Notes under the pieces: model-generated
What the model saw: the letters and a program-made list of their open reading frames with translations, nothing else
What the model was told of the DNA's origin: nothing
Databases searched by the model: none
Shown: positions 1 to 64,000 of the stretch, one piece after another
Numbering within the stretch: position 1 is the stretch's first letter
Layout: every line of letters starts with the position of its first letter
Translations under genes and position numbers: made by a program
NCBI RefSeq assembly: GCF_009192735.1
Contig: NZ_VTFU01000001.1
Coordinates: 372,001-436,000 of the forward strand
From: Arthrobacter gandavensis
Lineage (GTDB): Bacteria; Actinomycetota; Actinomycetes; Actinomycetales; Micrococcaceae
Length of the DNA: 64,000 bases
Reading direction: 5' to 3'

Positions 1-716
1 GCGGCGTCGGCGTTTCCGCCCACGGCCGGCACCGCGTCGTCACCGAGCGCACCAAGCTGGGCATGCCGGAAACGGGCATTGGTTTTGTTCCAGACGTCGG
101 CGGCACCCACCTGCTGTCGCGTGCGCCGGGGGAACTGGGCACGCATGCGGCCATGACAGCCGGGACCATGACCGGAGCCGACGCGATGCTCCTGGGGCTC
201 GCCGACACGTATGTGGACAGCAGCCGGTTGGCGGATCTGACCGCGGCGCTCGCGGTAAAACCGGCCGGGGAGGCCCTGCGCGACTTTGCGCAGGAGGCGC
301 CGGAAGCCCCGCTCGCCGCTGCACGGCACTGGATCGACGAGTGTTACGCCCACGACGACGTCGAGACCATCATCGACGCCCTGCTCCGCTCCGGGGACAA
401 GGACGCCAACTCCGCCGCCGCCGCGGTGCAGGCCAAGTCCCCGACCGCGCTGAAGGTGACGCTGCAGTCGCTGCGCCGGGCGCGGGAGCTTCCGGATCTT
501 GAGAGCGTTCTGGTCCAGGAGTACCGTGTGTCCCTGCACGCGCTCGCCGCGCCGGACTTCGCCGAGGGGGTTCGGGCACAGGTGATCGACAAGGACCGCA
601 ATCCGCGCTGGCAGCCCGCAACTTTGCCGGAGGTTCGCCGAAGCGACGTCGACGCCTATTTTGACCCCGTGCGCGGCCAGGCGGACCTCTTCACCACGAG
701 CCAGGAGCAAAGATGA
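1..716 (+). CDS. 3-hydroxyisobutyryl-CoA hydrolase (enoyl-CoA hydratase/isomerase superfamily), 5' end missing
   Basis: The frame is open from the left edge (base 3), so the N-terminal part of the gene lies outside the window. The visible part carries the segment GIGFVPDVGGTHLLSR and the C-terminal NPRWQPATLPEV stretch typical of 3-hydroxyisobutyryl-CoA hydrolases, which release 3-hydroxyisobutyrate from its CoA ester in valine catabolism. The next gene encodes 3-hydroxyisobutyrate dehydrogenase, the following step of that pathway, and overlaps the stop codon by four bases (ATGA). The first in-window ATG (base 63) is internal and should not be taken as the start. Assignment is by family pattern and context; a related crotonase-fold acyl-CoA hydrolase is the only realistic alternative. 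Confidence 0.88.
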   Translation, partial: GVGVSAHGRHRVVTERTKLGMPETGIGFVPDVGGTHLLSRAPGELGTHAAMTAGTMTGADAMLLGLADTYVDSSRLADLTAALAVKPAGEALRDFAQEAPEAPLAAARHWIDECYAHDDVETIIDALLRSGDKDANSAAAAVQAKSPTALKVTLQSLRRARELPDLESVLVQEYRVSLHALAAPDFAEGVRAQVIDKDRNPRWQPATLPEVRRSDVDAYFDPVRGQADLFTTSQEQR

Positions 717-1774
717 CCCCGGAATCACAACCCGCACAGGATCAGGTCGAGGTCCAGGACCAGGACCAGGATCAGGTCGAGGACACCAGGATCGCCTTCA
801 TCGGCCTGGGCAACATGGGCGGTCCCATGGCCGCCAACCTGGTTGCCGCAGGATATCCGGTGACCGGCTTTGACCCGGTTCCGGCAGCGGCCGAACGTGC
901 CGCCGGCAAAGGCATCCGCATGCTGGCCACCGCCGATGAAGCGGTGGCGGAAGCCGACGTCGTCATCACCATGCTGCCCACCGGCCAGCACGTGCTTAAC
1001 GCGTTGTCCGGCGACGGCGACAGGATTGGGCTTCTCGCCGCGGCCGCCCCCAACGCGCTGTTCCTGGAGTGCTCCACCATTTCCGTGGACGACGCGCGTA
1101 CGGCGCACGCGCTAATGCTCGAGATGGGACACCGCGGGCTGGACGCGCCGGTGTCCGGCGGCGTGGTGGGTGCCGAGGCGGGAACCCTCACCTTCATGGC
1201 GGGCGGTGCGGCCGCGGATTTCGAGGCGGCCCGGCCCCTGCTGGAGGTCATGGGTGGCCGGGTGGTGCACTGCGGCGACGCCGGAGCAGGGCAGGCCGCC
1301 AAGATCTGCAACAACATGATCCTGGGCGTGTCCATGATCGCGGTCAGCGAGGCCTTTGTGCTCGGCGAGGAGCTGGGCCTGACGCACGAGGCGCTGTTCG
1401 ACGTCGCCTCTGCCGCCTCGGGCCAGTGCTGGGCGCTGACCACCAACTGTCCGGTGCCCGGACCCGTTCCCACCAGTCCTGCGAACCGCGGCTACCAGCC
1501 CGGATTCGCCGCGGCCTTGATGGCCAAGGACCTGGGTCTTGCCGCTGACGCACTGGATTCCACCGGAGTCCGCGCCGAGCTGGGGCGGCGGGCCGGGGAA
1601 ATCTACCGTGACCTTACGGCATCCGGCGGCGGCGGCCAGGACTTCTCCGCCGTCATCCAGTCCATCCGTGCCGCATCGGCGGCAGAAACCGATACCGATC
1701 AGCACCAACACCTCACCGGGGAACAGCAACCGGCACCATCAGCACAGCCGGCAGAACAGAGCGGAGCAGTATGA
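713..1774 (+). CDS. mmsB: 3-hydroxyisobutyrate dehydrogenase
   Basis: This 353-residue NAD-dependent beta-hydroxyacid dehydrogenase oxidises 3-hydroxyisobutyrate to methylmalonate semialdehyde. The Rossmann motif [13 protein letters not shown] starts at residue 31, the substrate-binding segment [15 protein letters not shown] at about 144, and the conserved catalytic lysine is K197 in AAKICNN. The core is preceded by about 25 extra residues rich in Asp and Gln (a short nucleotide repeat at about 738-784) and followed by an unusual Gln/Pro-rich tail of about 30 residues, so it is longer than the usual 290-300. It overlaps both neighbours by four bases, indicating translational coupling. The N-terminal Asp/Gln tract could mean the functional start is internal, but no alternative ATG or GTG with a better ribosome site is obvious. 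Confidence 0.9.
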
Positions 1775-2547
1775 GCGAGTACGAGAACATCCTTCTGGAG
1801 CGCAGCGGACGGGTAGGCATCATCACCCTGAACCGGCCCAAAGCCCTGAATGCGCTGAACTACGGGCTGATGCAGGATGTGGTCTCGGCAGCCGTGGAGC
1901 TCGACGACGACCCCGACATCGGCGCCATCGTCATTACCGGTTCCGAGCGGGCCTTTGCCGCCGGCGCTGATATCAAGGAAATGTCCGAAAAGTCCTACAT
2001 GGACATGTACCTGGGGAACTGGTTCCGCGGCTGGGACACGCTCGCCGCCGTCCGCACCCCGGTGATCGCCGCCGTCGCCGGCCATGCCCTGGGCGGCGGC
2101 TGCGAACTGGCACTGCTGTGCGACTTCATCATCGCCGCGGACACCGCCACCTTCGGCCAACCGGAAATCAAGCTGGGAGTGATCCCCGGAATCGGCGGAT
2201 CGCAGCGGCTCACCCGTGCGGTGGGCAAGGCCAAGGCCATGGAAATGATCCTTACCGGTCGGACCATCGGGGCCGAGGAAGCCGAGCGTGCGGGAATGGT
2301 TGCCCGCGTGGTGCCCGCCGCCGAACTGCTGGACGATGCCCGCTCCACCGCTGAGACCATCGCCTCCATGTCAGCTCCGGTGACGATGCTCGGCAAGGAG
2401 CTGGTCAACGCAGCGTTCGAGACAACGCTGGATTCGGGGATCCGGCTCGAGCGTAGGGTCTTCCATTCCGTCTTTGGCTTGGAGGACCAGAAAGAAGGCA
2501 TGGCGGCGTTTATCGAGAAGCGCAAGCCTGACTTCAAGAACCGCTGA
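1771..2547 (+). CDS. enoyl-CoA hydratase
   Basis: A 258-residue crotonase of standard length. Both catalytic glutamates of enoyl-CoA hydratases are visible: E112 in [12 protein letters not shown] and E132 in GQPEIKLGV, twenty residues apart as in the family. The oxyanion-hole segment is AAGADIKEM (about 63-71). It should hydrate 2-enoyl-CoA esters to 3-hydroxyacyl-CoA; in this operon a methacrylyl-CoA or similar branched substrate is plausible but not shown. The start overlaps the mmsB stop (ATGA). The stop codon is followed immediately by an 18-bp tandem array. Confidence 0.9.
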
Positions 2548-2628
2548 ACCGGCACCACCGGCAAACCAGGTACGACCGGCAATCCCCGCACCACCGGCAA
2601 ACCAGGTACGACCGGCAAACCAGGTACG
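2548..2628 (+). repeat. 18-bp tandem array directly after a stop codon
   Basis: Beginning at the base after the enoyl-CoA hydratase TGA is a half unit (2548-2556) and then four 18-bp units, 2557-2574, 2575-2592, 2593-2610 and 2611-2628. Units one, three and four are identical (accggcaaaccaggtacg) and unit two is diverged. Because 18 is a multiple of three, the array stays in frame with the upstream gene and would encode TGKPGT-type hexapeptides if the stop were read through. It lies between two genes of one operon. Confidence 0.9.
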
Positions 2629-2650
2629 ACGACCGAGAAAACGAGGCATC

Positions 2651-4192
2651 ATGACCCAGCTCAACATTCCGTCGGAAGCGGGGAGCACCGCTGAGAGCAC
2701 CGGCAGCAGCGCGGAGAGCGCCGACTACAGTTCATTCCTGTCCGGCGTCGACCAGCCGATGTGGATTGGCGGTGAACCGGTCCAGGCCGCGTCCGGCCAG
2801 TGGCGCGACGTCCTGAACCCCGCACGGCGGGAAACCGTCATTGCCCGGGTGCCGGCCAGCGGTCCCGAAGACGTGGACCGCGCCGTTGCGGCGGCCCGGC
2901 AGGCGTTCCCCGGGTGGAGCAGCGCGCACTTCACCGTCCGCTCCCGGGCGCTGTCGCTCATCGCCGATGAGATCGAAGCCCGGGCCGAGGACTTCGCCCG
3001 TCTCACCGCCCTGGACACCGGAAACGCCCTCCGTACGCAGGCGCGTCCGGAAGTTACCACCCTGGTGTCCCTGTTCCGGTACTTCGCCGGAATCGCGGGC
3101 GAGGTCAAGGGCGTGACCCTGCCCGCCGGCGAGGGCCAGCTGCAGTACACGCGGCTGGAGCCGCTTGGCGTGGTGGCCTGCATCCTGCCCTGGAATTCCC
3201 CGCTCATGATTGCCGGCTTCAAGCTTCCGGCGGCCCTGGCTGCGGGCAACACCGTGATCCTGAAAGCGGCCGACGACGCACCGCTGACCATCCTGCTGCT
3301 GGCTGAAATCTGCGGCAAGCACCTGCCGGCGGGCACGGTTAACGCCATGACCGGCAAGGGCAGCGTGATCGGTGCGGCGCTGGCCGAGCATCCCGGCGTG
3401 GACAAGGTCTCCTTCACCGGATCCACCGAGGTGGGCCGCGGCGTCGCCCGCACCGCCGGTGAGCGGCTCGCACATGTCTCCCTGGAATTGGGTGGCAAGA
3501 ACCCGTCCATCGTTTTCCCGGACGCTGTGGATGATGACCTGATTGACGGGCTGCTGCTCGCTTCGCGGTTCACCCGACAGGGCCAGAGCTGCACCGCCGG
3601 TTCCCGCCTGTTCCTGCACGAGGACATTTACGACGAGGTCCTGGAACGGCTCTCCGCCAAGCTTGGTGCCCTGACCGTTGGGGACCCGCTGGATGAGGCC
3701 ACCGATATGGGTGCGGTCATCAACAACAGCCAGTTCTCTTCCATCAGCGGCTATCTGGAGGAGGGCCGCGGGTCCATGGCCACGATCCTCGGCGGTTCCG
3801 TTCCGGACGACGGCCCGCTGACCGAGGGCTACTTCCACCTGCCCACTGTCTTCGGCGGCGGCCGGAATGATTTCCGGCTGGCCCAGGAAGAAATCTTCGG
3901 TCCGGTGCTGGTGGCCATTCCGTGGCGGGACACCGAGGACGTCATTCGAATGGCGAACGAATCCCACTACGGCCTGGCCGCCTATGTGTGGTCCCACAAC
4001 CTCGACAACGCGCTGAACACCGCCCACCGGGTGGACGCCGGCTGGGTGCAGGTCAACCAAGGCGGAGGACAGGTGGTGGGACAGTCCTACGGCGGGTACA
4101 AGCAAAGCGGAATTGGCCGGGAGGTGTCATTGGAGGGCATGCTCGCGGGCTTCACCCAGACGAAGCAGATCAACGTCAAGCTGCGCGGCTGA
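2651..4192 (+). CDS. aldehyde dehydrogenase family protein
   Basis: This 513-residue NAD(P)-dependent aldehyde dehydrogenase oxidises an aldehyde to the acid. Visible hallmarks are the cofactor loop FTGSTEVG (255-262), the general base E279 in LELGGK and the nucleophile C314 in RQGQSCTAG. The ATG at 2651 is chosen because the segment before MTQLNIPSEA is the intergenic repeat array. The first 25 residues are a Ser/Glu-rich tail absent from most family members. Position between a hydratase and a second crotonase suggests it removes an aldehyde formed in the same acyl-CoA pathway. The substrate cannot be read from the sequence. Confidence 0.88.
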   Translation: MTQLNIPSEAGSTAESTGSSAESADYSSFLSGVDQPMWIGGEPVQAASGQWRDVLNPARRETVIARVPASGPEDVDRAVAAARQAFPGWSSAHFTVRSRALSLIADEIEARAEDFARLTALDTGNALRTQARPEVTTLVSLFRYFAGIAGEVKGVTLPAGEGQLQYTRLEPLGVVACILPWNSPLMIAGFKLPAALAAGNTVILKAADDAPLTILLLAEICGKHLPAGTVNAMTGKGSVIGAALAEHPGVDKVSFTGSTEVGRGVARTAGERLAHVSLELGGKNPSIVFPDAVDDDLIDGLLLASRFTRQGQSCTAGSRLFLHEDIYDEVLERLSAKLGALTVGDPLDEATDMGAVINNSQFSSISGYLEEGRGSMATILGGSVPDDGPLTEGYFHLPTVFGGGRNDFRLAQEEIFGPVLVAIPWRDTEDVIRMANESHYGLAAYVWSHNLDNALNTAHRVDAGWVQVNQGGGQVVGQSYGGYKQSGIGREVSLEGMLAGFTQTKQINVKLRG

Positions 4193-4199
4193 GACTGCG

Positions 4200-5132
4200 A
4201 TGAGCAAGGGGACCCTCAGGGTCACGAGGGACGGTCCCGTGGCAACCGTGCTGCTGGCCAATCCCGGACGACGCAACACGCTGACTGCCGCAATGTGGCG
4301 CCAGTTCGCCGTCGTGCTCGCACCGCTGGAACACGACGACAGCGTCAAGGTGGTGATTATCCGCGGCGACGGAGAGGATTTTTCCGCCGGAGCGGATATT
4401 TCCGACCTGCGGGCCATCCTGCACAATCCGGACAACGGCCTGCACGACGGCGGCGACGTCACGGCGGGGGAGGAGGCCATTGCCTCCTTTCCCAAACCGG
4501 TGATAGCCGCTGTCGACGGATACTGCCTGGGGGGTGCGTGGCAGGTCGCCGGGGCCTGTGACTTCCGGCTGGCTTCCGACCGTGCCGTTTTCGGTATCAC
4601 TCCGGCGAAGATCGGCATTGTCTACCCGCTGTCCGGCATCAAGCGGCTGGTGCGGCTGGCCGGTCCCGGCGCCGCAAAGTACCTGCTGTTCAGTGGGGAC
4701 TTTGTTCCCGCCGAGCAGGCGTTGCGCCTGGGGCTGGTGGAACGGGTCATTCCGCAGGCCGACTTCTGGACCGATGTCGCGTCCTTTGCCCGGCGGTTGG
4801 CCGGACGATCCCAGCTTTCGCTGCATGCCATGAAGGAACTCGTGGACATCATTGCGGCCGGGGAACTGGATTCCGGCGTTGGGGACGCGGGGGTTTTGGA
4901 CGCCCGGGATCCGGGCGGGGAAAGCCCGAGCAAGGAAAGTGCTCTGGAACGGGCGAGCACCCGCTGGCAGCAGGAGATGGCGGTGTCCGCGGATCCGGTC
5001 ATCGGCGTCCGTGCCTTTCTGTCCAAGACCGAACCCGTCTTCACCTGGACCGGACCGGCTGAACCGCGCAGCACTGCCGGTGCGTACGATTCGAGCTCCG
5101 CAGGCACCGCCTACGACCCGAAAGAGGAATGA
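4200..5132 (+). CDS. crotonase-fold protein lacking both hydratase glutamates
   Basis: A 310-residue enoyl-CoA hydratase/isomerase family member, starting at the ATG seven bases after the aldehyde dehydrogenase stop. The fold signatures are clear (FSAGADISDL at about 61-70; LGGAWQVAGACDF at about 110-122), but the two glutamates used by hydratases are replaced: the first position is Q115 (GGAWQ in place of GGGCE) and the second is P135 (GITPAKIGI in place of a GxPE pattern). A 30-residue polar insertion near 225-255 is also atypical. It therefore probably catalyses another crotonase-type reaction such as isomerisation, decarboxylation or thioester hydrolysis. It overlaps the next gene by four bases. 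Confidence 0.8.
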   Translation: MSKGTLRVTRDGPVATVLLANPGRRNTLTAAMWRQFAVVLAPLEHDDSVKVVIIRGDGEDFSAGADISDLRAILHNPDNGLHDGGDVTAGEEAIASFPKPVIAAVDGYCLGGAWQVAGACDFRLASDRAVFGITPAKIGIVYPLSGIKRLVRLAGPGAAKYLLFSGDFVPAEQALRLGLVERVIPQADFWTDVASFARRLAGRSQLSLHAMKELVDIIAAGELDSGVGDAGVLDARDPGGESPSKESALERASTRWQQEMAVSADPVIGVRAFLSKTEPVFTWTGPAEPRSTAGAYDSSSAGTAYDPKEE

Positions 5133-6991
5133 TGAACCAGAACAGCGCCACCACTTTGTTCCGTGCCGCCCGTGATGAGCTGCTCGATCTTTCCGGGAGC
5201 TATGAAAAGGCCGTTGAGACCTTCGCCTGGCCCCTGATCGACGGCCCGTTCAACTGGGCGGTGGACTACTTCGATGCCATGGCGCGCGGCAATGATGCGT
5301 GCGCTCTGTGGATCGTGGAGGAGGACGGTTCAGAGCAGCGGTACAGCTTTGACGAGATGGTGCGCCGTTCCGACCAAGTCGCGGCATGGCTGGCCGCCCA
5401 GGGCGTGGGCCGGGGTGATCCCGTCATGCTGATGCTGGGCAACCAGGTGGAACTCTGGGAGAGCATGCTCGCTGCCATGAAGCTGGGCGCCGTCATCATG
5501 CCCACCGCGGCTGCTGCTGGCACCTCGGACCTTGCCGACCGGATCAGCCGCGGCGGCGCACGGTGGGTGATAACCAATGCTGCGGACGCTTCGAAGTTTG
5601 ACGGCGTTCCCGGGGACTACGGAAAGATTCTGGTCGGTGCCGGGCGGCCGGCGGAGGCTGGGCGGCAGGCGGAGGCTGGGCGGCAGGCGGAGGCAGGGCA
5701 GCGGGCGGAGGCAGGGCAGCAGGCGGAGGCAGGGCGGCAGGCGAAGGCAGGACAGCAGACCGCACCCGGCGATTCCGAGGGGTCGGACTGGCTTGACTAC
5801 GGGAAGGCCTACGCGGCTGCGCCCGTGCAGTTGCAGACAGTGACCGATGCCGCCGACCCGTTGCTGTTCTACTTCACGTCCGGTACCACCAGCAAGCCCA
5901 AGCTGGTGGAACACACGCAGGTCTCGTACCCGGTGGGACACCTGTCCACGATGTATTTCCTGGGCCTGCAGCCTGGCGACATCCACCTGAACATCAGTTC
6001 TCCCGGGTGGGCGAAGCATGCCTGGAGCAGCTTCTTTGCTCCGTGGAACGCGGAAGCAACCGTTTTTATCTACAACTACGCCCGCTTCCGGCCTGAAACC
6101 CTGCTGGAGCAGCTGCATCGGGCTGGCGTGACGAGTCTGTGCGCACCCCCGACCGTGTGGCGGATGATGATCCAGTCCAACCTGGGGGAGCGTCCGGCAC
6201 AGCTGCGTGAGCTGATCGGTGCCGGCGAACCGCTCAACCCCGAAGTGATCTCACGTGTCGAGTCTGCGTGGGGATTGTCCATCCGGGATGGATTTGGACA
6301 GACCGAAACAACGGCACTGGTGGGCAACACCCCCGGGGCCGACCTGCATCCGGGTTCCATGGGCAGGCCCCTGCCCGGAGTCCCAGTGGTGCTTATTGAT
6401 CCGGCGACGGGGCTCAGCGCTGATGAGGGCGAAATTTGTCTGGATCTGGCGCGGCAGCCGCTTAACCTGATGACCGGCTACCGCGGCGATCCGGAGCGTA
6501 CCGACAGGGTCATGGACGGCGGCTATTTCCATACCGGTGACATGGCGGTCCGCGATTCTGCGGGCTACATCACCTATCTTGGCCGGACCGACGACGTCTT
6601 CAAGGCTTCCGACTACAAGATCAGCCCCTTTGAGCTCGAAAGTGTCCTCATCGAGCATCCAGCGGTGGCCGAGGCCGCCGTCGTTCCCGCACCGGACGAA
6701 CTGAGGCTGGCCGTGCCCAAAGCCTATGTGGCGCTCGCAGCTGGCTGGGAACCGAACCGGGAGACGGCCTTGGCCATTTTTGCGTATGCCCGCGAACATC
6801 TCGCACCCTATCTGCGGGTGCGGCGGCTGGAATTCCATGATCTGCCCAAGACCATGTCCGGCAAGATTCGCCGGGTGGAACTGAGGGCCCTGGAGAACGA
6901 CGATGCAACGGGCAGCGCGCCCGGTGGAGGGCCTGCTGTGGAATCCCGAATGGAGTTTAGGGACGACGATTTTCCGGAGCTGCGCCGGTGA
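5129..6991 (+). CDS. acyl-CoA synthetase (AMP-dependent ligase, medium-chain-like)
   Basis: This 620-residue adenylate-forming ligase activates a carboxylic acid to its acyl-CoA with ATP. The phosphate-binding loop YFTSGTTSKPK lies at about 248-258, the adenine motif DGFGQTETT at about 387, the hinge GRTDDVFKASDYKI further on and the catalytic lysine motif PKTMSGKI near the C-terminus. The N-terminal FNWAVDYFD resembles medium-chain acyl-CoA synthetases; the substrate is unknown. Residues 171-212 are seven copies of a hexapeptide like AGRQAE inserted in a surface loop. Two adjacent ATGs (5129, 5132) overlap the previous stop; the GAGG at 5124-5127 fits the second slightly better. It probably supplies the CoA ester used by the operon. 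Confidence 0.9.
   Translation: MMNQNSATTLFRAARDELLDLSGSYEKAVETFAWPLIDGPFNWAVDYFDAMARGNDACALWIVEEDGSEQRYSFDEMVRRSDQVAAWLAAQGVGRGDPVMLMLGNQVELWESMLAAMKLGAVIMPTAAAAGTSDLADRISRGGARWVITNAADASKFDGVPGDYGKILVGAGRPAEAGRQAEAGRQAEAGQRAEAGQQAEAGRQAKAGQQTAPGDSEGSDWLDYGKAYAAAPVQLQTVTDAADPLLFYFTSGTTSKPKLVEHTQVSYPVGHLSTMYFLGLQPGDIHLNISSPGWAKHAWSSFFAPWNAEATVFIYNYARFRPETLLEQLHRAGVTSLCAPPTVWRMMIQSNLGERPAQLRELIGAGEPLNPEVISRVESAWGLSIRDGFGQTETTALVGNTPGADLHPGSMGRPLPGVPVVLIDPATGLSADEGEICLDLARQPLNLMTGYRGDPERTDRVMDGGYFHTGDMAVRDSAGYITYLGRTDDVFKASDYKISPFELESVLIEHPAVAEAAVVPAPDELRLAVPKAYVALAAGWEPNRETALAIFAYAREHLAPYLRVRRLEFHDLPKTMSGKIRRVELRALENDDATGSAPGGGPAVESRMEFRDDDFPELRR
5639..5764 (+). repeat. 18-bp coding minisatellite in the acyl-CoA synthetase
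   Basis: Seven 18-bp units occupy exactly 126 bases and encode seven imperfect hexapeptides (AGRPAE, AGRQAE twice, AGQRAE, AGQQAE, AGRQAK, AGQQTA). The repeats keep the reading frame and replace a loop between the N-terminal subdomain and the ATP-binding motif. Unit length and Gln/Arg/Ala/Glu composition match the coding repeats of the MFS gene at 22403-22474. Confidence 0.92.
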
Positions 6992-7572
6992 CGTCCATGG
7001 CGGTGCCGCGGCCCGAGGATCCGGAGTCCGGCAAGCTTGAGGCGGTTGGAGGGCAATCCCGCGGCCCGCATGCCCTGCCCCATGATCCCATTGCGGAAGC
7101 TCGGAGGCATTGGGAGGATCACGGGTGGGGCGGCGATGCGGCTGCCGGGATGGTTGCGGTCACCTCCGTGATGCGGGCGCACCAGATCCTGCTGACCCGA
7201 GTGGAGCAGGTCCTCAAGCCTTTTCGGCTGACGTTCGCCCGGTTCGAACTTCTGGCTCTCTTGAGCTTTACAGCCAGTGGTGCCTTGCCGATGGCCAAAG
7301 CCGGTGCGCGGCTGCAGGTGCATCCAACTTCGGTGACCAATGCTGTGGACCGTCTGGAGCAGGCAGGTTTGGTGGGTCGGCGAAAACACCCATCGGATGG
7401 TCGTACTGTACTGGTGGAGATCACTCCGGCGGGTCGGGACCTTGTTCCGCTTGCCGCGTCGGCTCTGAACAATGAGGTCTTTTCCCGCTCCGGCTTTGCT
7501 GGAAATGACCTCGCTGACCTGACCAATATTCTGACCCGCTTCCGTCGTGATGCCGGGGATTTCTCCGACTAG
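6988..7572 (+). CDS. MarR-family transcriptional regulator
   Basis: A 194-residue winged-helix regulator starting at a GTG that overlaps the synthetase stop (GTGA); an ATG at 6997 is an alternative. The DNA-binding part is seen in FARFELLALLSF ... VHPTSVTNAVDRLEQAGLVGRRKHPSDGRTVLVEITPAG, the recognition helix and wing of MarR proteins. MarR regulators next to aromatic or acyl-CoA operons usually repress them and respond to a CoA ester or acid. Being the last gene of the operon it probably autoregulates the whole unit; its operator would lie upstream of the window. The stop codon TAG forms the start of the repeat array that follows. Confidence 0.88.
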   Translation: MTSMAVPRPEDPESGKLEAVGGQSRGPHALPHDPIAEARRHWEDHGWGGDAAAGMVAVTSVMRAHQILLTRVEQVLKPFRLTFARFELLALLSFTASGALPMAKAGARLQVHPTSVTNAVDRLEQAGLVGRRKHPSDGRTVLVEITPAGRDLVPLAASALNNEVFSRSGFAGNDLADLTNILTRFRRDAGDFSD

Positions 7573-7762
7573 GGACGGCGTGGGGACCAGGGTGGCTAAG
7601 GTGCGTGGGGACTGCGTGGGACTGCGTGGGAGCCGTAGTGGCTAGGATGCGTGGGGACTGCGTGGTGACCTGGGCGGCTGGGATGCGTGGGGACCAGGGC
7701 GGCTGGGATGCGTGGCGACTGCGTGGTGACCTGGGCGGCTGGGATGCGTGGCGACTCAGGGC
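7569..7762 (+). repeat. 25-36 bp imperfect tandem array beginning at the MarR stop codon
   Basis: The array starts at the C of CTAGGGACGG, where TAG (7570-7572) is the marR stop. About six units follow, each starting CTAGG, CTAAGG or CTGGGATGCG and containing GCGTGGGGAC. Long units of 36 bp and a short 25-bp version lacking an internal part alternate. Much of 7573-7944 is repetitive or low-complexity, and no credible gene lies in it; the open frames here are compositional. Confidence 0.8.
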
Positions 7763-7880
7763 GCAGGGGAAAATCCGCGCCGGCGCTGCAACAATCGCAG
7801 CAACCTCCCTGCCAGGGCATTCGCAATCCTGCTCTGCCGTGCGGTCCGGTGCGATGCGGAGCAGCGCATTGCCGTGCCGT

Positions 7881-7930
7881 GCAGTGCAGTGCAGTGCAGT
7901 GCAGTGCGATGCAGTGCGATGCAGCGCGGC
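7881..7930 (+). repeat. pentanucleotide microsatellite
   Basis: Ten 5-bp units of the type gcagt (first five identical, then gcgat, gcagt, gcgat, gcagc, gcggc) end about 15 bases before the stop codon of the convergent HNH gene. A pentamer repeat is prone to slippage, and here lies in the intergenic space between convergent genes. Confidence 0.85.
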
Positions 7931-7944
7931 GCGGCTGCCGGGGG

Positions 7945-9783
7945 CTAGAAGGGTGGCGGATCGTCTCCGTAGTCTTCCGGGTCCCTGGAGACTGAGTCTG
8001 CCGGTCCAGCTGCTCTTGATTCACCCACATCTCCCACGCCACCAACCGCTCCTGCACAGCCTGGTTTATCCACTGCACTTGTTGGCTCTGCACTTCGAGT
8101 GGGCAGCGTGAGGTGGGGTTCGGTGCGGTACTTGCGTCCCCCGGGAGAGGTCCATTCAATGATTCCCGGACTGGGTTGGCAGGCTTTCCAGAAACCTTTG
8201 GTTTTGAACATGTGGTGCCGCCGGCATAAATGCTCCAAATTGTCATGATCGGTGGCGCCGCCCTGCGCCCAGGGTATGGTGTGGTCGATTTCGGAGATCA
8301 CCGCGTTGGTTCGGCAGCCGGGGAACCGGCAGGTTCCGTCGCGGACCCGCAGCACCTGCTTCAGCCGATCCGGTACTTTCCGTTTCCGGCCAATCCTCAG
8401 GAACTCCTCGGTTTTCGGGTCCCGTTCCACCGGCGTCCACTTCGCCGCGTCCCGGGCCATCTTTCGTGCTGTGACCGGGCTGATCGGTCCGTAGCCGTGC
8501 AGTTCGGCGGGTTGGTCGTCGGCGCCGAAGAGGGTCTCGGCGCTGATCAGGACCAGAATCTCCGTCCGGGCCCGGGAACCATGGCCGCCGCACCCTGTCC
8601 CTCCCGTTGACGTCCCTCCCGTTGACCGACCCTTTTTACCCACCCCGGAACGCTTACCAAGACGAGTGCCGGAACCGGCTCCAGATCCAGCTGCGGGTTC
8701 AGGACTAAGCCCAGGTCCAGATCTGGGCCCCTGACGGCCGGCGCCGGCGGCGGTATTGGTCCCGGCGTCGACGCCAGCAGCGGTATCACTGGCAGTGTCG
8801 GTGCCAACGCCTGCGGCGGTACAGTCTTCGCCGCAATCATCACTGTCGTGGCCCTCGAGCAGGCTGGCCATGATGTCTGTCCGGAGCTGATCCACAGTGC
8901 GTGGATCACCGGCGGCCTGCTCACCGCGGGCGGCGGTGCTGAGCTGGTTGAAGAACGCCTGCGCTTTCTGGGCCGGCAGCAGGGCCGAGAGCCAGGACAT
9001 CCCGTCGCATTCGGGCTGCAGGGTTACCCGGCGCCGGTCAAAGGCACTGCGCTGACGGACCTCGATGGTTTCGGGATACGTGTTCTCCCGCAGCCGCCGA
9101 GCCCGGACCCGGAACTGGGGATGGGTTTGCTCCGGCGCCAACCCCAGCAATTGGGCTTCGAAGCCGGGCAGGTCTGCGGGCGGGATGTTCTGGGACTGAT
9201 CAACCAGGGTCTGGACGTGCCCGTAACTGATGTGCCCGGATTCCAGGGCCTTCAGGGTGGCGGTGTGGGTGGTGCAGAGGGTGCCGGCTTCGCTCATGAG
9301 CATCATCGCCGTGTTCGTGGGCACATGCAGGATGGTCGCTGCTTCTTCCGCGGCGAGGCTGAACGCGAGACCGGGATCGAGCAGGCCGGTGTCGTGGAGA
9401 TATTCGTCCCGGAACAGGACCTGCATGCGGGTGAGGGTTTTGGCTTGCTGGGCCTGCGCCCAGCGGATCAGGTGATCCAGGCGGGAGAGCACGGCGCCGG
9501 CTTCGTCCTGGTTCAGGGACTCCACCGCGTGGAGGGCCAGGGACCCGGTGAGGGCGGCCTGGTGACCGGCGCTGGAGACCGGAGCATCGGAACCCGAAAC
9601 CACAGTTGCCGGATCAACTGCGGAACCCGGGACAGAAGGAACGAGAACGGCCGAAGAAACGTCCCGGGCAGCAACAGTGTCGGCAGCGTAAACCGACAGG
9701 CTGACTGGTGCCGCCTGCCCGCCGGCGACTCCCGCCTGTCCGCTGCCGGCAACCTTGCCGGGAAGAGATCCGTTCTGATCCAT
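7945..9783 (-). CDS. DUF222 / HNH endonuclease domain protein (13E12 repeat family)
   Basis: A 612-residue protein with an N-terminal DUF222 region (roughly 70-320), a Gly/Thr/Ala-rich low-complexity linker (about 335-405) and a C-terminal HNH nuclease module with CRFPGCRTN, the EIDHTIPW motif and LCRRHHMFK. This architecture is the multi-copy REP13E12-type family common in actinobacteria; its function is not established, though the HNH signature predicts metal-dependent DNA cleavage. The gene stands alone, convergent to marR. The linker carries Thr/Gly repeats and the gene is embedded in repeat-rich DNA. No strong ribosome site precedes the chosen ATG, so the exact start is uncertain. Confidence 0.85.
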   Translation of the reverse strand: MDQNGSLPGKVAGSGQAGVAGGQAAPVSLSVYAADTVAARDVSSAVLVPSVPGSAVDPATVVSGSDAPVSSAGHQAALTGSLALHAVESLNQDEAGAVLSRLDHLIRWAQAQQAKTLTRMQVLFRDEYLHDTGLLDPGLAFSLAAEEAATILHVPTNTAMMLMSEAGTLCTTHTATLKALESGHISYGHVQTLVDQSQNIPPADLPGFEAQLLGLAPEQTHPQFRVRARRLRENTYPETIEVRQRSAFDRRRVTLQPECDGMSWLSALLPAQKAQAFFNQLSTAARGEQAAGDPRTVDQLRTDIMASLLEGHDSDDCGEDCTAAGVGTDTASDTAAGVDAGTNTAAGAGRQGPRSGPGLSPEPAAGSGAGSGTRLGKRSGVGKKGRSTGGTSTGGTGCGGHGSRARTEILVLISAETLFGADDQPAELHGYGPISPVTARKMARDAAKWTPVERDPKTEEFLRIGRKRKVPDRLKQVLRVRDGTCRFPGCRTNAVISEIDHTIPWAQGGATDHDNLEHLCRRHHMFKTKGFWKACQPSPGIIEWTSPGGRKYRTEPHLTLPTRSAEPTSAVDKPGCAGAVGGVGDVGESRAAGPADSVSRDPEDYGDDPPPF

Positions 9784-10120
9784 GTCTTCAGGCTTTCACC
9801 CGGCACTGACATTTCCAGTCCAAAAACAGCCCAAAACAGGCTTAAAACGGCCCTTCATGAGTGATTCGAATACTCGACTTTTTCGCCCGATTACTTGTTT
9901 CAAATCACCCGATGGTCCACCCGCCCAACCACCGACAGACCCCGCCAAACCACAGACACACCCCGCCCCAACCCAGCGACCCGCCGTCCCCGACCCAGTG
10001 ACCCGCGGCCCACCCGTCCTCCCGGAGAGGCTAAGGAAACAAAGAAGTTATGGAACCAAGAACAAATACATCAACGGCAACTACGGAAGCCGGAGATGTC
10101 ACAGCCCGGTGAAATACCAC
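9784..10120. other. intergenic region upstream of the HNH gene
   Basis: This stretch should hold the promoter of the HNH gene reading leftward. It has a TCGA-N4-TCGA palindrome close to the gene (around 9868-9880) and then a C-rich, A/C-biased stretch from about 9905 to 10025. I see no credible gene; the open frames here are compositional artefacts. Confidence 0.5.
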
Positions 10121-10160
10121 GAAGGGCGTGATCCGTGATGATTCACGGATCACGCCCTTC
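10121..10160 (-). terminator. perfect 18-bp hairpin after the monooxygenase operon
   Basis: Bases 10121-10138 and 10143-10160 are perfectly complementary (18-bp stem, 4-base loop). The element lies about 70 bases beyond the stop of the leftward two-gene operon. No clear U-tract follows on either strand, which is common for actinobacterial terminators. Confidence 0.75.
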
Positions 10161-10229
10161 ATCCGGCTGGTCCTGCCGGGAGGCCTGGAGACTGGCTGCC
10201 TCTGACGGAAAAGTCCCGCCGTCAGGAAA

Positions 10230-10541
10230 TTAGACCAGTCCCTGCTCAGCAGTGCCTGCGGGGTGTGGCTGCAGGACCTGAACATCCATCTCTCCGGCCA
10301 GTTTCCCCTCCAGCGCCGCAGTCAGGGCCTGGAACGCGGGACTGACCGAGTGCGCCTGCAGATCCTCCGGGCTGGCCCACTTCTCGATCATGACCAGTCG
10401 GTCGCGGCCTTCATTGAGGCTGTACAGCTCGCAGCCGGAATCCTCGGCATGAACCCGGCCGATGACTTCCTCGAGCGTCGCAACAACGTCATCACGGAAT
10501 TCGGGCTTGGGATACATGGTGGCCACAATGACGAGACTCAT
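10230..10541 (-). CDS. antibiotic biosynthesis monooxygenase (YgiN-like) family protein
   Basis: A 103-residue ABM-domain protein. The pattern IVATMYPKPEFRDDVVATLEEVI followed by CELYSLNEGRDRLVMIEKWAS and FQALTAAL matches this ferredoxin-like fold, whose members are cofactor-free monooxygenases or quinol oxidases. Its ATG overlaps the stop of the upstream oxidoreductase (ATGA), so the two are co-translated and may act on the same quinone-like substrate. The substrate is unknown. Confidence 0.85.
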   Translation of the reverse strand: MSLVIVATMYPKPEFRDDVVATLEEVIGRVHAEDSGCELYSLNEGRDRLVMIEKWASPEDLQAHSVSPAFQALTAALEGKLAGEMDVQVLQPHPAGTAEQGLV

Positions 10542-11203
10542 GCCTTCGCTCCCTTCAGGGCATCAAGGGCCGCATCCACTGATACGGAACCGTTATTGAA
10601 TTCGATCGTCTGCCCGATGGTCTCCGGACGGTCCAGCACGGCAGCGGCCACCAGGGCCACATCCTCGCGGGAGACCTGAGTGCCTTCAATGCCGGGGCCG
10701 GTTTCGATCATGCCGGTGCCGGGATCCAGAGTCAGGGCACTGGGACCGAGAATCGTCCAGTCCAGACCGCTCTGGCGCAGGTACTCGTCCGCGTCAGCCT
10801 TGGCCTGCGCATACGCGAAGAAACTGTCGTCTTCCGGAACCCCGTGGTTGGGGCCGGCGCCGAAGTAGGACACCATTACATACCGGTTGGCGCCCGCTTC
10901 CTTGGCGGCATCCATGGACCGGATTGCAGCATCGCGGTCCACTGCGAATGTCCGTTCCGGCGAACCTCCCCCGGCTCCGGCAGACCAGACCACGGTATCC
11001 TGCCCGGCCAGTTTCTCGGCGATTTCACCAGTGGAGAGGTGTTCGACGTCGGCGACGACGGCGGTTGCTCCGGTGGCCTCAACATCGCCCGTGTGTTCCG
11101 GGTTGCGGAAAAGCGACGTGACCTCATGGCCGTTGGCAGTGAGGTCCTTGGCCAGATGCAGGGCAACTTTGCCGTGGCCGCCGATAATGGCAATGCGTGA
11201 CAT
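10538..11203 (-). CDS. NAD(P)-binding atypical SDR (NmrA-like) oxidoreductase
   Basis: A 221-residue atypical short-chain dehydrogenase. The dinucleotide-binding motif IAIIGGHGKVALHLAK is at residues 4-19 and the central YVMVSYFGAG and LDWTILGPSALT segments are typical of the SDR_a5/NmrA-like group, which often lack the classical YxxxK catalysis and act as quinone reductases or redox sensors. The ribosome site AAAGGA sits upstream of the ATG. It forms an operon with the monooxygenase. An inverted repeat at 11265-11293 lies in its promoter region. Confidence 0.85.
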   Translation of the reverse strand: MSRIAIIGGHGKVALHLAKDLTANGHEVTSLFRNPEHTGDVEATGATAVVADVEHLSTGEIAEKLAGQDTVVWSAGAGGGSPERTFAVDRDAAIRSMDAAKEAGANRYVMVSYFGAGPNHGVPEDDSFFAYAQAKADADEYLRQSGLDWTILGPSALTLDPGTGMIETGPGIEGTQVSREDVALVAAAVLDRPETIGQTIEFNNGSVSVDAALDALKGAKA

Positions 11204-11264
11204 GGTGAGTCCTTTCCTTAAGGGAAAACGAGTTCAACGGGAATGTCCCTGTCCCTGCCACCCT

Positions 11265-11293
11265 AAGCACGCTGATGGTTTAAGTGCGTGCTT
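11265..11293 (-). promoter_or_regulatory. inverted repeat upstream of the oxidoreductase operon
   Basis: AAGCACG (11265-11271) and CGTGCTT (11287-11293) form an inverted repeat with a 15-base spacer, about 60 bases upstream of the leftward operon start. Location and symmetry suggest a binding site for a dimeric regulator, but none is encoded next door. Confidence 0.4.
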
Positions 11294-11420
11294 GTCCGCT
11301 GATGGCAGACCCAGGCACCTTTATCGCCACAGCGGGAATAAAGCCGAAGAGTCGGCTGCGGCTTCGGCACAAGCGCAGTCCCGGAGCCGGACACAAGGCC
11401 GCGGGTGGACGCAGGAACCG

Positions 11421-12314
11421 TCAGAGCGGCAGATCCCGCAGCATGCCGGAAAGACGCATCAGTTCCAAGGGAAGGTGCTTGGTCAACGTCAAACCCACGA
11501 TTTCCGCTGCTGCTGACAAATCGTTGATGAGCCGCACCAAATCGGAAACCCTCATGCCGTCCGTCTGCTGGCCCGTTGCGCCGGAGAAGTCGCGCGGATC
11601 GAGGACCTCGAGGTCAATATGCACCGCCAGCCGGGAAGCCCCCGTTCCGGCAACCCAGTCCAGCACCCGCCTGCTGTCCTCAGCGGTGTCCGTAATGCCC
11701 ACCGCTTGGATGCCCAGACGTTCCTTGACGGCAATGCCCTCCTCGTCCCAATGCCGCAGGCCGATCTGCAGGATCTTCAGCGGCGGCACGAGCGCCGGCA
11801 GTTCCGCGATGATGCCTGCGTCGCCCTCGCCCGCAAGCGTCGCCAGGGCCATGGAACGAAACCCCGTATACGACTGCCCCGGGACACCGGTGTCCGAGTG
11901 GGCATCAATCCATAGAACGGCGAAATCATCCCCGTACAGGTTGGCAAGGTAACTGAAGGGAGCAACGCTGACCGAGCACTCACCTCCGAAGGTAACCACC
12001 GATGCCGGTTCCGCCTCCCTCAACAGCCGCAGCGCCTCTGTCAGTTGGCGCACCACCGCTTCCCGGGCATAAATGCCGTCGACAGTTGTGAGGGCCTCGT
12101 CGCTGGTGTCGGTGCTGACGGGAACATAAGCTGTGGGGCCGTCATGGTTCGGAGACAGCAGGGACAGGAGGGCCGGCCCCAGGTGATAGGACAGCTGGCT
12201 GTCATGGGCGTCCACCCCGGGCAGCAGTTGATGGGTTTGAGGCCCGGAGGACCCCTGCCACTGCGGAAAGTGCAGGCGGAGTGCGCCGGGACCGGAGGGG
12301 TGGATCTGGCTCAT
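11421..12314 (-). CDS. arginase/ureohydrolase-like protein with altered metal-ligand motifs
   Basis: A 297-residue member of the arginase-agmatinase-formiminoglutamase superfamily. The motif WIDAHSD (DAHxD) is intact. The two other metal motifs deviate: the GGDH position reads GGECS, so a cysteine stands where a histidine ligand is usual, and the SxDxDxxDP motif reads HIDLEVLDP, with Glu replacing the second Asp. Substrate specificity, and even catalytic activity, therefore cannot be assumed. There is no Shine-Dalgarno sequence; TAAGTT lies six bases upstream of the ATG, suggesting leaderless transcription. The gene stands alone, divergent from the ABC-F gene. Confidence 0.75.
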   Translation of the reverse strand: MSQIHPSGPGALRLHFPQWQGSSGPQTHQLLPGVDAHDSQLSYHLGPALLSLLSPNHDGPTAYVPVSTDTSDEALTTVDGIYAREAVVRQLTEALRLLREAEPASVVTFGGECSVSVAPFSYLANLYGDDFAVLWIDAHSDTGVPGQSYTGFRSMALATLAGEGDAGIIAELPALVPPLKILQIGLRHWDEEGIAVKERLGIQAVGITDTAEDSRRVLDWVAGTGASRLAVHIDLEVLDPRDFSGATGQQTDGMRVSDLVRLINDLSAAAEIVGLTLTKHLPLELMRLSGMLRDLPL

Positions 12315-12320
12315 GTGCCC

Positions 12321-12326
12321 AACTTA
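12321..12326 (-). promoter_or_regulatory. -10 hexamer TAAGTT, leaderless start of the arginase-like gene
   Basis: Reading leftward, TAAGTT is followed by six bases and then the ATG at 12314. With no ribosome site present, transcription is predicted to begin at or next to the start codon. Confidence 0.5.
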
Positions 12327-12476
12327 CGCCGCAGGGCCGGCACGGATAAGGGCAGGCAAGCCGCGGCAGGGGCTGGAAGGCAAAATGGGCACGACGACGA
12401 CGGCGGACTGAGCGGGGCAGCGCCGGCCGCGCCCGCCGGGACAAGGGCAACGGACAAAACCGGAACCGGCACAAAA

Positions 12477-12482
12477 TAGGAT
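12477..12482 (+). promoter_or_regulatory. -10 hexamer TAGGAT, leaderless start of the ABC-F gene
   Basis: TAGGAT is followed by six bases (ggagac) and the ATG at 12489. The GGAG is too close to the start to act as a ribosome site, so a leaderless transcript is more likely. Confidence 0.5.
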
Positions 12483-12488
12483 GGAGAC

Positions 12489-14126
12489 ATGACTGCAACA
12501 CTCGTCGCCCGGGATCTTTCCGGCGGCTATGCCCACCGCACCCTTTTTTCCCACTTGAACCTGACCGTCGCACCCGGCGATGTGGTGGGGGTCGTAGGCT
12601 CCAACGGCGCCGGTAAATCCACTCTGCTGCGCCTGTTGGCCGGCGCTGATGAACCGATCGCCGGCAGCGTCTCCACTGCCCCGGCCGACGCTTTCATCGG
12701 CTGGCTGCCGCAGGAACATGAACGGCTGGAGGGTGAAACCGTGGCCGCGTACATTGCGCGCCGGACCGGAGCCACCGACGCGACCCTGGCGATGGAAGCC
12801 ACCGCGGAGGCGCTGGGATCCGGCGCCAAGGGTGCCGACGACGCCTACGCCACGGCGCTGGACCGCTGGCTTGCCTGCGGAGCGGCAGATCTGGAGGACC
12901 GGATTCCGCCGGTGCTGGCTGAACTCGGGCTGGAGGTGGGAGCGGATGCGCTGATGACGTCGCTCTCCGGCGGCCAGGCGGCGCGGGTGGCGCTGGCCGC
13001 ACTCCTGCTAAGCCGCTTCGACATTGTGCTGCTGGATGAACCGACCAATGACCTGGACCTGGCCGGCCTGGCCCGGCTGGAGGAATTCGTCCAGGGGCTG
13101 CGCGGCGGCGTCGTCCTGGTTTCGCACGACCGTGAGTTCCTGGCCCGCTGCGTCACCACTGTGGTGGAACTGGACCTGGCGCAGAACAAGGTGGCCGTGT
13201 ACGACGGCGGCTACGACGCCTTCCTGGAAGAGCGTGCCGTTGCACGGCGGCACGCGCGTGAAGCGTATGAGGAGTTTTCCGACAAGAAGGCGGACCTGGT
13301 GTCCCGGGCGCGCACCACGAGGGAGTGGAGCTCCCAGGGAGTTCGAAACGCGATGAAGAAGGCACCGGACAACGACAAGATCCGCCGCCGGGCCTCTATG
13401 GAGTCCTCCGAAAAGCAGGCGCAGAAAGTGCGCCAGATGGAATCCCGCATCGCCCGCCTGGACGAGGTGGAGGAACCCCGGAAGGAATGGCAGCTGCAGT
13501 TCACCATCGGCTCCGCTCCGCGGTCCAGCTCCGTTGTTGCCACGCTGAACTCCGCAGTGGCACGGCGCGGCTCTTTCACGCTGGGCCCTGTCTCGGTGCA
13601 GGTCAACGCCGGTGAGCGGATTGGCATCACCGGCCCGAACGGCGCGGGAAAATCCACTCTGCTGGCCCTGCTCCTGGGGCGGCTGGAACCATCCGACGGA
13701 ACCGCTTCCCTGGGGTCCTCGGTGGCAGTGGGCGAAATCGACCAGGCGCGGGGTCAGCTGGATCCCGTCCTGCCGCTGGGTGATGCTTTTGAAGCTGCCG
13801 TTCCGGAAATGAACAGCGCCGAGGTCCGGACGCTGCTGGCCAAGTTCGGGTTGAAAGCGGACCAGGTGAACAGCCACGTCTCCTCCCTGTCGCCGGGAGA
13901 ACGGACCAGGGCCTCCCTGGCGCTGCTGCAGGCGCGGGGCGTGAACCTGTTGGTACTGGATGAACCCACGAACCACCTGGATCTGCCCGCCATCGAACAG
14001 CTGGAGGAGGCGCTGAAGAGCTACGACGGCGCCCTGCTGCTCGTTTCCCATGACCGGCGGATGCTGGAGAACGTTCATCTGGATGCGCGGTGGGATGTGA
14101 CCGGAGGCGTGGTAACGGTTTCCTGA
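12489..14126 (+). CDS. ABC-F family ATP-binding cassette protein
   Basis: A 545-residue protein of two ABC domains in tandem without membrane segments. The first has Walker A GSNGAGKST, signature LSGGQAARVALA and Walker B IVLLDEPTNDLD; the second has GPNGAGKST, LSPGERTRASLALL and LLVLDEPTNHLD. A charged helical linker (about 255-330) separates them, as in ABC-F translation factors that bind the ribosomal E site. Possible roles are ribosome rescue or protection from ribosome-targeting antibiotics; the subclass cannot be told by eye. The gene is monocistronic and probably leaderless. Confidence 0.9.
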   Translation: MTATLVARDLSGGYAHRTLFSHLNLTVAPGDVVGVVGSNGAGKSTLLRLLAGADEPIAGSVSTAPADAFIGWLPQEHERLEGETVAAYIARRTGATDATLAMEATAEALGSGAKGADDAYATALDRWLACGAADLEDRIPPVLAELGLEVGADALMTSLSGGQAARVALAALLLSRFDIVLLDEPTNDLDLAGLARLEEFVQGLRGGVVLVSHDREFLARCVTTVVELDLAQNKVAVYDGGYDAFLEERAVARRHAREAYEEFSDKKADLVSRARTTREWSSQGVRNAMKKAPDNDKIRRRASMESSEKQAQKVRQMESRIARLDEVEEPRKEWQLQFTIGSAPRSSSVVATLNSAVARRGSFTLGPVSVQVNAGERIGITGPNGAGKSTLLALLLGRLEPSDGTASLGSSVAVGEIDQARGQLDPVLPLGDAFEAAVPEMNSAEVRTLLAKFGLKADQVNSHVSSLSPGERTRASLALLQARGVNLLVLDEPTNHLDLPAIEQLEEALKSYDGALLLVSHDRRMLENVHLDARWDVTGGVVTVS

Positions 14127-14237
14127 TGCTGGCCTAAGTACCGGAACAGGCCCAAAATGTGGTAGAAGTTACGAACGGTGTGTGCTGGAACAGCCGGCGT
14201 GTGCTTGGGTCTCGGTCTCTTGGGGGGAGTAGTCACC

Positions 14238-14276
14238 ATGTCTTCAAAGCAGCTGCCTGCGGGGAATGGGCAATGA
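14238..14276 (+). CDS. 12-codon leader ORF coupled to a small membrane protein gene
   Basis: ATG at 14238 follows a strong GGGGGGAG at 14222-14229 and encodes MSSKQLPAGNGQ, ending in TGA at 14274-14276. The stop overlaps the ATG of the next gene as ATGA, so ribosomes finishing the leader can restart on the downstream gene. Whether the peptide itself matters is unknown. Confidence 0.4.
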   Translation: MSSKQLPAGNGQ

Positions 14277-14509
14277 AGGGTATCCGGGCAGAGGTGCCGG
14301 TCCTGCTGACCGTGTGGGTCCTCTGCGTCACCACTGACTGGTCCACAGGAACGAAGATCGCCTTGAACGTTGCCGCCGTCGCGGGTCTCTGCCTGCATGA
14401 GTACCTCACGCACCGCCGCCTTCAGCGCGACAAGCAGCGCAGCGTGGAATCTGGCCGGGCTGCCGCAGCCACGGGCCGGGCCCGCCATCGGTCCTTCGCG
14501 GCAGCCTAA
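14273..14509 (+). CDS. small membrane protein of unknown function
   Basis: A 78-residue protein with an N-terminal hydrophobic segment (about VPVLLTVWVLCVTT), a second one (about IALNVAAVAGLCLHEYL) and a basic, Ala/Arg-rich cytoplasmic tail. I do not recognise a family. The ATG at 14273 is preferred over an in-frame upstream ATG (14159) because the extension is non-hydrophobic, Cys-containing and overlaps the leader ORF. The last two codons and the stop TAA form the first unit of a 13-bp tandem array. Confidence 0.5.
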   Translation: MKGIRAEVPVLLTVWVLCVTTDWSTGTKIALNVAAVAGLCLHEYLTHRRLQRDKQRSVESGRAAAATGRARHRSFAAA

Positions 14510-14604
14510 ACAGGCGCTGTAAGCCGGCACTGTGAACTTCCGCTTGGAACTAGCAGCCTGAACCTGCACTGTGAAGCTGCACCCTGAACCGGCAGCCTGC
14601 AGGA
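14501..14604 (+). repeat. 13-bp tandem array of eight units containing the stop codon
   Basis: Eight consecutive 13-bp units begin at 14501 with gcagcctaaacag, which includes the stop TAA (14507-14509) of the small membrane protein. Other units include gcactgtgaactt, gcagcctgaacct and gcaccctgaaccg. Since 13 is not a multiple of three, the embedded TAA/TGA triplets fall in all reading frames. Confidence 0.82.
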
Positions 14605-14672
14605 ACGGGTCCTCGCCGCAGCCCGAACGGGCTTTATGCGCCTGCCGGTCAGGCGCGGCGGCGGTGGGGGAG

Positions 14673-14716
14673 TAGTCTCGGTACCCCGGCGCACCGCCGG
14701 GCCAACACGGGGGTAC
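14673..14716 (+). promoter_or_regulatory. probable promoter and structured 5' region of the carboxyethylornithine-synthase-like gene
   Basis: TAGTCT (14673-14678) is a candidate -10 hexamer. Just downstream, GTACCCC (14681-14687) pairs with GGGGTAC (14710-14716) around an inner CCGGCG/CGCCGG stem. The right arm contains the G-rich ribosome site immediately before the ATG at 14719, so the fold could occlude translation if the transcript includes the left arm. Confidence 0.4.
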
Positions 14717-14718
14717 GC

Positions 14719-15888
14719 ATGAGCGGCACGGCTACGAATGGCACTTTGATGACGCTTGGCGTGATCGGAACTTCGAGGAAAGTCGACGAGCGGCGCCTGC
14801 CGCTGCACCCTCGCCATCTGGAACGCATTGACGACGATCTGCGGCAGCGAATCATCCTGGAGGAGGGCTACGGAGAGCGCTTCGGCTTCTCCGATGACCA
14901 GCTTTCTCCGCTGGTCGCACGCGTAGCTCCGCGCAGCGACGTTATTTCCGCTGCCGACGTGGTGCTGCTGCCCAAGCCGCAGGCACGGGACCTGCAGGAC
15001 CTTCGGGACGGTCAGGTGCTGTGGGGCTGGCCGCACTGCGTCCAGGACGCGGAGATCACGCAGCTGGCAGTCGACAAGTCGCTGACTCTGATCGCCTTTG
15101 AAGCCATGAACCACTGGAACGCCGACGGCGGGTTCGGGCTTCACGTGTTCCACAAAAACAATGAACTCGCCGGCTACAGCTCGGTGCTGCATGCCCTGGA
15201 GCTCGCCGGGTCGACCGGCGACTACGGGCGCCGGCTCACCGCCGTCGTCATCGGTTTCGGGGCAACCGCACGCGGCGCCGTTACGGCGCTGAACGCACTG
15301 GGCATCCACGAAGTGCAGGTGCTCACCAACCGGGAGACCGCCGCCGTCGGCTCGCCCATCCACTCAGCCCGGATTCTGCGGTTTGAGCGCGACGCCGATC
15401 AGCCGCAGCTCAGCCACGTCATCACCGATGACGGCAACCAGCCGCTGGCACCCTATTTGGCGGGCTTTGACCTGGTAATCAACTGCACGCTCCAGGATCC
15501 CAACGCCCCGCTGACCTACCTCCAGGAAGCGGATCTGGAAGCCTTCGCTTCAGGCAGCCTGATCATTGACGTGTCCTGCGACGAGGGCATGGGATTTTCC
15601 TGGGCCAAGCCCACGTCCTTCGCCGATCCGGTGTTCACCGTCGGAGAGGGCATCCTGTACTACGCGGTGGACCACAGCCCTTCTCACCTGTGGGACTCGG
15701 CCACCTGGGAAATCAGCGAAGCGGTCCTGCCGTTCCTGCGTACTGTGATGTCCGGTCCCGCAGCTTGGGACGCGGAACCGAGCGTGGCCCGCGCCATCGA
15801 AATCCGCGGCGGAAGGATCCAGAATCCAGCCGTCCTGGCCTTCCAGGGCCGTTCCGGCGACTATCCGTACGCGGTGTCCCCAGCCTGA
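14719..15888 (+). CDS. N5-(carboxyethyl)ornithine synthase-like / alanine dehydrogenase family protein
   Basis: A 389-residue protein with the alanine dehydrogenase/transhydrogenase N-terminal fold (LGVIGTSRKVDERRLPLHP, with the conserved R and H/K region) and a nucleotide-binding half marked by LTAVVIGFGATARGAVTAL at about 174-192. The pattern FEAMNHWNADGGFGLHVF and the C-terminal VGEGILYYAVDHSPSHLWDSATW resemble N5-(carboxyethyl)ornithine synthase, which reductively couples an amino acid with pyruvate. The exact substrate is inferred from family resemblance only; a related opine-type or lysine-oxoglutarate reductase is the alternative. It stands alone and its stop codon lies in an imperfect repeat. 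Confidence 0.65.
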   Translation: MSGTATNGTLMTLGVIGTSRKVDERRLPLHPRHLERIDDDLRQRIILEEGYGERFGFSDDQLSPLVARVAPRSDVISAADVVLLPKPQARDLQDLRDGQVLWGWPHCVQDAEITQLAVDKSLTLIAFEAMNHWNADGGFGLHVFHKNNELAGYSSVLHALELAGSTGDYGRRLTAVVIGFGATARGAVTALNALGIHEVQVLTNRETAAVGSPIHSARILRFERDADQPQLSHVITDDGNQPLAPYLAGFDLVINCTLQDPNAPLTYLQEADLEAFASGSLIIDVSCDEGMGFSWAKPTSFADPVFTVGEGILYYAVDHSPSHLWDSATWEISEAVLPFLRTVMSGPAAWDAEPSVARAIEIRGGRIQNPAVLAFQGRSGDYPYAVSPA

Positions 15889-15976
15889 GGCCAGCCCGGC
15901 GCCAGCCTGGGGCCGGCGCCGCGGCGGCGAGCCTGAGGCCGGCAGCCCGGTGCCGAGCCCCGGGGCAGGCGGGCAT
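15880..15976 (+). repeat. imperfect 22-26 bp GC-rich array containing a stop codon
   Basis: About four imperfect units begin ccagcctgagg, ccagcctgggg, cgagcctgagg and ccgagccccgg. The first includes the TGA (15886-15888) of the preceding gene. The remaining 160 bases up to the esterase gene show no recognisable gene. Confidence 0.65.
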
Positions 15977-16136
15977 GCGCGGCGACTTCAGGGGACAGGC
16001 GCCGCCCACGCGGCCGGAGCCTAGGACGCCGGAGCAGGCCGGGTCTATGGTTTTAAGGCCCACGGTTTTCGGTCACGCGGTTTGCCCACGGCGTCTCATT
16101 GGCCGGGCCATGACCGCCGAGTGAATCGAGCAGCTC

Positions 16137-17654
16137 ATGAAAACGGACGTGACCACACTGCTGATTCCCACCACGGATGGCCTGGTCCGCGGCATCGTGG
16201 CGAACGGGGTCCGCACCTGGCGCGGCATTCCATACGCCGCTCCTCCGGTCGGCGAGTTGCGGCTCCGGGCGCCGCGACGCCCGCAGCCGTGGAACGGGGT
16301 GCTGGACGGCTCCAGCTTCGGAGCAGCACCTCCGCAGTCCCGCAACCCGTCCCTTACCGGATCCCGCCGTCGTGCCCCCATGGATGAAGACTGCCTGACA
16401 CTGAACGTCTCGGCACCGCTGGAACCGTCATCCGAACGGCTGCCGGTGCTTGTGTACTTTTACGGCGGGGCCTTCAGTTCCGGGTCCTCCACGGTGAAGA
16501 CGTACCGCGGCTCCTTTCTCGTGCAGACCGGTGAGGCTGTTTACGTTTCTCTGAACTACCGGATCGGCGCCCTCGGATTCACTGACTTCAGCTCCATCTC
16601 AACGGCAGAGCGCACCTTCGACTCCAACCTGGGCCTGCGGGACCAGGTTGCGGCCCTGGAGTGGGTGCGGGACAACATCGCCGCCTTTGGCGGGGACCCC
16701 GGCAACGTGACGATTTTCGGGGAATCAGCGGGCGGGATTTCCGTCACCTCGCTGATGTGCATTCCCGCCGCGAGGGAGCTTTTCCACCGGGCCTATGCCC
16801 AGAGCGCCGCTCCTTCCAGCGCCTATTCCCAGGATCTCCATGCAGCCTGGGCCCGGGACTTGCTGCACATCCTGAACATTCCCCTTTCGGATGCGGCAGA
16901 GGCCCTGTCCACTCTGCCGGCTGACGAACTGGTCCGCGCCACCAACAAACTGACATCCAAGATTGGACCGGCTGAGAAACCGGGTTCCCTGAGCGTTTCA
17001 CCCGTCGTCGACGGCGATTTCCTGCCTGAGCATCCCATCGACATGTTCCGGCAGGGAAGGGCTGCGCCGGTTCCGCTGGTGCTGGGCACGATGGCCCGCG
17101 AAGGTGCACTGTTCGCGAAAATCGTGGATATCCTGCCCTCCACGCCGGACCGGATCGAGAAAATGTTTGCCGGCACCGATCCCGAGGCCCAGGACCGGGT
17201 GCTTGCCGCCTACCCCGGATACCCGTCCAAGGAGAGGTCGGTGGAAATCAGCGGGGACCTCGTTTTCTGGTATCCCTCCACCATGGTGGCCGAGTACCAC
17301 TCGCTGGTGGCGCCCACCTGGTCCTACCGTTATGACTTCGCCACGCCCCTGATGAATCTGCTGGGGTTCGGCGCAACGCACGCCATGGACGTTCCGGTGA
17401 TGTTCGGGGAAACCCGGGAGCCAATCACCCGGGCCCTGTCCCTGCTCGGCGGGGCGGGCGCGATGAAGGAGCTGTCGGCCCGGTTTCAAGGAACCCTGCT
17501 GAACCTGGCCAGAACCGGCAGTCCCGGGGACGACTGGCCGCAGTACGAGCCGGAGCAGCGCAGAACCCGGATCTTTGACCGGGAGGACCGGATTGAATCC
17601 GACCCCTTCCCGGAACGGCGCCAGGCCTGGGCCGGCTACCGCGGTTACCTCTAA
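16137..17654 (+). CDS. type B carboxylesterase/lipase family protein
   Basis: A 505-residue alpha/beta hydrolase of the carboxylesterase type B family, of normal length. The nucleophile is S197 in FGESAGG, the family signature EDCLTLNV is at 84-91, and the oxyanion segment YFYGGAFSSGS at 107-117. The histidine of the triad is probably in FGATHAMDVPVMFGE. No signal peptide is visible, so the enzyme is cytoplasmic. It hydrolyses carboxylic esters; the natural substrate is unknown. No neighbour is obviously linked. Confidence 0.88.
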   Translation: MKTDVTTLLIPTTDGLVRGIVANGVRTWRGIPYAAPPVGELRLRAPRRPQPWNGVLDGSSFGAAPPQSRNPSLTGSRRRAPMDEDCLTLNVSAPLEPSSERLPVLVYFYGGAFSSGSSTVKTYRGSFLVQTGEAVYVSLNYRIGALGFTDFSSISTAERTFDSNLGLRDQVAALEWVRDNIAAFGGDPGNVTIFGESAGGISVTSLMCIPAARELFHRAYAQSAAPSSAYSQDLHAAWARDLLHILNIPLSDAAEALSTLPADELVRATNKLTSKIGPAEKPGSLSVSPVVDGDFLPEHPIDMFRQGRAAPVPLVLGTMAREGALFAKIVDILPSTPDRIEKMFAGTDPEAQDRVLAAYPGYPSKERSVEISGDLVFWYPSTMVAEYHSLVAPTWSYRYDFATPLMNLLGFGATHAMDVPVMFGETREPITRALSLLGGAGAMKELSARFQGTLLNLARTGSPGDDWPQYEPEQRRTRIFDREDRIESDPFPERRQAWAGYRGYL

Positions 17655-17759
17655 CGCCGGCGCTTCCGTGATGGAGTCCACAGGCGGGTCGTGAGAGGGT
17701 TAACCCAGCTTGTACCGCTTGAACCCCTACCGCACCGCGCAAAAGGAGAGTTGGCCAGC

Positions 17760-19160
17760 ATGAGTGAACATTTCGACGTCGTAGTCCTGGGAGCCGGCCC
17801 GGGAGGCTACGTGGCAGCCATCCGTGCAGCGCAGCTGGGGCTGCGCGTGGCGGTGGTGGAGGAAAAGTACTGGGGCGGAGTGTGCCTGAATGTTGGCTGC
17901 ATTCCCTCCAAGGCACTGCTGCGCAACGCCGAGCTGGCACAGATTTTCACCAACCAGGCGAAAACCTTCGGGATGAGCGGAGATGTCAGTTTCGACTTCG
18001 GTGCTGCCTTTGACCGCAGCCGGCAGGTGGCCGATGGCCGGGTTAAAGGCGTGCACTTCCTCATGAAGAAGAACAAGATCACCGAGTACGACGGACACGG
18101 GGTGTTCACCGATGACCACACCCTGGAGGTCAGCCTCTCGAAGGGCGGCACCGAGACCGTCACCTTCGACAACGCCATCCTTGCCACCGGAACCTACGTC
18201 CGCCTGCTGCCCGGGGTGGAACTCTCCGACAACGTGGTGACCTACGAAGCGCAGATCATGGACCGGGACCTGCCCAAGAAGCTGGTGATTGTGGGCGCCG
18301 GTGCAATTGGCATGGAGTTCGCATATGTGCACCGCAGCTACGGGGTGGACGTGACGATCATCGAGTTCCTGGACCGTGCGCTTCCTAATGAGGACGCGGA
18401 TGTGTCGAAGGAAATCACCAAGCAGTACAAGAAAATGGGCGTGCCCATCCTGACGTCCACCAAGGTGGAAACGGTTACCGATAACGGTTCCTCGGTAACC
18501 GTCACCTACACGGACAAAAACGGCAAGGAAGGCTCCATAGAAGCTGACCGGGTCATGATGTCCATCGGTTTTGCTCCGCGGACCGAAGGCTACGGGCTGG
18601 AGAAGACGGGAGTTCAGCTCACCGACCGCGGTGCGGTCGGGATCGACGAGTTCATGCGCACCAACGTTCCGCACATCTACGCCATTGGTGACGTGACCGC
18701 GAAGCTGCAGCTCGCCCATGTGGCTGAAGCGATGGGAGTCGTGGCGGCGGAGACCATTGGAAAAGCTGAAACCATGCCCTTGGGTGATTACCGGATGATG
18801 CCGCGCGCCACCTTCTGCCAGCCCCAGATTGCGAGCTTCGGCCTTACCGAGCAGCAGGCCCGCGACGAAGGCTATGACGTGGTGGTCAGCACGTTCCCCT
18901 TCACCGCCAACGGCAAGGCACACGGTTTGGGCGAGCCCGTCGGATTCGTAAAACTCGTGGCGGACAAAGAACACCTGGAGCTTCTGGGCGGGCACATGAT
19001 CGGCCCCGACGTGTCCGAGTTGCTTCCGGAGCTGACGCTGGCCCAAAAGTGGGACCTGACGGCTTACGAACTGGCACGCAACGTGCACACGCACCCCACG
19101 CTCAGCGAGGCGCTCCAGGAAGCGTTCCACGGACTCACCGGGCACATGATCAACTTCTAA
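17760..19160 (+). CDS. lpdA: dihydrolipoyl dehydrogenase
   Basis: This FAD-dependent disulfide oxidoreductase (466 residues) reoxidises the lipoyl groups of 2-oxoacid dehydrogenase complexes. The FAD motif [13 protein letters not shown] is at the N-terminus, the redox-active pair is in [16 protein letters not shown], the NAD-binding motif is [14 protein letters not shown], and the C-terminal dimer interface has [10 protein letters not shown]. The ATG at 17760 is chosen because AAGGAGAG precedes it; an in-frame ATG 69 bases upstream gives a non-homologous leader. A 14-bp hairpin follows the gene, so it is monocistronic. Confidence 0.96.
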
Positions 19161-19181
19161 GGCACAGAGTTTCGGCATTGC

Positions 19182-19214
19182 GCGGGCACCGCCGGGCCGT
19201 CCGGCGGTGCCCGC
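19182..19214 (+). terminator. 14-bp GC-rich hairpin after lpdA
   Basis: Bases 19182-19195 and 19201-19214 are perfectly complementary with a 5-base loop, 22 bases after the lpdA stop. There is no U-tract. It is a likely intrinsic terminator of actinobacterial type. Confidence 0.75.
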
Positions 19215-19297
19215 CATGCTGAGTGCCCCCGAATCTTGACACTCACGGTGCTGGAGCGAACCCTGAAAACAGGGGTGGTTCAGGGTAGGGCTGTGCC

Positions 19298-21136
19298 GTG
19301 AGAACAAGCAGAATCGTCATGCTGGTCATTGGAAGCCTGCTGATCCTCATCGGGTTGGGACTGGCGGCTGGCGCAGCCGTGGCGGGAGTGCTGAACGCGC
19401 GGCAGGGCGATGACCAATTCTTGTCCCTGCCGGAGGGCGTTTACGGGGTGGACACGTACGCCATCACGACGCCGGAAATCGAAGTCGGCCCGGGAGTGCA
19501 GGCCGGGGACGCGGTCGGAACACTGCAGATCCAGGGCCGCCCGACCGACGACAGGGAACTGTTCATCGGCATCGGTCCCGAAGCGGCGGTGGAGCGGTAC
19601 CTCCTGGATGTGCAGCACAGCGAGCTGCAGGAGGTCTCTTTCGACCCATTCCGCGCCTACTACGAGGAACGGCAGGGCGGCGCTCCCGACGGGCTTCCCT
19701 CCGATCAGGACTTCTGGGCTTCCAGCACCAGCGGCAGCGGTGAACAGTCCCTGGAATGGAGCCCGGAGGACGGCGACTGGACCGTCGTGGTGATGAACGC
19801 GGACGGCAGCAGGCCGGTGTCGGCCGAGCTGCAGATCGGTGCCCGCACGGATTTGCTGGGACCGCTGACGTGGATACTGCTGATCAGCAGCATCGTGCTG
19901 CTTGTAGCCGGCATCGGGCTTGCGGTAGCCGGCGCCGCGGGTCTGCGGCGGCGTTCGGTGGGGCCGGGAGGTCCCTACGGGAGTTACTCCTCAGCCGGAC
20001 TGCCGGGGCAGCCGGGAGGTCCGGCGGACGCCGGACCGGGTCCTGCCGGCTCCGGGGCGGGTGCGGGTCCTGCTGCCAGCCCGGGTGTGGGGCCGCAGTC
20101 CGCTTCCGGGCAGCCGGCCGGAACACCGCAGACGTACGGACAGATGCAGGACAGGTACGGCCGGGAACAGCGGTCGACGGCGGAGGGCGCCGGTTTCGGT
20201 GGCCGGTCCGGTGCCGCCGGGGCCGGAGCCGCCGCCGGGGCTGCGGCCGGAGCGGCCGGGGCATCAGGTGCGCGGGTGCCCGGATCCGCAACGACGAGTG
20301 CATCCGGGGCAACCGCCGTCGGGGTCAAGGACCCGGGACTGATGGGACCACGCTATCCCGCCCGGCTCTATGGCGAGCTGGATCCGGACGTGTCGCGCTG
20401 GATGTGGCTGGTGAAGTGGTTTCTCGCCATTCCGCACTACATCGTGCTTTTTTTCCTGTGGATTGCCTTCTTTGTCTCCACAGTGATTGCCGGGATTGTC
20501 ATCCTGTTCACCGGGCGATATCCGCGCGGCATCTTTGACTTCAACGTCGGAGTGGTGCGGTGGAGCTGGCGGGTGACGTTCTACGCCACCCGAGTGTTGG
20601 GGACCGACCGCTACCCGCCGTTCACGCTGGAACGGACCGACTATCCCGCGGATTTCAGCGTCGACTATCCGCGGCAGCTCTCACGCTGGCTGGTGCTCGT
20701 GAAATGGTGGCTGCTGATAATTCCGCAGGCGCTGGTGGTCAGTGCGATCACTGAAGCAACGCTTGTTGTCAACCGGTTCTGGGGCGTCGGCGGCCCGGGA
20801 GAAATGGAGAACGAAGGCTGGACCCGGTGGGGCCCAGGCATGTGGCAGGACTGGGATGAAGGTTGGACCGACGGCGTGTACACCACAGTGAGCCGGCAGG
20901 GTCTGTCCCTGCTGGGGCTGCTGGTCCTCATTGCGGCCGCCATACTGCTGTTTACCGGACGCTACCCGCGCCAGTTGTTCAACCTGCTCATGGGACTGAA
21001 CCGCTGGACGTACCGTGTCCTTGCCTATGGGGCCCTGATGCGCGACGAATACCCGCCATTCCGGCTCGATCAGGGTCCGGCGGACCGCAGGGATGAGGAT
21101 GCGGGCCTCGGGCGGCCCGGTCCAGACAGAGGTTAG
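19298..21136 (+). CDS. DUF4389 membrane protein with Gly/Ala-rich linker
   Basis: A 612-residue integral membrane protein starting at GTG. An N-terminal membrane segment (about 5-28) is followed by a roughly 150-residue extracytoplasmic region, a second membrane segment (about 190-212), a long Gly/Ala/Pro/Ser linker (about 220-345) and two DUF4389 repeats, each with paired hydrophobic segments and the motif LFTGRYPRxxF. The first repeat begins PARLYGELDPDVSRWMWLVKWF. DUF4389 function is unknown. No ribosome site is seen; TAGGGC lies six bases before the GTG, so a leaderless start is possible. Its stop TAG opens a 17-bp tandem array. Confidence 0.85.
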   Translation: MRTSRIVMLVIGSLLILIGLGLAAGAAVAGVLNARQGDDQFLSLPEGVYGVDTYAITTPEIEVGPGVQAGDAVGTLQIQGRPTDDRELFIGIGPEAAVERYLLDVQHSELQEVSFDPFRAYYEERQGGAPDGLPSDQDFWASSTSGSGEQSLEWSPEDGDWTVVVMNADGSRPVSAELQIGARTDLLGPLTWILLISSIVLLVAGIGLAVAGAAGLRRRSVGPGGPYGSYSSAGLPGQPGGPADAGPGPAGSGAGAGPAASPGVGPQSASGQPAGTPQTYGQMQDRYGREQRSTAEGAGFGGRSGAAGAGAAAGAAAGAAGASGARVPGSATTSASGATAVGVKDPGLMGPRYPARLYGELDPDVSRWMWLVKWFLAIPHYIVLFFLWIAFFVSTVIAGIVILFTGRYPRGIFDFNVGVVRWSWRVTFYATRVLGTDRYPPFTLERTDYPADFSVDYPRQLSRWLVLVKWWLLIIPQALVVSAITEATLVVNRFWGVGGPGEMENEGWTRWGPGMWQDWDEGWTDGVYTTVSRQGLSLLGLLVLIAAAILLFTGRYPRQLFNLLMGLNRWTYRVLAYGALMRDEYPPFRLDQGPADRRDEDAGLGRPGPDRG

Positions 21137-21218
21137 ACGGAAGAAGACGCTAGACAGGAAAAGACTCTAGACAGGAAAAGACTCTAGACAGGAAAAGACG
21201 CTAGGCGGGAACAGACAC
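21134..21218 (+). repeat. 17-bp tandem array of five units, each beginning with TAG
   Basis: Five contiguous 17-bp units start at 21134, 21151, 21168, 21185 and 21202, all beginning TAG; the first TAG is the stop codon of the DUF4389 gene. Units two and three are identical (tagacaggaaaagactc). Because 17 is not divisible by three, the array places TAG in all three forward frames. Confidence 0.92.
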
Positions 21219-21225
21219 TGGTGAG

Positions 21226-21287
21226 TCAAAGGGAAGCTTGGGCAGCGGCCGGGTGGTCAAAGGAAGCCTGGGCGCCGGCCGGTGCGG
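21226..21287 (-). repeat. 31-bp direct duplication forming the VOC protein C-terminus
   Basis: Bases 21226-21256 and 21257-21287 are near-identical 31-bp copies (tcaaagg.aagc.tgggc). In the gene they encode two copies of PA-AQAS; a one-base difference in the terminal copy turns the continuing frame into TGA. Confidence 0.82.
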
Positions 21288-21654
21288 AACTGGACGTTGA
21301 GGCAAGGATGCAAAATTCATTGCCCTCCGGATCCGCCAGCACCACCCACGAAACTCCAGGGCCCTGGCCCTGGCCGACGTCGGCCCGTACAGCGCCCAGC
21401 GCCAGCAGGCGCTCAACTTCCTCCTCCTGAGTGCAGCCCACCGCATGCAGATCCAGATGCAGCCGGTTCTTCACGGCTTTGGCCTCGGGCACCGGCAGGA
21501 TGTAGATCTGCGGGCCGTCGCCGCTGGAGGACGCCAGACTGATGAAGGAGTCTTCCTCCTCCGTGATCCGGTAATCCAGAACCTGGGTCCAAAACTGCGC
21601 CATCCGGTGGGTGTCCACGGCGTCAAGGGTGATGGAAGACAAGGCGCTGGTCAT
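21226..21654 (-). CDS. VOC (glyoxalase/bleomycin-resistance) family protein
   Basis: A 142-residue single-domain VOC protein. It begins MTSALSSITLDAVDTHRMAQFW, has HLDLHAVG in the middle and the C-terminal VVLADPEGNEFCIL typical of this metal-binding fold. The ATG at 21654 is preceded by an AGGAG and the domain starts there; an in-frame ATG far upstream would read through the divergent MFS gene. The last 20 residues come from a 31-bp direct duplication in which one extra base in the second copy creates the stop codon. Function could be a dioxygenase, lyase or binding protein. Confidence 0.82.
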   Translation of the reverse strand: MTSALSSITLDAVDTHRMAQFWTQVLDYRITEEEDSFISLASSSGDGPQIYILPVPEAKAVKNRLHLDLHAVGCTQEEEVERLLALGAVRADVGQGQGPGVSWVVLADPEGNEFCILASTSSSAPAGAQASFDHPAAAQASL

Positions 21655-21805
21655 AACGGGGGCTCCTGAGCCGGGTTGGCGAAAGTTCGCCAAAACTAGC
21701 ACCGGGCCGGGGTCAGGGTAAAGATGCGGCACGCCGCGGATGTGGAAGGCGGAACATGATGTGCCTGCGGGATGGCAGACTGCTTGCACCAAGGGGGAGG
21801 GAACG

Positions 21806-23320
21806 ATGGGTGAGGCAGGGGGAAAACGGCCGGCCCGGGTCCGGCTGCGGCAGAATCCGGCGTTCGTACGGTTCTGGCTGGCTTCAACCGTGTCCGATTT
21901 CGGCACGTACATCACCACTCTGGCGGTATCTGTCCTGATTTTGGTGACTATGGACGGCACGGCCCTGGACCAAGGCCTGGTCAATGCCGCGCGGTGGGCG
22001 CCATACCTGCTCTTTGGCCTTGCGGCAGGGATTTGGGTGGACCGGTTTCCCCGCCGCACCGTCCTGGTTGCCGGAGACCTGGGAAGAGGGCTGATCCTCG
22101 CCGCGGTCTGCGCAGCCGCAGCCGCGGGATTCCTGACGGCGCCGTGGCTGATGATCCTCATGTTTGCCTTTGGCACGCTTGCCCTGACCAGCGACGCCGC
22201 CTATCAGAGCCTCCTTCCCCGGCTGGTTCCACGGCCGCTTCTGACGCAGGCGAATGCGAGGCTCCAGCAAAGTGACACGGTGGCCCAAACCACCGGAAGC
22301 GCTGCAGCGGGAGGATTGGTGGCTCTGGTCAGTGCGCCCTTTGCGCTTCTGGTGGACGCCGCGTCGTATCTGTTGTCCGCGGTGATACTGCTGGCTCTCA
22401 AACCGGAGGCCAGGCAGGAGCCGGAGGCCAGGCAGGAGCCGGACGCCGGGCAGGAACAGGACGCCGGGCAGAGGAACGGTCCGGACCCTGCGAAGGACCG
22501 CTTCCTTTTTCGGGCTGCCGAGGGCCTGCGCTGGGTTTACGGCCACCCGTACCTGGCACCGATGGCCCTGAGCACCCACATTTGGTTCATCGGCTCCGCG
22601 GTGTTGGGGGCCGTCCTGCCGGCGGTGATTCTGAAGGACCTTGGAATGGGACCGGCGGGCCTGGGGCTCGTCCTGGGATGCGCCGGTGTGGGAGCGGTCA
22701 TTGGCACCACGTTCTCCGCCAGGCTGGGGTCGCGGTGGGGAACGGGCCGGACGATCATTGCCGCACGGGTCATTCAACCGGCGGCGATTGCCCTGGTGGC
22801 CCTGGCGCCGCTTGCCGCCGGAGGGCACGGACCGGGCGGATCCCTCCCGGAGTGGCGGCCCGAGCTGTGGTGGGCCCTGGCCCTGGCGGGCGGCGGGCAG
22901 CTGCTGTTCGGTGCGGCGATGGGGCTCGAAGGCCCGCTGGAAATGGGCTACCGGCAGGCCGTGACGCCGGACCGGCTGTTGGCTCGAATGAGCGCCACCA
23001 TGCGGTCCGCGAACCGGGGGATGATTGTCCTTGGAGCACCGTTGGGCGGACTGATTGCCGCTGCCGCCGGGGCTGGTACCGCATTGTGGGCCTCCTGCGG
23101 CCTGCTGCTGCTGGCCGCCGTCGTGCTGGTGTTCTCCCGGTTCCGGTACGCCGGGGAAGACCAGTACCTGACGGGCGAACCGTCCGGACAGGCAGGACCG
23201 GCAGGCAGGCAGGACCGTCAGGACAGGCAGGACCGTCAGGACAGGCAGGACCGGCAGGGTAGTGGCTGCTCAAGGAGCCGGCAACGCCGTCGGTGGCGCG
23301 GGTGTTTTCCCTCACCGTAA
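21806..23320 (+). CDS. MFS transporter (multidrug-efflux type)
   Basis: A 504-residue major facilitator with about twelve hydrophobic segments, starting at the ATG after AAGGGGGAGGG. The N-terminal NPAFVRFWLASTVSDFGTYITTLAV and GIWVDRFPRRTVLVAGDLGRG (loop 2-3) match the MFS_3/enterobactin-exporter-like group. The central cytoplasmic loop holds four 18-bp repeats (22403-22474, PEARQE-type) and the C-terminal tail is a run of QDR repeats followed by a basic Cys/Arg-rich end that looks non-native. It is divergent from the VOC gene and could share its promoter region. The substrate is unknown. Confidence 0.87.
   Translation: MGEAGGKRPARVRLRQNPAFVRFWLASTVSDFGTYITTLAVSVLILVTMDGTALDQGLVNAARWAPYLLFGLAAGIWVDRFPRRTVLVAGDLGRGLILAAVCAAAAAGFLTAPWLMILMFAFGTLALTSDAAYQSLLPRLVPRPLLTQANARLQQSDTVAQTTGSAAAGGLVALVSAPFALLVDAASYLLSAVILLALKPEARQEPEARQEPDAGQEQDAGQRNGPDPAKDRFLFRAAEGLRWVYGHPYLAPMALSTHIWFIGSAVLGAVLPAVILKDLGMGPAGLGLVLGCAGVGAVIGTTFSARLGSRWGTGRTIIAARVIQPAAIALVALAPLAAGGHGPGGSLPEWRPELWWALALAGGGQLLFGAAMGLEGPLEMGYRQAVTPDRLLARMSATMRSANRGMIVLGAPLGGLIAAAAGAGTALWASCGLLLLAAVVLVFSRFRYAGEDQYLTGEPSGQAGPAGRQDRQDRQDRQDRQDRQGSGCSRSRQRRRWRGCFPSP
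22403..22474 (+). repeat. 18-bp coding repeat in the MFS central loop
   Basis: Four 18-bp units encode PEARQE, PEARQE, PDAGQE and QDAGQR at residues 200-223. The first two units are identical. The unit length and Gln/Arg/Ala content match the acyl-CoA synthetase array. Confidence 0.88.
23189..23260 (+). repeat. 9/18-bp coding repeat in the MFS C-terminal tail
   Basis: Alternating caggaccgt and caggacagg units encode consecutive QDR triplets shortly before the stop. The sequence after the array (Ser/Cys/Arg-rich) shows no resemblance to MFS C-termini. Confidence 0.82.
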
Positions 23321-23432
23321 AAGCGGGGGAAAGGCACTGCCGCACGGCGACAGACGACCAAAGGGGGTGTCCGGTGTGACCGCGGTCCGTCTGCTCGGTC
23401 ACAGCCGGCCACTTCTTCATGCCGCCGCTGGA

Positions 23433-23438
23433 TAGTCT
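23433..23438 (+). promoter_or_regulatory. -10 hexamer TAGTCT, leaderless start of the thioesterase gene
   Basis: TAGTCT is followed by six bases (agaaat) and the ATG at 23445, with no ribosome site between. Transcription is predicted to start at the start codon. Confidence 0.55.
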
Positions 23439-23444
23439 AGAAAT

Positions 23445-23879
23445 ATGGACCTCGAGAACATTAATTTTCATACCCGGAAGTGGGTCCGTCCCGAAGATCT
23501 CAACGCCAACGGCACACTGTTTGGCGGCAGTCTTCTGCGATGGATCGACGAAGAAGCAACCATCTACGCCATCCTCCAGCTTGGTAACGGCCGCGTAGTC
23601 ACCAAATTCATGTCGGAGATCAACTTCGTCAGCTCCGCCCAGCAGGGCGACATGATCGAAATGGGCCTCCGCGCGACTAAGTTTGGCCGCACCTCCCTGA
23701 CCATGCGTGCCGAAGTGCGCAACATGATCACCCGCCGCAGCATCCTGACGATTGACCGGATTGTCTTTGTGAGCCTGGACGGCCACGGGCACCCGGTGCC
23801 CCACGGCTTCACCGACATCACCTATAACCGGGACCGGCTTCCCGACCACCATATTCCTCCCGTGACGTTCGAGGCCTAG
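23445..23879 (+). CDS. acyl-CoA thioesterase (hotdog fold, YciA-like)
   Basis: A 144-residue single hotdog domain. The segment RPEDLNANGTLFGGSLLRWIDEEA contains the N-G-x-x-F-G-G active-site pattern of YciA/BACH-type acyl-CoA thioesterases, and SEINFVSSAQQGDMIEM follows as in that family. It hydrolyses acyl-CoA to the free acid and CoA in the cytoplasm; chain-length preference is not readable. The gene is probably leaderless and stands alone. Confidence 0.9.
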   Translation: MDLENINFHTRKWVRPEDLNANGTLFGGSLLRWIDEEATIYAILQLGNGRVVTKFMSEINFVSSAQQGDMIEMGLRATKFGRTSLTMRAEVRNMITRRSILTIDRIVFVSLDGHGHPVPHGFTDITYNRDRLPDHHIPPVTFEA

Positions 23880-24047
23880 TTTCCCCTCTCGAGAGCGTGC
23901 AGACAGCCGCAGGGAGGTCAGGGGAACCGGTGCCGTGGAATACTTCATGGCAGCAGCAACGCCCATGACTGAAGCCCGGTAATGACGGCGGTTCGGTACC
24001 GAACCAAGGAGCCGGCCGCCCGAATACCGGACTGGAACGGAGCCTGC

Positions 24048-25100
24048 ATGCCCGAATCCCCAACCCGTCTTGGAGTTGACTCGCTGATTGGCGAGTGGCT
24101 CGACCATCCCACCGGGCGCACCGTCCTTATTGACGTGCTGGCACGCCGCAGTCCGGACGCCCGGGCGCTTTACGCCATGCGGATGCTGCCGCTTTCCTCA
24201 CTGGTGACACTCAGCAATGGTGTCGTGACACCGGAACACCTCAATCTCCTGGTGCAGGCCGCCAACAAGCTCACCGATGTTCCGTCGGAGCGTCCAGCCA
24301 CGGGCCATCTCTTTCCCTCGGCCCCGCCTCCTGCACCCAATGACTGGGAGGAGCCCATCATTGAGGGCCGCTTCCGCGGCAAGACCGTGGTGGTGTCAGG
24401 GGCATCATCCGGGATCGGGCGGGCCGTCGTGCTGCGCGTGGCCCGGGAAGGCGCCCACGTCCTGGCCATCGATCTCAGCACCCTGCGGATGGAAGCACTG
24501 TTGGAGAAGAACCCGGAGCTGGACATTACCGGCGTGGTGGCTGATATTTCCAACCAGGAGGACGTCAACAAAATCGCCGTCCAGGCCCGCGGCAGGGTGG
24601 ACGGACTTGCAGTGGTTGCCGGAATTGCCGACGACATGGTGGCCCTTCACGAGGTGCAAGACGAGCTGTGGGAGTCCGTCTTCAGGATCAACGTTGACGG
24701 ACCGTTCCGGCTGTCCCGGGCGATCATCCCGCTGATGCTTTCCCGCGGCACCGGGTCGATTGTGAATGTCTCCTCACAGGCAGGTCTCCGCGGTTCCATT
24801 GCGGGAGCCGCCTACACGGCGTCCAAGCATGCCGTGATCGGCCTGACCCGCAGCGCCGCGTTCATTTACAGTCCGCGCGGCATCCGCGTTAACGCTGTTA
24901 TTCCGCGGCCCACCCGTTCCGCCCTGGAATCAAACTACGGCTCGCTCGGCGGTGCCGGCCCGCTCCCGGCGCCGGCGTTCACCTCCCCGGAGATCGAGTC
25001 GGCGCAGATCGCCTCACCCATGGCCTACCTGCTGAGCGACGACGCCGCTAACGTCACCGGCGCCATCATGCCCGCTGACGAAGGCTGGGGTGTGGCCTGA
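24048..25100 (+). CDS. SDR-family oxidoreductase with an extra N-terminal module
   Basis: A 350-residue protein. Residues 111 to the end are a classical short-chain dehydrogenase with GASSGIG (118-124), a VNVSSQAG serine strand and the catalytic AYTASK. Residues 11-74 form a separate helical module (SLIGEWLDHPTGRTVL ... MLPLSSL ... GVVTPEHLNLL) that resembles the C-terminal module of the convergent GH3 beta-glucosidase next door. A Pro-rich linker joins the two parts. The ATG at 24048 has CGGAG just upstream; an ATG at 23982 in frame is the alternative. The role may be oxidation of a sugar or aglycone released by the glucosidase, which is inference from adjacency. Confidence 0.82.
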   Translation: MPESPTRLGVDSLIGEWLDHPTGRTVLIDVLARRSPDARALYAMRMLPLSSLVTLSNGVVTPEHLNLLVQAANKLTDVPSERPATGHLFPSAPPPAPNDWEEPIIEGRFRGKTVVVSGASSGIGRAVVLRVAREGAHVLAIDLSTLRMEALLEKNPELDITGVVADISNQEDVNKIAVQARGRVDGLAVVAGIADDMVALHEVQDELWESVFRINVDGPFRLSRAIIPLMLSRGTGSIVNVSSQAGLRGSIAGAAYTASKHAVIGLTRSAAFIYSPRGIRVNAVIPRPTRSALESNYGSLGGAGPLPAPAFTSPEIESAQIASPMAYLLSDDAANVTGAIMPADEGWGVA

Positions 25101-25194
25101 GCGGTGGAGCTGTCCATCGATGGAGGGGGGACCGGCCCATCGGTAAGAAACAATGGACCGGTGGAGAGGCGCGGCGGCGAGCCGGATTGCCGGC

Positions 25195-27726
25195 CTAGGT
25201 GCCGTTGCGTGACCTCAGCTCGGCTTCAAGCTGCTTCAGCAGTTCGGGCGTGACCGGACTGCCGGGGAACCGGGCCAGCCGGTTCAGCGGCATATTGCCC
25301 ACCAGTGCCAGGGATGCCGCGAGCTGGGCCGCGTCGGGAGCCCCACCGCTTGACTCGGGCGCCCCACCGTTCGACTCGGGAGCCCCACCGCTTGACTCGG
25401 GAGCCCCACCGTTCGACTCGGGAGCCCCACCGCTTGACTCGGGAGCCCCACCGTTCGACTCGGGAGCCCCGCCGCTTGACTCGGGAGCCCCACCGTTCGA
25501 CTCGGGAGCCCCGGCGCTTGACTCGGGAGCCCCGCCCGGGCCCGCCCCGCCGCTTGGCTCGCTGCCCGCACCGGCACCGGTCATTGCCGACACGAGGGCG
25601 GCAGCAGCCTCCGGATCCGCCATCCACTCCTCAAGGGTGGACGCGATGCCCAGGACGGGAGGGGGAATCGTGCCATCCAATGCAGCGACTCCCGCCACCC
25701 TGATATCCCGGGACGAAGCCTCCACTTCCAGGCGGTATTCCCCGGCGTCCGCCACCCAGGAGCCGGTTCCGGGTTCATAACGGGACAGCGAACGGACGTC
25801 GAGGCGAAACTCCACGCGCCGGGACTCGCCCGGTTCCAGCGGCACCTTTTCAAAGCCGCGCAGTTCACGCCGCGGGTGCAGCGGCCGTTGCTGACCGCCG
25901 TCGTCCCCTTCAGGGGCACCGGAATAGAGCTGGACCACCTCGCTGCCGGACCGGTCGCCGGTATTGGTCAGCGTGAGCTCAACGTGGACCAGCTGGTCGG
26001 CACCGGAACCATCCACGCGCACGTGAAGATCCGAGTACGAGAAGGTGGTGTACGTGTACCCGTGCCCGAACGGGTAGGCCACTTCCAGGCCGCGGGTGTC
26101 ATACCAGCGGTAACCCACCAGCAGGCCCTCCCCGTACCGCACCGTTCCGCCTTCACCGGGGTAGTTGCCGTAGGCGGGAGTGTCCTCGAGCCGCAGCGGA
26201 ACGGTTTCAGCCAACCGCCCGCCGGGCTCCTCCCGGCCCAGCAGCACGTCGGCGATGGCGCTTCCGCCCGCCTCGCCGGGAAGCCAGACCTCCAGGACCG
26301 CCGGGACGGAGGCCGCCCATCCCATGCTCACCACGCCTCCGTTGGCGAGCACGACAACCGTCCGCGGATTCGCTTCGGTGACGGCGGTGAGCAGTTCCAA
26401 TTGGGCATCGGGCAGATCCAGCGTTGTCCGGTCAAAACCTTCGGATTCGGCGGCGTCGGGCAGGCCCAGGAAGACGACGGCGGTGTCGGCCGCGGCCGCG
26501 GCTGCAGCAGCCATCTCGGCCAGGTCTTCCCCGGCGCACGGCGAATCCTCGGACAGGACATATCCGGGTTCAAACAGCAGCCCGGGCACCATCTCCTGCA
26601 GCGCATCGAGCGGCGTGACCAGCTGCACCGGATTCACCCGGGAGGATCCACTGCCCTGATACCGGGGTGTGCGGGCCAATTCGCCGATCACCGCCAAGGT
26701 GCCTCCGGACGTTAGGGGAAGGATGCCGCCGTCGTTCTGCAGGAGCACCATGGACGCGGCAGCGGCCCGGCGGGCCAGTTCGTGATGGGCAGCGTAGTCC
26801 GCCGAACCGCCGGCGGATCCTGCACCGGACGCCGCGGCGGAGTCTGCGCCGGCACCGGAACGTGCCGAAGCACGGCGCACCAGTGCCAGGATCCGTTCCA
26901 CGGACTGGTCCACCTGTTCCTGCGTCACTGTGCCCGCATCCAGCCCGGCAGCCAGCTCCCGGGTGCCAAGGCCTCCACTGGAGGGCATTTCCAGATCAAG
27001 GCCCGCGGTGAGTGCCGCTGCCCGGTCGGTCACAGCGCCCCAGTCCGAAACCACGACGCCATCGTAGCCCCACGTGTCCCGCAGCACGGTTCCCAACAGC
27101 CAGGGGTTCTCCGCGGCGTGAAGCCCGTTCACCTTGTTGTAGGCGGCCATGATGGTCCACGGTCCGGCCGTGCGGACCACCGTCTCGAAAGCACGCAGGT
27201 AGATTTCATGCAGGGTCCGCTGATCCACCACCGCATCCACCCGCATCCGGTCCGCTTCCTGGTTGTTCGCGGCGAAATGCTTGGGGCTCGCACCAACCCC
27301 CTCGGCCTGGACCGCAGCCGTCCACGCTGCGCCGAGTTCACCGGCGAGCAGCGGATCCTCGGAGAAATACTCGAAGTTGCGCCCGCACAGCGGTGTGCGC
27401 TTGATGTTCAGGCCCGGTCCCAGCAGGATATCGACACCCTGTGCGCGTGCCTCCTGCGCGGCGGCGGTCCCCAATTCGGCGAGCAGGCCGCGGTCCCAGG
27501 ACGACGCCGTCGCGCATTCCGCCGGAAAACAGGTGGCCGGCACCGAATCGCCCAGCCCCGTCCCTCCGCCGTCGCCGGCCGGACGCCGGACGCCGTGCGG
27601 CCCGTCGGCGAGGACCAGAGCGCGGATGCCGTGCGATGGAAGGGAGACCGTTTCCCAGAATCCGGCCCCTGACAGCAAACTGAGTTTTTCATCCATGCTT
27701 AGGTCCGGCAGGGCTGGAATCTCCAC
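25195..27726 (-). CDS. glycoside hydrolase family 3 beta-glucosidase
   Basis: An 843-residue GH3 enzyme starting at a GTG with GAGGAGG five bases upstream; an in-frame ATG at 27828 has no such site. The nucleophile is D228 in YDGVVVSDWG, and KHFAANNQE and DGPHGVRR are family motifs. The (alpha/beta)6 domain, a fibronectin-III-like domain (around 560-660) and a C-terminal helical module (from about 696) follow in order. The module is split by nine copies of APES[S/N]GG. No signal peptide is seen, so it acts in the cytoplasm on imported beta-glucosides. It diverges from the UbiB-like gene. Confidence 0.92.
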   Translation of the reverse strand: MEIPALPDLSMDEKLSLLSGAGFWETVSLPSHGIRALVLADGPHGVRRPAGDGGGTGLGDSVPATCFPAECATASSWDRGLLAELGTAAAQEARAQGVDILLGPGLNIKRTPLCGRNFEYFSEDPLLAGELGAAWTAAVQAEGVGASPKHFAANNQEADRMRVDAVVDQRTLHEIYLRAFETVVRTAGPWTIMAAYNKVNGLHAAENPWLLGTVLRDTWGYDGVVVSDWGAVTDRAAALTAGLDLEMPSSGGLGTRELAAGLDAGTVTQEQVDQSVERILALVRRASARSGAGADSAAASGAGSAGGSADYAAHHELARRAAAASMVLLQNDGGILPLTSGGTLAVIGELARTPRYQGSGSSRVNPVQLVTPLDALQEMVPGLLFEPGYVLSEDSPCAGEDLAEMAAAAAAAADTAVVFLGLPDAAESEGFDRTTLDLPDAQLELLTAVTEANPRTVVVLANGGVVSMGWAASVPAVLEVWLPGEAGGSAIADVLLGREEPGGRLAETVPLRLEDTPAYGNYPGEGGTVRYGEGLLVGYRWYDTRGLEVAYPFGHGYTYTTFSYSDLHVRVDGSGADQLVHVELTLTNTGDRSGSEVVQLYSGAPEGDDGGQQRPLHPRRELRGFEKVPLEPGESRRVEFRLDVRSLSRYEPGTGSWVADAGEYRLEVEASSRDIRVAGVAALDGTIPPPVLGIASTLEEWMADPEAAAALVSAMTGAGAGSEPSGGAGPGGAPESSAGAPESNGGAPESSGGAPESNGGAPESSGGAPESNGGAPESSGGAPESNGGAPESSGGAPDAAQLAASLALVGNMPLNRLARFPGSPVTPELLKQLEAELRSRNGT
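25334..25530 (-). repeat. 21/42-bp coding minisatellite in the GH3 gene
   Basis: Nine 21-bp units, alternating in a 42-bp higher-order period, encode APESSGG and APESNGG heptapeptides. The array lies between the EWMADP half and the GNMPLNRL half of the C-terminal module. The near-identity of units indicates recent expansion or homogenisation. Confidence 0.93.
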
Positions 27727-27873
27727 GTGCGCCTCCTCGTCTACGGGCTCCGAGTCTAAGCCGCCGCCCGGACCGGCGAAAGGGTGCCCGCACCCTGTTC
27801 CCGGCTTCCCGGTAGCCGTAGGGTTCAACTACGGCTGCAGTGTTCTGGCCTGCCGCCGGGACGGGAGCGACGC

Positions 27874-29535
27874 GTGAAGAGCCACCTCGACCGATACAAG
27901 CAAATGGCGGAAATCCTCTACCGCAACGGATTGGGGTATCTGGTCTCTGCCAGCGGTCTGGAAGCCCGGATTCCCTTCCGGCGGAAGGCCCAGCCCGGGG
28001 ACCGCCCCGAACAGCCGGCCAACAGCCCGGAATACCTGCGCCGGGCCCTGGAGGAACTGGGACCCACCTACGTCAAGCTGGGGCAGCTGCTCTCGACCCG
28101 GCAGGACCTGCTGCCGCCGAAGTACCAGCAGGAACTGGCCAAGCTGCAGGACAACACCGAACCCGTGCCGTGGGAGCTGATACACCCGGTGCTGCAGGAA
28201 GCGCTGGGACAGCAGGTGCTCACCCGGTTCACCAGTTTCAACACCACACCGCTGGCCAGCGCCTCCATCGGCCAGGTCTACGGCGCCACACTGCCGGGCA
28301 ACAACGACGTCGTGGTGAAAATCCGCCGGCCCGGAATCGAGGAGGAAGTGAATGAGGACCTCGACATCCTCCAGGGGCTTGCCGCCTACGCGGGCAAGCA
28401 CTGGGAAGCTGCCCGGGACTATGACGTCCCCGGACTGATGGACGAATTCGCCGAAACGCTCCGGACCGAACTGGACTACAACCAGGAAGCGCGCAACGCC
28501 CGGCGGTTTGCCCAGAATTTCGAGGACAACCCGGCCGTTCAGATTCCCACCGTCTTCGACAGGTTCAGCACCTCCACTGTCCTGACCCAGCAGCGGCTCT
28601 ACGGGCTGAAGGTTACGGACACCGCTGCCCTGGACGCAGCCGGAATCGACCGCAAGGCGCTCGCCGTGACGGCGGCGGACGCCGAAATGAAGATGGTCTT
28701 CGAAGACGGGTTCTTCCATGCCGACCCGCACCCGGGAAACATCTTCGTGGAGCGCGGCGGCCTGATCGGGTTGATCGACTTCGGCATGGTGGGGGAGATC
28801 GACGACAAGTTCCGGACACAGCTTTCGGCGCTCTTCGTCGCCGTCATGCGCAAGGACCCGGAGCGGATGGCCTCGGCCCTGACCCGCATGTGCACCAGGA
28901 CCCGGCGTGTCGACCGCCTGCGGCTGCGCATGGACCTGCAGCAGCTCATCCGGCTGTACGAGGGGCGGACCCTGGGCAACGCTCCGGTGGGGCGGATCAT
29001 CAACGCGGCCCTGGGCATTGTCCGCAGCCATCACCTGCAGCTGCCGCGCGAGATGGCGCTGCTGCTGCGGATGCTGATCATGACTGAGGGCATGGGAGAG
29101 GTGCTGGATCCGGATTTCAGCATGGGAAACACCTTGGCTCCGTACGCCCGGCGGATGGCCGTGAACCAGCTGAACCCTGTGGCGTTTGTCCGGCGGCTCG
29201 GCCAGGCCGGGGCGGAAACGCTGGAGCTTGGGGCGGAACTGCCAGACCAGGTGCGCCGGTTGCTGAACACCCTGGATTTCGAGGGGTTGGAGGTTCACCT
29301 CCGGGCCGAGGAACTCTTCCCCCTGGTGGAGCGGTTGGAACGGGTGGGAAACCGGATGGTGGCGGCCATCTTTGCGGCAGCATTCATCCGCGGCGTCGGG
29401 GAACTGGCGCTCGGTGACGCCGACCGCTGGAAGAGCTGGCAGGCGCCCCTGATGACCGCAGGGCTGGCCTCCACGGGGGCGCTGGGCGGGTATCTCGCCT
29501 GGACTGCCCGCAAACAACGTATCCGGAACTATTGA
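27874..29535 (+). CDS. ABC1/AarF/UbiB-family atypical kinase
   Basis: A 553-residue protein of the UbiB/ADCK family. It shows the family-specific KLGQLLSTRQDLLP (the KxGQ motif), the Ala-rich nucleotide loop ASASIGQVY, the VNEDL segment, catalytic HADPHPGNI and the metal-binding IDFGMVGEID. The C-terminal 60 residues contain two hydrophobic segments, so it is likely membrane-associated. These proteins bind ATP and support isoprenoid-quinone synthesis; in a menaquinone-using actinobacterium the exact role is unclear. GTG at 27874 follows GGGAG. The next gene's TTG/ATG overlaps its stop. Confidence 0.88.
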   Translation: MKSHLDRYKQMAEILYRNGLGYLVSASGLEARIPFRRKAQPGDRPEQPANSPEYLRRALEELGPTYVKLGQLLSTRQDLLPPKYQQELAKLQDNTEPVPWELIHPVLQEALGQQVLTRFTSFNTTPLASASIGQVYGATLPGNNDVVVKIRRPGIEEEVNEDLDILQGLAAYAGKHWEAARDYDVPGLMDEFAETLRTELDYNQEARNARRFAQNFEDNPAVQIPTVFDRFSTSTVLTQQRLYGLKVTDTAALDAAGIDRKALAVTAADAEMKMVFEDGFFHADPHPGNIFVERGGLIGLIDFGMVGEIDDKFRTQLSALFVAVMRKDPERMASALTRMCTRTRRVDRLRLRMDLQQLIRLYEGRTLGNAPVGRIINAALGIVRSHHLQLPREMALLLRMLIMTEGMGEVLDPDFSMGNTLAPYARRMAVNQLNPVAFVRRLGQAGAETLELGAELPDQVRRLLNTLDFEGLEVHLRAEELFPLVERLERVGNRMVAAIFAAAFIRGVGELALGDADRWKSWQAPLMTAGLASTGALGGYLAWTARKQRIRNY

Positions 29536-30296
29536 TGGATCTGTCCCTGGCCGGGCTGACGGTACTGGTGACCGGCGGAAGCACCGGAATCGGCCGTGCC
29601 GTTGTGGAGGAATTTGCGCGGGAGCGCGCCAACGTTTCCTTCTCGTCAGACAAGGCCTACGAGGCGGGAGTCCTGGAGGAACAGCTGGAAGGATCAGTGG
29701 GGCGCATCGAAGGATTTGTGGTCGACCCGGCCCACCCGGGCGCCCTGGCCCGCTGGGTCAGCCAAACCATGGTGCTGTTTGGCGGCGTCGACATTGTGGT
29801 GTCCGCAGCGAGCGCCTTGGCATTTGAGGACACTGACGAAAACTGGGAAGCGTCTCTCGCCGTAGACCTGATGGGAAGCGTCCGGCTGGTCAAAGCCGCG
29901 CTGCCGCACCTGGAACTGAGCACCGCTCCGTGCATTGTCGTCATTTCCAGCACCTCGGGACGGGAAGCGGACTTCGCCGCCGGACCCTACGCCACAGCCA
30001 AGACCGCGGTGGCCGGCTACGTTGCGGGCCTGGCCTTCAGACTGGCCGGCCGGGGTATCCGGGCCAACGTCGTCAGCGCCGGCAACACCTACTATCCCGG
30101 GAGCTACTGGTCCGTGCTGGAGGAGCGAGACCCCGCCACGTTCGATGCGGCGGTGGCCATGAACCCCACCGGACGGATGGGCACGCCGGAGGAGGTGGCC
30201 GACGTCGTCGCCTTCATTGCCAGTCCGCGGGCATCGAGGATCACCGGAGCCAACATCCTGGTGGACGGGGGACTTTCCCGGGGCGTCCAGCTCTGA
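29532..30296 (+). CDS. SDR-family NAD(P)-dependent oxidoreductase
   Basis: A classical short-chain dehydrogenase of 253-254 residues. It has the cofactor motif TGGSTGIG at residues 15-22, a VVISSTSGRE serine strand, catalytic YATAK and the C-terminal ITGANILVDGGLS. Either TTG at 29532 or the adjacent ATG at 29535 is the start; both overlap the kinase stop and give the same protein apart from one residue. The coupling suggests co-expression with the UbiB-like kinase. The substrate is unknown. Confidence 0.88.
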   Translation: MMDLSLAGLTVLVTGGSTGIGRAVVEEFARERANVSFSSDKAYEAGVLEEQLEGSVGRIEGFVVDPAHPGALARWVSQTMVLFGGVDIVVSAASALAFEDTDENWEASLAVDLMGSVRLVKAALPHLELSTAPCIVVISSTSGREADFAAGPYATAKTAVAGYVAGLAFRLAGRGIRANVVSAGNTYYPGSYWSVLEERDPATFDAAVAMNPTGRMGTPEEVADVVAFIASPRASRITGANILVDGGLSRGVQL

Positions 30297-30388
30297 GCGG
30301 ACCCTGGGACTGTCGGCTGCGGGAGCGGCGGCCCAGGAAAAGCAGGCCCACAGAAAATTAGGCTGGACAAAATCACGGCCCAAAGAAA

Positions 30389-30438
30389 AGGAAGCCCGGA
30401 CGGACCGCGGCCGAAACCGCACCCCGTCCGGGCTTCCT
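30389..30438. terminator. bidirectional hairpin between SDR and glsA
   Basis: Bases 30389-30403 pair perfectly with 30424-30438 (15-bp stem). The 20-base loop contains a smaller GCGG/CCGC hairpin. The element lies between convergent genes and could terminate transcription from both sides. Confidence 0.72.
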
Positions 30439-30453
30439 GCACCGCGGACCCGC

Positions 30454-30579
30454 TTACTGTCTGTACTGCTGCTGGTACTACTGCTGGTACTACTGCTGTT
30501 GTTGCTGTTGCTGTTGCTGTTGCTGCTGTTCTTGCTTCTGCTGTTACTGTTGCTGCTGTTCTTGCTTCTGCTGTTACTG
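30454..30579 (-). repeat. CAG/CAA repeat tract spanning the glutaminase stop codon
   Basis: Read leftward in the glsA frame, the Gln codon before the stop, the stop TAA (30576-30574) and the following bases form a tract of CAG, CAA, AAG and GAA codons interrupted only by TAA (30546-30544), TAG (30492-30490, 30480-30478) and a final TAA (30456-30454). A 30-bp unit is perfectly duplicated (30520-30549 and 30550-30579), each copy including one TAA. The TAA/TAG triplets are one transition away from CAA/CAG. Confidence 0.93.
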
Positions 30580-31524
30580 CGCGAAGTCGGTGGAGTTGTA
30601 GATGTTCAGGTTCAGGGCCGCCGCGACCTGGGCCACGGCATTCTGCGCCCGCACACTGTTGCCCACCGGATCCAGCGGCGGAGAAAAGGCAGCAATGGCC
30701 AGGGTGCCCGGCATGATGGCAAGCACCCCGCCGCCCACCCCGCTCTTGGCGGGCAGGCCCACTTTGTAGGCCCAGTCGCCGGACGCCGTGTACATGCCCT
30801 CCATGGTCATCTCCGCCAGGATCGGCGGAACCAGGGAGGCATCAAACACCTGCTTTCCGGTGACCGGATTCCGGCCCCGCGCCGCCACGGTTGCACCCAT
30901 GGTGGCCAGGTCCCGGGTGGTCACCAGGGTGGAACACTGCCGGGTGTACACCTCGCAGGCTTCCATGGGATCCGAGTACATGGTCCCACCCGAGTACAGC
31001 AGCCAGGCGATGGCACGGTTATGGAAGTTGGTCGATTGCTCGGAGTCATTGACGGCGTCGCTGAGCTTGATCTCGCGGCCGGCAAAGGCGCTTTGCATGT
31101 CCAGGATTTTCTTCCAGCGCTCATCCGGTGAATCGGCCGGAATGAGCGACACGGTGGACATCGCCCCGGCATTCACCAGGGGCGACAAGGGTTTATCGTC
31201 GTGCAGGGCCACGGCAATGACTGAGTTGAAGGGCTCCCCGGTGGGATCGGCCCCCACCTTGTCGTGGAAGTCCGGCAGGCCGACACTCTGCATGGCCAGG
31301 GTCATCGAGAAGACCTTGGAAATGGACTCCAGGGCAAACTCGAAGCCGGCATCCCCGGCCTCGAACACGTCGCCGTCCGCTGTCACGACACAAACGCCGA
31401 ACAGCGAGGGATCAACGGAGGCCAGATACGGAATGTAACTGGCATTCGCGCCGCCGGAGTCATTCGCGTGATCCGCGTGGGCTGTCTGGACAGCCTGGGC
31501 TATCGCTGACTTGTCGGGCATCAT
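30574..31524 (-). CDS. glsA: glutaminase A
   Basis: A 316-residue serine-dependent glutaminase of usual length, releasing ammonia from L-glutamine to give glutamate. The catalytic pair is S67 and K70 in ESISKVF, with conserved NAGAM (118-122) and the central YSGGTMYSDP and KSGVGGGV segments. It is the last gene of the gadB-gadC-glsA operon, overlapping gadC by four bases. In acid-resistance systems the ammonia neutralises protons and the glutamate feeds the decarboxylase. The gene ends with a polyglutamine-like repeat tract in frame after the stop. Confidence 0.95.
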   Translation of the reverse strand: MMPDKSAIAQAVQTAHADHANDSGGANASYIPYLASVDPSLFGVCVVTADGDVFEAGDAGFEFALESISKVFSMTLAMQSVGLPDFHDKVGADPTGEPFNSVIAVALHDDKPLSPLVNAGAMSTVSLIPADSPDERWKKILDMQSAFAGREIKLSDAVNDSEQSTNFHNRAIAWLLYSGGTMYSDPMEACEVYTRQCSTLVTTRDLATMGATVAARGRNPVTGKQVFDASLVPPILAEMTMEGMYTASGDWAYKVGLPAKSGVGGGVLAIMPGTLAIAAFSPPLDPVGNSVRAQNAVAQVAAALNLNIYNSTDFAQ

Positions 31525-33284
31525 AGGGCTGCGCTCCCGCCTACTGCCGGCCGGGGCCGAACGGTTGATGTGTCAGCGTTGGAGGCCGGCGGGGTTCCGC
31601 CGGCTGCGGAGCCGCCCGGGGCGGTTTCCCCGGATCCTTCTCCGGCACCGGCACCTGATCCGACGGCGCCTGAAGCCATCGCCTGCTCGGTCAGCACCGC
31701 GGTGGGCACGGATGACTGGGTCTGGACGCCGGGATGGCGGTGCTCCAGCTCCCACGTAAAGGGAACGAAGCTGCTGGATGGGTCCCGCCAGTGCGGTTTG
31801 CGCAGTGCATAGATCACCAGCGGAAGGATGAAGAACACGGCAGCTCCGCCCGCCAGAATGCCTACATACACAGCCGGCGATCCGACGGAAATCTGGTCCG
31901 GGGGAATGAAGCTGAAGACGAAAGCCATCAGTGAGCCGAGGAAGCCGAGGCCTCCCACCAGCCACATGCCCACGTCCCCTCCGGGGATGTGGTACGGCCG
32001 GGGCCGGTTGGGCTGCGTGTAGCGCAGGTAGATGGCGGCACCGAACATGAGCATGTACATGATCAGGTACAGGATGACGGTGAGCTGGCTCAGGATCTGG
32101 TACGCGGCCTGCACCGAGGGCAATACCACGTAGACCAGGCCCAGGGCCGTGACCACCAGTGCCTGGAAGAGCATGATGTGGGTTCCCATGCCGTGCTTGT
32201 TGGTGTGCTGCCAGAACCGCGGCAGATACCCCGCCTTGGCCACTGACAGGAGACCGCTGGACGGGCCGGCCACCCAGGTCACCACGCCGGCGAGCACCCC
32301 GATCAACAGCATGGCTGCAATGATCGGACCTGCCCAGCCAATGCCTGCCCACTCGAACATGTCGTTGTAGGAGGTCAAAAGGGACTGGGTGAGGTTGATG
32401 TCCGCCTGGGGAACTACGAAGGCAATGGCCAGCGTGCCCAGCACGAAGATCACCACCGTTCCCAGCGCGGCGATCAGCACTGCCAGCGGATAATCACGGG
32501 TGGGGTTCTTTACTTCCTTGACGTGGATCGCGTTCATTTCCATGCCGGCGTAAAACAGGAAAATGCTCGCGGCCAGCACCACATTGGAGAAGTTGGAGAA
32601 GTCCGGAACGAGTTCGCCCCAGCCCATCTTGATCTGCGGGGTGTTTCCGGCGAAGTAGTACGAGAATCCGAGGACAATCAGGACGGCGGCCGGAATGATG
32701 GTGCCGATGATGCCGCCCCACTGGGCCACTTTGGAGAAGGCGGCGGCGCCCCGGAAGGCGATGAAGGTGGCCAGCCAGTAGACCACCAGCACCACCGCCA
32801 GGACAAAGGCCTTGTTCCCCGACAGCTGCGCGTCCAGGTTTTGGTCGGTGCCGGTGTAGGCCAGGGACACCGCACCGAAGGTCAGAACGGTCGGAAACCA
32901 GATGCTGACCTCGATGAAGAGCATGAACATCGCCACGAACGCCCACCGCGGGCCGAAGGCCTCGCCGACCCAGCGGAAGACGCCACCCTGCTCCGGCCAG
33001 CCCGTTGCCAGTTCCGCGGCGACGAGCGACACCGGAATCAGGAACACCACCGCCGCGAGCACGTAGTAAAAAATGGAGCTGAGGCCGTATTCCGCCTCGG
33101 CCGGCAAACCGCGCAGGCTCACCACAGCCACGATGTTCATGACGGCCAGGGCACCGATGGTGATCTTGGCGGTCTGTTTTGCCTTGGCGGTCCGGGCCTG
33201 ATTCGAAGAACCGGGTGCGGACGAACCTGACGATGACGAGCCGGTTGATGCTGAAGAACCAGTTGATGCAGTGGAATCACTCAT
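31521..33284 (-). CDS. gadC: glutamate:GABA antiporter (APC family)
   Basis: A 587-residue amino-acid antiporter with about twelve membrane segments. The hydrophobic core starts at about residue 45 after a Ser/Gly-rich cytoplasmic tail; motifs such as LRGLPAEAEYGLSS and FPTVLTFGAVSLAYTG match GadC-type transporters, which import glutamate and export GABA. The ATG at 33284 is chosen because GGAGG lies eight bases upstream; the GTG nine bases earlier is too close to it. The C-terminal 60 residues form a hydrophilic tail, in the position of the pH-sensing C-plug of E. coli GadC, but without recognisable sequence conservation. Adjacent to gadB and glsA. Confidence 0.92.
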   Translation of the reverse strand: MSDSTASTGSSASTGSSSSGSSAPGSSNQARTAKAKQTAKITIGALAVMNIVAVVSLRGLPAEAEYGLSSIFYYVLAAVVFLIPVSLVAAELATGWPEQGGVFRWVGEAFGPRWAFVAMFMLFIEVSIWFPTVLTFGAVSLAYTGTDQNLDAQLSGNKAFVLAVVLVVYWLATFIAFRGAAAFSKVAQWGGIIGTIIPAAVLIVLGFSYYFAGNTPQIKMGWGELVPDFSNFSNVVLAASIFLFYAGMEMNAIHVKEVKNPTRDYPLAVLIAALGTVVIFVLGTLAIAFVVPQADINLTQSLLTSYNDMFEWAGIGWAGPIIAAMLLIGVLAGVVTWVAGPSSGLLSVAKAGYLPRFWQHTNKHGMGTHIMLFQALVVTALGLVYVVLPSVQAAYQILSQLTVILYLIMYMLMFGAAIYLRYTQPNRPRPYHIPGGDVGMWLVGGLGFLGSLMAFVFSFIPPDQISVGSPAVYVGILAGGAAVFFILPLVIYALRKPHWRDPSSSFVPFTWELEHRHPGVQTQSSVPTAVLTEQAMASGAVGSGAGAGEGSGETAPGGSAAGGTPPASNADTSTVRPRPAVGGSAAL

Positions 33285-33302
33285 CCCACTCACCTCCTCG
33301 AG

Positions 33303-34688
33303 CTAGTGGTGGAAGCCGGGTTGTGCGGCTTCCTGCGGCATCGGCGACTCAAGCCGGTTGAGGTATTCGGTTTCGGTCCGGATATCCGCCAGGAGGCTGT
33401 CAGCCAAATCCATGCTGAGCCCGTTGCGGACGACGATCCGCTCCACGGTCAGGTTTTCCAGGTTGCTGGGCATGGGGTAGGCGGGAACCAGCCAGCCCTT
33501 GGTCCTCAGCCGCTCGGCCAGGTCATACAGGCTCCACTTATCCGTGTGGCCTTCCTTCAGCCGCCATGCGAACACCGGAATGTCCGACCCGTCGTTCCAT
33601 AGCTCGAAGGGCCCGATCTCGCTGATCCCGGCGGACAGATACAGGGCAACGTCCTGGCAGGCCTGCTGAACCTTGGCATAACCGGACCGTCCGAGCCGCA
33701 GGAACAAGTAGAACTGCAGGACGACCTGCGCGCCGGGCCGGGAGAAGTTCAGCGCAAAGGTGGGCATGTCCCCGCCGAGGTAGCTGACGTAGAAGATCAG
33801 GTCCTCGGGCAGCCACTGGCGCTCGCGCCACACCACCCAGCCAAGCCCGGGATAAACGAGGCCGTACTTGTGGCCGGAGGTGCTGATCGAATGGACCCGG
33901 GGAATCTTGAAATCCCACTCCAGGTCCGGCTGGATAAACGGGGCGATCATGGCGCCCGAAGCCCCATCCACGTGGATGGCGATGTCCAGTCCCGTGGAGG
34001 CCTGGATTTCGTCAAGCTTCGCGGCAATCTGCTTCACCGGCTCATACATGCCTGTGTAGGTCACGCCCATGATGGCGACGACGCCGATGGTGTTCTCGTC
34101 GACGTATTTCTCCAGCTCGAACCCGTCAAGGCATTTGTGGTCCTCGCTGATGGGAACAAGCCGGGCTTCCACATCGAAATAGTTGCAGAACTTTTCCCAG
34201 CAGACCTGAACCGCGGAACTCATGACCAGGTTGGGCTTGTCGGTTGGCTTGCCGTCCGCTCGGCGTGAATGCTGCCACAGCCGCTTCAGGGCAAGGCCGC
34301 CCAGCATGCAGGCTTCGGAAGAGCCCACCGTTGAGGTGCCGATGGTGCCGCCGGGATCGGGGGAGTGCCAAAGATCGGCAAGGATTTTCCAGCAGTTCTG
34401 CTCAATCTGGGCAGTCTGCGGATACTCGTCCTTGTCGATCATGTTCTTGTCGTACGTCTCCGCGTACAGCTTGTTGGCATGGTCGTCCATCCAGGTGCTG
34501 ACGAACGTGGCCAGGTTCAGACGGGCGTTTCCATCCAGCATGGTCTCGTCATGGACAATTTGATACGCCGTTTCCGGGAGCATCTCACCGTCCGCAAGCT
34601 TGGTCTTCGAGGCGACCGTATCCTCCCCGGGACGGGCGAAGAGTGGATTTACGCTCAATGAGTCTTTATCGCGTTCCTGCGGCATCAT
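33303..34688 (-). CDS. gadB: glutamate decarboxylase
   Basis: A 461-residue PLP enzyme converting glutamate to GABA and CO2 with uptake of one proton. The PLP lysine is K274 in STSGHKYG (K276 in E. coli GadB), and HVDGASGAMIAPF supplies the Asp/Ser contacts with the cofactor. The protein ends in GFHH; E. coli GadB also ends in a histidine-containing tail that blocks the active site at neutral pH. It is the first gene of the operon, with AAAGG before two consecutive ATGs (34688, 34685). The gap to gadC is 18 bases. Confidence 0.96.
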   Translation of the reverse strand: MMPQERDKDSLSVNPLFARPGEDTVASKTKLADGEMLPETAYQIVHDETMLDGNARLNLATFVSTWMDDHANKLYAETYDKNMIDKDEYPQTAQIEQNCWKILADLWHSPDPGGTIGTSTVGSSEACMLGGLALKRLWQHSRRADGKPTDKPNLVMSSAVQVCWEKFCNYFDVEARLVPISEDHKCLDGFELEKYVDENTIGVVAIMGVTYTGMYEPVKQIAAKLDEIQASTGLDIAIHVDGASGAMIAPFIQPDLEWDFKIPRVHSISTSGHKYGLVYPGLGWVVWRERQWLPEDLIFYVSYLGGDMPTFALNFSRPGAQVVLQFYLFLRLGRSGYAKVQQACQDVALYLSAGISEIGPFELWNDGSDIPVFAWRLKEGHTDKWSLYDLAERLRTKGWLVPAYPMPSNLENLTVERIVVRNGLSMDLADSLLADIRTETEYLNRLESPMPQEAAQPGFHH

Positions 34689-35017
34689 CTGGACCTTTCA
34701 GTAAGGGTGTGTACTGCACCGGACCGGTGTGATCGTCGGTTCTGAATCCCCGTGAGGCTGCGCGCACCAAAAACTCTACGCGGGGCCCGAAACAGTGGAT
34801 AGGCTCGTGGCCCCTGGCTGGCGCGGCGCACCGATATTGATTCCGGATCGGCTTCCCGGGCCCCGGAAAAGGCACGGACCGTTGAGGCAGGAACGGTGCG
34901 GGCGTACCGTGAACGACAAAACGGGCGGCATGACATGCAGCAACACGACATGTCCAGCGAGACACGCTCGGCCGAAACCACATACGGCACATCTGCACAC
35001 ATCTGCAAGGAGGCACC
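34689..35017. other. divergent regulatory region between gadB and hsp20
   Basis: This 329-bp region must contain the promoter for the leftward gad operon and the rightward small heat-shock gene. It holds GC-rich inverted segments and two repeats of CACATCTGCA close to the hsp20 ribosome site (around 34988-35008). No HAIR or CIRCE box was recognised and no credible gene is present. Confidence 0.5.
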
Positions 35018-35428
35018 ATGGCGGGACTGGCGCGGCGTGATCGGTTCGAACTGCCCGAACCCGTACGTAAGTTCTTCGAAGGCGACTGGGAGGTCCCGGC
35101 GTTCCCGGTCGAGGAGTACCGGGACGGCGCCACCATGGTGGTGAAGGCCGAACTGCCCAATATCGATCCGGACAAGGACCTGGATGTGTCGGTCAGCGAT
35201 GGCATCCTGCACATCAAGGGCGAACGCCGGGAGGGCAGCGAGCACAAGGACAAGAACGGCTACCGCAGCGAGTTCCGCTACGGTTCCTTCACCCGCGACA
35301 TTCCGCTGCCCGCAGGTTCCAGCCAGGACAACGTCACTGCGTCCTACAACGACGGTGTGCTGGAAGTCCGGGTTCCGGTGCCTGAGGTGGGGGCTTCATC
35401 CACGAAGGTGCCGATTTCCCGGGGATAA
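35018..35428 (+). CDS. Hsp20/alpha-crystallin family small heat-shock protein
   Basis: A 136-residue protein with a central alpha-crystallin domain: VVKAELPNIDPDKDLDVSVSDG, then GILHIKGER and FTRDIPLP, and the C-terminal GVLEVRVPV. The ATG at 35018 follows AAGGAGG with ideal spacing. These chaperones hold unfolding proteins in the cytoplasm without ATP. The gene is divergent from the gad operon, so the two may be induced by the same stress, which is inference. Confidence 0.93.
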   Translation: MAGLARRDRFELPEPVRKFFEGDWEVPAFPVEEYRDGATMVVKAELPNIDPDKDLDVSVSDGILHIKGERREGSEHKDKNGYRSEFRYGSFTRDIPLPAGSSQDNVTASYNDGVLEVRVPVPEVGASSTKVPISRG

Positions 35429-35494
35429 CCGCAGTTACTGGGGGTGAGGGCCGCGGATCCAACACCGCGGATAATGCTGCGGCGAGGAGGATCC

Positions 35495-37537
35495 ATGAGC
35501 AGCCGTGCCCCCAATGCCCCGGCCGGCGGAACCGGCGGTTCCGCCGGCGGGGCGGGAACGTCCCGGAAGTACCCCGACTGGGTCATCATCGCCACGCTGG
35601 CCAGCGGCGGCGTCGTCGTCTCCCTGGAGAAAACGGCGGTGGTCCCCCTGCTGCCCGAGTACCCCGGGATTTTCGGCGTCAGCTCCGACGACGTGTCCTG
35701 GATGGTGACGGTGACGCTGCTCAGTGCAGCCGTCGCGACACCGATCGTCTCCCGGCTGGCCGATATGTTCGGCAAGCGCCGGATGCTGCTGATTGCCATG
35801 ACCATGATGGTGGCGGGCGCGTTTACCGCCTCCATTGGCGGCACGTTTTTCTGGGCGCTGACGGGGCGGGCACTGCAGGGATTTGCCGGTGCCGTGATTC
35901 CGGTGGGCATCAGCATCCTGCGGGACACGCTGCCGCAGCGCAAGATCGCCGGTGCTGTTTCGCTGATGAGCGCCAGTTTCGGCATTGGAAGTGCCCTGGG
36001 CCTGCCCATGGCGGGCCTGATCTATGACCGGCTGGGCTGGCGGGCAACCTTCTGGGTGGTGGGGAGCATTGCTGCTGTGCTCATCGTGGCCGTGATCGTG
36101 TTTGTTCCCGAATCCAGGGTGCGCACTCCGGGACGGTTCGACTACGAGGGCGCCGTGGTGCTTTCCGCCGCCATGACCGCCCTCCTCCTGGCCATCAGCA
36201 AGGGCGGAGTATGGGGCTGGACCAGTGATCCGATCCTTGGCCTGTTTGCCGCCGCCATCGTTCTCCTCGCCGTATGGTTTCCGCTGGAACTGCGCAAAGG
36301 GCAGCCACTCGTGGACCTGCGCACCTCGGCGCGGCGCCCGGTGCTCCTGACCAACGCCGCCACCGTCCTGGTGGGGTTTGCCATGTACGCGAACATGCTG
36401 GTCACCACCCAGCAGCTGCAGCTGTCCAAGGAATCCGGGTATGGCTTCGGCCTGAGTGTCGTGGCCGCCGGCCTGACCATGATCCCAGCCGGCCTGGCCA
36501 TGGTCGCGGCAGCACCGCTCTCGGCGCACATCACCAATTCCTTCGGCGCGAAGACCACCATGGTGGTGGGCTGCGCCGTGATGGCCGGCGGCTATTTCTC
36601 GCGGGTCCTGCTGGTCCACACAGTCACCGGCATCATCATCGGCGCCGTCATCGTGTCCATCGGCACCGCCATTGCCATGGCGGCGATGCCGACACTCATC
36701 ATGAGCAACGTTCCCCTCACGGACACCGCCGCCGCCAACGGGGTCAACACCCTGCTGCGCTCGGTCGGCACGTCCACGTGCAGCGCCGCCGTGGCGAGCA
36801 TCCTGGCCTCGATTACGGTCACGGTCGGGGGAGAGGCCTTCCCCGACGTGGACGCCTTCCGTGCCATCTTCTCGCTGGCCTGTTTCGCCGCCCTGGCTGC
36901 CACCGGAATCTCCTTCCTCATTCCCCGTGCCCCGCGGCGGGAGGCAACCCACCCGGAGCTGCATGCCGCGCCGGGGGAGCGCCAGCCTGCTCCGGCGGAT
37001 GCCAGGCGCGAGATCATGGTGACCGGGACCATGCTGGCCGGGGACCAGGGCACCCCCGTTCCCGGCGGGGTGGTCACCGTACTGGACAGCGGCGGCGACC
37101 CGGTGGACTGGGACCGGGCCGACGACGCCGGGCGGTACGCCGTCGTCCTCCCCGGCGACGGACGCTACGTGCTGGTCGCGACCCAGCACCAATGGCGTCC
37201 GGTGTCCGAGGTGGTCGCCTTCCCGGGGGTTCCAGCCAGCCATGACATCCGCTTCAACGACCGGCTGACCCTGACCGGACAGATCTCGCACGACGGGCGT
37301 CCGGTGTCCGGCGCCCTGGTCATCCTCGTGAAGCCGGCGGGGGAGAACCCGGGATCCTCGCGGTCGGACAGCGGCGGAAACTACGAACTGCCCCTGCCGC
37401 GCCCGGGAACATACATCCTGACGGTGGTGGAGCCCGACGGCGTGAGAACGCACACACGGCGGGTCACCCTCCCGGCGCCCAACACGGTGATCGACGTCGA
37501 ACTCGGCGGGCCGCCCACCACAGGCCTGCGCATCTAG
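35495..37537 (+). CDS. MFS transporter fused to two carboxypeptidase-regulatory-like domains
   Basis: A 680-residue protein starting at ATG 35495 with GAGGAGG just upstream. Residues about 25-475 are a DHA2-type (multi-TM) drug:H+ antiporter: KTAVVPLLPEYPGIFGVS in helix 1, LADMFGKRRMLL in loop 2-3 and GRALQGFAGAVIPVGIS in helix 4. Residues about 505-675 are hydrophilic and contain two beta-sandwich repeats: one with GTPVPGGVVTVLDSGG, the next with GRPVSGALVILVKP ... SGGNYELPLPRPGTYILTV, typical of CarboxypepD_reg/transthyretin-like domains. The extra domain would follow the last membrane helix; its side of the membrane depends on helix number. Function of the fusion is unknown. Confidence 0.88.
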   Translation: MSSRAPNAPAGGTGGSAGGAGTSRKYPDWVIIATLASGGVVVSLEKTAVVPLLPEYPGIFGVSSDDVSWMVTVTLLSAAVATPIVSRLADMFGKRRMLLIAMTMMVAGAFTASIGGTFFWALTGRALQGFAGAVIPVGISILRDTLPQRKIAGAVSLMSASFGIGSALGLPMAGLIYDRLGWRATFWVVGSIAAVLIVAVIVFVPESRVRTPGRFDYEGAVVLSAAMTALLLAISKGGVWGWTSDPILGLFAAAIVLLAVWFPLELRKGQPLVDLRTSARRPVLLTNAATVLVGFAMYANMLVTTQQLQLSKESGYGFGLSVVAAGLTMIPAGLAMVAAAPLSAHITNSFGAKTTMVVGCAVMAGGYFSRVLLVHTVTGIIIGAVIVSIGTAIAMAAMPTLIMSNVPLTDTAAANGVNTLLRSVGTSTCSAAVASILASITVTVGGEAFPDVDAFRAIFSLACFAALAATGISFLIPRAPRREATHPELHAAPGERQPAPADARREIMVTGTMLAGDQGTPVPGGVVTVLDSGGDPVDWDRADDAGRYAVVLPGDGRYVLVATQHQWRPVSEVVAFPGVPASHDIRFNDRLTLTGQISHDGRPVSGALVILVKPAGENPGSSRSDSGGNYELPLPRPGTYILTVVEPDGVRTHTRRVTLPAPNTVIDVELGGPPTTGLRI

Positions 37538-37575
37538 GCTCAGCGGCAGCCGAGACCAAGCGCACACTCCTGCCT

Positions 37576-37605
37576 TTGGCACCTGATTGCTTCAGCGCAT
37601 AGGAT
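37576..37605 (+). promoter_or_regulatory. probable promoter of the phosphate transporter gene
   Basis: TTGGCA (37576-37581) and TAGGAT (37600-37605) are separated by 18 bases, giving a sigma-A-like promoter about 150 bases before the transporter start. Confidence 0.45.
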
Positions 37606-37756
37606 CAATCTGGCACAAATGGGACACTGTCCTGCGGGACCCGATCAACCGGCGCATTTCACGCCCGGGCATGCCGGTCCCTTTGCCCACTATTTCCGAT
37701 GAACCGGAAGCACCGTGCTCTCCCCGCCGACGATCGGCGGCGTCGGCGTGGTGCTG

Positions 37757-39022
37757 ATGGAACTCCATTTTGTCTTCAAGTTAGGGTACGTGGTGGACCT
37801 CACCCTCATGGTGGCGCTGGTGATTGCGCTCGCACTATTCTTCGACTTCACCAACGGTTTTCACGACACTGCCAATGCAATGGCAACTCCCATTGCCACA
37901 GGTGCGATCAAACCGAAGACAGCTGTGGCCCTTGCCGCAGTGCTGAACCTCGTGGGAGCCTTCCTGTCCACCGAAGTGGCCAAGACCATTTCCGGCGGCA
38001 TCATCAGGGAAGGCGAGGGCGGCATCCAGATCACGCCCGTCATGATCTTTGCGGGACTGTTGGGTGCGGTGATCTGGAACCTGATTACCTGGCTGCTCGG
38101 ATTGCCCAGCAGCTCCTCGCACGCCCTGTTCGGCGGCCTGATCGGTGCCGCCATTATCGGTGCCGGCTTTGGGTCGGTGGACTACTCGGTGCTGTTGTCG
38201 AAGGTGATCCTGCCGGCGTTCATCGCCCCGGCCATTGCCCTGTCCGTGGCCTACCTGGCCACCCGCCTGGCCTACTCCATCACCCGCCGGCATGACCAGG
38301 AATCAGGGGACAAGCTGCCCCGCAAGCGCGGCGGCTTCCGCTACGCGCAGATCTTCTCCTCCTCGCTCGTTGCCCTGGCCCACGGCACCAATGACGCCCA
38401 GAAGACCATGGGCGTCATCACCCTGGTGCTCATCTCCGGTGGTTTCCAGATGGTTGGCACCGGCCCCGTGTTCTGGGTTGTCGCGGCATGTGCCGTGGCG
38501 ATCGCCGCGGGCACCTACGCAGGCGGCTGGCGCATCATCCGCACCATGGGCACCGGCCTGACCGACGTGAAGCCGGCCCAGGGCTTCGCCGCCGAGACCA
38601 GCACCGCGGCGGCCATCCTGACCTCGACGCACCTGGGCATGGCACTGTCGACCACGCAGGTTGCCTCGGGCTCGGTCATCGGCTCCGGCCTGGGCCGCAA
38701 GGGAGCGGAGGTCCGCTGGGGAACCGCGCGCCGCATCGCGGGAGGATGGCTGCTGACCCTTCCGGCCGCTGCCGTCATGGGTGCCGCCGCCGCACTGGTC
38801 GCCAGCACCGGCATGATCGGCGTGACGATCGACGGCATCCTGGGACTGGCCATCATCCTGTTCATCTTCTTCTGGTCCCGGCGTAACCGCGTTGGCCACG
38901 ACAACGCCGTCAGCAACATCGACAATGCCGGTGGCGCCGTCAAGATCAACAAGCGCAAGTCCCGCTCGCAGGGACGCGCCGCCACCGCCCGCTCCACCAA
39001 GGTCAAGGAATCGTCCAAATGA
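37757..39022 (+). CDS. pit: inorganic phosphate transporter, Pit family
   Basis: A 421-residue low-affinity phosphate:cation symporter. The two inverted Pit signatures are FDFTNGFHDTANAMATPI near the N-terminus and LAHGTNDAQKTMGVI in the second half; about ten membrane segments are present. The ATG at 37757 aligns with the usual N-terminus, but an in-frame GTG at 37715 with GGAAG upstream would add 14 residues. A basic C-terminal tail (KINKRKSRSQGR) is cytoplasmic. The stop overlaps the start of a small membrane protein, so the pair is likely a functional unit. Confidence 0.93.
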   Translation: MELHFVFKLGYVVDLTLMVALVIALALFFDFTNGFHDTANAMATPIATGAIKPKTAVALAAVLNLVGAFLSTEVAKTISGGIIREGEGGIQITPVMIFAGLLGAVIWNLITWLLGLPSSSSHALFGGLIGAAIIGAGFGSVDYSVLLSKVILPAFIAPAIALSVAYLATRLAYSITRRHDQESGDKLPRKRGGFRYAQIFSSSLVALAHGTNDAQKTMGVITLVLISGGFQMVGTGPVFWVVAACAVAIAAGTYAGGWRIIRTMGTGLTDVKPAQGFAAETSTAAAILTSTHLGMALSTTQVASGSVIGSGLGRKGAEVRWGTARRIAGGWLLTLPAAAVMGAAAALVASTGMIGVTIDGILGLAIILFIFFWSRRNRVGHDNAVSNIDNAGGAVKINKRKSRSQGRAATARSTKVKESSK

Positions 39023-39261
39023 GCATCGACTGGGTCGCCTACCTCGTAGTCGCCGCAATTACACTGCTGGCCACGCTTGTCGTCGTCGGCCTGTATTCCA
39101 CCGGCCTCCGGCTGTATGCGGTCGCTTCGGACCGCAACCCCGGCCCGGAGGCCACAAGCCGGTTGAAGCTGGTCAAGGCGGGAGCGTACGCCTGCTTCAC
39201 GGTCTGCGGTGCCGCCGTCCTGTTCGGCATCTACCTGATTGTTCCCGCGCTCCACGGCTAG
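39019..39261 (+). CDS. small two-helix membrane protein coupled to Pit
   Basis: An 80-residue protein with hydrophobic segments at about 6-25 and 52-74 separated by a polar loop with LYAVASDRNPGPEA. Its ATG overlaps the pit stop (ATGA). I recognise no named family. Tight coupling to a transporter suggests a regulatory or stabilising partner, an inference from gene order. Confidence 0.75.
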   Translation: MSIDWVAYLVVAAITLLATLVVVGLYSTGLRLYAVASDRNPGPEATSRLKLVKAGAYACFTVCGAAVLFGIYLIVPALHG

Positions 39262-39323
39262 AGCACGGCGCGGCCCCGGACGCAGCGGCCGGGGTACTGA
39301 TATCACCACGCAAGGAGCCCGCA

Positions 39324-40163
39324 ATGGTCATGCCCAGGAACCTGTTCCTTGTCCGTCACGGACAGAGCGAAGCCAACGTCATGCAGCGGGCTTCCAAGGC
39401 CGGCGACCCCAGCCTCTACACCGAAGAGACGATGACGGTCCCGGACCGTTCCTGGCGGTTGACTGAACTCGGGGTGCAGCAGGCAAGGGTTGCGGGCGCA
39501 TGGATCGCGGGGCTGGACATCACATTCGACCGGGCGGTCGTGTCCACCTACACCAGGACCCGCGAAACCGCCGCGCACCTCGGTCTCGATGTCCGCTGGG
39601 AAGAAAACCGGGTGATCCGGGAGCGGTCCTGGGGTGAAATCGGTTCCATGTCCAAACAGGACTTCGCACGGAAGTACTCCCAGAACGCCGCCTACCGCGA
39701 CTATGACCCGCTGTACTGGGCTCCTCCCGCGGGTGAATCCATCGCCAACGTTGCCGAGAACCGGGTGCGGAACATCCTCAGCACACTGCACCGGGAAAAC
39801 GCCCGCGGGAATGTCCTGATGGTCACCCACGGCGAGTTCATGTGGGCAACACGGCTGGTCCTGGAACGCTGGAGCGACGAAGAGTTCCTGGACCGTGACG
39901 CCGACAAAGAGCAGATCATCCACAACTGCACCGTGCTCCAATACACTGCCGACGACCCCCACAGCGCCGACCCGGCCGGCAGCGGCACTCCACGCGACAA
40001 GCTCACGTGGGTCCGCCGCTGCTGGCCGGTCTGCGTCGATGGCGAATGGACCATGTTCGTCGGCGGGTGGGAAGAGTTCGACCGCACCTACTTCACGGAC
40101 GGCGACCTCCTGCGGAAGGTGGAATCCAACCGGCACTTCTTCCAGGGAGCCTTGGGAAGCTGA
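39324..40163 (+). CDS. histidine phosphatase family protein
   Basis: A 279-residue phosphoglycerate-mutase-like enzyme. The phosphohistidine motif LVRHGQSEAN is at residues 8-17 and the second histidine is in THGEFMWATR. ATG at 39324 follows AAGGAG; a longer in-frame ORF upstream overlaps pit and is not credible. The long insert between motifs and the C-terminal WEEFDRTYFTDGDLLRKVES are not those of canonical glycolytic mutases, so it is a phosphatase of unknown substrate. The stop lies inside a direct repeat shared with the convergent gene. Confidence 0.87.
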   Translation: MVMPRNLFLVRHGQSEANVMQRASKAGDPSLYTEETMTVPDRSWRLTELGVQQARVAGAWIAGLDITFDRAVVSTYTRTRETAAHLGLDVRWEENRVIRERSWGEIGSMSKQDFARKYSQNAAYRDYDPLYWAPPAGESIANVAENRVRNILSTLHRENARGNVLMVTHGEFMWATRLVLERWSDEEFLDRDADKEQIIHNCTVLQYTADDPHSADPAGSGTPRDKLTWVRRCWPVCVDGEWTMFVGGWEEFDRTYFTDGDLLRKVESNRHFFQGALGS

Positions 40164-40201
40164 GCCGGGCCGGCCAGGACGCTGAGCCGGCCTCCTAGGA
40201 C
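40159..40201. repeat. 22-bp direct repeat spanning two convergent stop codons
   Basis: gctgagccgggccggccaggac (40159-40180 without exceeding one unit) is followed by gctgagccggcctcctaggac (40181-40201). The first copy holds the TGA of the histidine phosphatase (40161-40163) and the second holds the complement of the TAG of the ene-reductase (40195-40197). GGCCGGC/GCCGGCC can also form a 7-bp hairpin that may terminate both transcripts. Confidence 0.75.
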
Positions 40202-41274
40202 GCTTCGGCGTACTCCGGATAGTCGGTGTAGCCGGCGGGGCCATGGGAGTAGAAGGTGGACGGATCCGGGGTATTGAGCGGCAGGTCTTCCTCCCAGCGG
40301 CGGACCAGATCCGGGTTGGCAATGACCGGGCGTCCGACGGCGACGCAGTCGCCCAGGTCATCCTCCATGAAGCGGACGGCTTCTTCGCGGGTGGTCAGGA
40401 TGCCGAAGCCGGAGTTCAGGATGAGCGGACCCCCGAAAGTCCTGCGCAGTTCCTGCACGAGGATATCGGCCGGGTCCCGGTGCAGGATGCTGAGAAATGC
40501 CGGCTTCAACGGCGCAATGGCAGTGACCAGGGCGGTGTACGTCGCCAGGACGTCGGCGGGGTTGGTTTCCAGTACTCCCTGGATGTTGTTTTCGGGGGAG
40601 ATCCGCAGGCCGGTGCGGTCCGCGCCGATGGCGTCGGCCACGGCCCGGTACACCTCGATAACGAAGCGTGCCCGGTTCTCCGGGGACCCGCCGTACATAT
40701 CGGTGCGCTTGTTGGAGTCCGGGGACAGGAACTCGTGCAGCAGGTAACCATTGGCACTGTGCAGCTCGACGCCGTCGAACCCGGCTTCGATTGCGGCGCG
40801 GGAAGCCGAGACAAACTCGGCGGTGATGGCGGGCAGCTCGGCGGTGGTGAGAGCGTGCGGGACCGGGTACGGCTGCTTCCCCTCATAGGTGCGGGTCATG
40901 CCGTCCACGGCGATGGCGCTGGGCGCCACCACCCTGCGGCCGCCGTTGATTCCGGAGTGGGTCACCCGGCCTGCGTTCATCAGCTGGGCCACGATCCGCC
41001 CTCCGGCGGCGTGGACGGCATCGGTCACGTTCTTCCAGCCGCTGATCTGTTCATCGGTCACCAGCCCCGGCTGCCATGGGAAGCCCTGTCCCTCGTAGGA
41101 GGTGTAGGTGCCTTCGGTGACGATCAGGCCCATCGAAGCGCGCTGCGCGTAGTGCTCGGCCATCAACGCTGTGGGGATCCCCTGCCGGCCGCTGCGGGTG
41201 CGGGTCAGCGGTGCCATGACCAAACGGTTGGGAATTTCGAGGCTGCCGAGCGTAAACGGTGAGAAGAGGTTCAA
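40195..41274 (-). CDS. alkene reductase, Old Yellow Enzyme family
   Basis: A roughly 359-residue FMN ene-reductase that reduces activated C=C bonds with NAD(P)H. The N-terminal FSPFTLGSLEIPNRLVMAPLTRTRSG, the flavin/substrate pair in ELHSANGYLLHEFLSP and the segment MYGGSPENRARF are typical. The start is uncertain: the family N-terminus matches a TTG at 41274, while an ATG at 41400 adds 42 non-homologous residues. No good ribosome site precedes either. The gene is convergent to the histidine phosphatase. Confidence 0.85.
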   Translation of the reverse strand: MNLFSPFTLGSLEIPNRLVMAPLTRTRSGRQGIPTALMAEHYAQRASMGLIVTEGTYTSYEGQGFPWQPGLVTDEQISGWKNVTDAVHAAGGRIVAQLMNAGRVTHSGINGGRRVVAPSAIAVDGMTRTYEGKQPYPVPHALTTAELPAITAEFVSASRAAIEAGFDGVELHSANGYLLHEFLSPDSNKRTDMYGGSPENRARFVIEVYRAVADAIGADRTGLRISPENNIQGVLETNPADVLATYTALVTAIAPLKPAFLSILHRDPADILVQELRRTFGGPLILNSGFGILTTREEAVRFMEDDLGDCVAVGRPVIANPDLVRRWEEDLPLNTPDPSTFYSHGPAGYTDYPEYAEAS

Positions 41275-41438
41275 GGAGGAAGAATCTTTCTGTCGGGCGC
41301 AGCCGGCGCTGTTACTGCCGGCGCCGGCGCAGGGGAATAAGGTGTCTAATTCGCCCAACACGGATCCGGACCTCAGTATTCCTCGGCATGGAATACGCAC
41401 CGGCAGCGTCGTCCGGTGTTTTTGGCCGGTGCCGCGGC

Positions 41439-41444
41439 TAGCAT
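41439..41444 (+). promoter_or_regulatory. -10 hexamer TAGCAT, leaderless start of the RibD-like gene
   Basis: TAGCAT is followed by six bases (ggcggc) and the ATG at 41451; no ribosome site is present. Confidence 0.5.
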
Positions 41445-41450
41445 GGCGGC

Positions 41451-42044
41451 ATGGTCAGAACGGTCTATTACGTGGCGGCGTCGCTGGACGGGTTCCTGAT
41501 CGACGCGCAAAACCAGCCCGGCGGCATGAATCCGGGGGAGCACTCCGGGGGCTCCGGGGCATCCCTGCTGGGCGACCACTATCGGGAGTTTCTGGGCCGT
41601 GTTGGCGCCGTGGCGATGGGTGCCGGAACGTACCGGTCCTTCCTGGCCGACACGGCCTCGTGGCCCTATGGAAGAATTCCCGTCTGGATATTTACCCACC
41701 ACGAATTTCCGGGGATTCCAGGCGCCGATATCACGTTCATCCGCGGCGAAGTCGCGGAATTCCACCCGGATATCGTGTACGACGCTGGTGAAAAGGACGT
41801 CCTGCTGGCCGGCGGCGGAAATATCGCCCGGCAATTCATGGACGACGGATTGATCGATGAAATGGTCTTCACAGTGGTGCCCGTGGCGCTGGGCAGCGGT
41901 CGGCCGGTGCTTCCGGTGGGCAGCATCACCAAGGCGGGGGTGTTGCTGGACACCCGTTCCGTGGGCGGAGGGCTCGTGCAGCTGCACTACGCGTTCGGGC
42001 CCGGGGAAGCCTTCGGGGCCGAAGCAGAGAGCGCTGAAGAGTGA
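41451..42044 (+). CDS. dihydrofolate reductase family protein (RibD C-terminal domain)
   Basis: A 197-residue RibD_C/DHFR-like protein. The N-terminal VYYVAASLDGFLID, the MGAGTYRSF strand-turn and the LLAGGGNIARQFMDDGLIDE motif are family hallmarks that bind NADPH. The members of this group are mostly uncharacterised reductases. It overlaps the following phosphotransferase gene by four bases and is probably transcribed as a leaderless mRNA. Confidence 0.87.
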   Translation: MVRTVYYVAASLDGFLIDAQNQPGGMNPGEHSGGSGASLLGDHYREFLGRVGAVAMGAGTYRSFLADTASWPYGRIPVWIFTHHEFPGIPGADITFIRGEVAEFHPDIVYDAGEKDVLLAGGGNIARQFMDDGLIDEMVFTVVPVALGSGRPVLPVGSITKAGVLLDTRSVGGGLVQLHYAFGPGEAFGAEAESAEE

Positions 42045-42862
42045 GCGAAAACCACAGTCCGGCCGGTGAGGTGCTGCTCGAGGGGGATGGGTGGACCGAG
42101 GTCCACCGGGTGGGGGACACGGTGCGGCGGCCGGCACGTCCGCAGACCGCCACCGTGCACGCGTTCCTGGCACACCTGAAGAAGCGCGGCTTTACGGGGG
42201 CGCCCCGTCCGCTCGGGTACGACCCCATGGGCCGGGAGATCCTGACCTATGTGGAGGGCGTTGTGCCGAGGGAGCCGCTTCCGGCATGGGCTGCCGGAGA
42301 AAGACAGCTCGCCGAACTTGCCCGGCTGATTCGGCGGGCACACGATGCCGCCGAGGGATGGGAACCCCCGCCCGGCGCTGTCTTCGGCACCATCCCGGGA
42401 CCCCCTCAGGAGGGAATCGAACCGCTGTTCGCGGAGCCGGAACTCGTAGCGCACCAGGATTACTGTCCGGGCAACGTCGTCTTCCGACACGGCCTTCCGG
42501 CAGCGTTGATCGACTTTGATCTGGCCAGGCCAACAACTCGTGTGACCGACGCCGTTAACGCCTTATATTGGTGGGCGCCGCTGTGCCACCCGCAGGACCG
42601 CGGACCCGCACTGGCCGACGTCGACGCGGCGCGCCGGGTGCGGATCTTTGCTGACGCCTACGGAATGGATGAGCCCCAGCGGGACGGAGTTGTCGACGGC
42701 GCACTTCGACGGCAGAGAAACTCAGCCATCACCATGAAGGCGGCCGCGGACACGGATCCTGTCTTCCGCCGCTGGTGGGATGACGGGCTGAAAGACAAGC
42801 TGCCCCGGGCTGAACAATGGCTGAACGCCAACGCCGCAGCACTGCGGACGGCGCTGAAGTAG
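42041..42862 (+). CDS. aminoglycoside phosphotransferase-like kinase
   Basis: A 273-residue protein-kinase-fold phosphotransferase starting at GTG overlapping the previous stop (GTGA). The catalytic loop is VAHQDYCPGNVVF and the metal-binding motif ALIDFDLARPT follows. The N-terminal nucleotide lobe is short. Such APH-like proteins phosphorylate small molecules or antibiotics; the substrate here is not predictable. Coupling to a reductase suggests a shared small-molecule substrate, which is inference. Confidence 0.85.
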   Translation: MSENHSPAGEVLLEGDGWTEVHRVGDTVRRPARPQTATVHAFLAHLKKRGFTGAPRPLGYDPMGREILTYVEGVVPREPLPAWAAGERQLAELARLIRRAHDAAEGWEPPPGAVFGTIPGPPQEGIEPLFAEPELVAHQDYCPGNVVFRHGLPAALIDFDLARPTTRVTDAVNALYWWAPLCHPQDRGPALADVDAARRVRIFADAYGMDEPQRDGVVDGALRRQRNSAITMKAAADTDPVFRRWWDDGLKDKLPRAEQWLNANAAALRTALK

Positions 42863-42891
42863 CCGCGTGCCCTGATATCAGATGCGCTCCG

Positions 42892-43380
42892 CTAGCGGAC
42901 GTCGCGGAGCATGTTGGTCATCCGGGCCGTGCTCAGGCGCCGGCCCTGCTCATCCGTCATGACGATCTCGTGCGTGACCAGCGTGTTGCCGAGATGGATA
43001 GCGGTTGCGGTTCCGGTAACGGTGCCGGAGGAAATGGAACGGTGATGCGTTGCTCCAATTTCAATGCCCAGCGCCTGGCGGCCCGGACCGGCGTGAATTG
43101 CGGCGCCAAAGGAGCCGAGCGTTTCGGCGAGCACCATGTGGGCGCCGCCGTGCAGGATTCCGGCCACCTGTTCGTTGCCCTCAACGGGCATGGTTGCGAC
43201 CATCCGCTCCGCCGTCATCTCCACAAAGTGGATACCCAGCTTCTCCACCAGCCGCCCGACGCCGTTGGTGCTCAGCCACCCGTGCATCTCAGGGGGGACT
43301 CCCGCTGCATTCAGCTGGTCGGTGAAGGCGTTGGGTGCCTGGGACGGGGCGCCGTTGCCCGGCGTGAAATTGTCGCTCAT
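42892..43380 (-). CDS. PaaI-type hotdog thioesterase
   Basis: A 162-residue hotdog-fold protein with EGNEQVAGILHGGAHMVLAETLGS, the HGG active-site pattern of PaaI/4-hydroxybenzoyl-CoA-type thioesterases. It probably hydrolyses a small acyl-CoA. The start is the ATG at 43380; only 19 bases separate it from the polA start on the other strand, so the two 5' ends share a promoter region. A longer in-frame ORF starting at 43560 would run antisense through polA and is rejected. Confidence 0.88.
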   Translation of the reverse strand: MSDNFTPGNGAPSQAPNAFTDQLNAAGVPPEMHGWLSTNGVGRLVEKLGIHFVEMTAERMVATMPVEGNEQVAGILHGGAHMVLAETLGSFGAAIHAGPGRQALGIEIGATHHRSISSGTVTGTATAIHLGNTLVTHEIVMTDEQGRRLSTARMTNMLRDVR

Positions 43381-43392
43381 GCCAACTAGGCT
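43364..43392 (+). promoter_or_regulatory. polA promoter with leaderless start
   Basis: GTGAAA (43364-43369) and TAGGCT (43387-43392) are separated by 17 bases. Seven bases later is the GTG start of polA (43400), so the transcript should begin at the start codon. The -35 element lies inside the first codons of the divergent thioesterase gene. Confidence 0.6.
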
Positions 43393-43399
43393 TACATCT

Positions 43400-46192
43400 G
43401 TGAGTGAATCTACCAAACTGGCCGATATCCAAGCAGAAATCCCTGCCGAAACCGCACTGGAGGGGGCCGCTGGACCGCAAGCCGCAGCCGTTCCGGAATC
43501 TCTCGGAACCGCTAATGCGGGCGGGCACAACCGGCTGCTGGTAATCGACGGCCATTCCATGGCGTTCCGTGCTTTCTACGCGCTGCCGGCTGAGAACTTC
43601 TCCACCGACACCGGCCAGCACACCAACGCGGTGTACGGATTCACCTCCATGCTGATCAACCTCATTAAGGAAGAGAAGCCAACCCACCTCGCGGTGGCTT
43701 TTGACCTGGACACCCCCACGTTTCGGTCCGAGGAATACACGGAGTACAAGGGCGGCCGCAACAAGACGCCCGAGGAGTTCCACGGTCAGGTGGACCTCAT
43801 CATCAAGGTGATGGAAGCCATGCGCATCCCCACCCTTTCCATGGACGGCTACGAGGCCGACGACATCCTCGCGACCCTGGCCGAAAAGGCCTCAGCCCGC
43901 AACTGGGACGTCATGGTGGTTTCCGGTGACCGTGATGCCTTCCAGCTGGTGGATGACCACGTCACAGTTTTCTATCCCAAGAAGGGCGTTTCCGACCTGC
44001 CGCGCATGGATGCCGCGGCCGTCGAAGCGAAGTACCTCGTGCCGCCGGACAAGTACTCGGACCTGGCCGCCCTCGTCGGCGAATCCGCCGACAACCTGCC
44101 CGGCGTCCCCGGTGTCGGCCCCAAGACGGCCGCGAAATGGATCAAGCAGTACGGCGGCCTCGAGGGCATTTTGGAGAACCTCGACAGTATCAAGGGCAAG
44201 GTGGGCGACTCCCTCCGCGCCAACATCGAGGACGTCAAGCGCAACCGCCGGCTCAACCGCCTGCTGCGCGATCTCGACCTGCCGGTGGACCTGGACGCCA
44301 TGTCCGCCCGCCGCCCGGACCGCGAGGCCATTGAGGAACTTTTTGACGCACTGCAGTTCAACGCGCTCCGCAAACGCCTGTTCGACATTTACGGGGAAGA
44401 GGAGAGCGACTCAGCCGGCCAGGAGCTGACGCCGCCGGAGCACACCATCATCACGGACGCACCGGCCCTGAAGGAGTGGATTGCCTCCACCAACCAGGCC
44501 AAGACCGCCGTGCAACTGGTCACCGAGGGCGCGGCGGCGGGGCGCGACGTCGTCGGGTTGGCTTTGGTTACCAACACCGTTGCCGCGTACGTTCCGCTGA
44601 CCGAGATTGACGCGGACACCGAACAGGTGCTGGCCGGCTGGCTGTCCGACCTGGACGCACCGAAGGTCGTGCACGATTTCAAGGAAGCGTACAAGGCCTT
44701 GGCTGCGCGCGGCCTGAAACTGTCCGGGGAAGTTGATGACACCAGCATTTCGGGGTACCTGATCCAGCCGGACCGGCGCAGCTACGATCTTCCGGACCTG
44801 AGCCAGCACCACCTGAAGATGTCACTGACTCCGGCGGCTGCCGGCAGCAACCAGCTGCAGCTTCAGCTCGAAGAGGTGGATGTGGCCGGACCGGCGGTAA
44901 CGGAGGCCTTCGCGGCGCTGCAGCTCAGCGACCACTTTGCCGGACAGCTGGTGGAGCGCGGCGCCAACCAACTCTTGGGCGGGCTGGAACTTCCCCTGGC
45001 CGAGGTCCTGGCGGAAATGGAGCTCGCCGGCATTGCCGTCAGCACCGAAAAACTGGACCGGCTGCTGGATGACTTCAGCGCCACCATTGCCCAGGCCAGC
45101 AGCGAGGCATTTGGCATCATCGGCAAGGAGATCAACCTCGGTTCGCCCAAGCAGCTGCAGGTGGTCCTCTTTGACGAACTGGGGCTGCCCAAGACCAAGA
45201 AGATCAAAACCGGGTACTCCACCGACGCCGATGCGCTGACCGACCTGATGGTGAAGACCGGCGGGCACCCGTTCCTCGCGAACCTGATGGCTTACCGCGA
45301 TGCCACCAAGCTGCGCCAGACCGTTGAAGGGCTGCGCAAAGCGGTGTCCGACGACGGACGCGTCCACACGACCTACGTCCAGACGGCGGCGGCCACCGGA
45401 CGGCTGTCCTCCACGAACCCGAACCTGCAGAACATCCCGATCCGTTCGGAAGAGGGCCGGCGCATCCGGGAAGTCTTCACAGTGGGCGAGGGCTACGAAA
45501 CCCTGCTGACGGCTGACTACTCCCAGGTGGAAATGCGCATCATGGCCCACCTTTCCGGGGATGAGGGACTGATCCAGGCTTTCCGCGACGGGGAGGACCT
45601 GCACCGGTTTGTCGGCGCGCACATCTTCGGCGTTCCCCCGGAGGAAGTCACCAGCGCCATGCGGTCCAAGGTCAAGGCCATGTCCTACGGACTGGTGTAC
45701 GGGCTGAGCTCCTTCGGCCTGTCCAAGCAGCTGGCCATCCCGGTGGACGAGGCCCGGACCCTGATGCGGGACTACTTCGACCGCTTCGGCGCGGTGCGCG
45801 ATTACCTGCGCGGCGTCGTCGAGCAGGCCCGCAAGGACGGCTTCACCTCCACCATCGAGGGCCGCCGCCGCTACCTGCCGGATCTGTCCAGCGACAACCG
45901 GCAGCTGCGCGAAATGGCCGAACGCGCCGCCCTGAACGCCCCGATCCAGGGTTCCGCGGCGGACATCATCAAGAAGGCCATGCTCGGCGTTGATGCCCAG
46001 CTCAAGGCACAGGACCTGAAATCCCGGATGCTGCTGCAGGTCCATGATGAACTGGTGCTTGAAGTCGCCCCGGGGGAGCGGGACGCGGTGGAAAAGCTGG
46101 TCCGCGAAGAAATGGGGGCCGCGGCGGATCTGTCCGTTCCGCTGGATGTCTCAGTGGGCATCGGCGTGAGCTGGCACGAAGCCGGACACTAA
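43400..46192 (+). CDS. polA: DNA polymerase I
   Basis: A 930-residue family A polymerase starting at GTG 43400. The 5' nuclease domain (about 42-330) has the metal-binding YEADDILATLA and VVSGDRDAFQLVDD and the helix-hairpin-helix LPGVPGVGPKTAAKW. The middle domain lacks the DEDD proofreading residues, as is usual in actinobacteria. Polymerase motifs are A (LTADYSQVEMRI), B (RSKVKAMSYGLVYG) and C (LQVHDELVLEV). It fills gaps in repair and lagging-strand synthesis. The stop TAA lies in a short direct repeat (ctaaaccgggcc, 46189-46200, and ctaaacggccc, 46204-46214). Confidence 0.97.
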   Translation: MSESTKLADIQAEIPAETALEGAAGPQAAAVPESLGTANAGGHNRLLVIDGHSMAFRAFYALPAENFSTDTGQHTNAVYGFTSMLINLIKEEKPTHLAVAFDLDTPTFRSEEYTEYKGGRNKTPEEFHGQVDLIIKVMEAMRIPTLSMDGYEADDILATLAEKASARNWDVMVVSGDRDAFQLVDDHVTVFYPKKGVSDLPRMDAAAVEAKYLVPPDKYSDLAALVGESADNLPGVPGVGPKTAAKWIKQYGGLEGILENLDSIKGKVGDSLRANIEDVKRNRRLNRLLRDLDLPVDLDAMSARRPDREAIEELFDALQFNALRKRLFDIYGEEESDSAGQELTPPEHTIITDAPALKEWIASTNQAKTAVQLVTEGAAAGRDVVGLALVTNTVAAYVPLTEIDADTEQVLAGWLSDLDAPKVVHDFKEAYKALAARGLKLSGEVDDTSISGYLIQPDRRSYDLPDLSQHHLKMSLTPAAAGSNQLQLQLEEVDVAGPAVTEAFAALQLSDHFAGQLVERGANQLLGGLELPLAEVLAEMELAGIAVSTEKLDRLLDDFSATIAQASSEAFGIIGKEINLGSPKQLQVVLFDELGLPKTKKIKTGYSTDADALTDLMVKTGGHPFLANLMAYRDATKLRQTVEGLRKAVSDDGRVHTTYVQTAAATGRLSSTNPNLQNIPIRSEEGRRIREVFTVGEGYETLLTADYSQVEMRIMAHLSGDEGLIQAFRDGEDLHRFVGAHIFGVPPEEVTSAMRSKVKAMSYGLVYGLSSFGLSKQLAIPVDEARTLMRDYFDRFGAVRDYLRGVVEQARKDGFTSTIEGRRRYLPDLSSDNRQLREMAERAALNAPIQGSAADIIKKAMLGVDAQLKAQDLKSRMLLQVHDELVLEVAPGERDAVEKLVREEMGAAADLSVPLDVSVGIGVSWHEAGH

Positions 46193-46232
46193 ACCGGGCC
46201 GCGCTAAACGGCCCAAAAACCACAGGGGGACC

Positions 46233-47546
46233 ATGCAGACGGATACCGGACTACGAATGGAGTCCTTCGCGCCGGGATACGACGATGCTGATCCCTCTGC
46301 AGCGGACACCCGGACCACCAACTGGTTCGAGGCCGTCCGGCTCGGGTTCCACGAACACCGGGCCGACCCGGCGCGTCTGGCCGCCATGGTTGATGCCTAT
46401 CGGCGGGACGGCCGCGTCCTGACCGCCGTGTACGACGACGGGGCGCCGGACTTTGCCTGGGACGCCTCAGTTCCGGTCGGCACCTACGCGACCATGGTCA
46501 ATACCCTGAATGTCGGCGGCGGGCAGCTGCTGCCGGCACATCTGGTGACCTGCGTGACGGTGCGCCCCACGCATCGCCGGCGCGGGATCCTGCGCAGGAT
46601 GATCACCACGGATCTTGTCCGCGCCAAGGAATCCGGCCTGGCCCTGGCTGCGCTGACGGCGTCCGAAGCCACCATTTACGGGCGGTTCGGCTTCGGGGCC
46701 GCCAGCTCGGCGTCGAGCATTACCGTGGATGTGCGGGACGGTCTCCCGTTCCGGACCGCAGCCACCGGCACCGCCGTGATTGCCGACAGCGCCAAGCTGC
46801 AGGAGCTGGCACCGGAGATCTTCCGGGTGCACCAGGCGCGGACCCCGGGGGCGCTGGGCCGGCAGTACGCGTACGCGCTGCGTGCGTCGGGGGCCTGGAG
46901 TGAGCACAGCAGTGAACCGGACAAGGCGCTGCGGAGCATCATCCACTACGACGCCGCCGGCGTTCCCGACGGCTACGCCACCTATAAGTTCAAGGGCTGG
47001 GACACGCAGCCGGAAACCATCAAAGTCGTGGATCTGATTGCCGCCACGGATGAGGCCTACCGCGAACTCTGGCGCTGCCTGGGCTCCATCGACCTGGTGG
47101 ACCGGCTGACTTTTGACGTTGCACCGGTCTCGGATCCGCTGCCCTGGATGCTGGCCGACCGCCGGCGCCACCGGGTGACCGGGGTGGAAGACGTCCTGTG
47201 GCTGCGGATTCTGGACACGGCGGCGGCCCTGGAGGCACGGCACTACACGGGCAGCGGCGCCGTCGTGCTGTCCGTGGTCGATCCGCTGGGTTTGGCCGGC
47301 GGCGTCTGGCAGGTGAACGCCGACGGTGGACGCGGGACGGTGACGGCACTGGCCGGTAACCAGGCGCCGTCGGGCATTCCTTCAGTGGAGCTCGACGCCG
47401 ACGCCCTGGGATCGCTGTATTTGGGCGGCGTAAGCGCCCGGACGCTGGCCGCGGCCGGAGGAATACGCGGCAGCGCGGAGGCGTTGGGCACTCTTGATGT
47501 GCTCTTTACCGCGCCAACGATGCCTTACTGCAACACGCATTTCTGA
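46233..47546 (+). CDS. Eis-like GNAT N-acetyltransferase
   Basis: A 437-residue protein with the three-part Eis architecture: an N-terminal GNAT domain (VTCVTVRPTHRRRGILRRMI binds the CoA pyrophosphate), a second degenerate GNAT region and a C-terminal sterol-carrier-like domain. ASEATIYGRFGFG contains the tyrosine that acts as general acid in Eis, and the chain ends in Phe (CNTHF), whose carboxylate is the general base in that family. Such enzymes acetylate aminoglycosides or protein lysines. Start at ATG 46233 after GGGGGA. Its natural substrate is unknown. Confidence 0.87.
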   Translation: MQTDTGLRMESFAPGYDDADPSAADTRTTNWFEAVRLGFHEHRADPARLAAMVDAYRRDGRVLTAVYDDGAPDFAWDASVPVGTYATMVNTLNVGGGQLLPAHLVTCVTVRPTHRRRGILRRMITTDLVRAKESGLALAALTASEATIYGRFGFGAASSASSITVDVRDGLPFRTAATGTAVIADSAKLQELAPEIFRVHQARTPGALGRQYAYALRASGAWSEHSSEPDKALRSIIHYDAAGVPDGYATYKFKGWDTQPETIKVVDLIAATDEAYRELWRCLGSIDLVDRLTFDVAPVSDPLPWMLADRRRHRVTGVEDVLWLRILDTAAALEARHYTGSGAVVLSVVDPLGLAGGVWQVNADGGRGTVTALAGNQAPSGIPSVELDADALGSLYLGGVSARTLAAAGGIRGSAEALGTLDVLFTAPTMPYCNTHF

Positions 47547-47574
47547 TTACCTGCGTCAAAGTACCCCGGGTGCT

Positions 47575-47604
47575 TTGACCTGAGTTGCGCGCTGCGGCTA
47601 GACT
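47575..47604 (+). promoter_or_regulatory. rpsA: rpsA promoter
   Basis: TTGACC (47575-47580) and TAGACT (47599-47604) are 18 bases apart. The transcript would begin near 47611, giving a 5' leader of about 145 bases with small hairpins (for example GCGC-N6-GCGC near 47611), consistent with post-transcriptional control of ribosomal protein S1. Confidence 0.6.
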
Positions 47605-47754
47605 GATCTGGCGCGTAATTGCGCAGTAAGTTACCAATTCTGTCCATCTCCGGACAAACAAGCACTGTCTTGAGGCAGGCCCGAACGGCTGCTCTGAGTT
47701 CGGTGGGAGCGCATCCGGAATACAAAACAACTTCCACATCGGAGTCCCAACTAC

Positions 47755-49227
47755 ATGACCATCACCACCACCGAGAAGTCCGGTACCCCGCAGGTCGCTA
47801 TCAACGACATCGGTACTGCCGAGGACTTCCTCGCCGCCATTGACGCAACGATCAAGTACTTCAACGACGGCGATCTCGTCGAAGGTACCGTCGTCAAGGT
47901 TGACCGCGACGAGGTCCTGCTCGACATCGGTTACAAGACCGAGGGTGTCATCCCTTCCCGTGAGCTTTCCATCAAGCACGACGTTGATCCCGGAGACGTA
48001 GTTTCCGTTGGCGATCTGGTCGAAGCTTTGGTTCTCACCAAGGAAGACAAAGAAGGCCGCCTGATTCTCTCCAAGAAGCGCGCACAGTACGAGCGCGCCT
48101 GGGGCGACATCGAGAAGGTCAAGGAAGAAGACGGCGTCGTTACCGGTACCGTCATCGAGGTTGTCAAGGGTGGCCTCATCCTGGACATCGGCCTGCGCGG
48201 CTTCCTGCCGGCCTCCCTCGTCGAGATGCGTCGTGTCCGCGACCTGGCTCCGTACATCGGCCAGCAGATCGAAGCCAAGATCATCGAACTGGACAAGAAC
48301 CGCAACAACGTTGTTCTGTCCCGCCGTGCCTGGCTCGAGCAGACGCAGTCCGAGGTTCGCTCCACGTTCCTCAACAAGCTGGAAAAGGGCCAGGTTCGTC
48401 CGGGCGTTGTTTCCTCCATCGTCAACTTCGGTGCATTCGTGGACCTGGGCGGCGTAGACGGTCTCGTCCACGTTTCCGAGCTGTCCTGGAAGCACATCGA
48501 CCACCCCTCCGAGGTCGTTGAAGTTGGCCAGGAAGTCACCGTTGAGGTTCTGGAAGTTGACCTCGACCGCGAGCGTGTCTCCCTGTCGCTGAAGGCTACG
48601 CAGGAAGATCCGTGGCAGACCTTCGCCCGCACCCACGCCCTGGGCCAGGTTGTGCCGGGTAAGGTCACCAAGCTGGTTCCGTTCGGTGCGTTCGTTCGCG
48701 TCGAAGACGGCATCGAAGGCCTGGTCCACATCTCCGAGCTGGCAGTCCGCCACGTGGAGCTGGCCGAGCAGGTTGTTTCCGTTGGAGACGAACTGTTCGT
48801 CAAGGTCATCGACATCGACCTCGAGCGTCGCCGCATCTCCCTGTCGCTGAAGCAGGCCAACGAGGGTGTAGACCCCGAAGGCACCGAGTTCGACCCGGCT
48901 CTGTACGGCATGGCCGCAGAGTACGACGAAGCCGGCAACTACAAGTACCCGGAGGGCTTCGACCCCGAGTCCAACGAATGGCTCGAAGGCTACGAGACCC
49001 AGCGTGCCGCTTGGGAGCAGCAGTACGCTGACGCCCAGGCCCGCTGGGAAGCCCACAAGAAGCAGGTTGCACAGCACGCTTCCGAGGACATCGCAGCTGC
49101 TTCGGACACGTCCGAATCCGGCACCACGAGCTACTCCTCCGAGCCGGCCGTTGCTGAGACGGGTGCCGGCACGCTGGCTTCCGACGAAGCACTTGCCGCT
49201 CTGCGCGAGAAGCTCACGGGCAACTAA
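47755..49227 (+). CDS. rpsA: 30S ribosomal protein S1
   Basis: A 490-residue S1 protein with four S1/OB-fold RNA-binding domains at about 37-106, 123-188, 209-277 and 294-363, each with the GxVxxIxxFGAFVDL-like pattern in the third and fourth. The C-terminal 120 residues are acidic and low-complexity, as in actinobacterial S1. Its codon usage (high frequency of GTT, AAG, TCC, CGC) is visibly more biased than the surroundings, as expected for a highly expressed gene. A strong terminator follows. Confidence 0.97.
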   Translation: MTITTTEKSGTPQVAINDIGTAEDFLAAIDATIKYFNDGDLVEGTVVKVDRDEVLLDIGYKTEGVIPSRELSIKHDVDPGDVVSVGDLVEALVLTKEDKEGRLILSKKRAQYERAWGDIEKVKEEDGVVTGTVIEVVKGGLILDIGLRGFLPASLVEMRRVRDLAPYIGQQIEAKIIELDKNRNNVVLSRRAWLEQTQSEVRSTFLNKLEKGQVRPGVVSSIVNFGAFVDLGGVDGLVHVSELSWKHIDHPSEVVEVGQEVTVEVLEVDLDRERVSLSLKATQEDPWQTFARTHALGQVVPGKVTKLVPFGAFVRVEDGIEGLVHISELAVRHVELAEQVVSVGDELFVKVIDIDLERRRISLSLKQANEGVDPEGTEFDPALYGMAAEYDEAGNYKYPEGFDPESNEWLEGYETQRAAWEQQYADAQARWEAHKKQVAQHASEDIAAASDTSESGTTSYSSEPAVAETGAGTLASDEALAALREKLTGN

Positions 49228-49261
49228 TTTCCCTCGGTTGATGTAACCGGTTGAAATAGAA

Positions 49262-49299
49262 AAAAAGCAGGCCCCCACTTCGGTGGGGGCCTGCTTTTT
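49262..49299 (+). terminator. strong intrinsic terminator after rpsA
   Basis: A 17-bp perfect stem (49262-49278 with 49283-49299) closes a TTCG tetraloop. The stem begins with A5 and ends with T5, so it gives a U-tract in either direction and could also stop the convergent dehydrogenase transcript. Confidence 0.95.
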
Positions 49300-49349
49300 G
49301 CGTGTGTGCCGGGTGGCGGGAACCGCCTGCGTGAGGCGGTTCCCGGCCC

Positions 49350-50438
49350 CTACTGCCGTGCGTCGTTCGCGTAGCGCAGGCCGAGCTGGTCCCGCACGCC
49401 GTCGAGCAGTTCCATGGTCCGCAGCGTGTCCGCCAGGGGCATGGTCGGGCTCTCCGTGAGGCCCTGCTGGATGCAGCGGGTTACCTCGCGCAGCTGATAG
49501 GTATAGCCGGCACCGGCCGGATCAAACGTTTCGACGCGCGCTCCGTCCGGGCCGTGGACGTGCAGCTCACGGGGGTTCGGGATCTGGCCGCCGCCGGTCC
49601 GCATCCAGCCGCGGGTGCAGGCGATGGTGGCGCTGCCCGGACCCGACGCCGTGATCGACGACGACAGCTGGGCGTGCCGGCCGTCGTCGTACTGCAGGGT
49701 CAGGGCGTTCTGGATGTCCACACCGCTCTCGTTGAGCACTCCCGACGCAGTGACGCTGTCGGGGAAGCCCAGGGCACCGAAGGCCCAGGTCATGGTGTAG
49801 ACGGAAAGGTCCAGCAGGGCGCCGCCTCCGGCCGCCGGATCCCACATTCGGCTCGCGGGATCCAGGGGAGCGGCGAACCCCAGATCGGCCTGCACCCAGG
49901 ACGGCGTTCCAAGCTCTCCGGAGGCCAGGATGTCCCACGCCCGGTTCGCACTGGGCAGGAACCGGGTCCACAGTGCTTCCATCAGGAACAGGTTCCGGCT
50001 GCGGGCCAGCTCGATGAGCTCGGCCGCTTCAGCCGCGTTTACCGTGAAGGGCTTCTCGCACAGGACATGCTTGCCGTGTTCCAGCGCGCTTTTGGTGACC
50101 TCGAAGTGCTGGGCATGCGGGGTGGTGATGTAGACGACGTCCAGGGCAGGGTCTGCGAACATGGCGTCATACCCGCTGACCCCGGCATCGTCGGAAAAAG
50201 ATGCGCCGAAACCGAAACGTTCGGCGAAATCCGCCGCCTTGGCGGCGCTGCGCGAGCTGACCGCGTAGAGGACGGAATCCTCGAGCATGGCAATGTCACC
50301 CGTGACTTTGCCGGCGATGCCGCCGGTGGCAACCACGCCCCAGTTCAGCGGACGGCCGGTCGCGGCCAGGGGAGACGGAGCACCTGCTTCGGCGCAGGGC
50401 GGACGGACAAACTGCCGTTGCTCGGTGGTGAGGGTCAT
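49350..50438 (-). CDS. Gfo/Idh/MocA-family oxidoreductase
   Basis: A 362-residue NAD(P)-dependent sugar dehydrogenase-like protein. The cofactor motif WGVVATGGIAGKV is at about 33-45 and the catalytic-lysine motif HVLCEKPFTV at about 122. It is the last gene of the leftward beta-glucoside operon, 14 bases after the LacI-type regulator. It may oxidise a sugar liberated by the glucosidase. The first 30 residues before the Rossmann fold are unusual, and the true start may be internal. Confidence 0.87.
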   Translation of the reverse strand: MTLTTEQRQFVRPPCAEAGAPSPLAATGRPLNWGVVATGGIAGKVTGDIAMLEDSVLYAVSSRSAAKAADFAERFGFGASFSDDAGVSGYDAMFADPALDVVYITTPHAQHFEVTKSALEHGKHVLCEKPFTVNAAEAAELIELARSRNLFLMEALWTRFLPSANRAWDILASGELGTPSWVQADLGFAAPLDPASRMWDPAAGGGALLDLSVYTMTWAFGALGFPDSVTASGVLNESGVDIQNALTLQYDDGRHAQLSSSITASGPGSATIACTRGWMRTGGGQIPNPRELHVHGPDGARVETFDPAGAGYTYQLREVTRCIQQGLTESPTMPLADTLRTMELLDGVRDQLGLRYANDARQ

Positions 50439-50452
50439 GCGGATTTCAGCTC

Positions 50453-51472
50453 CTAGGCGGACTCGCGGACAACAAGGGAAGTGGGCAGCCGGTGGATGCG
50501 CTCCGCCGGGCGGCCTTCGATCAATTCCACCAGCAGCTCGGCCATTTTTTCGCCAAGCGCGGCAATCGGATGGTGGATGGTGGTCAGCGCGGGGCTGAGG
50601 CTGGTGGCGTAATAGTCGTCGTCGAAGCCGACGACGGCGATGTCCTCCGGGATGCGCAGGCCGCGTTCCTTAATCACAGAGTAGGCGCCGGCGGCCATCT
50701 GGTCATTCGCGGCGAAAAGACCGTCCAGCGGTTTTCCGCGGTCCAGCAGCCGGCGCATGGCAGCGGCACCGGAAGTCACGGTGAAGTCGCCCGTCTCCAC
50801 GAGGGCGTCGTCGAGGCCGGCCGCGAGCAGGGAGGACCGCCAGCCGGCGAGCCGGTCAACGCCCGGCGGCATGTCCTGCGGCCCGGCAATGGTCGCGATG
50901 TGGCGGCGTCCATCCTCGATGAGGCGGGTGGTGGCATCAACGGCCCCCTCCTCGTTGTCCACCTCCACGAAATAGCTGTCGGACACTCCCATCAGGGGGC
51001 GGCCGGCAAAAACCAGCGGCAGGGAGCCGTTCAGGCGCGCCCAGGAATGGTCCCCGCTGTGGTGGGAGACCACGAGGACGCCGTCCACGTTGCCGCCGAG
51101 CAGGTACCGCCGGGTTTTCTCCGGATTCGCTTCCGACGATGTCACCATGTTCAGCATGTAATCGGTGGTGTTCAGGTAGCGCGCAACACCCTCCACCACT
51201 GTGGCGAAGAACGGATCCGCAAAGACCTTTGACGTCGATTCCGGAACGAGCAGCGTGACGGTGTAGGTCCGCCGGCTGGCCAGGGTCCGTGCCGCGCGGT
51301 TGGGAACGTAGTTCAGCGTGCGGACCGCCTGCTCCACCGAGCGCGCCAGATGCGGGTCGACCGACGGCGCGCCGTTGACCACGCGCGACACCGTCGCCCG
51401 GGACACCCCTGCCAGGGCCGCCACCATTTCGAGCGTGGGGGCGGGCCTGGCAGAGCCGGAATCGGTGCTCAC
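50453..51472 (-). CDS. LacI-family transcriptional repressor
   Basis: A 339-residue regulator with an N-terminal HTH (LEMVAALAGVSRATVSRVVNG) and hinge helix (NRAARTLASRR), followed by a periplasmic-binding-protein-like sensor domain. GTG start with GGGAG upstream. It follows the GH1 gene in the sugar operon, and the two AGAGAGCGCTCTCT operators before the first gene of that operon resemble the TGGGAGCGCTCCCA site of the cellobiose repressors CebR/CelR. It is therefore predicted to repress its own operon until a beta-glucoside is present. Confidence 0.93.
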   Translation of the reverse strand: MSTDSGSARPAPTLEMVAALAGVSRATVSRVVNGAPSVDPHLARSVEQAVRTLNYVPNRAARTLASRRTYTVTLLVPESTSKVFADPFFATVVEGVARYLNTTDYMLNMVTSSEANPEKTRRYLLGGNVDGVLVVSHHSGDHSWARLNGSLPLVFAGRPLMGVSDSYFVEVDNEEGAVDATTRLIEDGRRHIATIAGPQDMPPGVDRLAGWRSSLLAAGLDDALVETGDFTVTSGAAAMRRLLDRGKPLDGLFAANDQMAAGAYSVIKERGLRIPEDIAVVGFDDDYYATSLSPALTTIHHPIAALGEKMAELLVELIEGRPAERIHRLPTSLVVRESA

Positions 51473-51533
51473 TGTGTTCTCCCTGCACTGGTTATCCGGA
51501 GGTGGTGCTGACTTTCCACTGTACCGGCGGGTT

Positions 51534-52961
51534 TCACACAGCCGGCGCCGCGGCGCGGCTGGAAGCGATCATGCGGCTGTAGGCCAGTCCGCTGTCCTTA
51601 ATGATCCGGTCCTGCGTGTCGTAATCAACCCGCACAATACCGAAGCGTTTGCTGTAGCCCCAGGACCATTCGAAGTTGTCCAGCAGCGACCAGACGAAGT
51701 AGCCGCGGACATCTGCTCCGGCCTGGATCGCCCGGCCCACCGCGTCAATGTGGTCGAGGATGTACTGCGTGCGCTCGGGGTCCGGCACCGTCCCTTCCGG
51801 GCTGACGGCGTCGTCGTACGCCGCGCCGTTTTCGGTCACATACAGCGGCGGGAGGGACGGGTATTCCTCACCGAGCCGAACCAGAAGCTTGCGCAGTCCG
51901 TCGGGATTCACTTCCCAGTCCATGGCGGTGCGGGGCAGGCCGCGGCTGGGGAAGGTGATGTGCTCGGCTCCGATCCAGCAGGAGGCCGCTTCCTTGCCGG
52001 CGCCTCCGCCGTGTCCGTCAGCGCCGGTGGTGTCCGGGTGGCCGCTGATCATGTCGTCGTGGTAGTGATTGACGCCCAGGAAATCGATGGGGGCACCGAT
52101 GATCTCCAGGTCTCCGGGCTGGATCACTTCTCCCAGCCCAAAGGGTTCCAGGTCCGCCAGCGTGTCCTCCGGATAGCTGCCCCGCAGGATCGGGTCCAGG
52201 AAGATCCGGTTCTGCAGTGAATCGAAGAGCCGGGCCGCCTCCAAATCCACCGGGTCGTTCGGGTCCCGGGGGATGGAGTTGCTCAGGTTCAGGGTGATGC
52301 CCAGGTTTTCCGCGCCCCGGCTGCGCAGCTCAGCCACGGCCAGGCCGTGGGCGAGGTGCTGGTGGTGGACAGCGGCGATTGCTGCCCGCGGTTCCTGGCG
52401 GCCCGGGGCATGGACTCCGGAGCCGTAGCCCAGCAGCGAGGAGCAGAAGGGCTCGTTAAACGTGGTCCAGTGCCGCACCCGGTCGCCCAGGGCTGAGTAG
52501 ACATCGTTGGCATAGTCCACGAAACGGTGTGCGGTGTCCCGGTTGGCCCAGCCGCCCTTTTCCTCCAGCTCCTGGGGAAGGTCCCAGTGGTAGAGCGTGA
52601 GCCATGGGAGGATGCCGGCCTCAAGCAGTTCATCCACCAGCCGGGAGTAGAAGTCCAGTCCCTTGGCGTTGGTGCTGCGGCCGCCCGGCCGCACCCGCGC
52701 CCAGCTGGTGGAAAAACGGTAGGAGTCCAGTCCGAGGTCCTTCATGATGGCCACATCGGCAGGCATTCGGTGGTAATGGTCCACGGCAACGGCCGGGGTG
52801 TCTCCGTTGAGGATGTTTCCGGGAGCTGCGGCAAAGGCGTCCCACACGGAGTCCTCTTTGCCGTCTTCGCGGGCCGCTCCCTCGACTTGGGCAGCAGCGG
52901 TTGCCGACCCCCAGATAAAGCCGGCCGGCCAGGTGTTCTCCACCGGGATGTTGATTGTCAT
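51534..52961 (-). CDS. glycoside hydrolase family 1 beta-glucosidase
   Basis: A 475-residue GH1 enzyme. The acid/base is E170 in TTFNEP and the nucleophile E377 in LYVTENG; FIWGSATAAAQVEGA at the N-terminus is the family signature. It hydrolyses cellobiose or aryl beta-glucosides in the cytoplasm after import by the adjacent ABC transporter. Its ATG overlaps the permease stop by one base. Confidence 0.95.
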   Translation of the reverse strand: MTINIPVENTWPAGFIWGSATAAAQVEGAAREDGKEDSVWDAFAAAPGNILNGDTPAVAVDHYHRMPADVAIMKDLGLDSYRFSTSWARVRPGGRSTNAKGLDFYSRLVDELLEAGILPWLTLYHWDLPQELEEKGGWANRDTAHRFVDYANDVYSALGDRVRHWTTFNEPFCSSLLGYGSGVHAPGRQEPRAAIAAVHHQHLAHGLAVAELRSRGAENLGITLNLSNSIPRDPNDPVDLEAARLFDSLQNRIFLDPILRGSYPEDTLADLEPFGLGEVIQPGDLEIIGAPIDFLGVNHYHDDMISGHPDTTGADGHGGGAGKEAASCWIGAEHITFPSRGLPRTAMDWEVNPDGLRKLLVRLGEEYPSLPPLYVTENGAAYDDAVSPEGTVPDPERTQYILDHIDAVGRAIQAGADVRGYFVWSLLDNFEWSWGYSKRFGIVRVDYDTQDRIIKDSGLAYSRMIASSRAAAPAV

Positions 52962-53866
52962 TAGCCCTTCACTGCTCCCTGCATGATTCCGGATATAAGT
53001 TGTTTGCCTGCCAGCACAAAGAGAACAAGCAGGGGGATGGTGGCCAGCGCCGCGCCGGTCAGGACCACCGAGTAGTCCACGTACCTCGACGACTGCAGCT
53101 GGCTCAGCGCGGTCTGGAGGGTGGGATTGTCGGCGTTGAGGACCAGCAGCGGCCAGAGGAAATCGGTCCAGGCCATCATGAACGTGAACAGGCTCAGGAT
53201 GGCCATGGCCGGTTTGGCGGCCGGCAGGGCGACATGCCAGAACGTCCTGATCATGTTGGCGCCGTCCATGCGGGCGGATTCGATCAGCTCATCGGGGATG
53301 ACATCCACCAGATACTGCCGCATGAAGAACACGCCGAAGGCCGTGACGAGGGTGGGAATGATGACCGCCCCGATCTCACCCGTCCAGCCGAAGGTCCTCA
53401 TGACCATGAACAGCGGAATGATGCCCAGCTGGGTGGGGATCGCCATGGTGGCCACCACCGCCACCATCAGGACGCCGTTGCCGCGGAACTTGAGCTTGGC
53501 GAAGGCATAGCCTGCCAGTGTGGAGAACGTCACCACGGAAACGGTGATGATCGTGGAAATGAGGATGCTGTTCCCCAGCGCTGTCCAGAACGGGATGGTG
53601 TCGAAGACTTCCCCCACGTTGGTCCAGAAGTTGCCGCCCGGCAGCAGCGGGGGCCAGTCCAGTCCCAGCGCCTCATTGGTTCGGCTGCCGACGACGACGG
53701 ACCACCACAGCGGGTAGGCCGAGCCCAGGAAGAAGGCCAGCAGCAGTCCATAGGTCAGGTAGCCGGGCTTCAGCCCGTTGCCGAAGATGCGCTGCCGGAA
53801 CGGCCGGCCCGGGCGGGACGGTGCTGACGTCTTGTTGCCGGCGGTGTTCTTTTCCAGGATGCTCAT
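52961..53866 (-). CDS. carbohydrate ABC transporter permease (MalG type)
   Basis: A 301-residue permease with six membrane segments. The cytoplasmic EAA loop ELIESARMDGANMIRTFWHV contacts the ATPase. It pairs with the upstream permease. No ATP-binding subunit is encoded in the operon, so a shared multi-sugar ATPase (MsiK type) elsewhere is likely. The gene overlaps the MalF-type permease by four bases. Confidence 0.93.
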   Translation of the reverse strand: MSILEKNTAGNKTSAPSRPGRPFRQRIFGNGLKPGYLTYGLLLAFFLGSAYPLWWSVVVGSRTNEALGLDWPPLLPGGNFWTNVGEVFDTIPFWTALGNSILISTIITVSVVTFSTLAGYAFAKLKFRGNGVLMVAVVATMAIPTQLGIIPLFMVMRTFGWTGEIGAVIIPTLVTAFGVFFMRQYLVDVIPDELIESARMDGANMIRTFWHVALPAAKPAMAILSLFTFMMAWTDFLWPLLVLNADNPTLQTALSQLQSSRYVDYSVVLTGAALATIPLLVLFVLAGKQLISGIMQGAVKG

Positions 53867-54888
53867 TTGCGTTTCCCTTCGGCACGGCGCTGGGCACGGT
53901 TGGTCGGCTTCTTGGAATCAGCCGATGCAATCCGCTTTGAGATGGAGAAATTCACGATCCCAATAATCACGATGAGCAGAAAGAGCAGCCAGGCAATGGC
54001 TGAAGCCTTGCCGAAGTTGTTCCGCTGGAAACCCATCTCCCAGAGATAGAGGACGGTGGTTTGGAAATTGCGCTGCGGACCGCCGGGGTCTGTCGGGTCG
54101 AAAAGCCGCGGTTCTGCGAAGATCTGCAGGCCGCCGATGGTGGAAGTGATGATCACGAAGATCATGGTTGGCCGGATACTCGGGAGCGTGATGCTGAAGA
54201 AGCGGCGGAAGGCTCCGGCTCCGTCGATAGCCGCAGACTCGTAGATGTCCCGGGGGACGGCCTGCATGGCAGCCAGGAGGATCAAGGCGTTGTAGCCGGT
54301 CCACCGCCAGTTGACCATGGTGGCAATGGCAATGTGGCTTGGCAGGGTGTCGGTCCGCCAATTGACCGGATCAATGCCGAAGTTGCCCAGGACGTTGTTG
54401 ATCAGGCCCTGCTCCTCACCGAACATGTTCGTGAAGATCATGGCAACGGCCACGGGGGTGACAACGTAGGGGAGCAGGACGCTCATCCGCCAGAACGTTT
54501 TGGCCCTGAGGTTCTGGTCCAGGACCGCGGCGATGAACAGGGCTCCGATGAGCTGAGGAATGGCCGAGAGCAGAAAGATGCTCATCGTGTTTCCCAGCGA
54601 ATTCCAGAAGAACCGGTCCTGCAGCACGGTGGCGAAGTTTCCGAGTCCTATGAACTCGCCCTGGCCCTTGAGCAGGTGCCAGTCATGCAGGGAAACCCAA
54701 AACGTGTAGACCAGGGGGAAAAGGCCCACGAGGGCAAAGAGGAGGAAAAAGGGAGAGATGTACAGGTAGGGGGAGAATTTCAGGTCCCAGCTGCTGAGGC
54801 GGTACCTGAGCGGGGACTTGGCCTTGGGCGGCGCCGCCGCCGGGGCCGGGCGTTTGATGGTAACGGTCATGACGTTCTCGCAGTCCAT
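53863..54888 (-). CDS. carbohydrate ABC transporter permease (MalF type)
   Basis: A 341-residue permease with six or more membrane segments and the EAA loop DIYESAAIDGAGAFRRFFSIT. The ATG at 54888 has GGAGG eight bases upstream, but that GGAGG sits in the right-reading arm of a hairpin; an internal ATG at 54870 (MTVTIK) is the alternative start. A Pro/Ala-rich N-terminal tail and a basic C-terminal tail are cytoplasmic. It partners the MalG-type subunit. Confidence 0.93.
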   Translation of the reverse strand: MDCENVMTVTIKRPAPAAAPPKAKSPLRYRLSSWDLKFSPYLYISPFFLLFALVGLFPLVYTFWVSLHDWHLLKGQGEFIGLGNFATVLQDRFFWNSLGNTMSIFLLSAIPQLIGALFIAAVLDQNLRAKTFWRMSVLLPYVVTPVAVAMIFTNMFGEEQGLINNVLGNFGIDPVNWRTDTLPSHIAIATMVNWRWTGYNALILLAAMQAVPRDIYESAAIDGAGAFRRFFSITLPSIRPTMIFVIITSTIGGLQIFAEPRLFDPTDPGGPQRNFQTTVLYLWEMGFQRNNFGKASAIAWLLFLLIVIIGIVNFSISKRIASADSKKPTNRAQRRAEGKRK

Positions 54889-54892
54889 CTGG

Positions 54893-54919
54893 GGGGCCTC
54901 CGGTCCTGCCGGAGGCCCC
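54893..54919 (-). promoter_or_regulatory. intercistronic hairpin covering the permease ribosome site
   Basis: GGGGCCTCCGG (54893-54903) and CCGGAGGCCCC (54909-54919) form an 11-bp perfect stem with a 5-base loop. In the leftward transcript the second arm carries the GGAGG of the MalF-type permease. Such hairpins between binding-protein and permease genes usually lower permease expression through attenuation, mRNA stabilisation or ribosome-site occlusion. Confidence 0.75.
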
Positions 54920-54934
54920 GCGTTCGACGATGTG

Positions 54935-56254
54935 CTAGTTGTTGACTACGAGCTCGTTGAGGAGCTTCATGGCCTCGTTCCAGGAGGCTTCACCGTCAGC
55001 AGAGCCTGCATCAAGCTGGCCCAGCGCGGCGCTGAAAACCTTGTCCTGGATGACTGAGTCCTCAGGACCCTTGAACTGCGCCGTGACGCCTTCTGCGCGG
55101 GACGCGAGGATCGCTCCGGTCGGAGCGTTGTTGAACAGCTCGTTGGGTGTTGCTTCTTCGGCGAGCTGTTCCTGGGCTGCAACGGTGCTGGGGAAGTTGT
55201 TGGCTGCCGCACTCTGCTTGACCTGCTGCTCGGGTGCCGTCAGCCAGGCTGCCAGCTTGGCCGCTTCTTCGGGGTGCTCGGACGTCTCGGGCACCGACAG
55301 GAAAGCGCCGCCCCAGTTGGATGCGCCGCCGGGGAAAACATCGGCGAAGTCCCAGCCTGCTTCGGCACCCGCTCCTGCGGATTCCATCTGGGTTTGGATG
55401 GTGCCGAGCATCCAGCCCGGGCAGACGAAGGTCGCGAAGGACCCGTCAGTGAAGGCCTTGCCCTTGCCCCAGTCCCACTTCTTCTCGTTGGCGGACAGGC
55501 CCGCCTCGGTACCGGCGGCAAGCTGCATGAACTGCTTCTTCATTGCGTCGTTGTCTTCGATGTTCAGCTCACCGTCGGCGGTGTAGTACCCCTCGTCCAT
55601 TTGGTTCACCATGGAGTTCCACACGAAGCCCGACTGGTCATACCAGGCAAGACCGGTCTTGTCGTGGTACTGCTGGCCGATTTCAAAGTACTTGTCCCAG
55701 GTGGCGTCGTCTCCGCCGAAGAGTTCGGCAACAGCTTCACGGTCGCTGGGCAGTCCGGCAGCTTCGAACAGCTTTCCGTTGTAGCACAGGCCCTGCGGGC
55801 CAATGTCGGTTCCATAGCCAATGACGCGGCCGTCGGGATCGGTGCCCTGCTTGTACTTCCAGTCGACCCAGTTGTCCTTGATGTCTTCGGCGCCGTATTC
55901 GTTGAGGTCAACGAACTGGTCGGACACTTCCATGATCGAGCCCAGCCAGCCTTCTTCGATGGCCACGACATCGCTCAGACCGGACCCGGCCGACAGCTTG
56001 GTGAAGGCTTCGGTGCGTGCGTTCTCGCCGCGGTCGATGTTGTTGGGCTTGATATCGATGCCCGGGTTGGCGGCTTCATACTCGGCGTACAGATCGTCGT
56101 AGCCGAAGGTTCCGAAAGTGGTGATGCTCAGCTCGATGGGATTGTCGGCGCTGGCGGCCTCCTGGTCGCCTCCGCCGCAGCCGACGGCGAGCAGTGCCAC
56201 TGCGGCGGCACCTGCGATTGCCGCTGTGGGGTATCGGAAGTTCTTCACGGTCAC
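54935..56254 (-). CDS. sugar ABC transporter substrate-binding lipoprotein
   Basis: A 439-residue extracellular binding protein of the family 1 solute-binding type. A basic N-terminus and hydrophobic stretch are followed by the lipobox LAVGC, so the mature lipoprotein starts at C26. The segment ELSITTFGTFGYDDLYAEYEAANPGIDI is typical of CebE/MalE-like proteins. First gene of the operon, controlled by the palindromic operators upstream. The ligand is predicted to be cellobiose or another beta-glucoside because a GH1 enzyme follows. Confidence 0.93.
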   Translation of the reverse strand: MTVKNFRYPTAAIAGAAAVALLAVGCGGGDQEAASADNPIELSITTFGTFGYDDLYAEYEAANPGIDIKPNNIDRGENARTEAFTKLSAGSGLSDVVAIEEGWLGSIMEVSDQFVDLNEYGAEDIKDNWVDWKYKQGTDPDGRVIGYGTDIGPQGLCYNGKLFEAAGLPSDREAVAELFGGDDATWDKYFEIGQQYHDKTGLAWYDQSGFVWNSMVNQMDEGYYTADGELNIEDNDAMKKQFMQLAAGTEAGLSANEKKWDWGKGKAFTDGSFATFVCPGWMLGTIQTQMESAGAGAEAGWDFADVFPGGASNWGGAFLSVPETSEHPEEAAKLAAWLTAPEQQVKQSAAANNFPSTVAAQEQLAEEATPNELFNNAPTGAILASRAEGVTAQFKGPEDSVIQDKVFSAALGQLDAGSADGEASWNEAMKLLNELVVNN

Positions 56255-56424
56255 TCCTTTGTGTGTGGGTGGAGCAGTTGGATATCCCGGGGCAGTGGAC
56301 CGTGCGTCGTGGAACTGATGAGGCCTGATCGACGGAAGCGGGAAGGGGAACAGCTGGGATGTGGATTGCTGGAACAGAGTCGTACGCTCGGGCGGGCTCC
56401 GGGGTGATGCGGAACCTCCAGCTC

Positions 56425-56438
56425 AGAGAGCGCTCTCT
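56425..56438 (-). promoter_or_regulatory. LacI-type operator O1
   Basis: The perfect 14-bp palindrome AGAGAGCGCTCTCT lies just downstream of the predicted transcription start of the sugar operon, a typical position for steric repression. Confidence 0.85.
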
Positions 56439-56451
56439 TGACTTCTCCATC

Positions 56452-56480
56452 ACACTAGGAGTGATCGGCGTCACTGTCAA
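56452..56480 (-). promoter_or_regulatory. strong promoter of the beta-glucoside operon
   Basis: Reading leftward, TTGACA (56480-56475) and TAGTGT (56457-56452) are separated by exactly 17 bases. The transcription start is predicted near 56445, giving a leader of about 190 bases before the binding-protein gene. Confidence 0.8.
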
Positions 56481-56493
56481 GAGAGCGCTCTCT
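56480..56493 (-). promoter_or_regulatory. LacI-type operator O2
   Basis: A second identical copy of AGAGAGCGCTCTCT abuts the -35 hexamer. The extended copies are in inverted orientation (CAGAGAGC...TCTTGAC on each side). Centre-to-centre spacing to O1 is 55 bp, about five helical turns. Confidence 0.85.
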
Positions 56494-56659
56494 GAAATGT
56501 TTTCAGAATGTTTCAGGGAGAAGTCAGGCCTGTGGCAGGCTGCGGCTCAGACCCGCTGAAGAATCGGTTTGACGGCGTGGGAGCGAAGTGCGTCCGCAGC
56601 GGCTAGGGTCGACAAGCACAGGCTGCATACTGCCGGCCCTTGGATCAGCGGGAGACGAA

Positions 56660-56899
56660 TTGACTGAGAAATGGACTCACCCGACAGTGCGCCGCGGGAC
56701 GATCTGGTGGACGATGCAGAGCATGGCTTTAGGAGTGCTCACCGTTGGGTTGGTGTTTATCGCCCTCTGGAAGCCCTCCACCGGAGCGACTATCGCAGCC
56801 GTCGCAGCTCTGATCCTGGGGCCCCTTCTGATCTTCACGGCGGTCAAACAGATCAAGAAGCTTCGCCACGAGTATCGCTACTCCGAAGAAGATCGGTAA
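56660..56899 (+). CDS. small two-helix membrane protein of unknown function
   Basis: A 79-residue protein with two hydrophobic segments (about SMALGVLTVGLVFIALW and TIAAVAALILGPLLIFTAV) and a basic C-terminal end KKLRHEYRYSEEDR. The TTG at 56660 is chosen because GGGAGA precedes it at proper distance and the domain begins there; an ATG at 56588 would add a Cys/Gly-rich leader. I recognise no family. It stands between the sugar operon and a DUF1349 gene. Confidence 0.6.
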   Translation: MTEKWTHPTVRRGTIWWTMQSMALGVLTVGLVFIALWKPSTGATIAAVAALILGPLLIFTAVKQIKKLRHEYRYSEEDR

Positions 56900-56976
56900 T
56901 TCGCCGGTTGCTCCAGCCAGCAGGTGGTGCGTCGTGGAAGTGCTCCCAGGTCCAGCTCCCTCAGGAAAGGATGAAC

Positions 56977-57555
56977 ATGTTCGAAGACATGAAATGGCTG
57001 AACGAACCTCCCCGCTTCGAGATCGGTGCAGACAGGCTGACTCTGGAAACGGCCCCCGCAACAGATTTTTGGAGGGAAACACACTACGGGTTCACCCGGG
57101 ACAGCGGGCATTTTCTCCACCGGGAAGTGGACGGAGACTTTGACGTTACTGCGACGGTGTCCGGGGACTTCACCTCACTGTACGACCAGGCCGGCCTCAT
57201 GATCCGCTGCGATGAGGAAACGTGGTTGAAGGCAGGCGTTGAGTTCACCGACGGTGCACTTCAGCTCAGCACGGTTATCACCAACGGGACCTCGGACTGG
57301 TCGCTAAGCCCCTTGGAAGCAGGCCGCGACAAGATAACCCTGAGACTGACCCGCCAGGCTAACGCCATCCATGTGCAGTACCTCAGGCAGCCGGGCTTGG
57401 CAGGGCAATGGACGAGCCTGCGGCTCGGCTATCTGCAGATCGACGGTCCATGCCAAGTGGGCGTAATGGCCTGTTCGCCTGAACGCGGAGGCCTGCATGT
57501 CGGTGCCACTGACTTCAGCATCCGCCCCTCGGCGGGCATCGCCCTGCATTCCTGA
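56977..57555 (+). CDS. DUF1349 domain-containing protein
   Basis: A 192-residue protein of the DUF1349 (concanavalin-A-like, yeast Ree1-like) family: FWRETHYGFTRDSGHFLHREV, then DFDVTATVSGDFTSLYDQAGLMI and WLKAGVEFTDG. Members bind carbohydrate-like ligands or have unknown roles. The ATG at 56977 is six bases after AAGG; an ATG at 56971 directly follows it and is too close. No operon partner is evident. Confidence 0.83.
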   Translation: MFEDMKWLNEPPRFEIGADRLTLETAPATDFWRETHYGFTRDSGHFLHREVDGDFDVTATVSGDFTSLYDQAGLMIRCDEETWLKAGVEFTDGALQLSTVITNGTSDWSLSPLEAGRDKITLRLTRQANAIHVQYLRQPGLAGQWTSLRLGYLQIDGPCQVGVMACSPERGGLHVGATDFSIRPSAGIALHS

Positions 57556-57590
57556 AAGCCCCGCCCTCCGAGGGGGTGAGTCTTTCGGGC

Positions 57591-57596
57591 TAGTAT
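57591..57596 (+). promoter_or_regulatory. -10 hexamer TAGTAT, leaderless start of the DUF2332 gene
   Basis: TAGTAT is followed by six bases (ccaccc) and the ATG at 57603; no ribosome site intervenes. Confidence 0.55.
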
Positions 57597-57602
57597 CCAC
57601 CC

Positions 57603-58577
57603 ATGTCGATTGCCAACACTTACCGGGGTTTCGCGGAACTCGAAGCGCGCGGTGTCTCCGATATTTATGAGGACTGGGCCCTGGGCGTCTCCAGGGATCC
57701 GGAAGTCCAGGCATTGTTGGCCGGGCTTCAGCCGGCGAAGCGGCAACCGAACCTGGTGTTCGCCGCCGCCCGCGCCCAGGGGGCGCCTCCGGGCAGCTAC
57801 GAAAACCTCAGGCCCTGGCTGCTCGCCAATTGGCAGAAGGTGGAGCCGGTCATCCGGAACCGTTCCACCCAAACCAACGAGGCCGGCCGGTGCGCTGTCC
57901 TCCTTCCTCAACTCGCCGCAATTGAAGGACCGGTTGCGCTGCTGGAAGTCGGAGCCTCCGCCGGGATCTGCCTGTATCCGGACCGGTACAGCTACAGCTA
58001 CAGCTACCAACGGGAGGGCGGGCAGGTCCGGATAGATCCTCCGCAGGCCACTGACGTGCTGCTCGAATGCGAACTGCGGGGTGGCTCCACCGTCCCGACC
58101 AGGATTCCCGAGGTGATCTGGCGTGCTGGGATCGATTTGAACCCGATCGACATCAGTGACCGAGGGGACCTGCAGTGGTTGGAGGCCCTCATCTGGCCTG
58201 AACACGAGGCCCGGCGCCAACGCCTCCACGCCGCCGCGGCTGTGGTCGCCGCTGATCCGCCCCTGCTCGTGGCAGGTGACCTGAACCAGGAGATTGGCAG
58301 ATTGGCCCGGCTGGCCCCGCCGGAGGCCACATTGGTCATCTTCCACAGCGCCGTGCTCGTATACCTCTCCCGCCCGGAGCGGGAGCAGTTCGTGGACCAG
58401 GTGAGTGCCCTCGACTGCGTGTGGTTGAGCAACGAAGGCCTGCAGGTCCTGCCCGGCATTGCCGCCCGGATTACCGGCCGGACACCGCCACAGGACGGTG
58501 CCTTCGTCCTGGCGAGAAACGGAGAACCGGTCGCCCTCACCGGACCCCACGGACAGTACACCCAGTCCCTGACCTGA
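57603..58577 (+). CDS. DUF2332 domain-containing protein
   Basis: A 324-residue protein of the actinobacterial DUF2332 family, with FAAARAQG, the Gly-rich LLEVGASAGICLYPDRY segment that resembles a methyltransferase SAM-binding motif, and GIDLNPIDISD. The YSYSYSY stretch after it is encoded by a short 6-bp repeat near 57986-58008. Function is unknown; a methyltransferase-like role is suggested only by the motif. Probably leaderless. Confidence 0.82.
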   Translation: MSIANTYRGFAELEARGVSDIYEDWALGVSRDPEVQALLAGLQPAKRQPNLVFAAARAQGAPPGSYENLRPWLLANWQKVEPVIRNRSTQTNEAGRCAVLLPQLAAIEGPVALLEVGASAGICLYPDRYSYSYSYQREGGQVRIDPPQATDVLLECELRGGSTVPTRIPEVIWRAGIDLNPIDISDRGDLQWLEALIWPEHEARRQRLHAAAAVVAADPPLLVAGDLNQEIGRLARLAPPEATLVIFHSAVLVYLSRPEREQFVDQVSALDCVWLSNEGLQVLPGIAARITGRTPPQDGAFVLARNGEPVALTGPHGQYTQSLT

Positions 58578-58592
58578 CTCGATGCTCAGTGG

Positions 58593-58598
58593 CATGAT
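58593..58598 (+). promoter_or_regulatory. -10-like CATGAT, possible leaderless start
   Basis: CATGAT lies six bases before the ATG at 58605 and there is no ribosome site. The hexamer is less conserved than the others in the window. Confidence 0.35.
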
Positions 58599-58604
58599 GG
58601 CGCC

Positions 58605-59201
58605 ATGACGTTTTTTCCCAGTGATTCGACCGCCGCGCAATGGATCGCGGCCAGCGAGGAGCACTGGTGGAACCTGGTGACGCTGGGTCCGCCGGGATTT
58701 CCGGCGTATGCGCGGCTGCGGTTTATTGCTGATCCGTCCTACGAGGGTCAGTCCGAAAACGATGTTGTACGCCCGGGCGGCGTCCTTCCGGATGATGATC
58801 AGCTCCGCATCGCGGTGGGAACGCTGCTGCGGCACGCGGGCTCACCCGCCGAAGGATGTCTGCTGATCTGGGACGGCTGGGGCGAAGATGCGTTCCCCGA
58901 GCCCCTACTTCGGACACCCCGTGTGGTGGTCCCCAACCGTGAGTATTACCTGTGCAGGGTCCCGCTGCAGGACTTCGTCTCCGGGGCGGTCAGTAACTCG
59001 TGGCAGGCGGAAACGGGCCGCCCCATGCCGGCCCCTGCCTTCATCTGGCCCTCGAACCGGACCTGGTGCATCACCTCGGACGTCGATCCTCACTGGGCCG
59101 GCATCGGAGCTGATCGGGAACTGATCGACCAGTTACTGGCTGAACCACAAATCGACGTCGTTCCGGTCGATGCGGATCAAAAACTGCCCTTCTACTCCTA
59201 G
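58605..59201 (+). CDS. conserved hypothetical protein
   Basis: A 198-residue soluble protein rich in Trp and Pro, with WWNLVTLGPPGFPAYARLRFI, GCLLIWDGWGEDAF and FIWPSNRTWCITSDVDPHWAGIGA. The last pattern resembles uncharacterised actinobacterial proteins that I cannot name. It follows the DUF2332 gene by 27 bases. No enzymatic motif is visible. Confidence 0.7.
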   Translation: MTFFPSDSTAAQWIAASEEHWWNLVTLGPPGFPAYARLRFIADPSYEGQSENDVVRPGGVLPDDDQLRIAVGTLLRHAGSPAEGCLLIWDGWGEDAFPEPLLRTPRVVVPNREYYLCRVPLQDFVSGAVSNSWQAETGRPMPAPAFIWPSNRTWCITSDVDPHWAGIGADRELIDQLLAEPQIDVVPVDADQKLPFYS

Positions 59202-59284
59202 CGGCCCGGCGGCAGGATTCACAGCGCACCCGGAAGTTGCTTCCCTGTGCCGCCGTAACACTCCGGATCCGGGGATCCCCAACC

Positions 59285-60493
59285 TCAGCGGCGGGTACTG
59301 ACCGTCACCGTGAATTTGGGGTTCCGGGCGACTTCCCGGGTGGGACCGACCAGCCGGTTCAAGGCCGGCTTGTACATCAGGTGGCTGTTCCAGACGGTCC
59401 ACAGTTCACCGCCCGGCCGCAGGACGCGGCCGGCATCGGCAAAGAGCTTCAGGGCAATCCCGGCATGGACGCTGGCGCCGATGTGGAACGGGGGATTCAA
59501 CACCACCAGGTCCTCGGACGCGTCCGGAAATCCGGCAAGGGCATCGCCGCGGCGCACCGTCACCCGGTCATCGACACCATTGGCGGCGGCGGTGAGCTGC
59601 GCCGAGGACACCGCGGCAGCCGACTGGTCCGTGGCGGTGACTTGCAGCGTCGGATGCGTCAGGGCCAGATACGCGGCAATGGCGCCGGTTCCGCAGCCCA
59701 GGTCAACAGCCCGCTCCGCGGCACGGGCACCGGCCAGCAGGGGCAGCAGGAACCGGGTGCCGATGTCCAGGGCGGGACCGGCGAAGGCGGCTCCGTGCGC
59801 CCACAGCTCCAGCGGCGCGGCCAAACCGACCTCGTGGCGCTGGGACACCGGAAAGCGCGCCGCCGGGTGAGCCTCCGGCGGCAGGGGAGCGGCTGCGGTC
59901 AGGATCCGCGACTTCTGCCGGCCCAGCCCCGCCGTCACCGAACCAAAGTAGCGGGCCAGCACATCATTCATGGCGGTGGACATGTGCTTGATGCGGCCCC
60001 CGGCGTAAACCGTCACTTTCGGGGAGGCATGGGCGGCGATCAGCCCGGCGATCTCCTCCAGCGCATCCAGCGAGCGCGGCAGGCGCAGCAGCACCAGCCG
60101 TGCGCCGTCGAGAAGTGCCGGTTCCAGGGCGTGGTGGCGGTAGGTGCCTTCCAGCCCCAGCTCCCGGGCGTTACGGTCCAGCGCATGCTCGCCGCTGAGC
60201 GGATCCTGATGCACGCGCAGGCCGGTCAGCCCGTGTACGGCAGCCGCTCCCAGTGTCAGGGCCCCGTAGGCATCACCAATGACGACGACGGCGCCGTTTC
60301 CGTTGCGCTCCGGGCCGCCGGCCGCGGCGGCAGCGAGATCGGCGGCTGCGGTGTCGAGCAGGAGCCGGTCCGCGGCGTCCCACGCCTGCAGGTTTTCCGC
60401 TTCGATATCCGGGCGGCGGCTCAGGCGGGAGAAGTCAAAGGCCGCGGTGCCGGCCGGCTCCGGGGCTGCGGGCTCCGGGGTTACATCAGTCAA
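59285..60493 (-). CDS. class I SAM-dependent methyltransferase (RsmC/RlmG-like)
   Basis: A 402-residue protein with the duplicated methyltransferase architecture of RsmC/RlmG. The N-terminal half is degenerate; the C-terminal half has the SAM motif VDLGCGTGAIA and the catalytic LNPPFH that identifies N2-guanine rRNA methyltransferases. It probably methylates a guanine in rRNA. An Ala/Pro-rich tail precedes the fold. It overlaps the YigZ-family gene by eight bases. Confidence 0.88.
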   Translation of the reverse strand: MTDVTPEPAAPEPAGTAAFDFSRLSRRPDIEAENLQAWDAADRLLLDTAAADLAAAAAGGPERNGNGAVVVIGDAYGALTLGAAAVHGLTGLRVHQDPLSGEHALDRNARELGLEGTYRHHALEPALLDGARLVLLRLPRSLDALEEIAGLIAAHASPKVTVYAGGRIKHMSTAMNDVLARYFGSVTAGLGRQKSRILTAAAPLPPEAHPAARFPVSQRHEVGLAAPLELWAHGAAFAGPALDIGTRFLLPLLAGARAAERAVDLGCGTGAIAAYLALTHPTLQVTATDQSAAAVSSAQLTAAANGVDDRVTVRRGDALAGFPDASEDLVVLNPPFHIGASVHAGIALKLFADAGRVLRPGGELWTVWNSHLMYKPALNRLVGPTREVARNPKFTVTVSTRR

Positions 60494-61181
60494 GGTCGAT
60501 CCATTTCGTTCCTAGGGGGACCGGGTCGGAGGCTCCGGCGGTCAGGGCGGCCAGCCGGGAATGGAAGGTTTCCAGGGCATCGGCGGTATCGGGCAGTGCA
60601 ACGCGAAGCTGCGCCCCGGCTGCGGAGTAGTCGGTGCCCAGGACGCTGACGCCGGCCGTGCGCAGGTCATTTTCCAGCCGGCCGGCGGCGGAATGTCCGG
60701 CCGGAATGCCGTACAGCTGCATCCTGCGCCGCCGGATCAGCCGGGCGGTGGCCAGTGCGGAGGACACCGACTCGGAATAGGCCCGGACCAGGCCACCAGC
60801 CCCCAGCAGGATGCCGCCGAAATACCGTACGGTCACGGCGGCGGTGTCGCTGAGGTCGGCGGCGCCGTCGAACGTCTCGCGTTTGGTCAGGGCTTCGAGC
60901 ATGGGAATGCCGGCCGTGCCGGAGGGTTCGCCGTCGTCGCTCGAGCGCTGCACGTTCCGGTCCGGGCCCAGGACGAAGGCGCTGCAGTGGTGCCGGGCGT
61001 CGTGGAACTCGCGGCGCAGGCCGGCCACCAGGGCGCGGGCGTCCTCCTCGGTCTCGACCCGCCGCAGGACGGTAATGAAGCGCGAGCGCTTGATCTCCAG
61101 CTCGTGCCGGTGTTCGCCGGCAACGGTGGTGTAGCGCCCCCTGGATCCGGCCCGCTCATCAGTTCCGGCCTGTTCATTCAC
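60486..61181 (-). CDS. YigZ/IMPACT family protein
   Basis: A 231-residue protein of the YigZ (UPF0029/IMPACT) family: RSRFITVLRRVETEEDA at the N-terminus, FVLGPDRNVQRSSDDGEPSGTAGIPML and TVRYFGGILLGAGGLVRAY in the middle. The family is linked to translation control and nucleotide binding, but the bacterial function is unclear. The start is GTG 61181, with TAAACT six bases upstream and no usable ribosome site, so it is probably leaderless. Co-transcribed with the rRNA methyltransferase. Confidence 0.9.
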   Translation of the reverse strand: MNEQAGTDERAGSRGRYTTVAGEHRHELEIKRSRFITVLRRVETEEDARALVAGLRREFHDARHHCSAFVLGPDRNVQRSSDDGEPSGTAGIPMLEALTKRETFDGAADLSDTAAVTVRYFGGILLGAGGLVRAYSESVSSALATARLIRRRRMQLYGIPAGHSAAGRLENDLRTAGVSVLGTDYSAAGAQLRVALPDTADALETFHSRLAALTAGASDPVPLGTKWIDLD

Positions 61182-61187
61182 TGCTCC

Positions 61188-61193
61188 AGTTTA
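61188..61193 (-). promoter_or_regulatory. -10 hexamer TAAACT, leaderless start of the YigZ-family gene
   Basis: Reading leftward, TAAACT is followed by six bases and the GTG at 61181. GGAG in the spacer is too near the start to be a ribosome site. Confidence 0.45.
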
Positions 61194-61279
61194 GGCGCTG
61201 GGCGCCGGCATTCCTTCCGGTGCCCCGGTGGCCACCGCCAGCGCCTCCACAGCCTGTGCGTCGCCCCGGCCGCACACGG

Positions 61280-61285
61280 TAGCCT
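61280..61285 (+). promoter_or_regulatory. coaE: -10 hexamer TAGCCT, leaderless start of coaE
   Basis: TAGCCT is followed by seven bases and the ATG at 61293; there is no ribosome site. Confidence 0.5.
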
Positions 61286-61292
61286 TGGGCGC

Positions 61293-61913
61293 ATGCTGAG
61301 AGTTGGACTGACCGGTGGAATTGCCGCGGGTAAATCGCTGGCCGCACGGACCCTGCAGGAGCTGGGGGCGGTGGTCATCGACGCCGACGCCCTGGCCCGG
61401 GAAGTGGTGGAGCCGGGCACTGAGGGCCTGGCCGCCGTCGTCGACGCGTTTGGCCCCGGCATGCTCGACGCCGAGGGCCGGCTGGACCGGCCGGCGCTGG
61501 CCGCCGTCGTCTTCTCCGATGAGGACAGGCGGAAGGTGCTGAACGGGATTGTCCATCCCCGCGTCCGGGCACGGGCTGCGGAGCTCGAGGAGGGCGCGGC
61601 ACCGGAAACGATCGTGGTCCATGACATTCCGCTGCTGGTGGAGACCGGACAGCACCGTAATTTCGACTTTGTCCTGGTCATTGACGCGCCCGAGGAGGAG
61701 CGGATCCGTCGGATGGCCGCGGACCGCGGGATGAGCGAGGATGCTGCGCGTGCCCGCATTGCCGCGCAGGCCGGTGCGGCGGAGCGGGCTGCGGCAGCCG
61801 ACGTCGTTCTGGTCAACGACGGTACCGCTGCCGAGCTCGTCGAGGCGGTTCGGAACCTGTGGGAGCGCCGCCTTGCACCGATGAACGAGAAGATGCTGGA
61901 GACCGGGGAATGA
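61293..61913 (+). CDS. coaE: dephospho-CoA kinase
   Basis: A 206-residue P-loop kinase that phosphorylates dephospho-CoA in the last step of CoA synthesis. The P-loop GLTGGIAAGKS is at residues 5-15, VIDADALAREVV and VHDIPLLVETG are substrate motifs. ATG 61293 is chosen since the family begins at this point; a longer open frame upstream is antisense to the YigZ-family gene. The gene precedes uvrB, a conserved order in these actinobacteria. Confidence 0.95.
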   Translation: MLRVGLTGGIAAGKSLAARTLQELGAVVIDADALAREVVEPGTEGLAAVVDAFGPGMLDAEGRLDRPALAAVVFSDEDRRKVLNGIVHPRVRARAAELEEGAAPETIVVHDIPLLVETGQHRNFDFVLVIDAPEEERIRRMAADRGMSEDAARARIAAQAGAAERAAAADVVLVNDGTAAELVEAVRNLWERRLAPMNEKMLETGE

Positions 61914-61936
61914 GGGTTCAGCCCTCAGCTAACCGG

Positions 61937-61969
61937 CCGCACTGCGGACCCGACCTGTCCGCAGTGCGG
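61937..61969 (+). terminator. 13-bp inverted repeat between coaE and uvrB
   Basis: CCGCACTGCGG (61937-61947) pairs with CCGCAGTGCGG (61959-61969), extendable by two pairs to a 13-bp stem with 7-base loop. It may terminate coaE, but also lies directly upstream of the uvrB -10 hexamer, so a regulatory role is possible. Confidence 0.55.
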
Positions 61970-61971
61970 AG

Positions 61972-61977
61972 TAGCGT
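61972..61977 (+). promoter_or_regulatory. uvrB: -10 hexamer TAGCGT, leaderless start of uvrB
   Basis: TAGCGT is followed by six bases (ttaagc) and the ATG at 61984, without a ribosome site. No LexA-type SOS palindrome was found nearby. Confidence 0.5.
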
Positions 61978-61983
61978 TTAAGC

Positions 61984-64000
<2,017 letters not shown>

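Follow-up and report, generated by a model that had tools for sequence, protein, structure and literature searches.

In cellulosomes, many carbohydrate enzymes of unrelated families bear one small module, that of the dockerin/cohesin system, and carbohydrate-binding modules are non-catalytic accessory modules found at either end of glycosidases. Glucuronidases also carry accessory domains. PMC8748916 describes their C-terminal domains as mobile and unresolved, with a length of about 150 residues, and that of Rh3, an FMN-binding gut β-glucuronidase (7KGZ), as critical for triclosan-glucuronide processing, with its critical motifs stated as undefined. According to PMC9377255, the C-terminal domains of such glucuronidases flank the active site in models.

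We analyzed a 64,000-nucleotide stretch of Arthrobacter gandavensis DNA (the window), in which an SDR oxidoreductase gene and a GH3 glycosidase gene are convergent and lie 94 bp apart. We found that the N terminus of the SDR and the C terminus of the GH3 carry modules of about 70 residues that are, with near certainty, homologous. A profile of this module matches Rh3 over its full length at the extreme C terminus (7kgz, residues 653 to 731; E, 5e-7). As in the window GH3, the match is a tail on a glycosidase, reported as mobile in PMC8748916; unlike it, Rh3 is a GH2-type host, such domains are given there as about 150 residues, and the role reported there is substrate processing and not enzyme association. 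Other glucuronidases matched weakly and partially (6mvg, E of 0.29; 6mvh, E of 1.7). The profile also matches the C terminus of a closely related GH3, β-glucosidase B (7MS2, residues 679 to 752; E, 1e-7), whose loop, unlike that of the window GH3, holds no repeat array, and the C-terminal segments of 8J9F and 5WAB match weakly. For at least one gut glucuronidase that binds FMN, the module supplies an identity for the C-terminal domain.

The SDR and GH3 genes of the window

The features of the locus are collected in Table 1. Judged from the N termini of homologues, the SDR gene appears to start at the ATG at 24048. The product is a classical SDR (adh_short, 162.3 bits versus a gathering score of 26.6), and its neighbor belongs to glycoside hydrolase family 3 (N- and C-domain models, 134.7 and 186.9 bits versus gathering scores of 27 and 31). 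In an NCBIfam scan, for which only whole proteins served as queries, the GH3 fell below the cutoff of the exo-α-(1->6)-L-arabinopyranosidase model NF041610 (777.9 versus 1300 bits) and the SDR below that of glucose 1-dehydrogenase NF005559 (141.5 versus 215 bits); the SDR passed 0 of 25 cutoffs among the matches listed. A copy of the module may lie within the GH3 model NF041610 itself, which has 738 positions and was aligned up to 684. Among plasmid sequences, the 12 best matches of the GH3 were 48 to 55% identical and came from genera that we take to be actinobacterial.

Table 1. Coordinates of the SDR and GH3 genes and their module segments in the window
Feature	Position	Strand	Basis
SDR oxidoreductase gene	23982..25100	+	Pfam adh_short 1.3e-47, aa 134-318
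SDR N-terminal helical module	24069..24275	+	aa 30-98 counted from 23982; profile match 89.6 bits; hhalign to GH3 module; predicted helices
Variable linker, module to Rossmann domain of SDR	24276..24368	+	Sequence and homologues; SDR-domain matches begin near aa 130-134
GH3 glycosidase gene, 877 aa	25195..27828	-	Pfam Glyco_hydro_3, Glyco_hydro_3_C, Fn3-like
GH3 C-terminal module, first half (aa 726-750; helices 1 and 2)	25579..25653	-	Module profile 20.7 bits
Tandem array of 21/42-bp coding APES repeats, loop between helices 2 and 3	25334..25533	-	TRF
GH3 C-terminal module, second half (aa 832-877; helices 3-5)	25198..25335	-	Module profile 36 bits

Homology of the SDR and GH3 modules

The original prediction of a shared helical module was borne out by profile comparison and by AlphaFold models. 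All six motifs on which it was based are in place: EWLDHP (24093), MLPLSSL (24183), and VTPEHLNLL (24225) in the SDR and, on the minus strand, EWMADP (25629), NMPLNRL (25296), and VTPELLKQL (25254) in the GH3. The APES array does divide the GH3 copy, as had been claimed; its 21-bp unit recurs 9.5 times (98% match at period 42), and the array was not seen in the linkers of the GH3 relatives inspected.

By themselves, the two module sequences were not significantly similar by BLASTP (E, 0.048). We aligned a profile of 26 SDR rows with one of 26 GH3 rows, each kept from 30 after duplicate removal, and obtained a match (98.7%; E, 4e-16; score, 80.8) that takes in 69 of 69 SDR columns. Left out of the profiles were the SDRs of L014 and L019, in which no module pattern was found, and the GH3s of L053, L054, and L060, which the text pattern missed; the module is visible by eye in L053 and L054. 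By comparison, column shuffling of the GH3 profile gave at best 20.6 in 300 trials, and its reversal gave 21.2. Along the real GH3 alignment (27 rows), 22 of the 25 windows compared with the SDR modules lay outside the module and scored 7.7 to 18.5, and the three that reached it scored 55 to 87. The GH3 modules of a separate alignment, A6 minus the window row (mostly Bacillota), scored 71 against the SDR modules. That the likeness reflects chance or composition, as between two amphipathic helical tails, would suit the nonsignificant result for the two sequences alone. However, neither the 300 shuffles nor the 22 real nonmodule windows yielded more than about a quarter of the profile score, and the module aligns in register over its whole length. 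We consider chance similarity ruled out by these controls, with a negligible probability left to it.

The module has a consensus of roughly TIxEWLAHPxGxxLL... PLxxLvxfsgg... eexLeeLv and five short helices. In AlphaFold models, the five helices follow the same order in both copies, which also share a break at the (H/D)P motif. The helices are predicted at residues 10-19, 21-34, 38-46, 49-55, and 62-76 of the SDR module (single-sequence prediction; mean pLDDT, 64) and at 13-18, 20-36, 114-125, 129-133, and 142-155 of the GH3 module (35 of 62 alignment rows used). The GH3 model has a pLDDT of 91 to 93 over residues 11 to 30, and its APES array is a low-confidence loop (pLDDT, about 50). No PDB chain came back when the GH3 module model was searched for similar folds, perhaps owing to the disordered array; a search with the SDR module model reached a Z of 3.4 or less among 24 chains, and 7ms2 was not recovered.

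Pfam gave no name for the module in searches with both whole proteins and 16 module sequences; the latter had no significant match and none at an E of ≤10. DUF1858 and ScdA_N are small helical domains, and neither was matched by the 16 sequences at that threshold; the fold searches yielded few chains at most. No dockerin or carbohydrate-binding module was among the matches listed for the SDR or GH3 (E ≤ 1) or for the 16 sequences (E ≤ 10). Carbohydrate-binding modules differ from the present one, which is all helical in models, is about 70 residues long, and is also found on a dehydrogenase and as standalone open reading frames (ORFs). The shared module was not described in the full-text literature searched, a weak negative, since subscription journals are mostly outside its coverage.

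Distribution and gene neighborhoods of the module

The original prediction placed the shared module on two enzymes encoded side by side. The sharing held, but the restriction to two adjacent enzymes did not: the module occurs on nine or more kinds of protein, mostly enzymes of glycoside breakdown, and a module private to the SDR/GH3 pair is ruled out by the many other module-bearing proteins found. Its hosts are GH3, GH78, GH2, GH43, a DUF5060/apiosidase-like hydrolase, an esterase, a sulfatase-like protein, and a GH65-like protein (assigned by subthreshold likeness), and it is also carried by two SDR clades and by short standalone ORFs. It sits at either end of unrelated host families, joined by variable linkers, in Actinomycetota, the lineage of the window, and in Bacillota. 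Unnamed in the libraries searched and borne by many kinds of glycoside-degrading enzyme, it offers a handle on why such enzymes cluster and how intermediates might be shared.

In two host families, the module is present in some members and absent from close homologues. The module of the 806-residue GH65-like protein begins at residue 732. Matches to this protein were found in 14 of 149 genomes, and in the 13 other genomes among these 14 they extend no farther than residue 685 to 735. P0002 and its close Bacillota relatives make up a set of seven SDRs, and the module is present in two of them, both clustered with module-bearing enzymes; the SDRs of L300, L301, L302, and L303 were judged from open-frame lengths. 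The catalytic domains of the Paenibacillus and window-lineage SDRs are just 33 to 42% identical. The tree of these domains, which had many weak branches and long-branch warnings and from which L260 4420-5226 was left out (motif missing), was used for identities alone; a label test on it gave no evidence of clustering (251 of 500 shuffles were as low).

The module stands on consecutive genes at several loci: GH3, GH65-like, and SDR genes at L090; esterase, GH3, and SDR genes at L252; and a GH43 and two GH3 genes at L131. In Paenibacillus nanensis, a GH3 gene adjoins a module-SDR gene with an 8-nt overlap, and this SDR passes the glucose 1-dehydrogenase cutoff (229.8 versus 215). A standalone module ORF of 71 residues begins 2 nt past a gluconokinase gene whose product passes its family cutoff. 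The gluconokinase step would come after glucose oxidation.

Co-occurrence in other SDR/GH3 neighbors was found, as in P. nanensis, but each module-bearing enzyme was also seen without the other. SDRs of the window type (61% identity or more) are encoded by 11 genes in 29 genomes of the genus; 10 of these are convergent with a GH3 gene, within about 0.8 kb of the GH3 match, and in 2 of the 10 pairs the SDR gene has a one-base deletion. Ten genomes of the genus have a module-GH3 (62 to 65% identity) without a window-type SDR and have a second, more distant SDR elsewhere. A module-SDR gene was the sole module gene detected in five genomes (G006, G017, G025, G466, and G715); module tallies per genome are lower bounds, with at most 14, 24, and 30 candidates scored per genome in the successive scans. 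No GH3 match was found in the three of the five examined. Thus, the SDR-GH3 pairing is not obligatory: some genomes keep the module-SDR although no such GH3 was detected in them, and others keep the module-GH3 without a window-type SDR. Among 80 GH3 loci (mostly Bacillota), 77 have the module and 5 have a second module gene within the stretch examined, a count that is partly circular, as modules from those loci had gone into the type II profile. At L207, an SDR without the module lies in a cluster whose GH78 and GH3 bear it.

Possible functions of the module

The module may help its host enzymes work together or grip their substrates. Our leading, though tentative, explanation is that the homologous, unnamed accessory module of the SDR and GH3 is a mobile docking element that gathers glycoside-degrading enzymes. 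The host enzymes are presumably cytosolic, and the module would be a mobile protein-interaction element that, through self-association or a common partner, would hold enzymes of one glycoside-degradation pathway together. In the window, it would place the sugar-releasing GH3 beside an SDR that could oxidize the released sugar or aglycone. We favor docking because the module is homologous, with the same helix order, on unrelated hosts and at either end; because it lies on consecutive genes at L090, L252, and L131; because it is present or absent within the GH65-like and Bacillota SDR families; and because a standalone module ORF directly follows the gluconokinase gene. The gene clustering is confounded as support, because glycosidase genes cluster anyway, and not every genome offers a partner bearing the module, as the five genomes in which only the module-SDR was detected indicate. 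The scarcity of a second module gene at the GH3 loci and the module-free SDR of L207 were counted against docking.

Docking is preferred to the idea that the module helps each enzyme hold small plant or drug glycosides, either as a mobile lid or clamp on the active site of its host or by binding hydrophobic aglycones; we regard this idea as possible but rather unlikely. The Rh3 match and the majority of glycosidases among the hosts are consistent with a clamp, and a domain critical for one substrate and flanking the active site, as reported in PMC8748916 and PMC9377255, is more in keeping with a lid than with a docking tag. However, a glycosidase lid would not be expected to occur standalone or on SDRs, and a single lid would need to suit many unrelated folds from either terminus. 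Less likely still is that the module serves self-oligomerization or stability of each host, as in SDR tetramers or GH dimers, with no link between enzymes. Genomes with no module gene detected other than that of the SDR, and GH3s that keep the module irrespective of a window-type SDR next door would suit this, but by itself it leaves the module on consecutive genes and the standalone copies unexplained.

Binding of the two enzymes to one another or to a scaffold, possibly with channeling, was suggested by the original prediction and would fit several operon contexts. That the SDR and GH3 of the window bind each other through the module and channel glucose is nevertheless improbable. The convergent pairs, the overlapping genes of P. 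nanensis, and the glucose 1-dehydrogenase score of its SDR argue for it; each enzyme occurring with the module in the absence of the other, the one-base deletions, and the failure of the window SDR to pass any NCBIfam cutoff among the matches listed argue against it.

If the docking explanation holds, the module would work much as dockerin does, although no scaffold protein is known for the module hosts. It is an unlikely but broader prospect that the module assembles a soluble, intracellular counterpart of the cellulosome, in which glycosidases, an esterase, a sulfatase-like protein, sugar dehydrogenases, and standalone connectors would strip and oxidize plant glycosides, and that at least some drug-reactivating FMN-binding gut glucuronidases would be built on the same module. 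The identity of the module in the Rh3 domain makes the question of its critical motifs directly testable by alignment-guided mutation. An aglycone-binding module would be the counterpart of a carbohydrate-binding module for the nonsugar half of the substrate.

A helical module common to the SDR and the GH3 glucosidase

The original prediction held that the convergent SDR and GH3 genes encode one small helical module, at the N-terminus of the SDR and at the C-terminus of the glucosidase. We found all six motifs it had quoted at the positions given for them. By BLASTP, the two proteins matched with an E value of 0.048, which is not significant. We then searched 59 related genomes for homologues of both genes, excised the module, and aligned the SDR and GH3 copies separately (26 rows each). 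Profile-profile comparison of the two alignments gave 98.7 % and a score of 80.8, with 69/69 SDR columns aligned. This is significant, as the best of 300 column shuffles scored 20.6 and the reversed profile 21.2. As a control on real protein, we slid the SDR module along a 27-row GH3 alignment: the 22 windows outside the module scored 7.7 to 18.5 and the three reaching it scored 55 to 87. The SDR profile also scored 71 against 35 GH3 modules, mostly from Bacillota (alignment A6).

Genes and tandem repeats in the window
Feature	Coordinates	Strand	Remarks
17-bp array	21134-21216		4.9 copies; at the very end of an upstream ORF
MFS transporter gene	21740-23320		upstream; contains both 18-bp arrays
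18-bp array	22403-22471
18-bp array	23179-23258
SDR gene	23982-25100	+	likely start 24048
GH3 gene	27828-25195	-	convergent with SDR gene, 94 bp between
CTG-rich 30-bp array	30463-30579

Pfam places the start of the SDR domain at about residue 131 and extends the GH3 N-, C-, and Fn3-like domains to residue 706; it has no match in the SDR N-terminus or the GH3 C-terminus. The SDR fell below all NCBIfam cut-offs among the 25 models listed. AlphaFold predicted helices at 10-19, 21-34, 38-46, 49-55, and 62-76 of the SDR module from the single sequence (mean pLDDT, 64) and at 13-18, 20-36, 114-125, 129-133, and 142-155 of the GH3 C-terminus, for which 35 additional rows were supplied. The GH3 module parts reached pLDDT 81-93 per ten-residue block, and the array of APES repeats about 50. 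Helix order and spacing agree between the two predictions, and in the GH3 model the APES array is inserted into the loop that joins helices 2 and 3. The same loop varies among the relatives inspected, where it is often rich in Gly and Ala, and the array was not seen in it. Fold searches gave no PDB chain for the GH3 module model and a Z of 3.4 or less among 24 chains for the SDR module model. We concluded that the module observed in the SDR and the GH3 protein stands.

The window is rich in tandem repeats, the APES array included; the two 18-bp arrays of the transporter gene encode EARQEP-like and QDRQDR-like repeats.

Spread of the module among enzymes

In the window's own genome, the module profile found three proteins: the SDR, the GH3 protein, and a second SDR elsewhere. 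Matches occurred in at least 107/248 genomes of the order, at least 29/197 of the family, and at least 17/396 of the phylum sample. A search with a beta-glucosidase B stretch yielded 80 GH3 loci, 77 of them carrying the module. The loci come mostly from Bacillota but include Thermotogota and a few further metagenome records. A further, more diverged set, termed type II, matched the first by profile (alignments A2 and A4, 96.6 %), and a larger type II set, A5, matched the SDR and GH3 modules at 95.4-98.1 %.

Pfam or NCBIfam named hosts as SDR, GH3, GH2, GH78, and GH43, the last with the module at either end, and also as BD-FAE/abhydrolase esterase and DUF5060-apiosidase-like-DUF5605 hydrolase. 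A sulfatase-like host (L289, G398:C1:2391905-2392084), with the module near its C-terminus, scores below its family cut-offs. An 806-residue host (L090 8542-10962, genome G398) has no Pfam or NCBIfam match beyond a sub-threshold likeness to GH65 phosphorylases. One GH3 protein of Evansella caseinilytica (L184 6414-8972) ends in a tandem of two different modules, and two short ORFs, L122 and L123, look standalone. Restricting the module to a single SDR/GH3 pair was thus too narrow, since many other enzyme types carry it. It is one homologous helical module, joined to many enzymes by variable linkers at either end.

Among 16 type I module sequences (the first set), none had a Pfam match better than E 0.05. 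In the PDB, the module profile matched residues 679-752 of the GH3 beta-glucosidase 7ms2 (E 1e-7) and residues 653-731 of 7kgz (E 5e-7); the matches to 6mvg and 6mvh were weak. A GH3 architecture with PA14 and Fn3 has been described (PMC9426481), and the passages considered from PMC6327262 and PMC12291295 contain nothing on such a C-terminal domain. In the libraries and papers searched, the module is an accessory domain without a name, of a general kind already known.

Module genes as neighbours

Module genes lie side by side in several loci, and the module is present or absent within host families. Three are consecutive in L090 (GH3, GH65-like, SDR) and in L252 of Paenibacillus nanensis (esterase, GH3, SDR, where the GH3 and SDR genes share 8 nt). 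In Paenibacillus sp. SY21-1 (L253, L254), a module SDR and GH78 adjoin, with esterase and GH3 about 8 to 10 kb further, and L131 has a GH43 and two GH3 proteins, all with the module. A second module gene was found in 5/80 loci of the beta-glucosidase B search.

Within the genus, 11/29 genomes have a window-type SDR (at least 61 % identity), and in 10 of these a convergent GH3 gene lies no more than about 0.8 kb away; G005, the remaining one, gave no GH3 match. Two of the ten pairs (L010 in G001 and L011 in G021) share an identical one-base deletion near SDR codon 247, which puts the module and first half out of frame with the second half; apart from the deletion, both halves show good conservation, and each gene has an adjacent GH3 match. 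Ten genus genomes have a module-GH3 (62-65 % identity) with no window-type SDR and only a more distant SDR elsewhere. Each partner also occurs with the module where the other was not found, which speaks against a simple pair. In G006, G017, G025, G466, and G715, the SDR was the sole protein detected with the type I profile, and away from it the type II profile gave only a weak G025 fragment (E 0.046, 24 positions). Thus, within search sensitivity, the SDRs of these five genomes seem to retain the module with no second enzyme that bears it.

Relatives of the GH65-like protein turned up in 13 other genomes (14/149 matched). Their longest matches stop at residue 685-735 and the module begins at 732, so the search places it on the G398 proteins alone, one of which is encoded in an operon whose other enzymes carry the module. 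The window's genome holds a relative of this protein (G000:C4:587512-589623), whose match extends to residue 697; such proteins have about 700-800 residues.

For the Paenibacillus SDR P0002, 32 genomes yielded seven close relatives, with P0002 itself among them. Two have the module, and both cluster with other enzymes that bear it. In the remaining five, the match begins only at residue 88-99 and is preceded by no more than 48 residues of open frame, too short for a module (one N-terminus was read). One of the five (L207, G670) lies in a cluster that includes module-bearing GH78 and GH3, so the correlation between module and cluster is imperfect. Paenibacillus and the window's lineage may have gained the module separately, as their SDR catalytic domains are only 33-42 % identical.

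Possible role of the module

We tentatively propose that the module may dock glycoside-degrading enzymes to one another. As an interaction element, it would keep them together in the cytosol, on the assumption that the hosts are not exported. Its strongest rival, that the module is a lid or aglycone clamp, seems somewhat less likely to us and is favoured by glucuronidase data. PMC8748916 names 7kgz as the FMN-binding glucuronidase Rh3 and reports that the enzyme depends critically on its C-terminal domain to process triclosan-glucuronide, that such domains were still mobile and unresolved in structures as of 2022, and that the critical motifs are undefined. Likewise, the passages used from PMC9377255 have the glucuronidase C-terminal domain flanking the active site, as the most variable part among AlphaFold models and not previously resolved in a crystal. 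That the module is a self-oligomerisation element is improbable.

A glucosidase-SDR-gluconokinase series would fit glucose release followed by oxidation and gluconate phosphorylation; the three were never seen together in one locus. The standalone 71-residue module ORF of L122 (6542-6754) starts 2 nt behind a gluconokinase gene (TIGR01313, 176.4 bits against a cut-off of 113.75). This ORF is a natural isolated copy of the module, suited to structural work.
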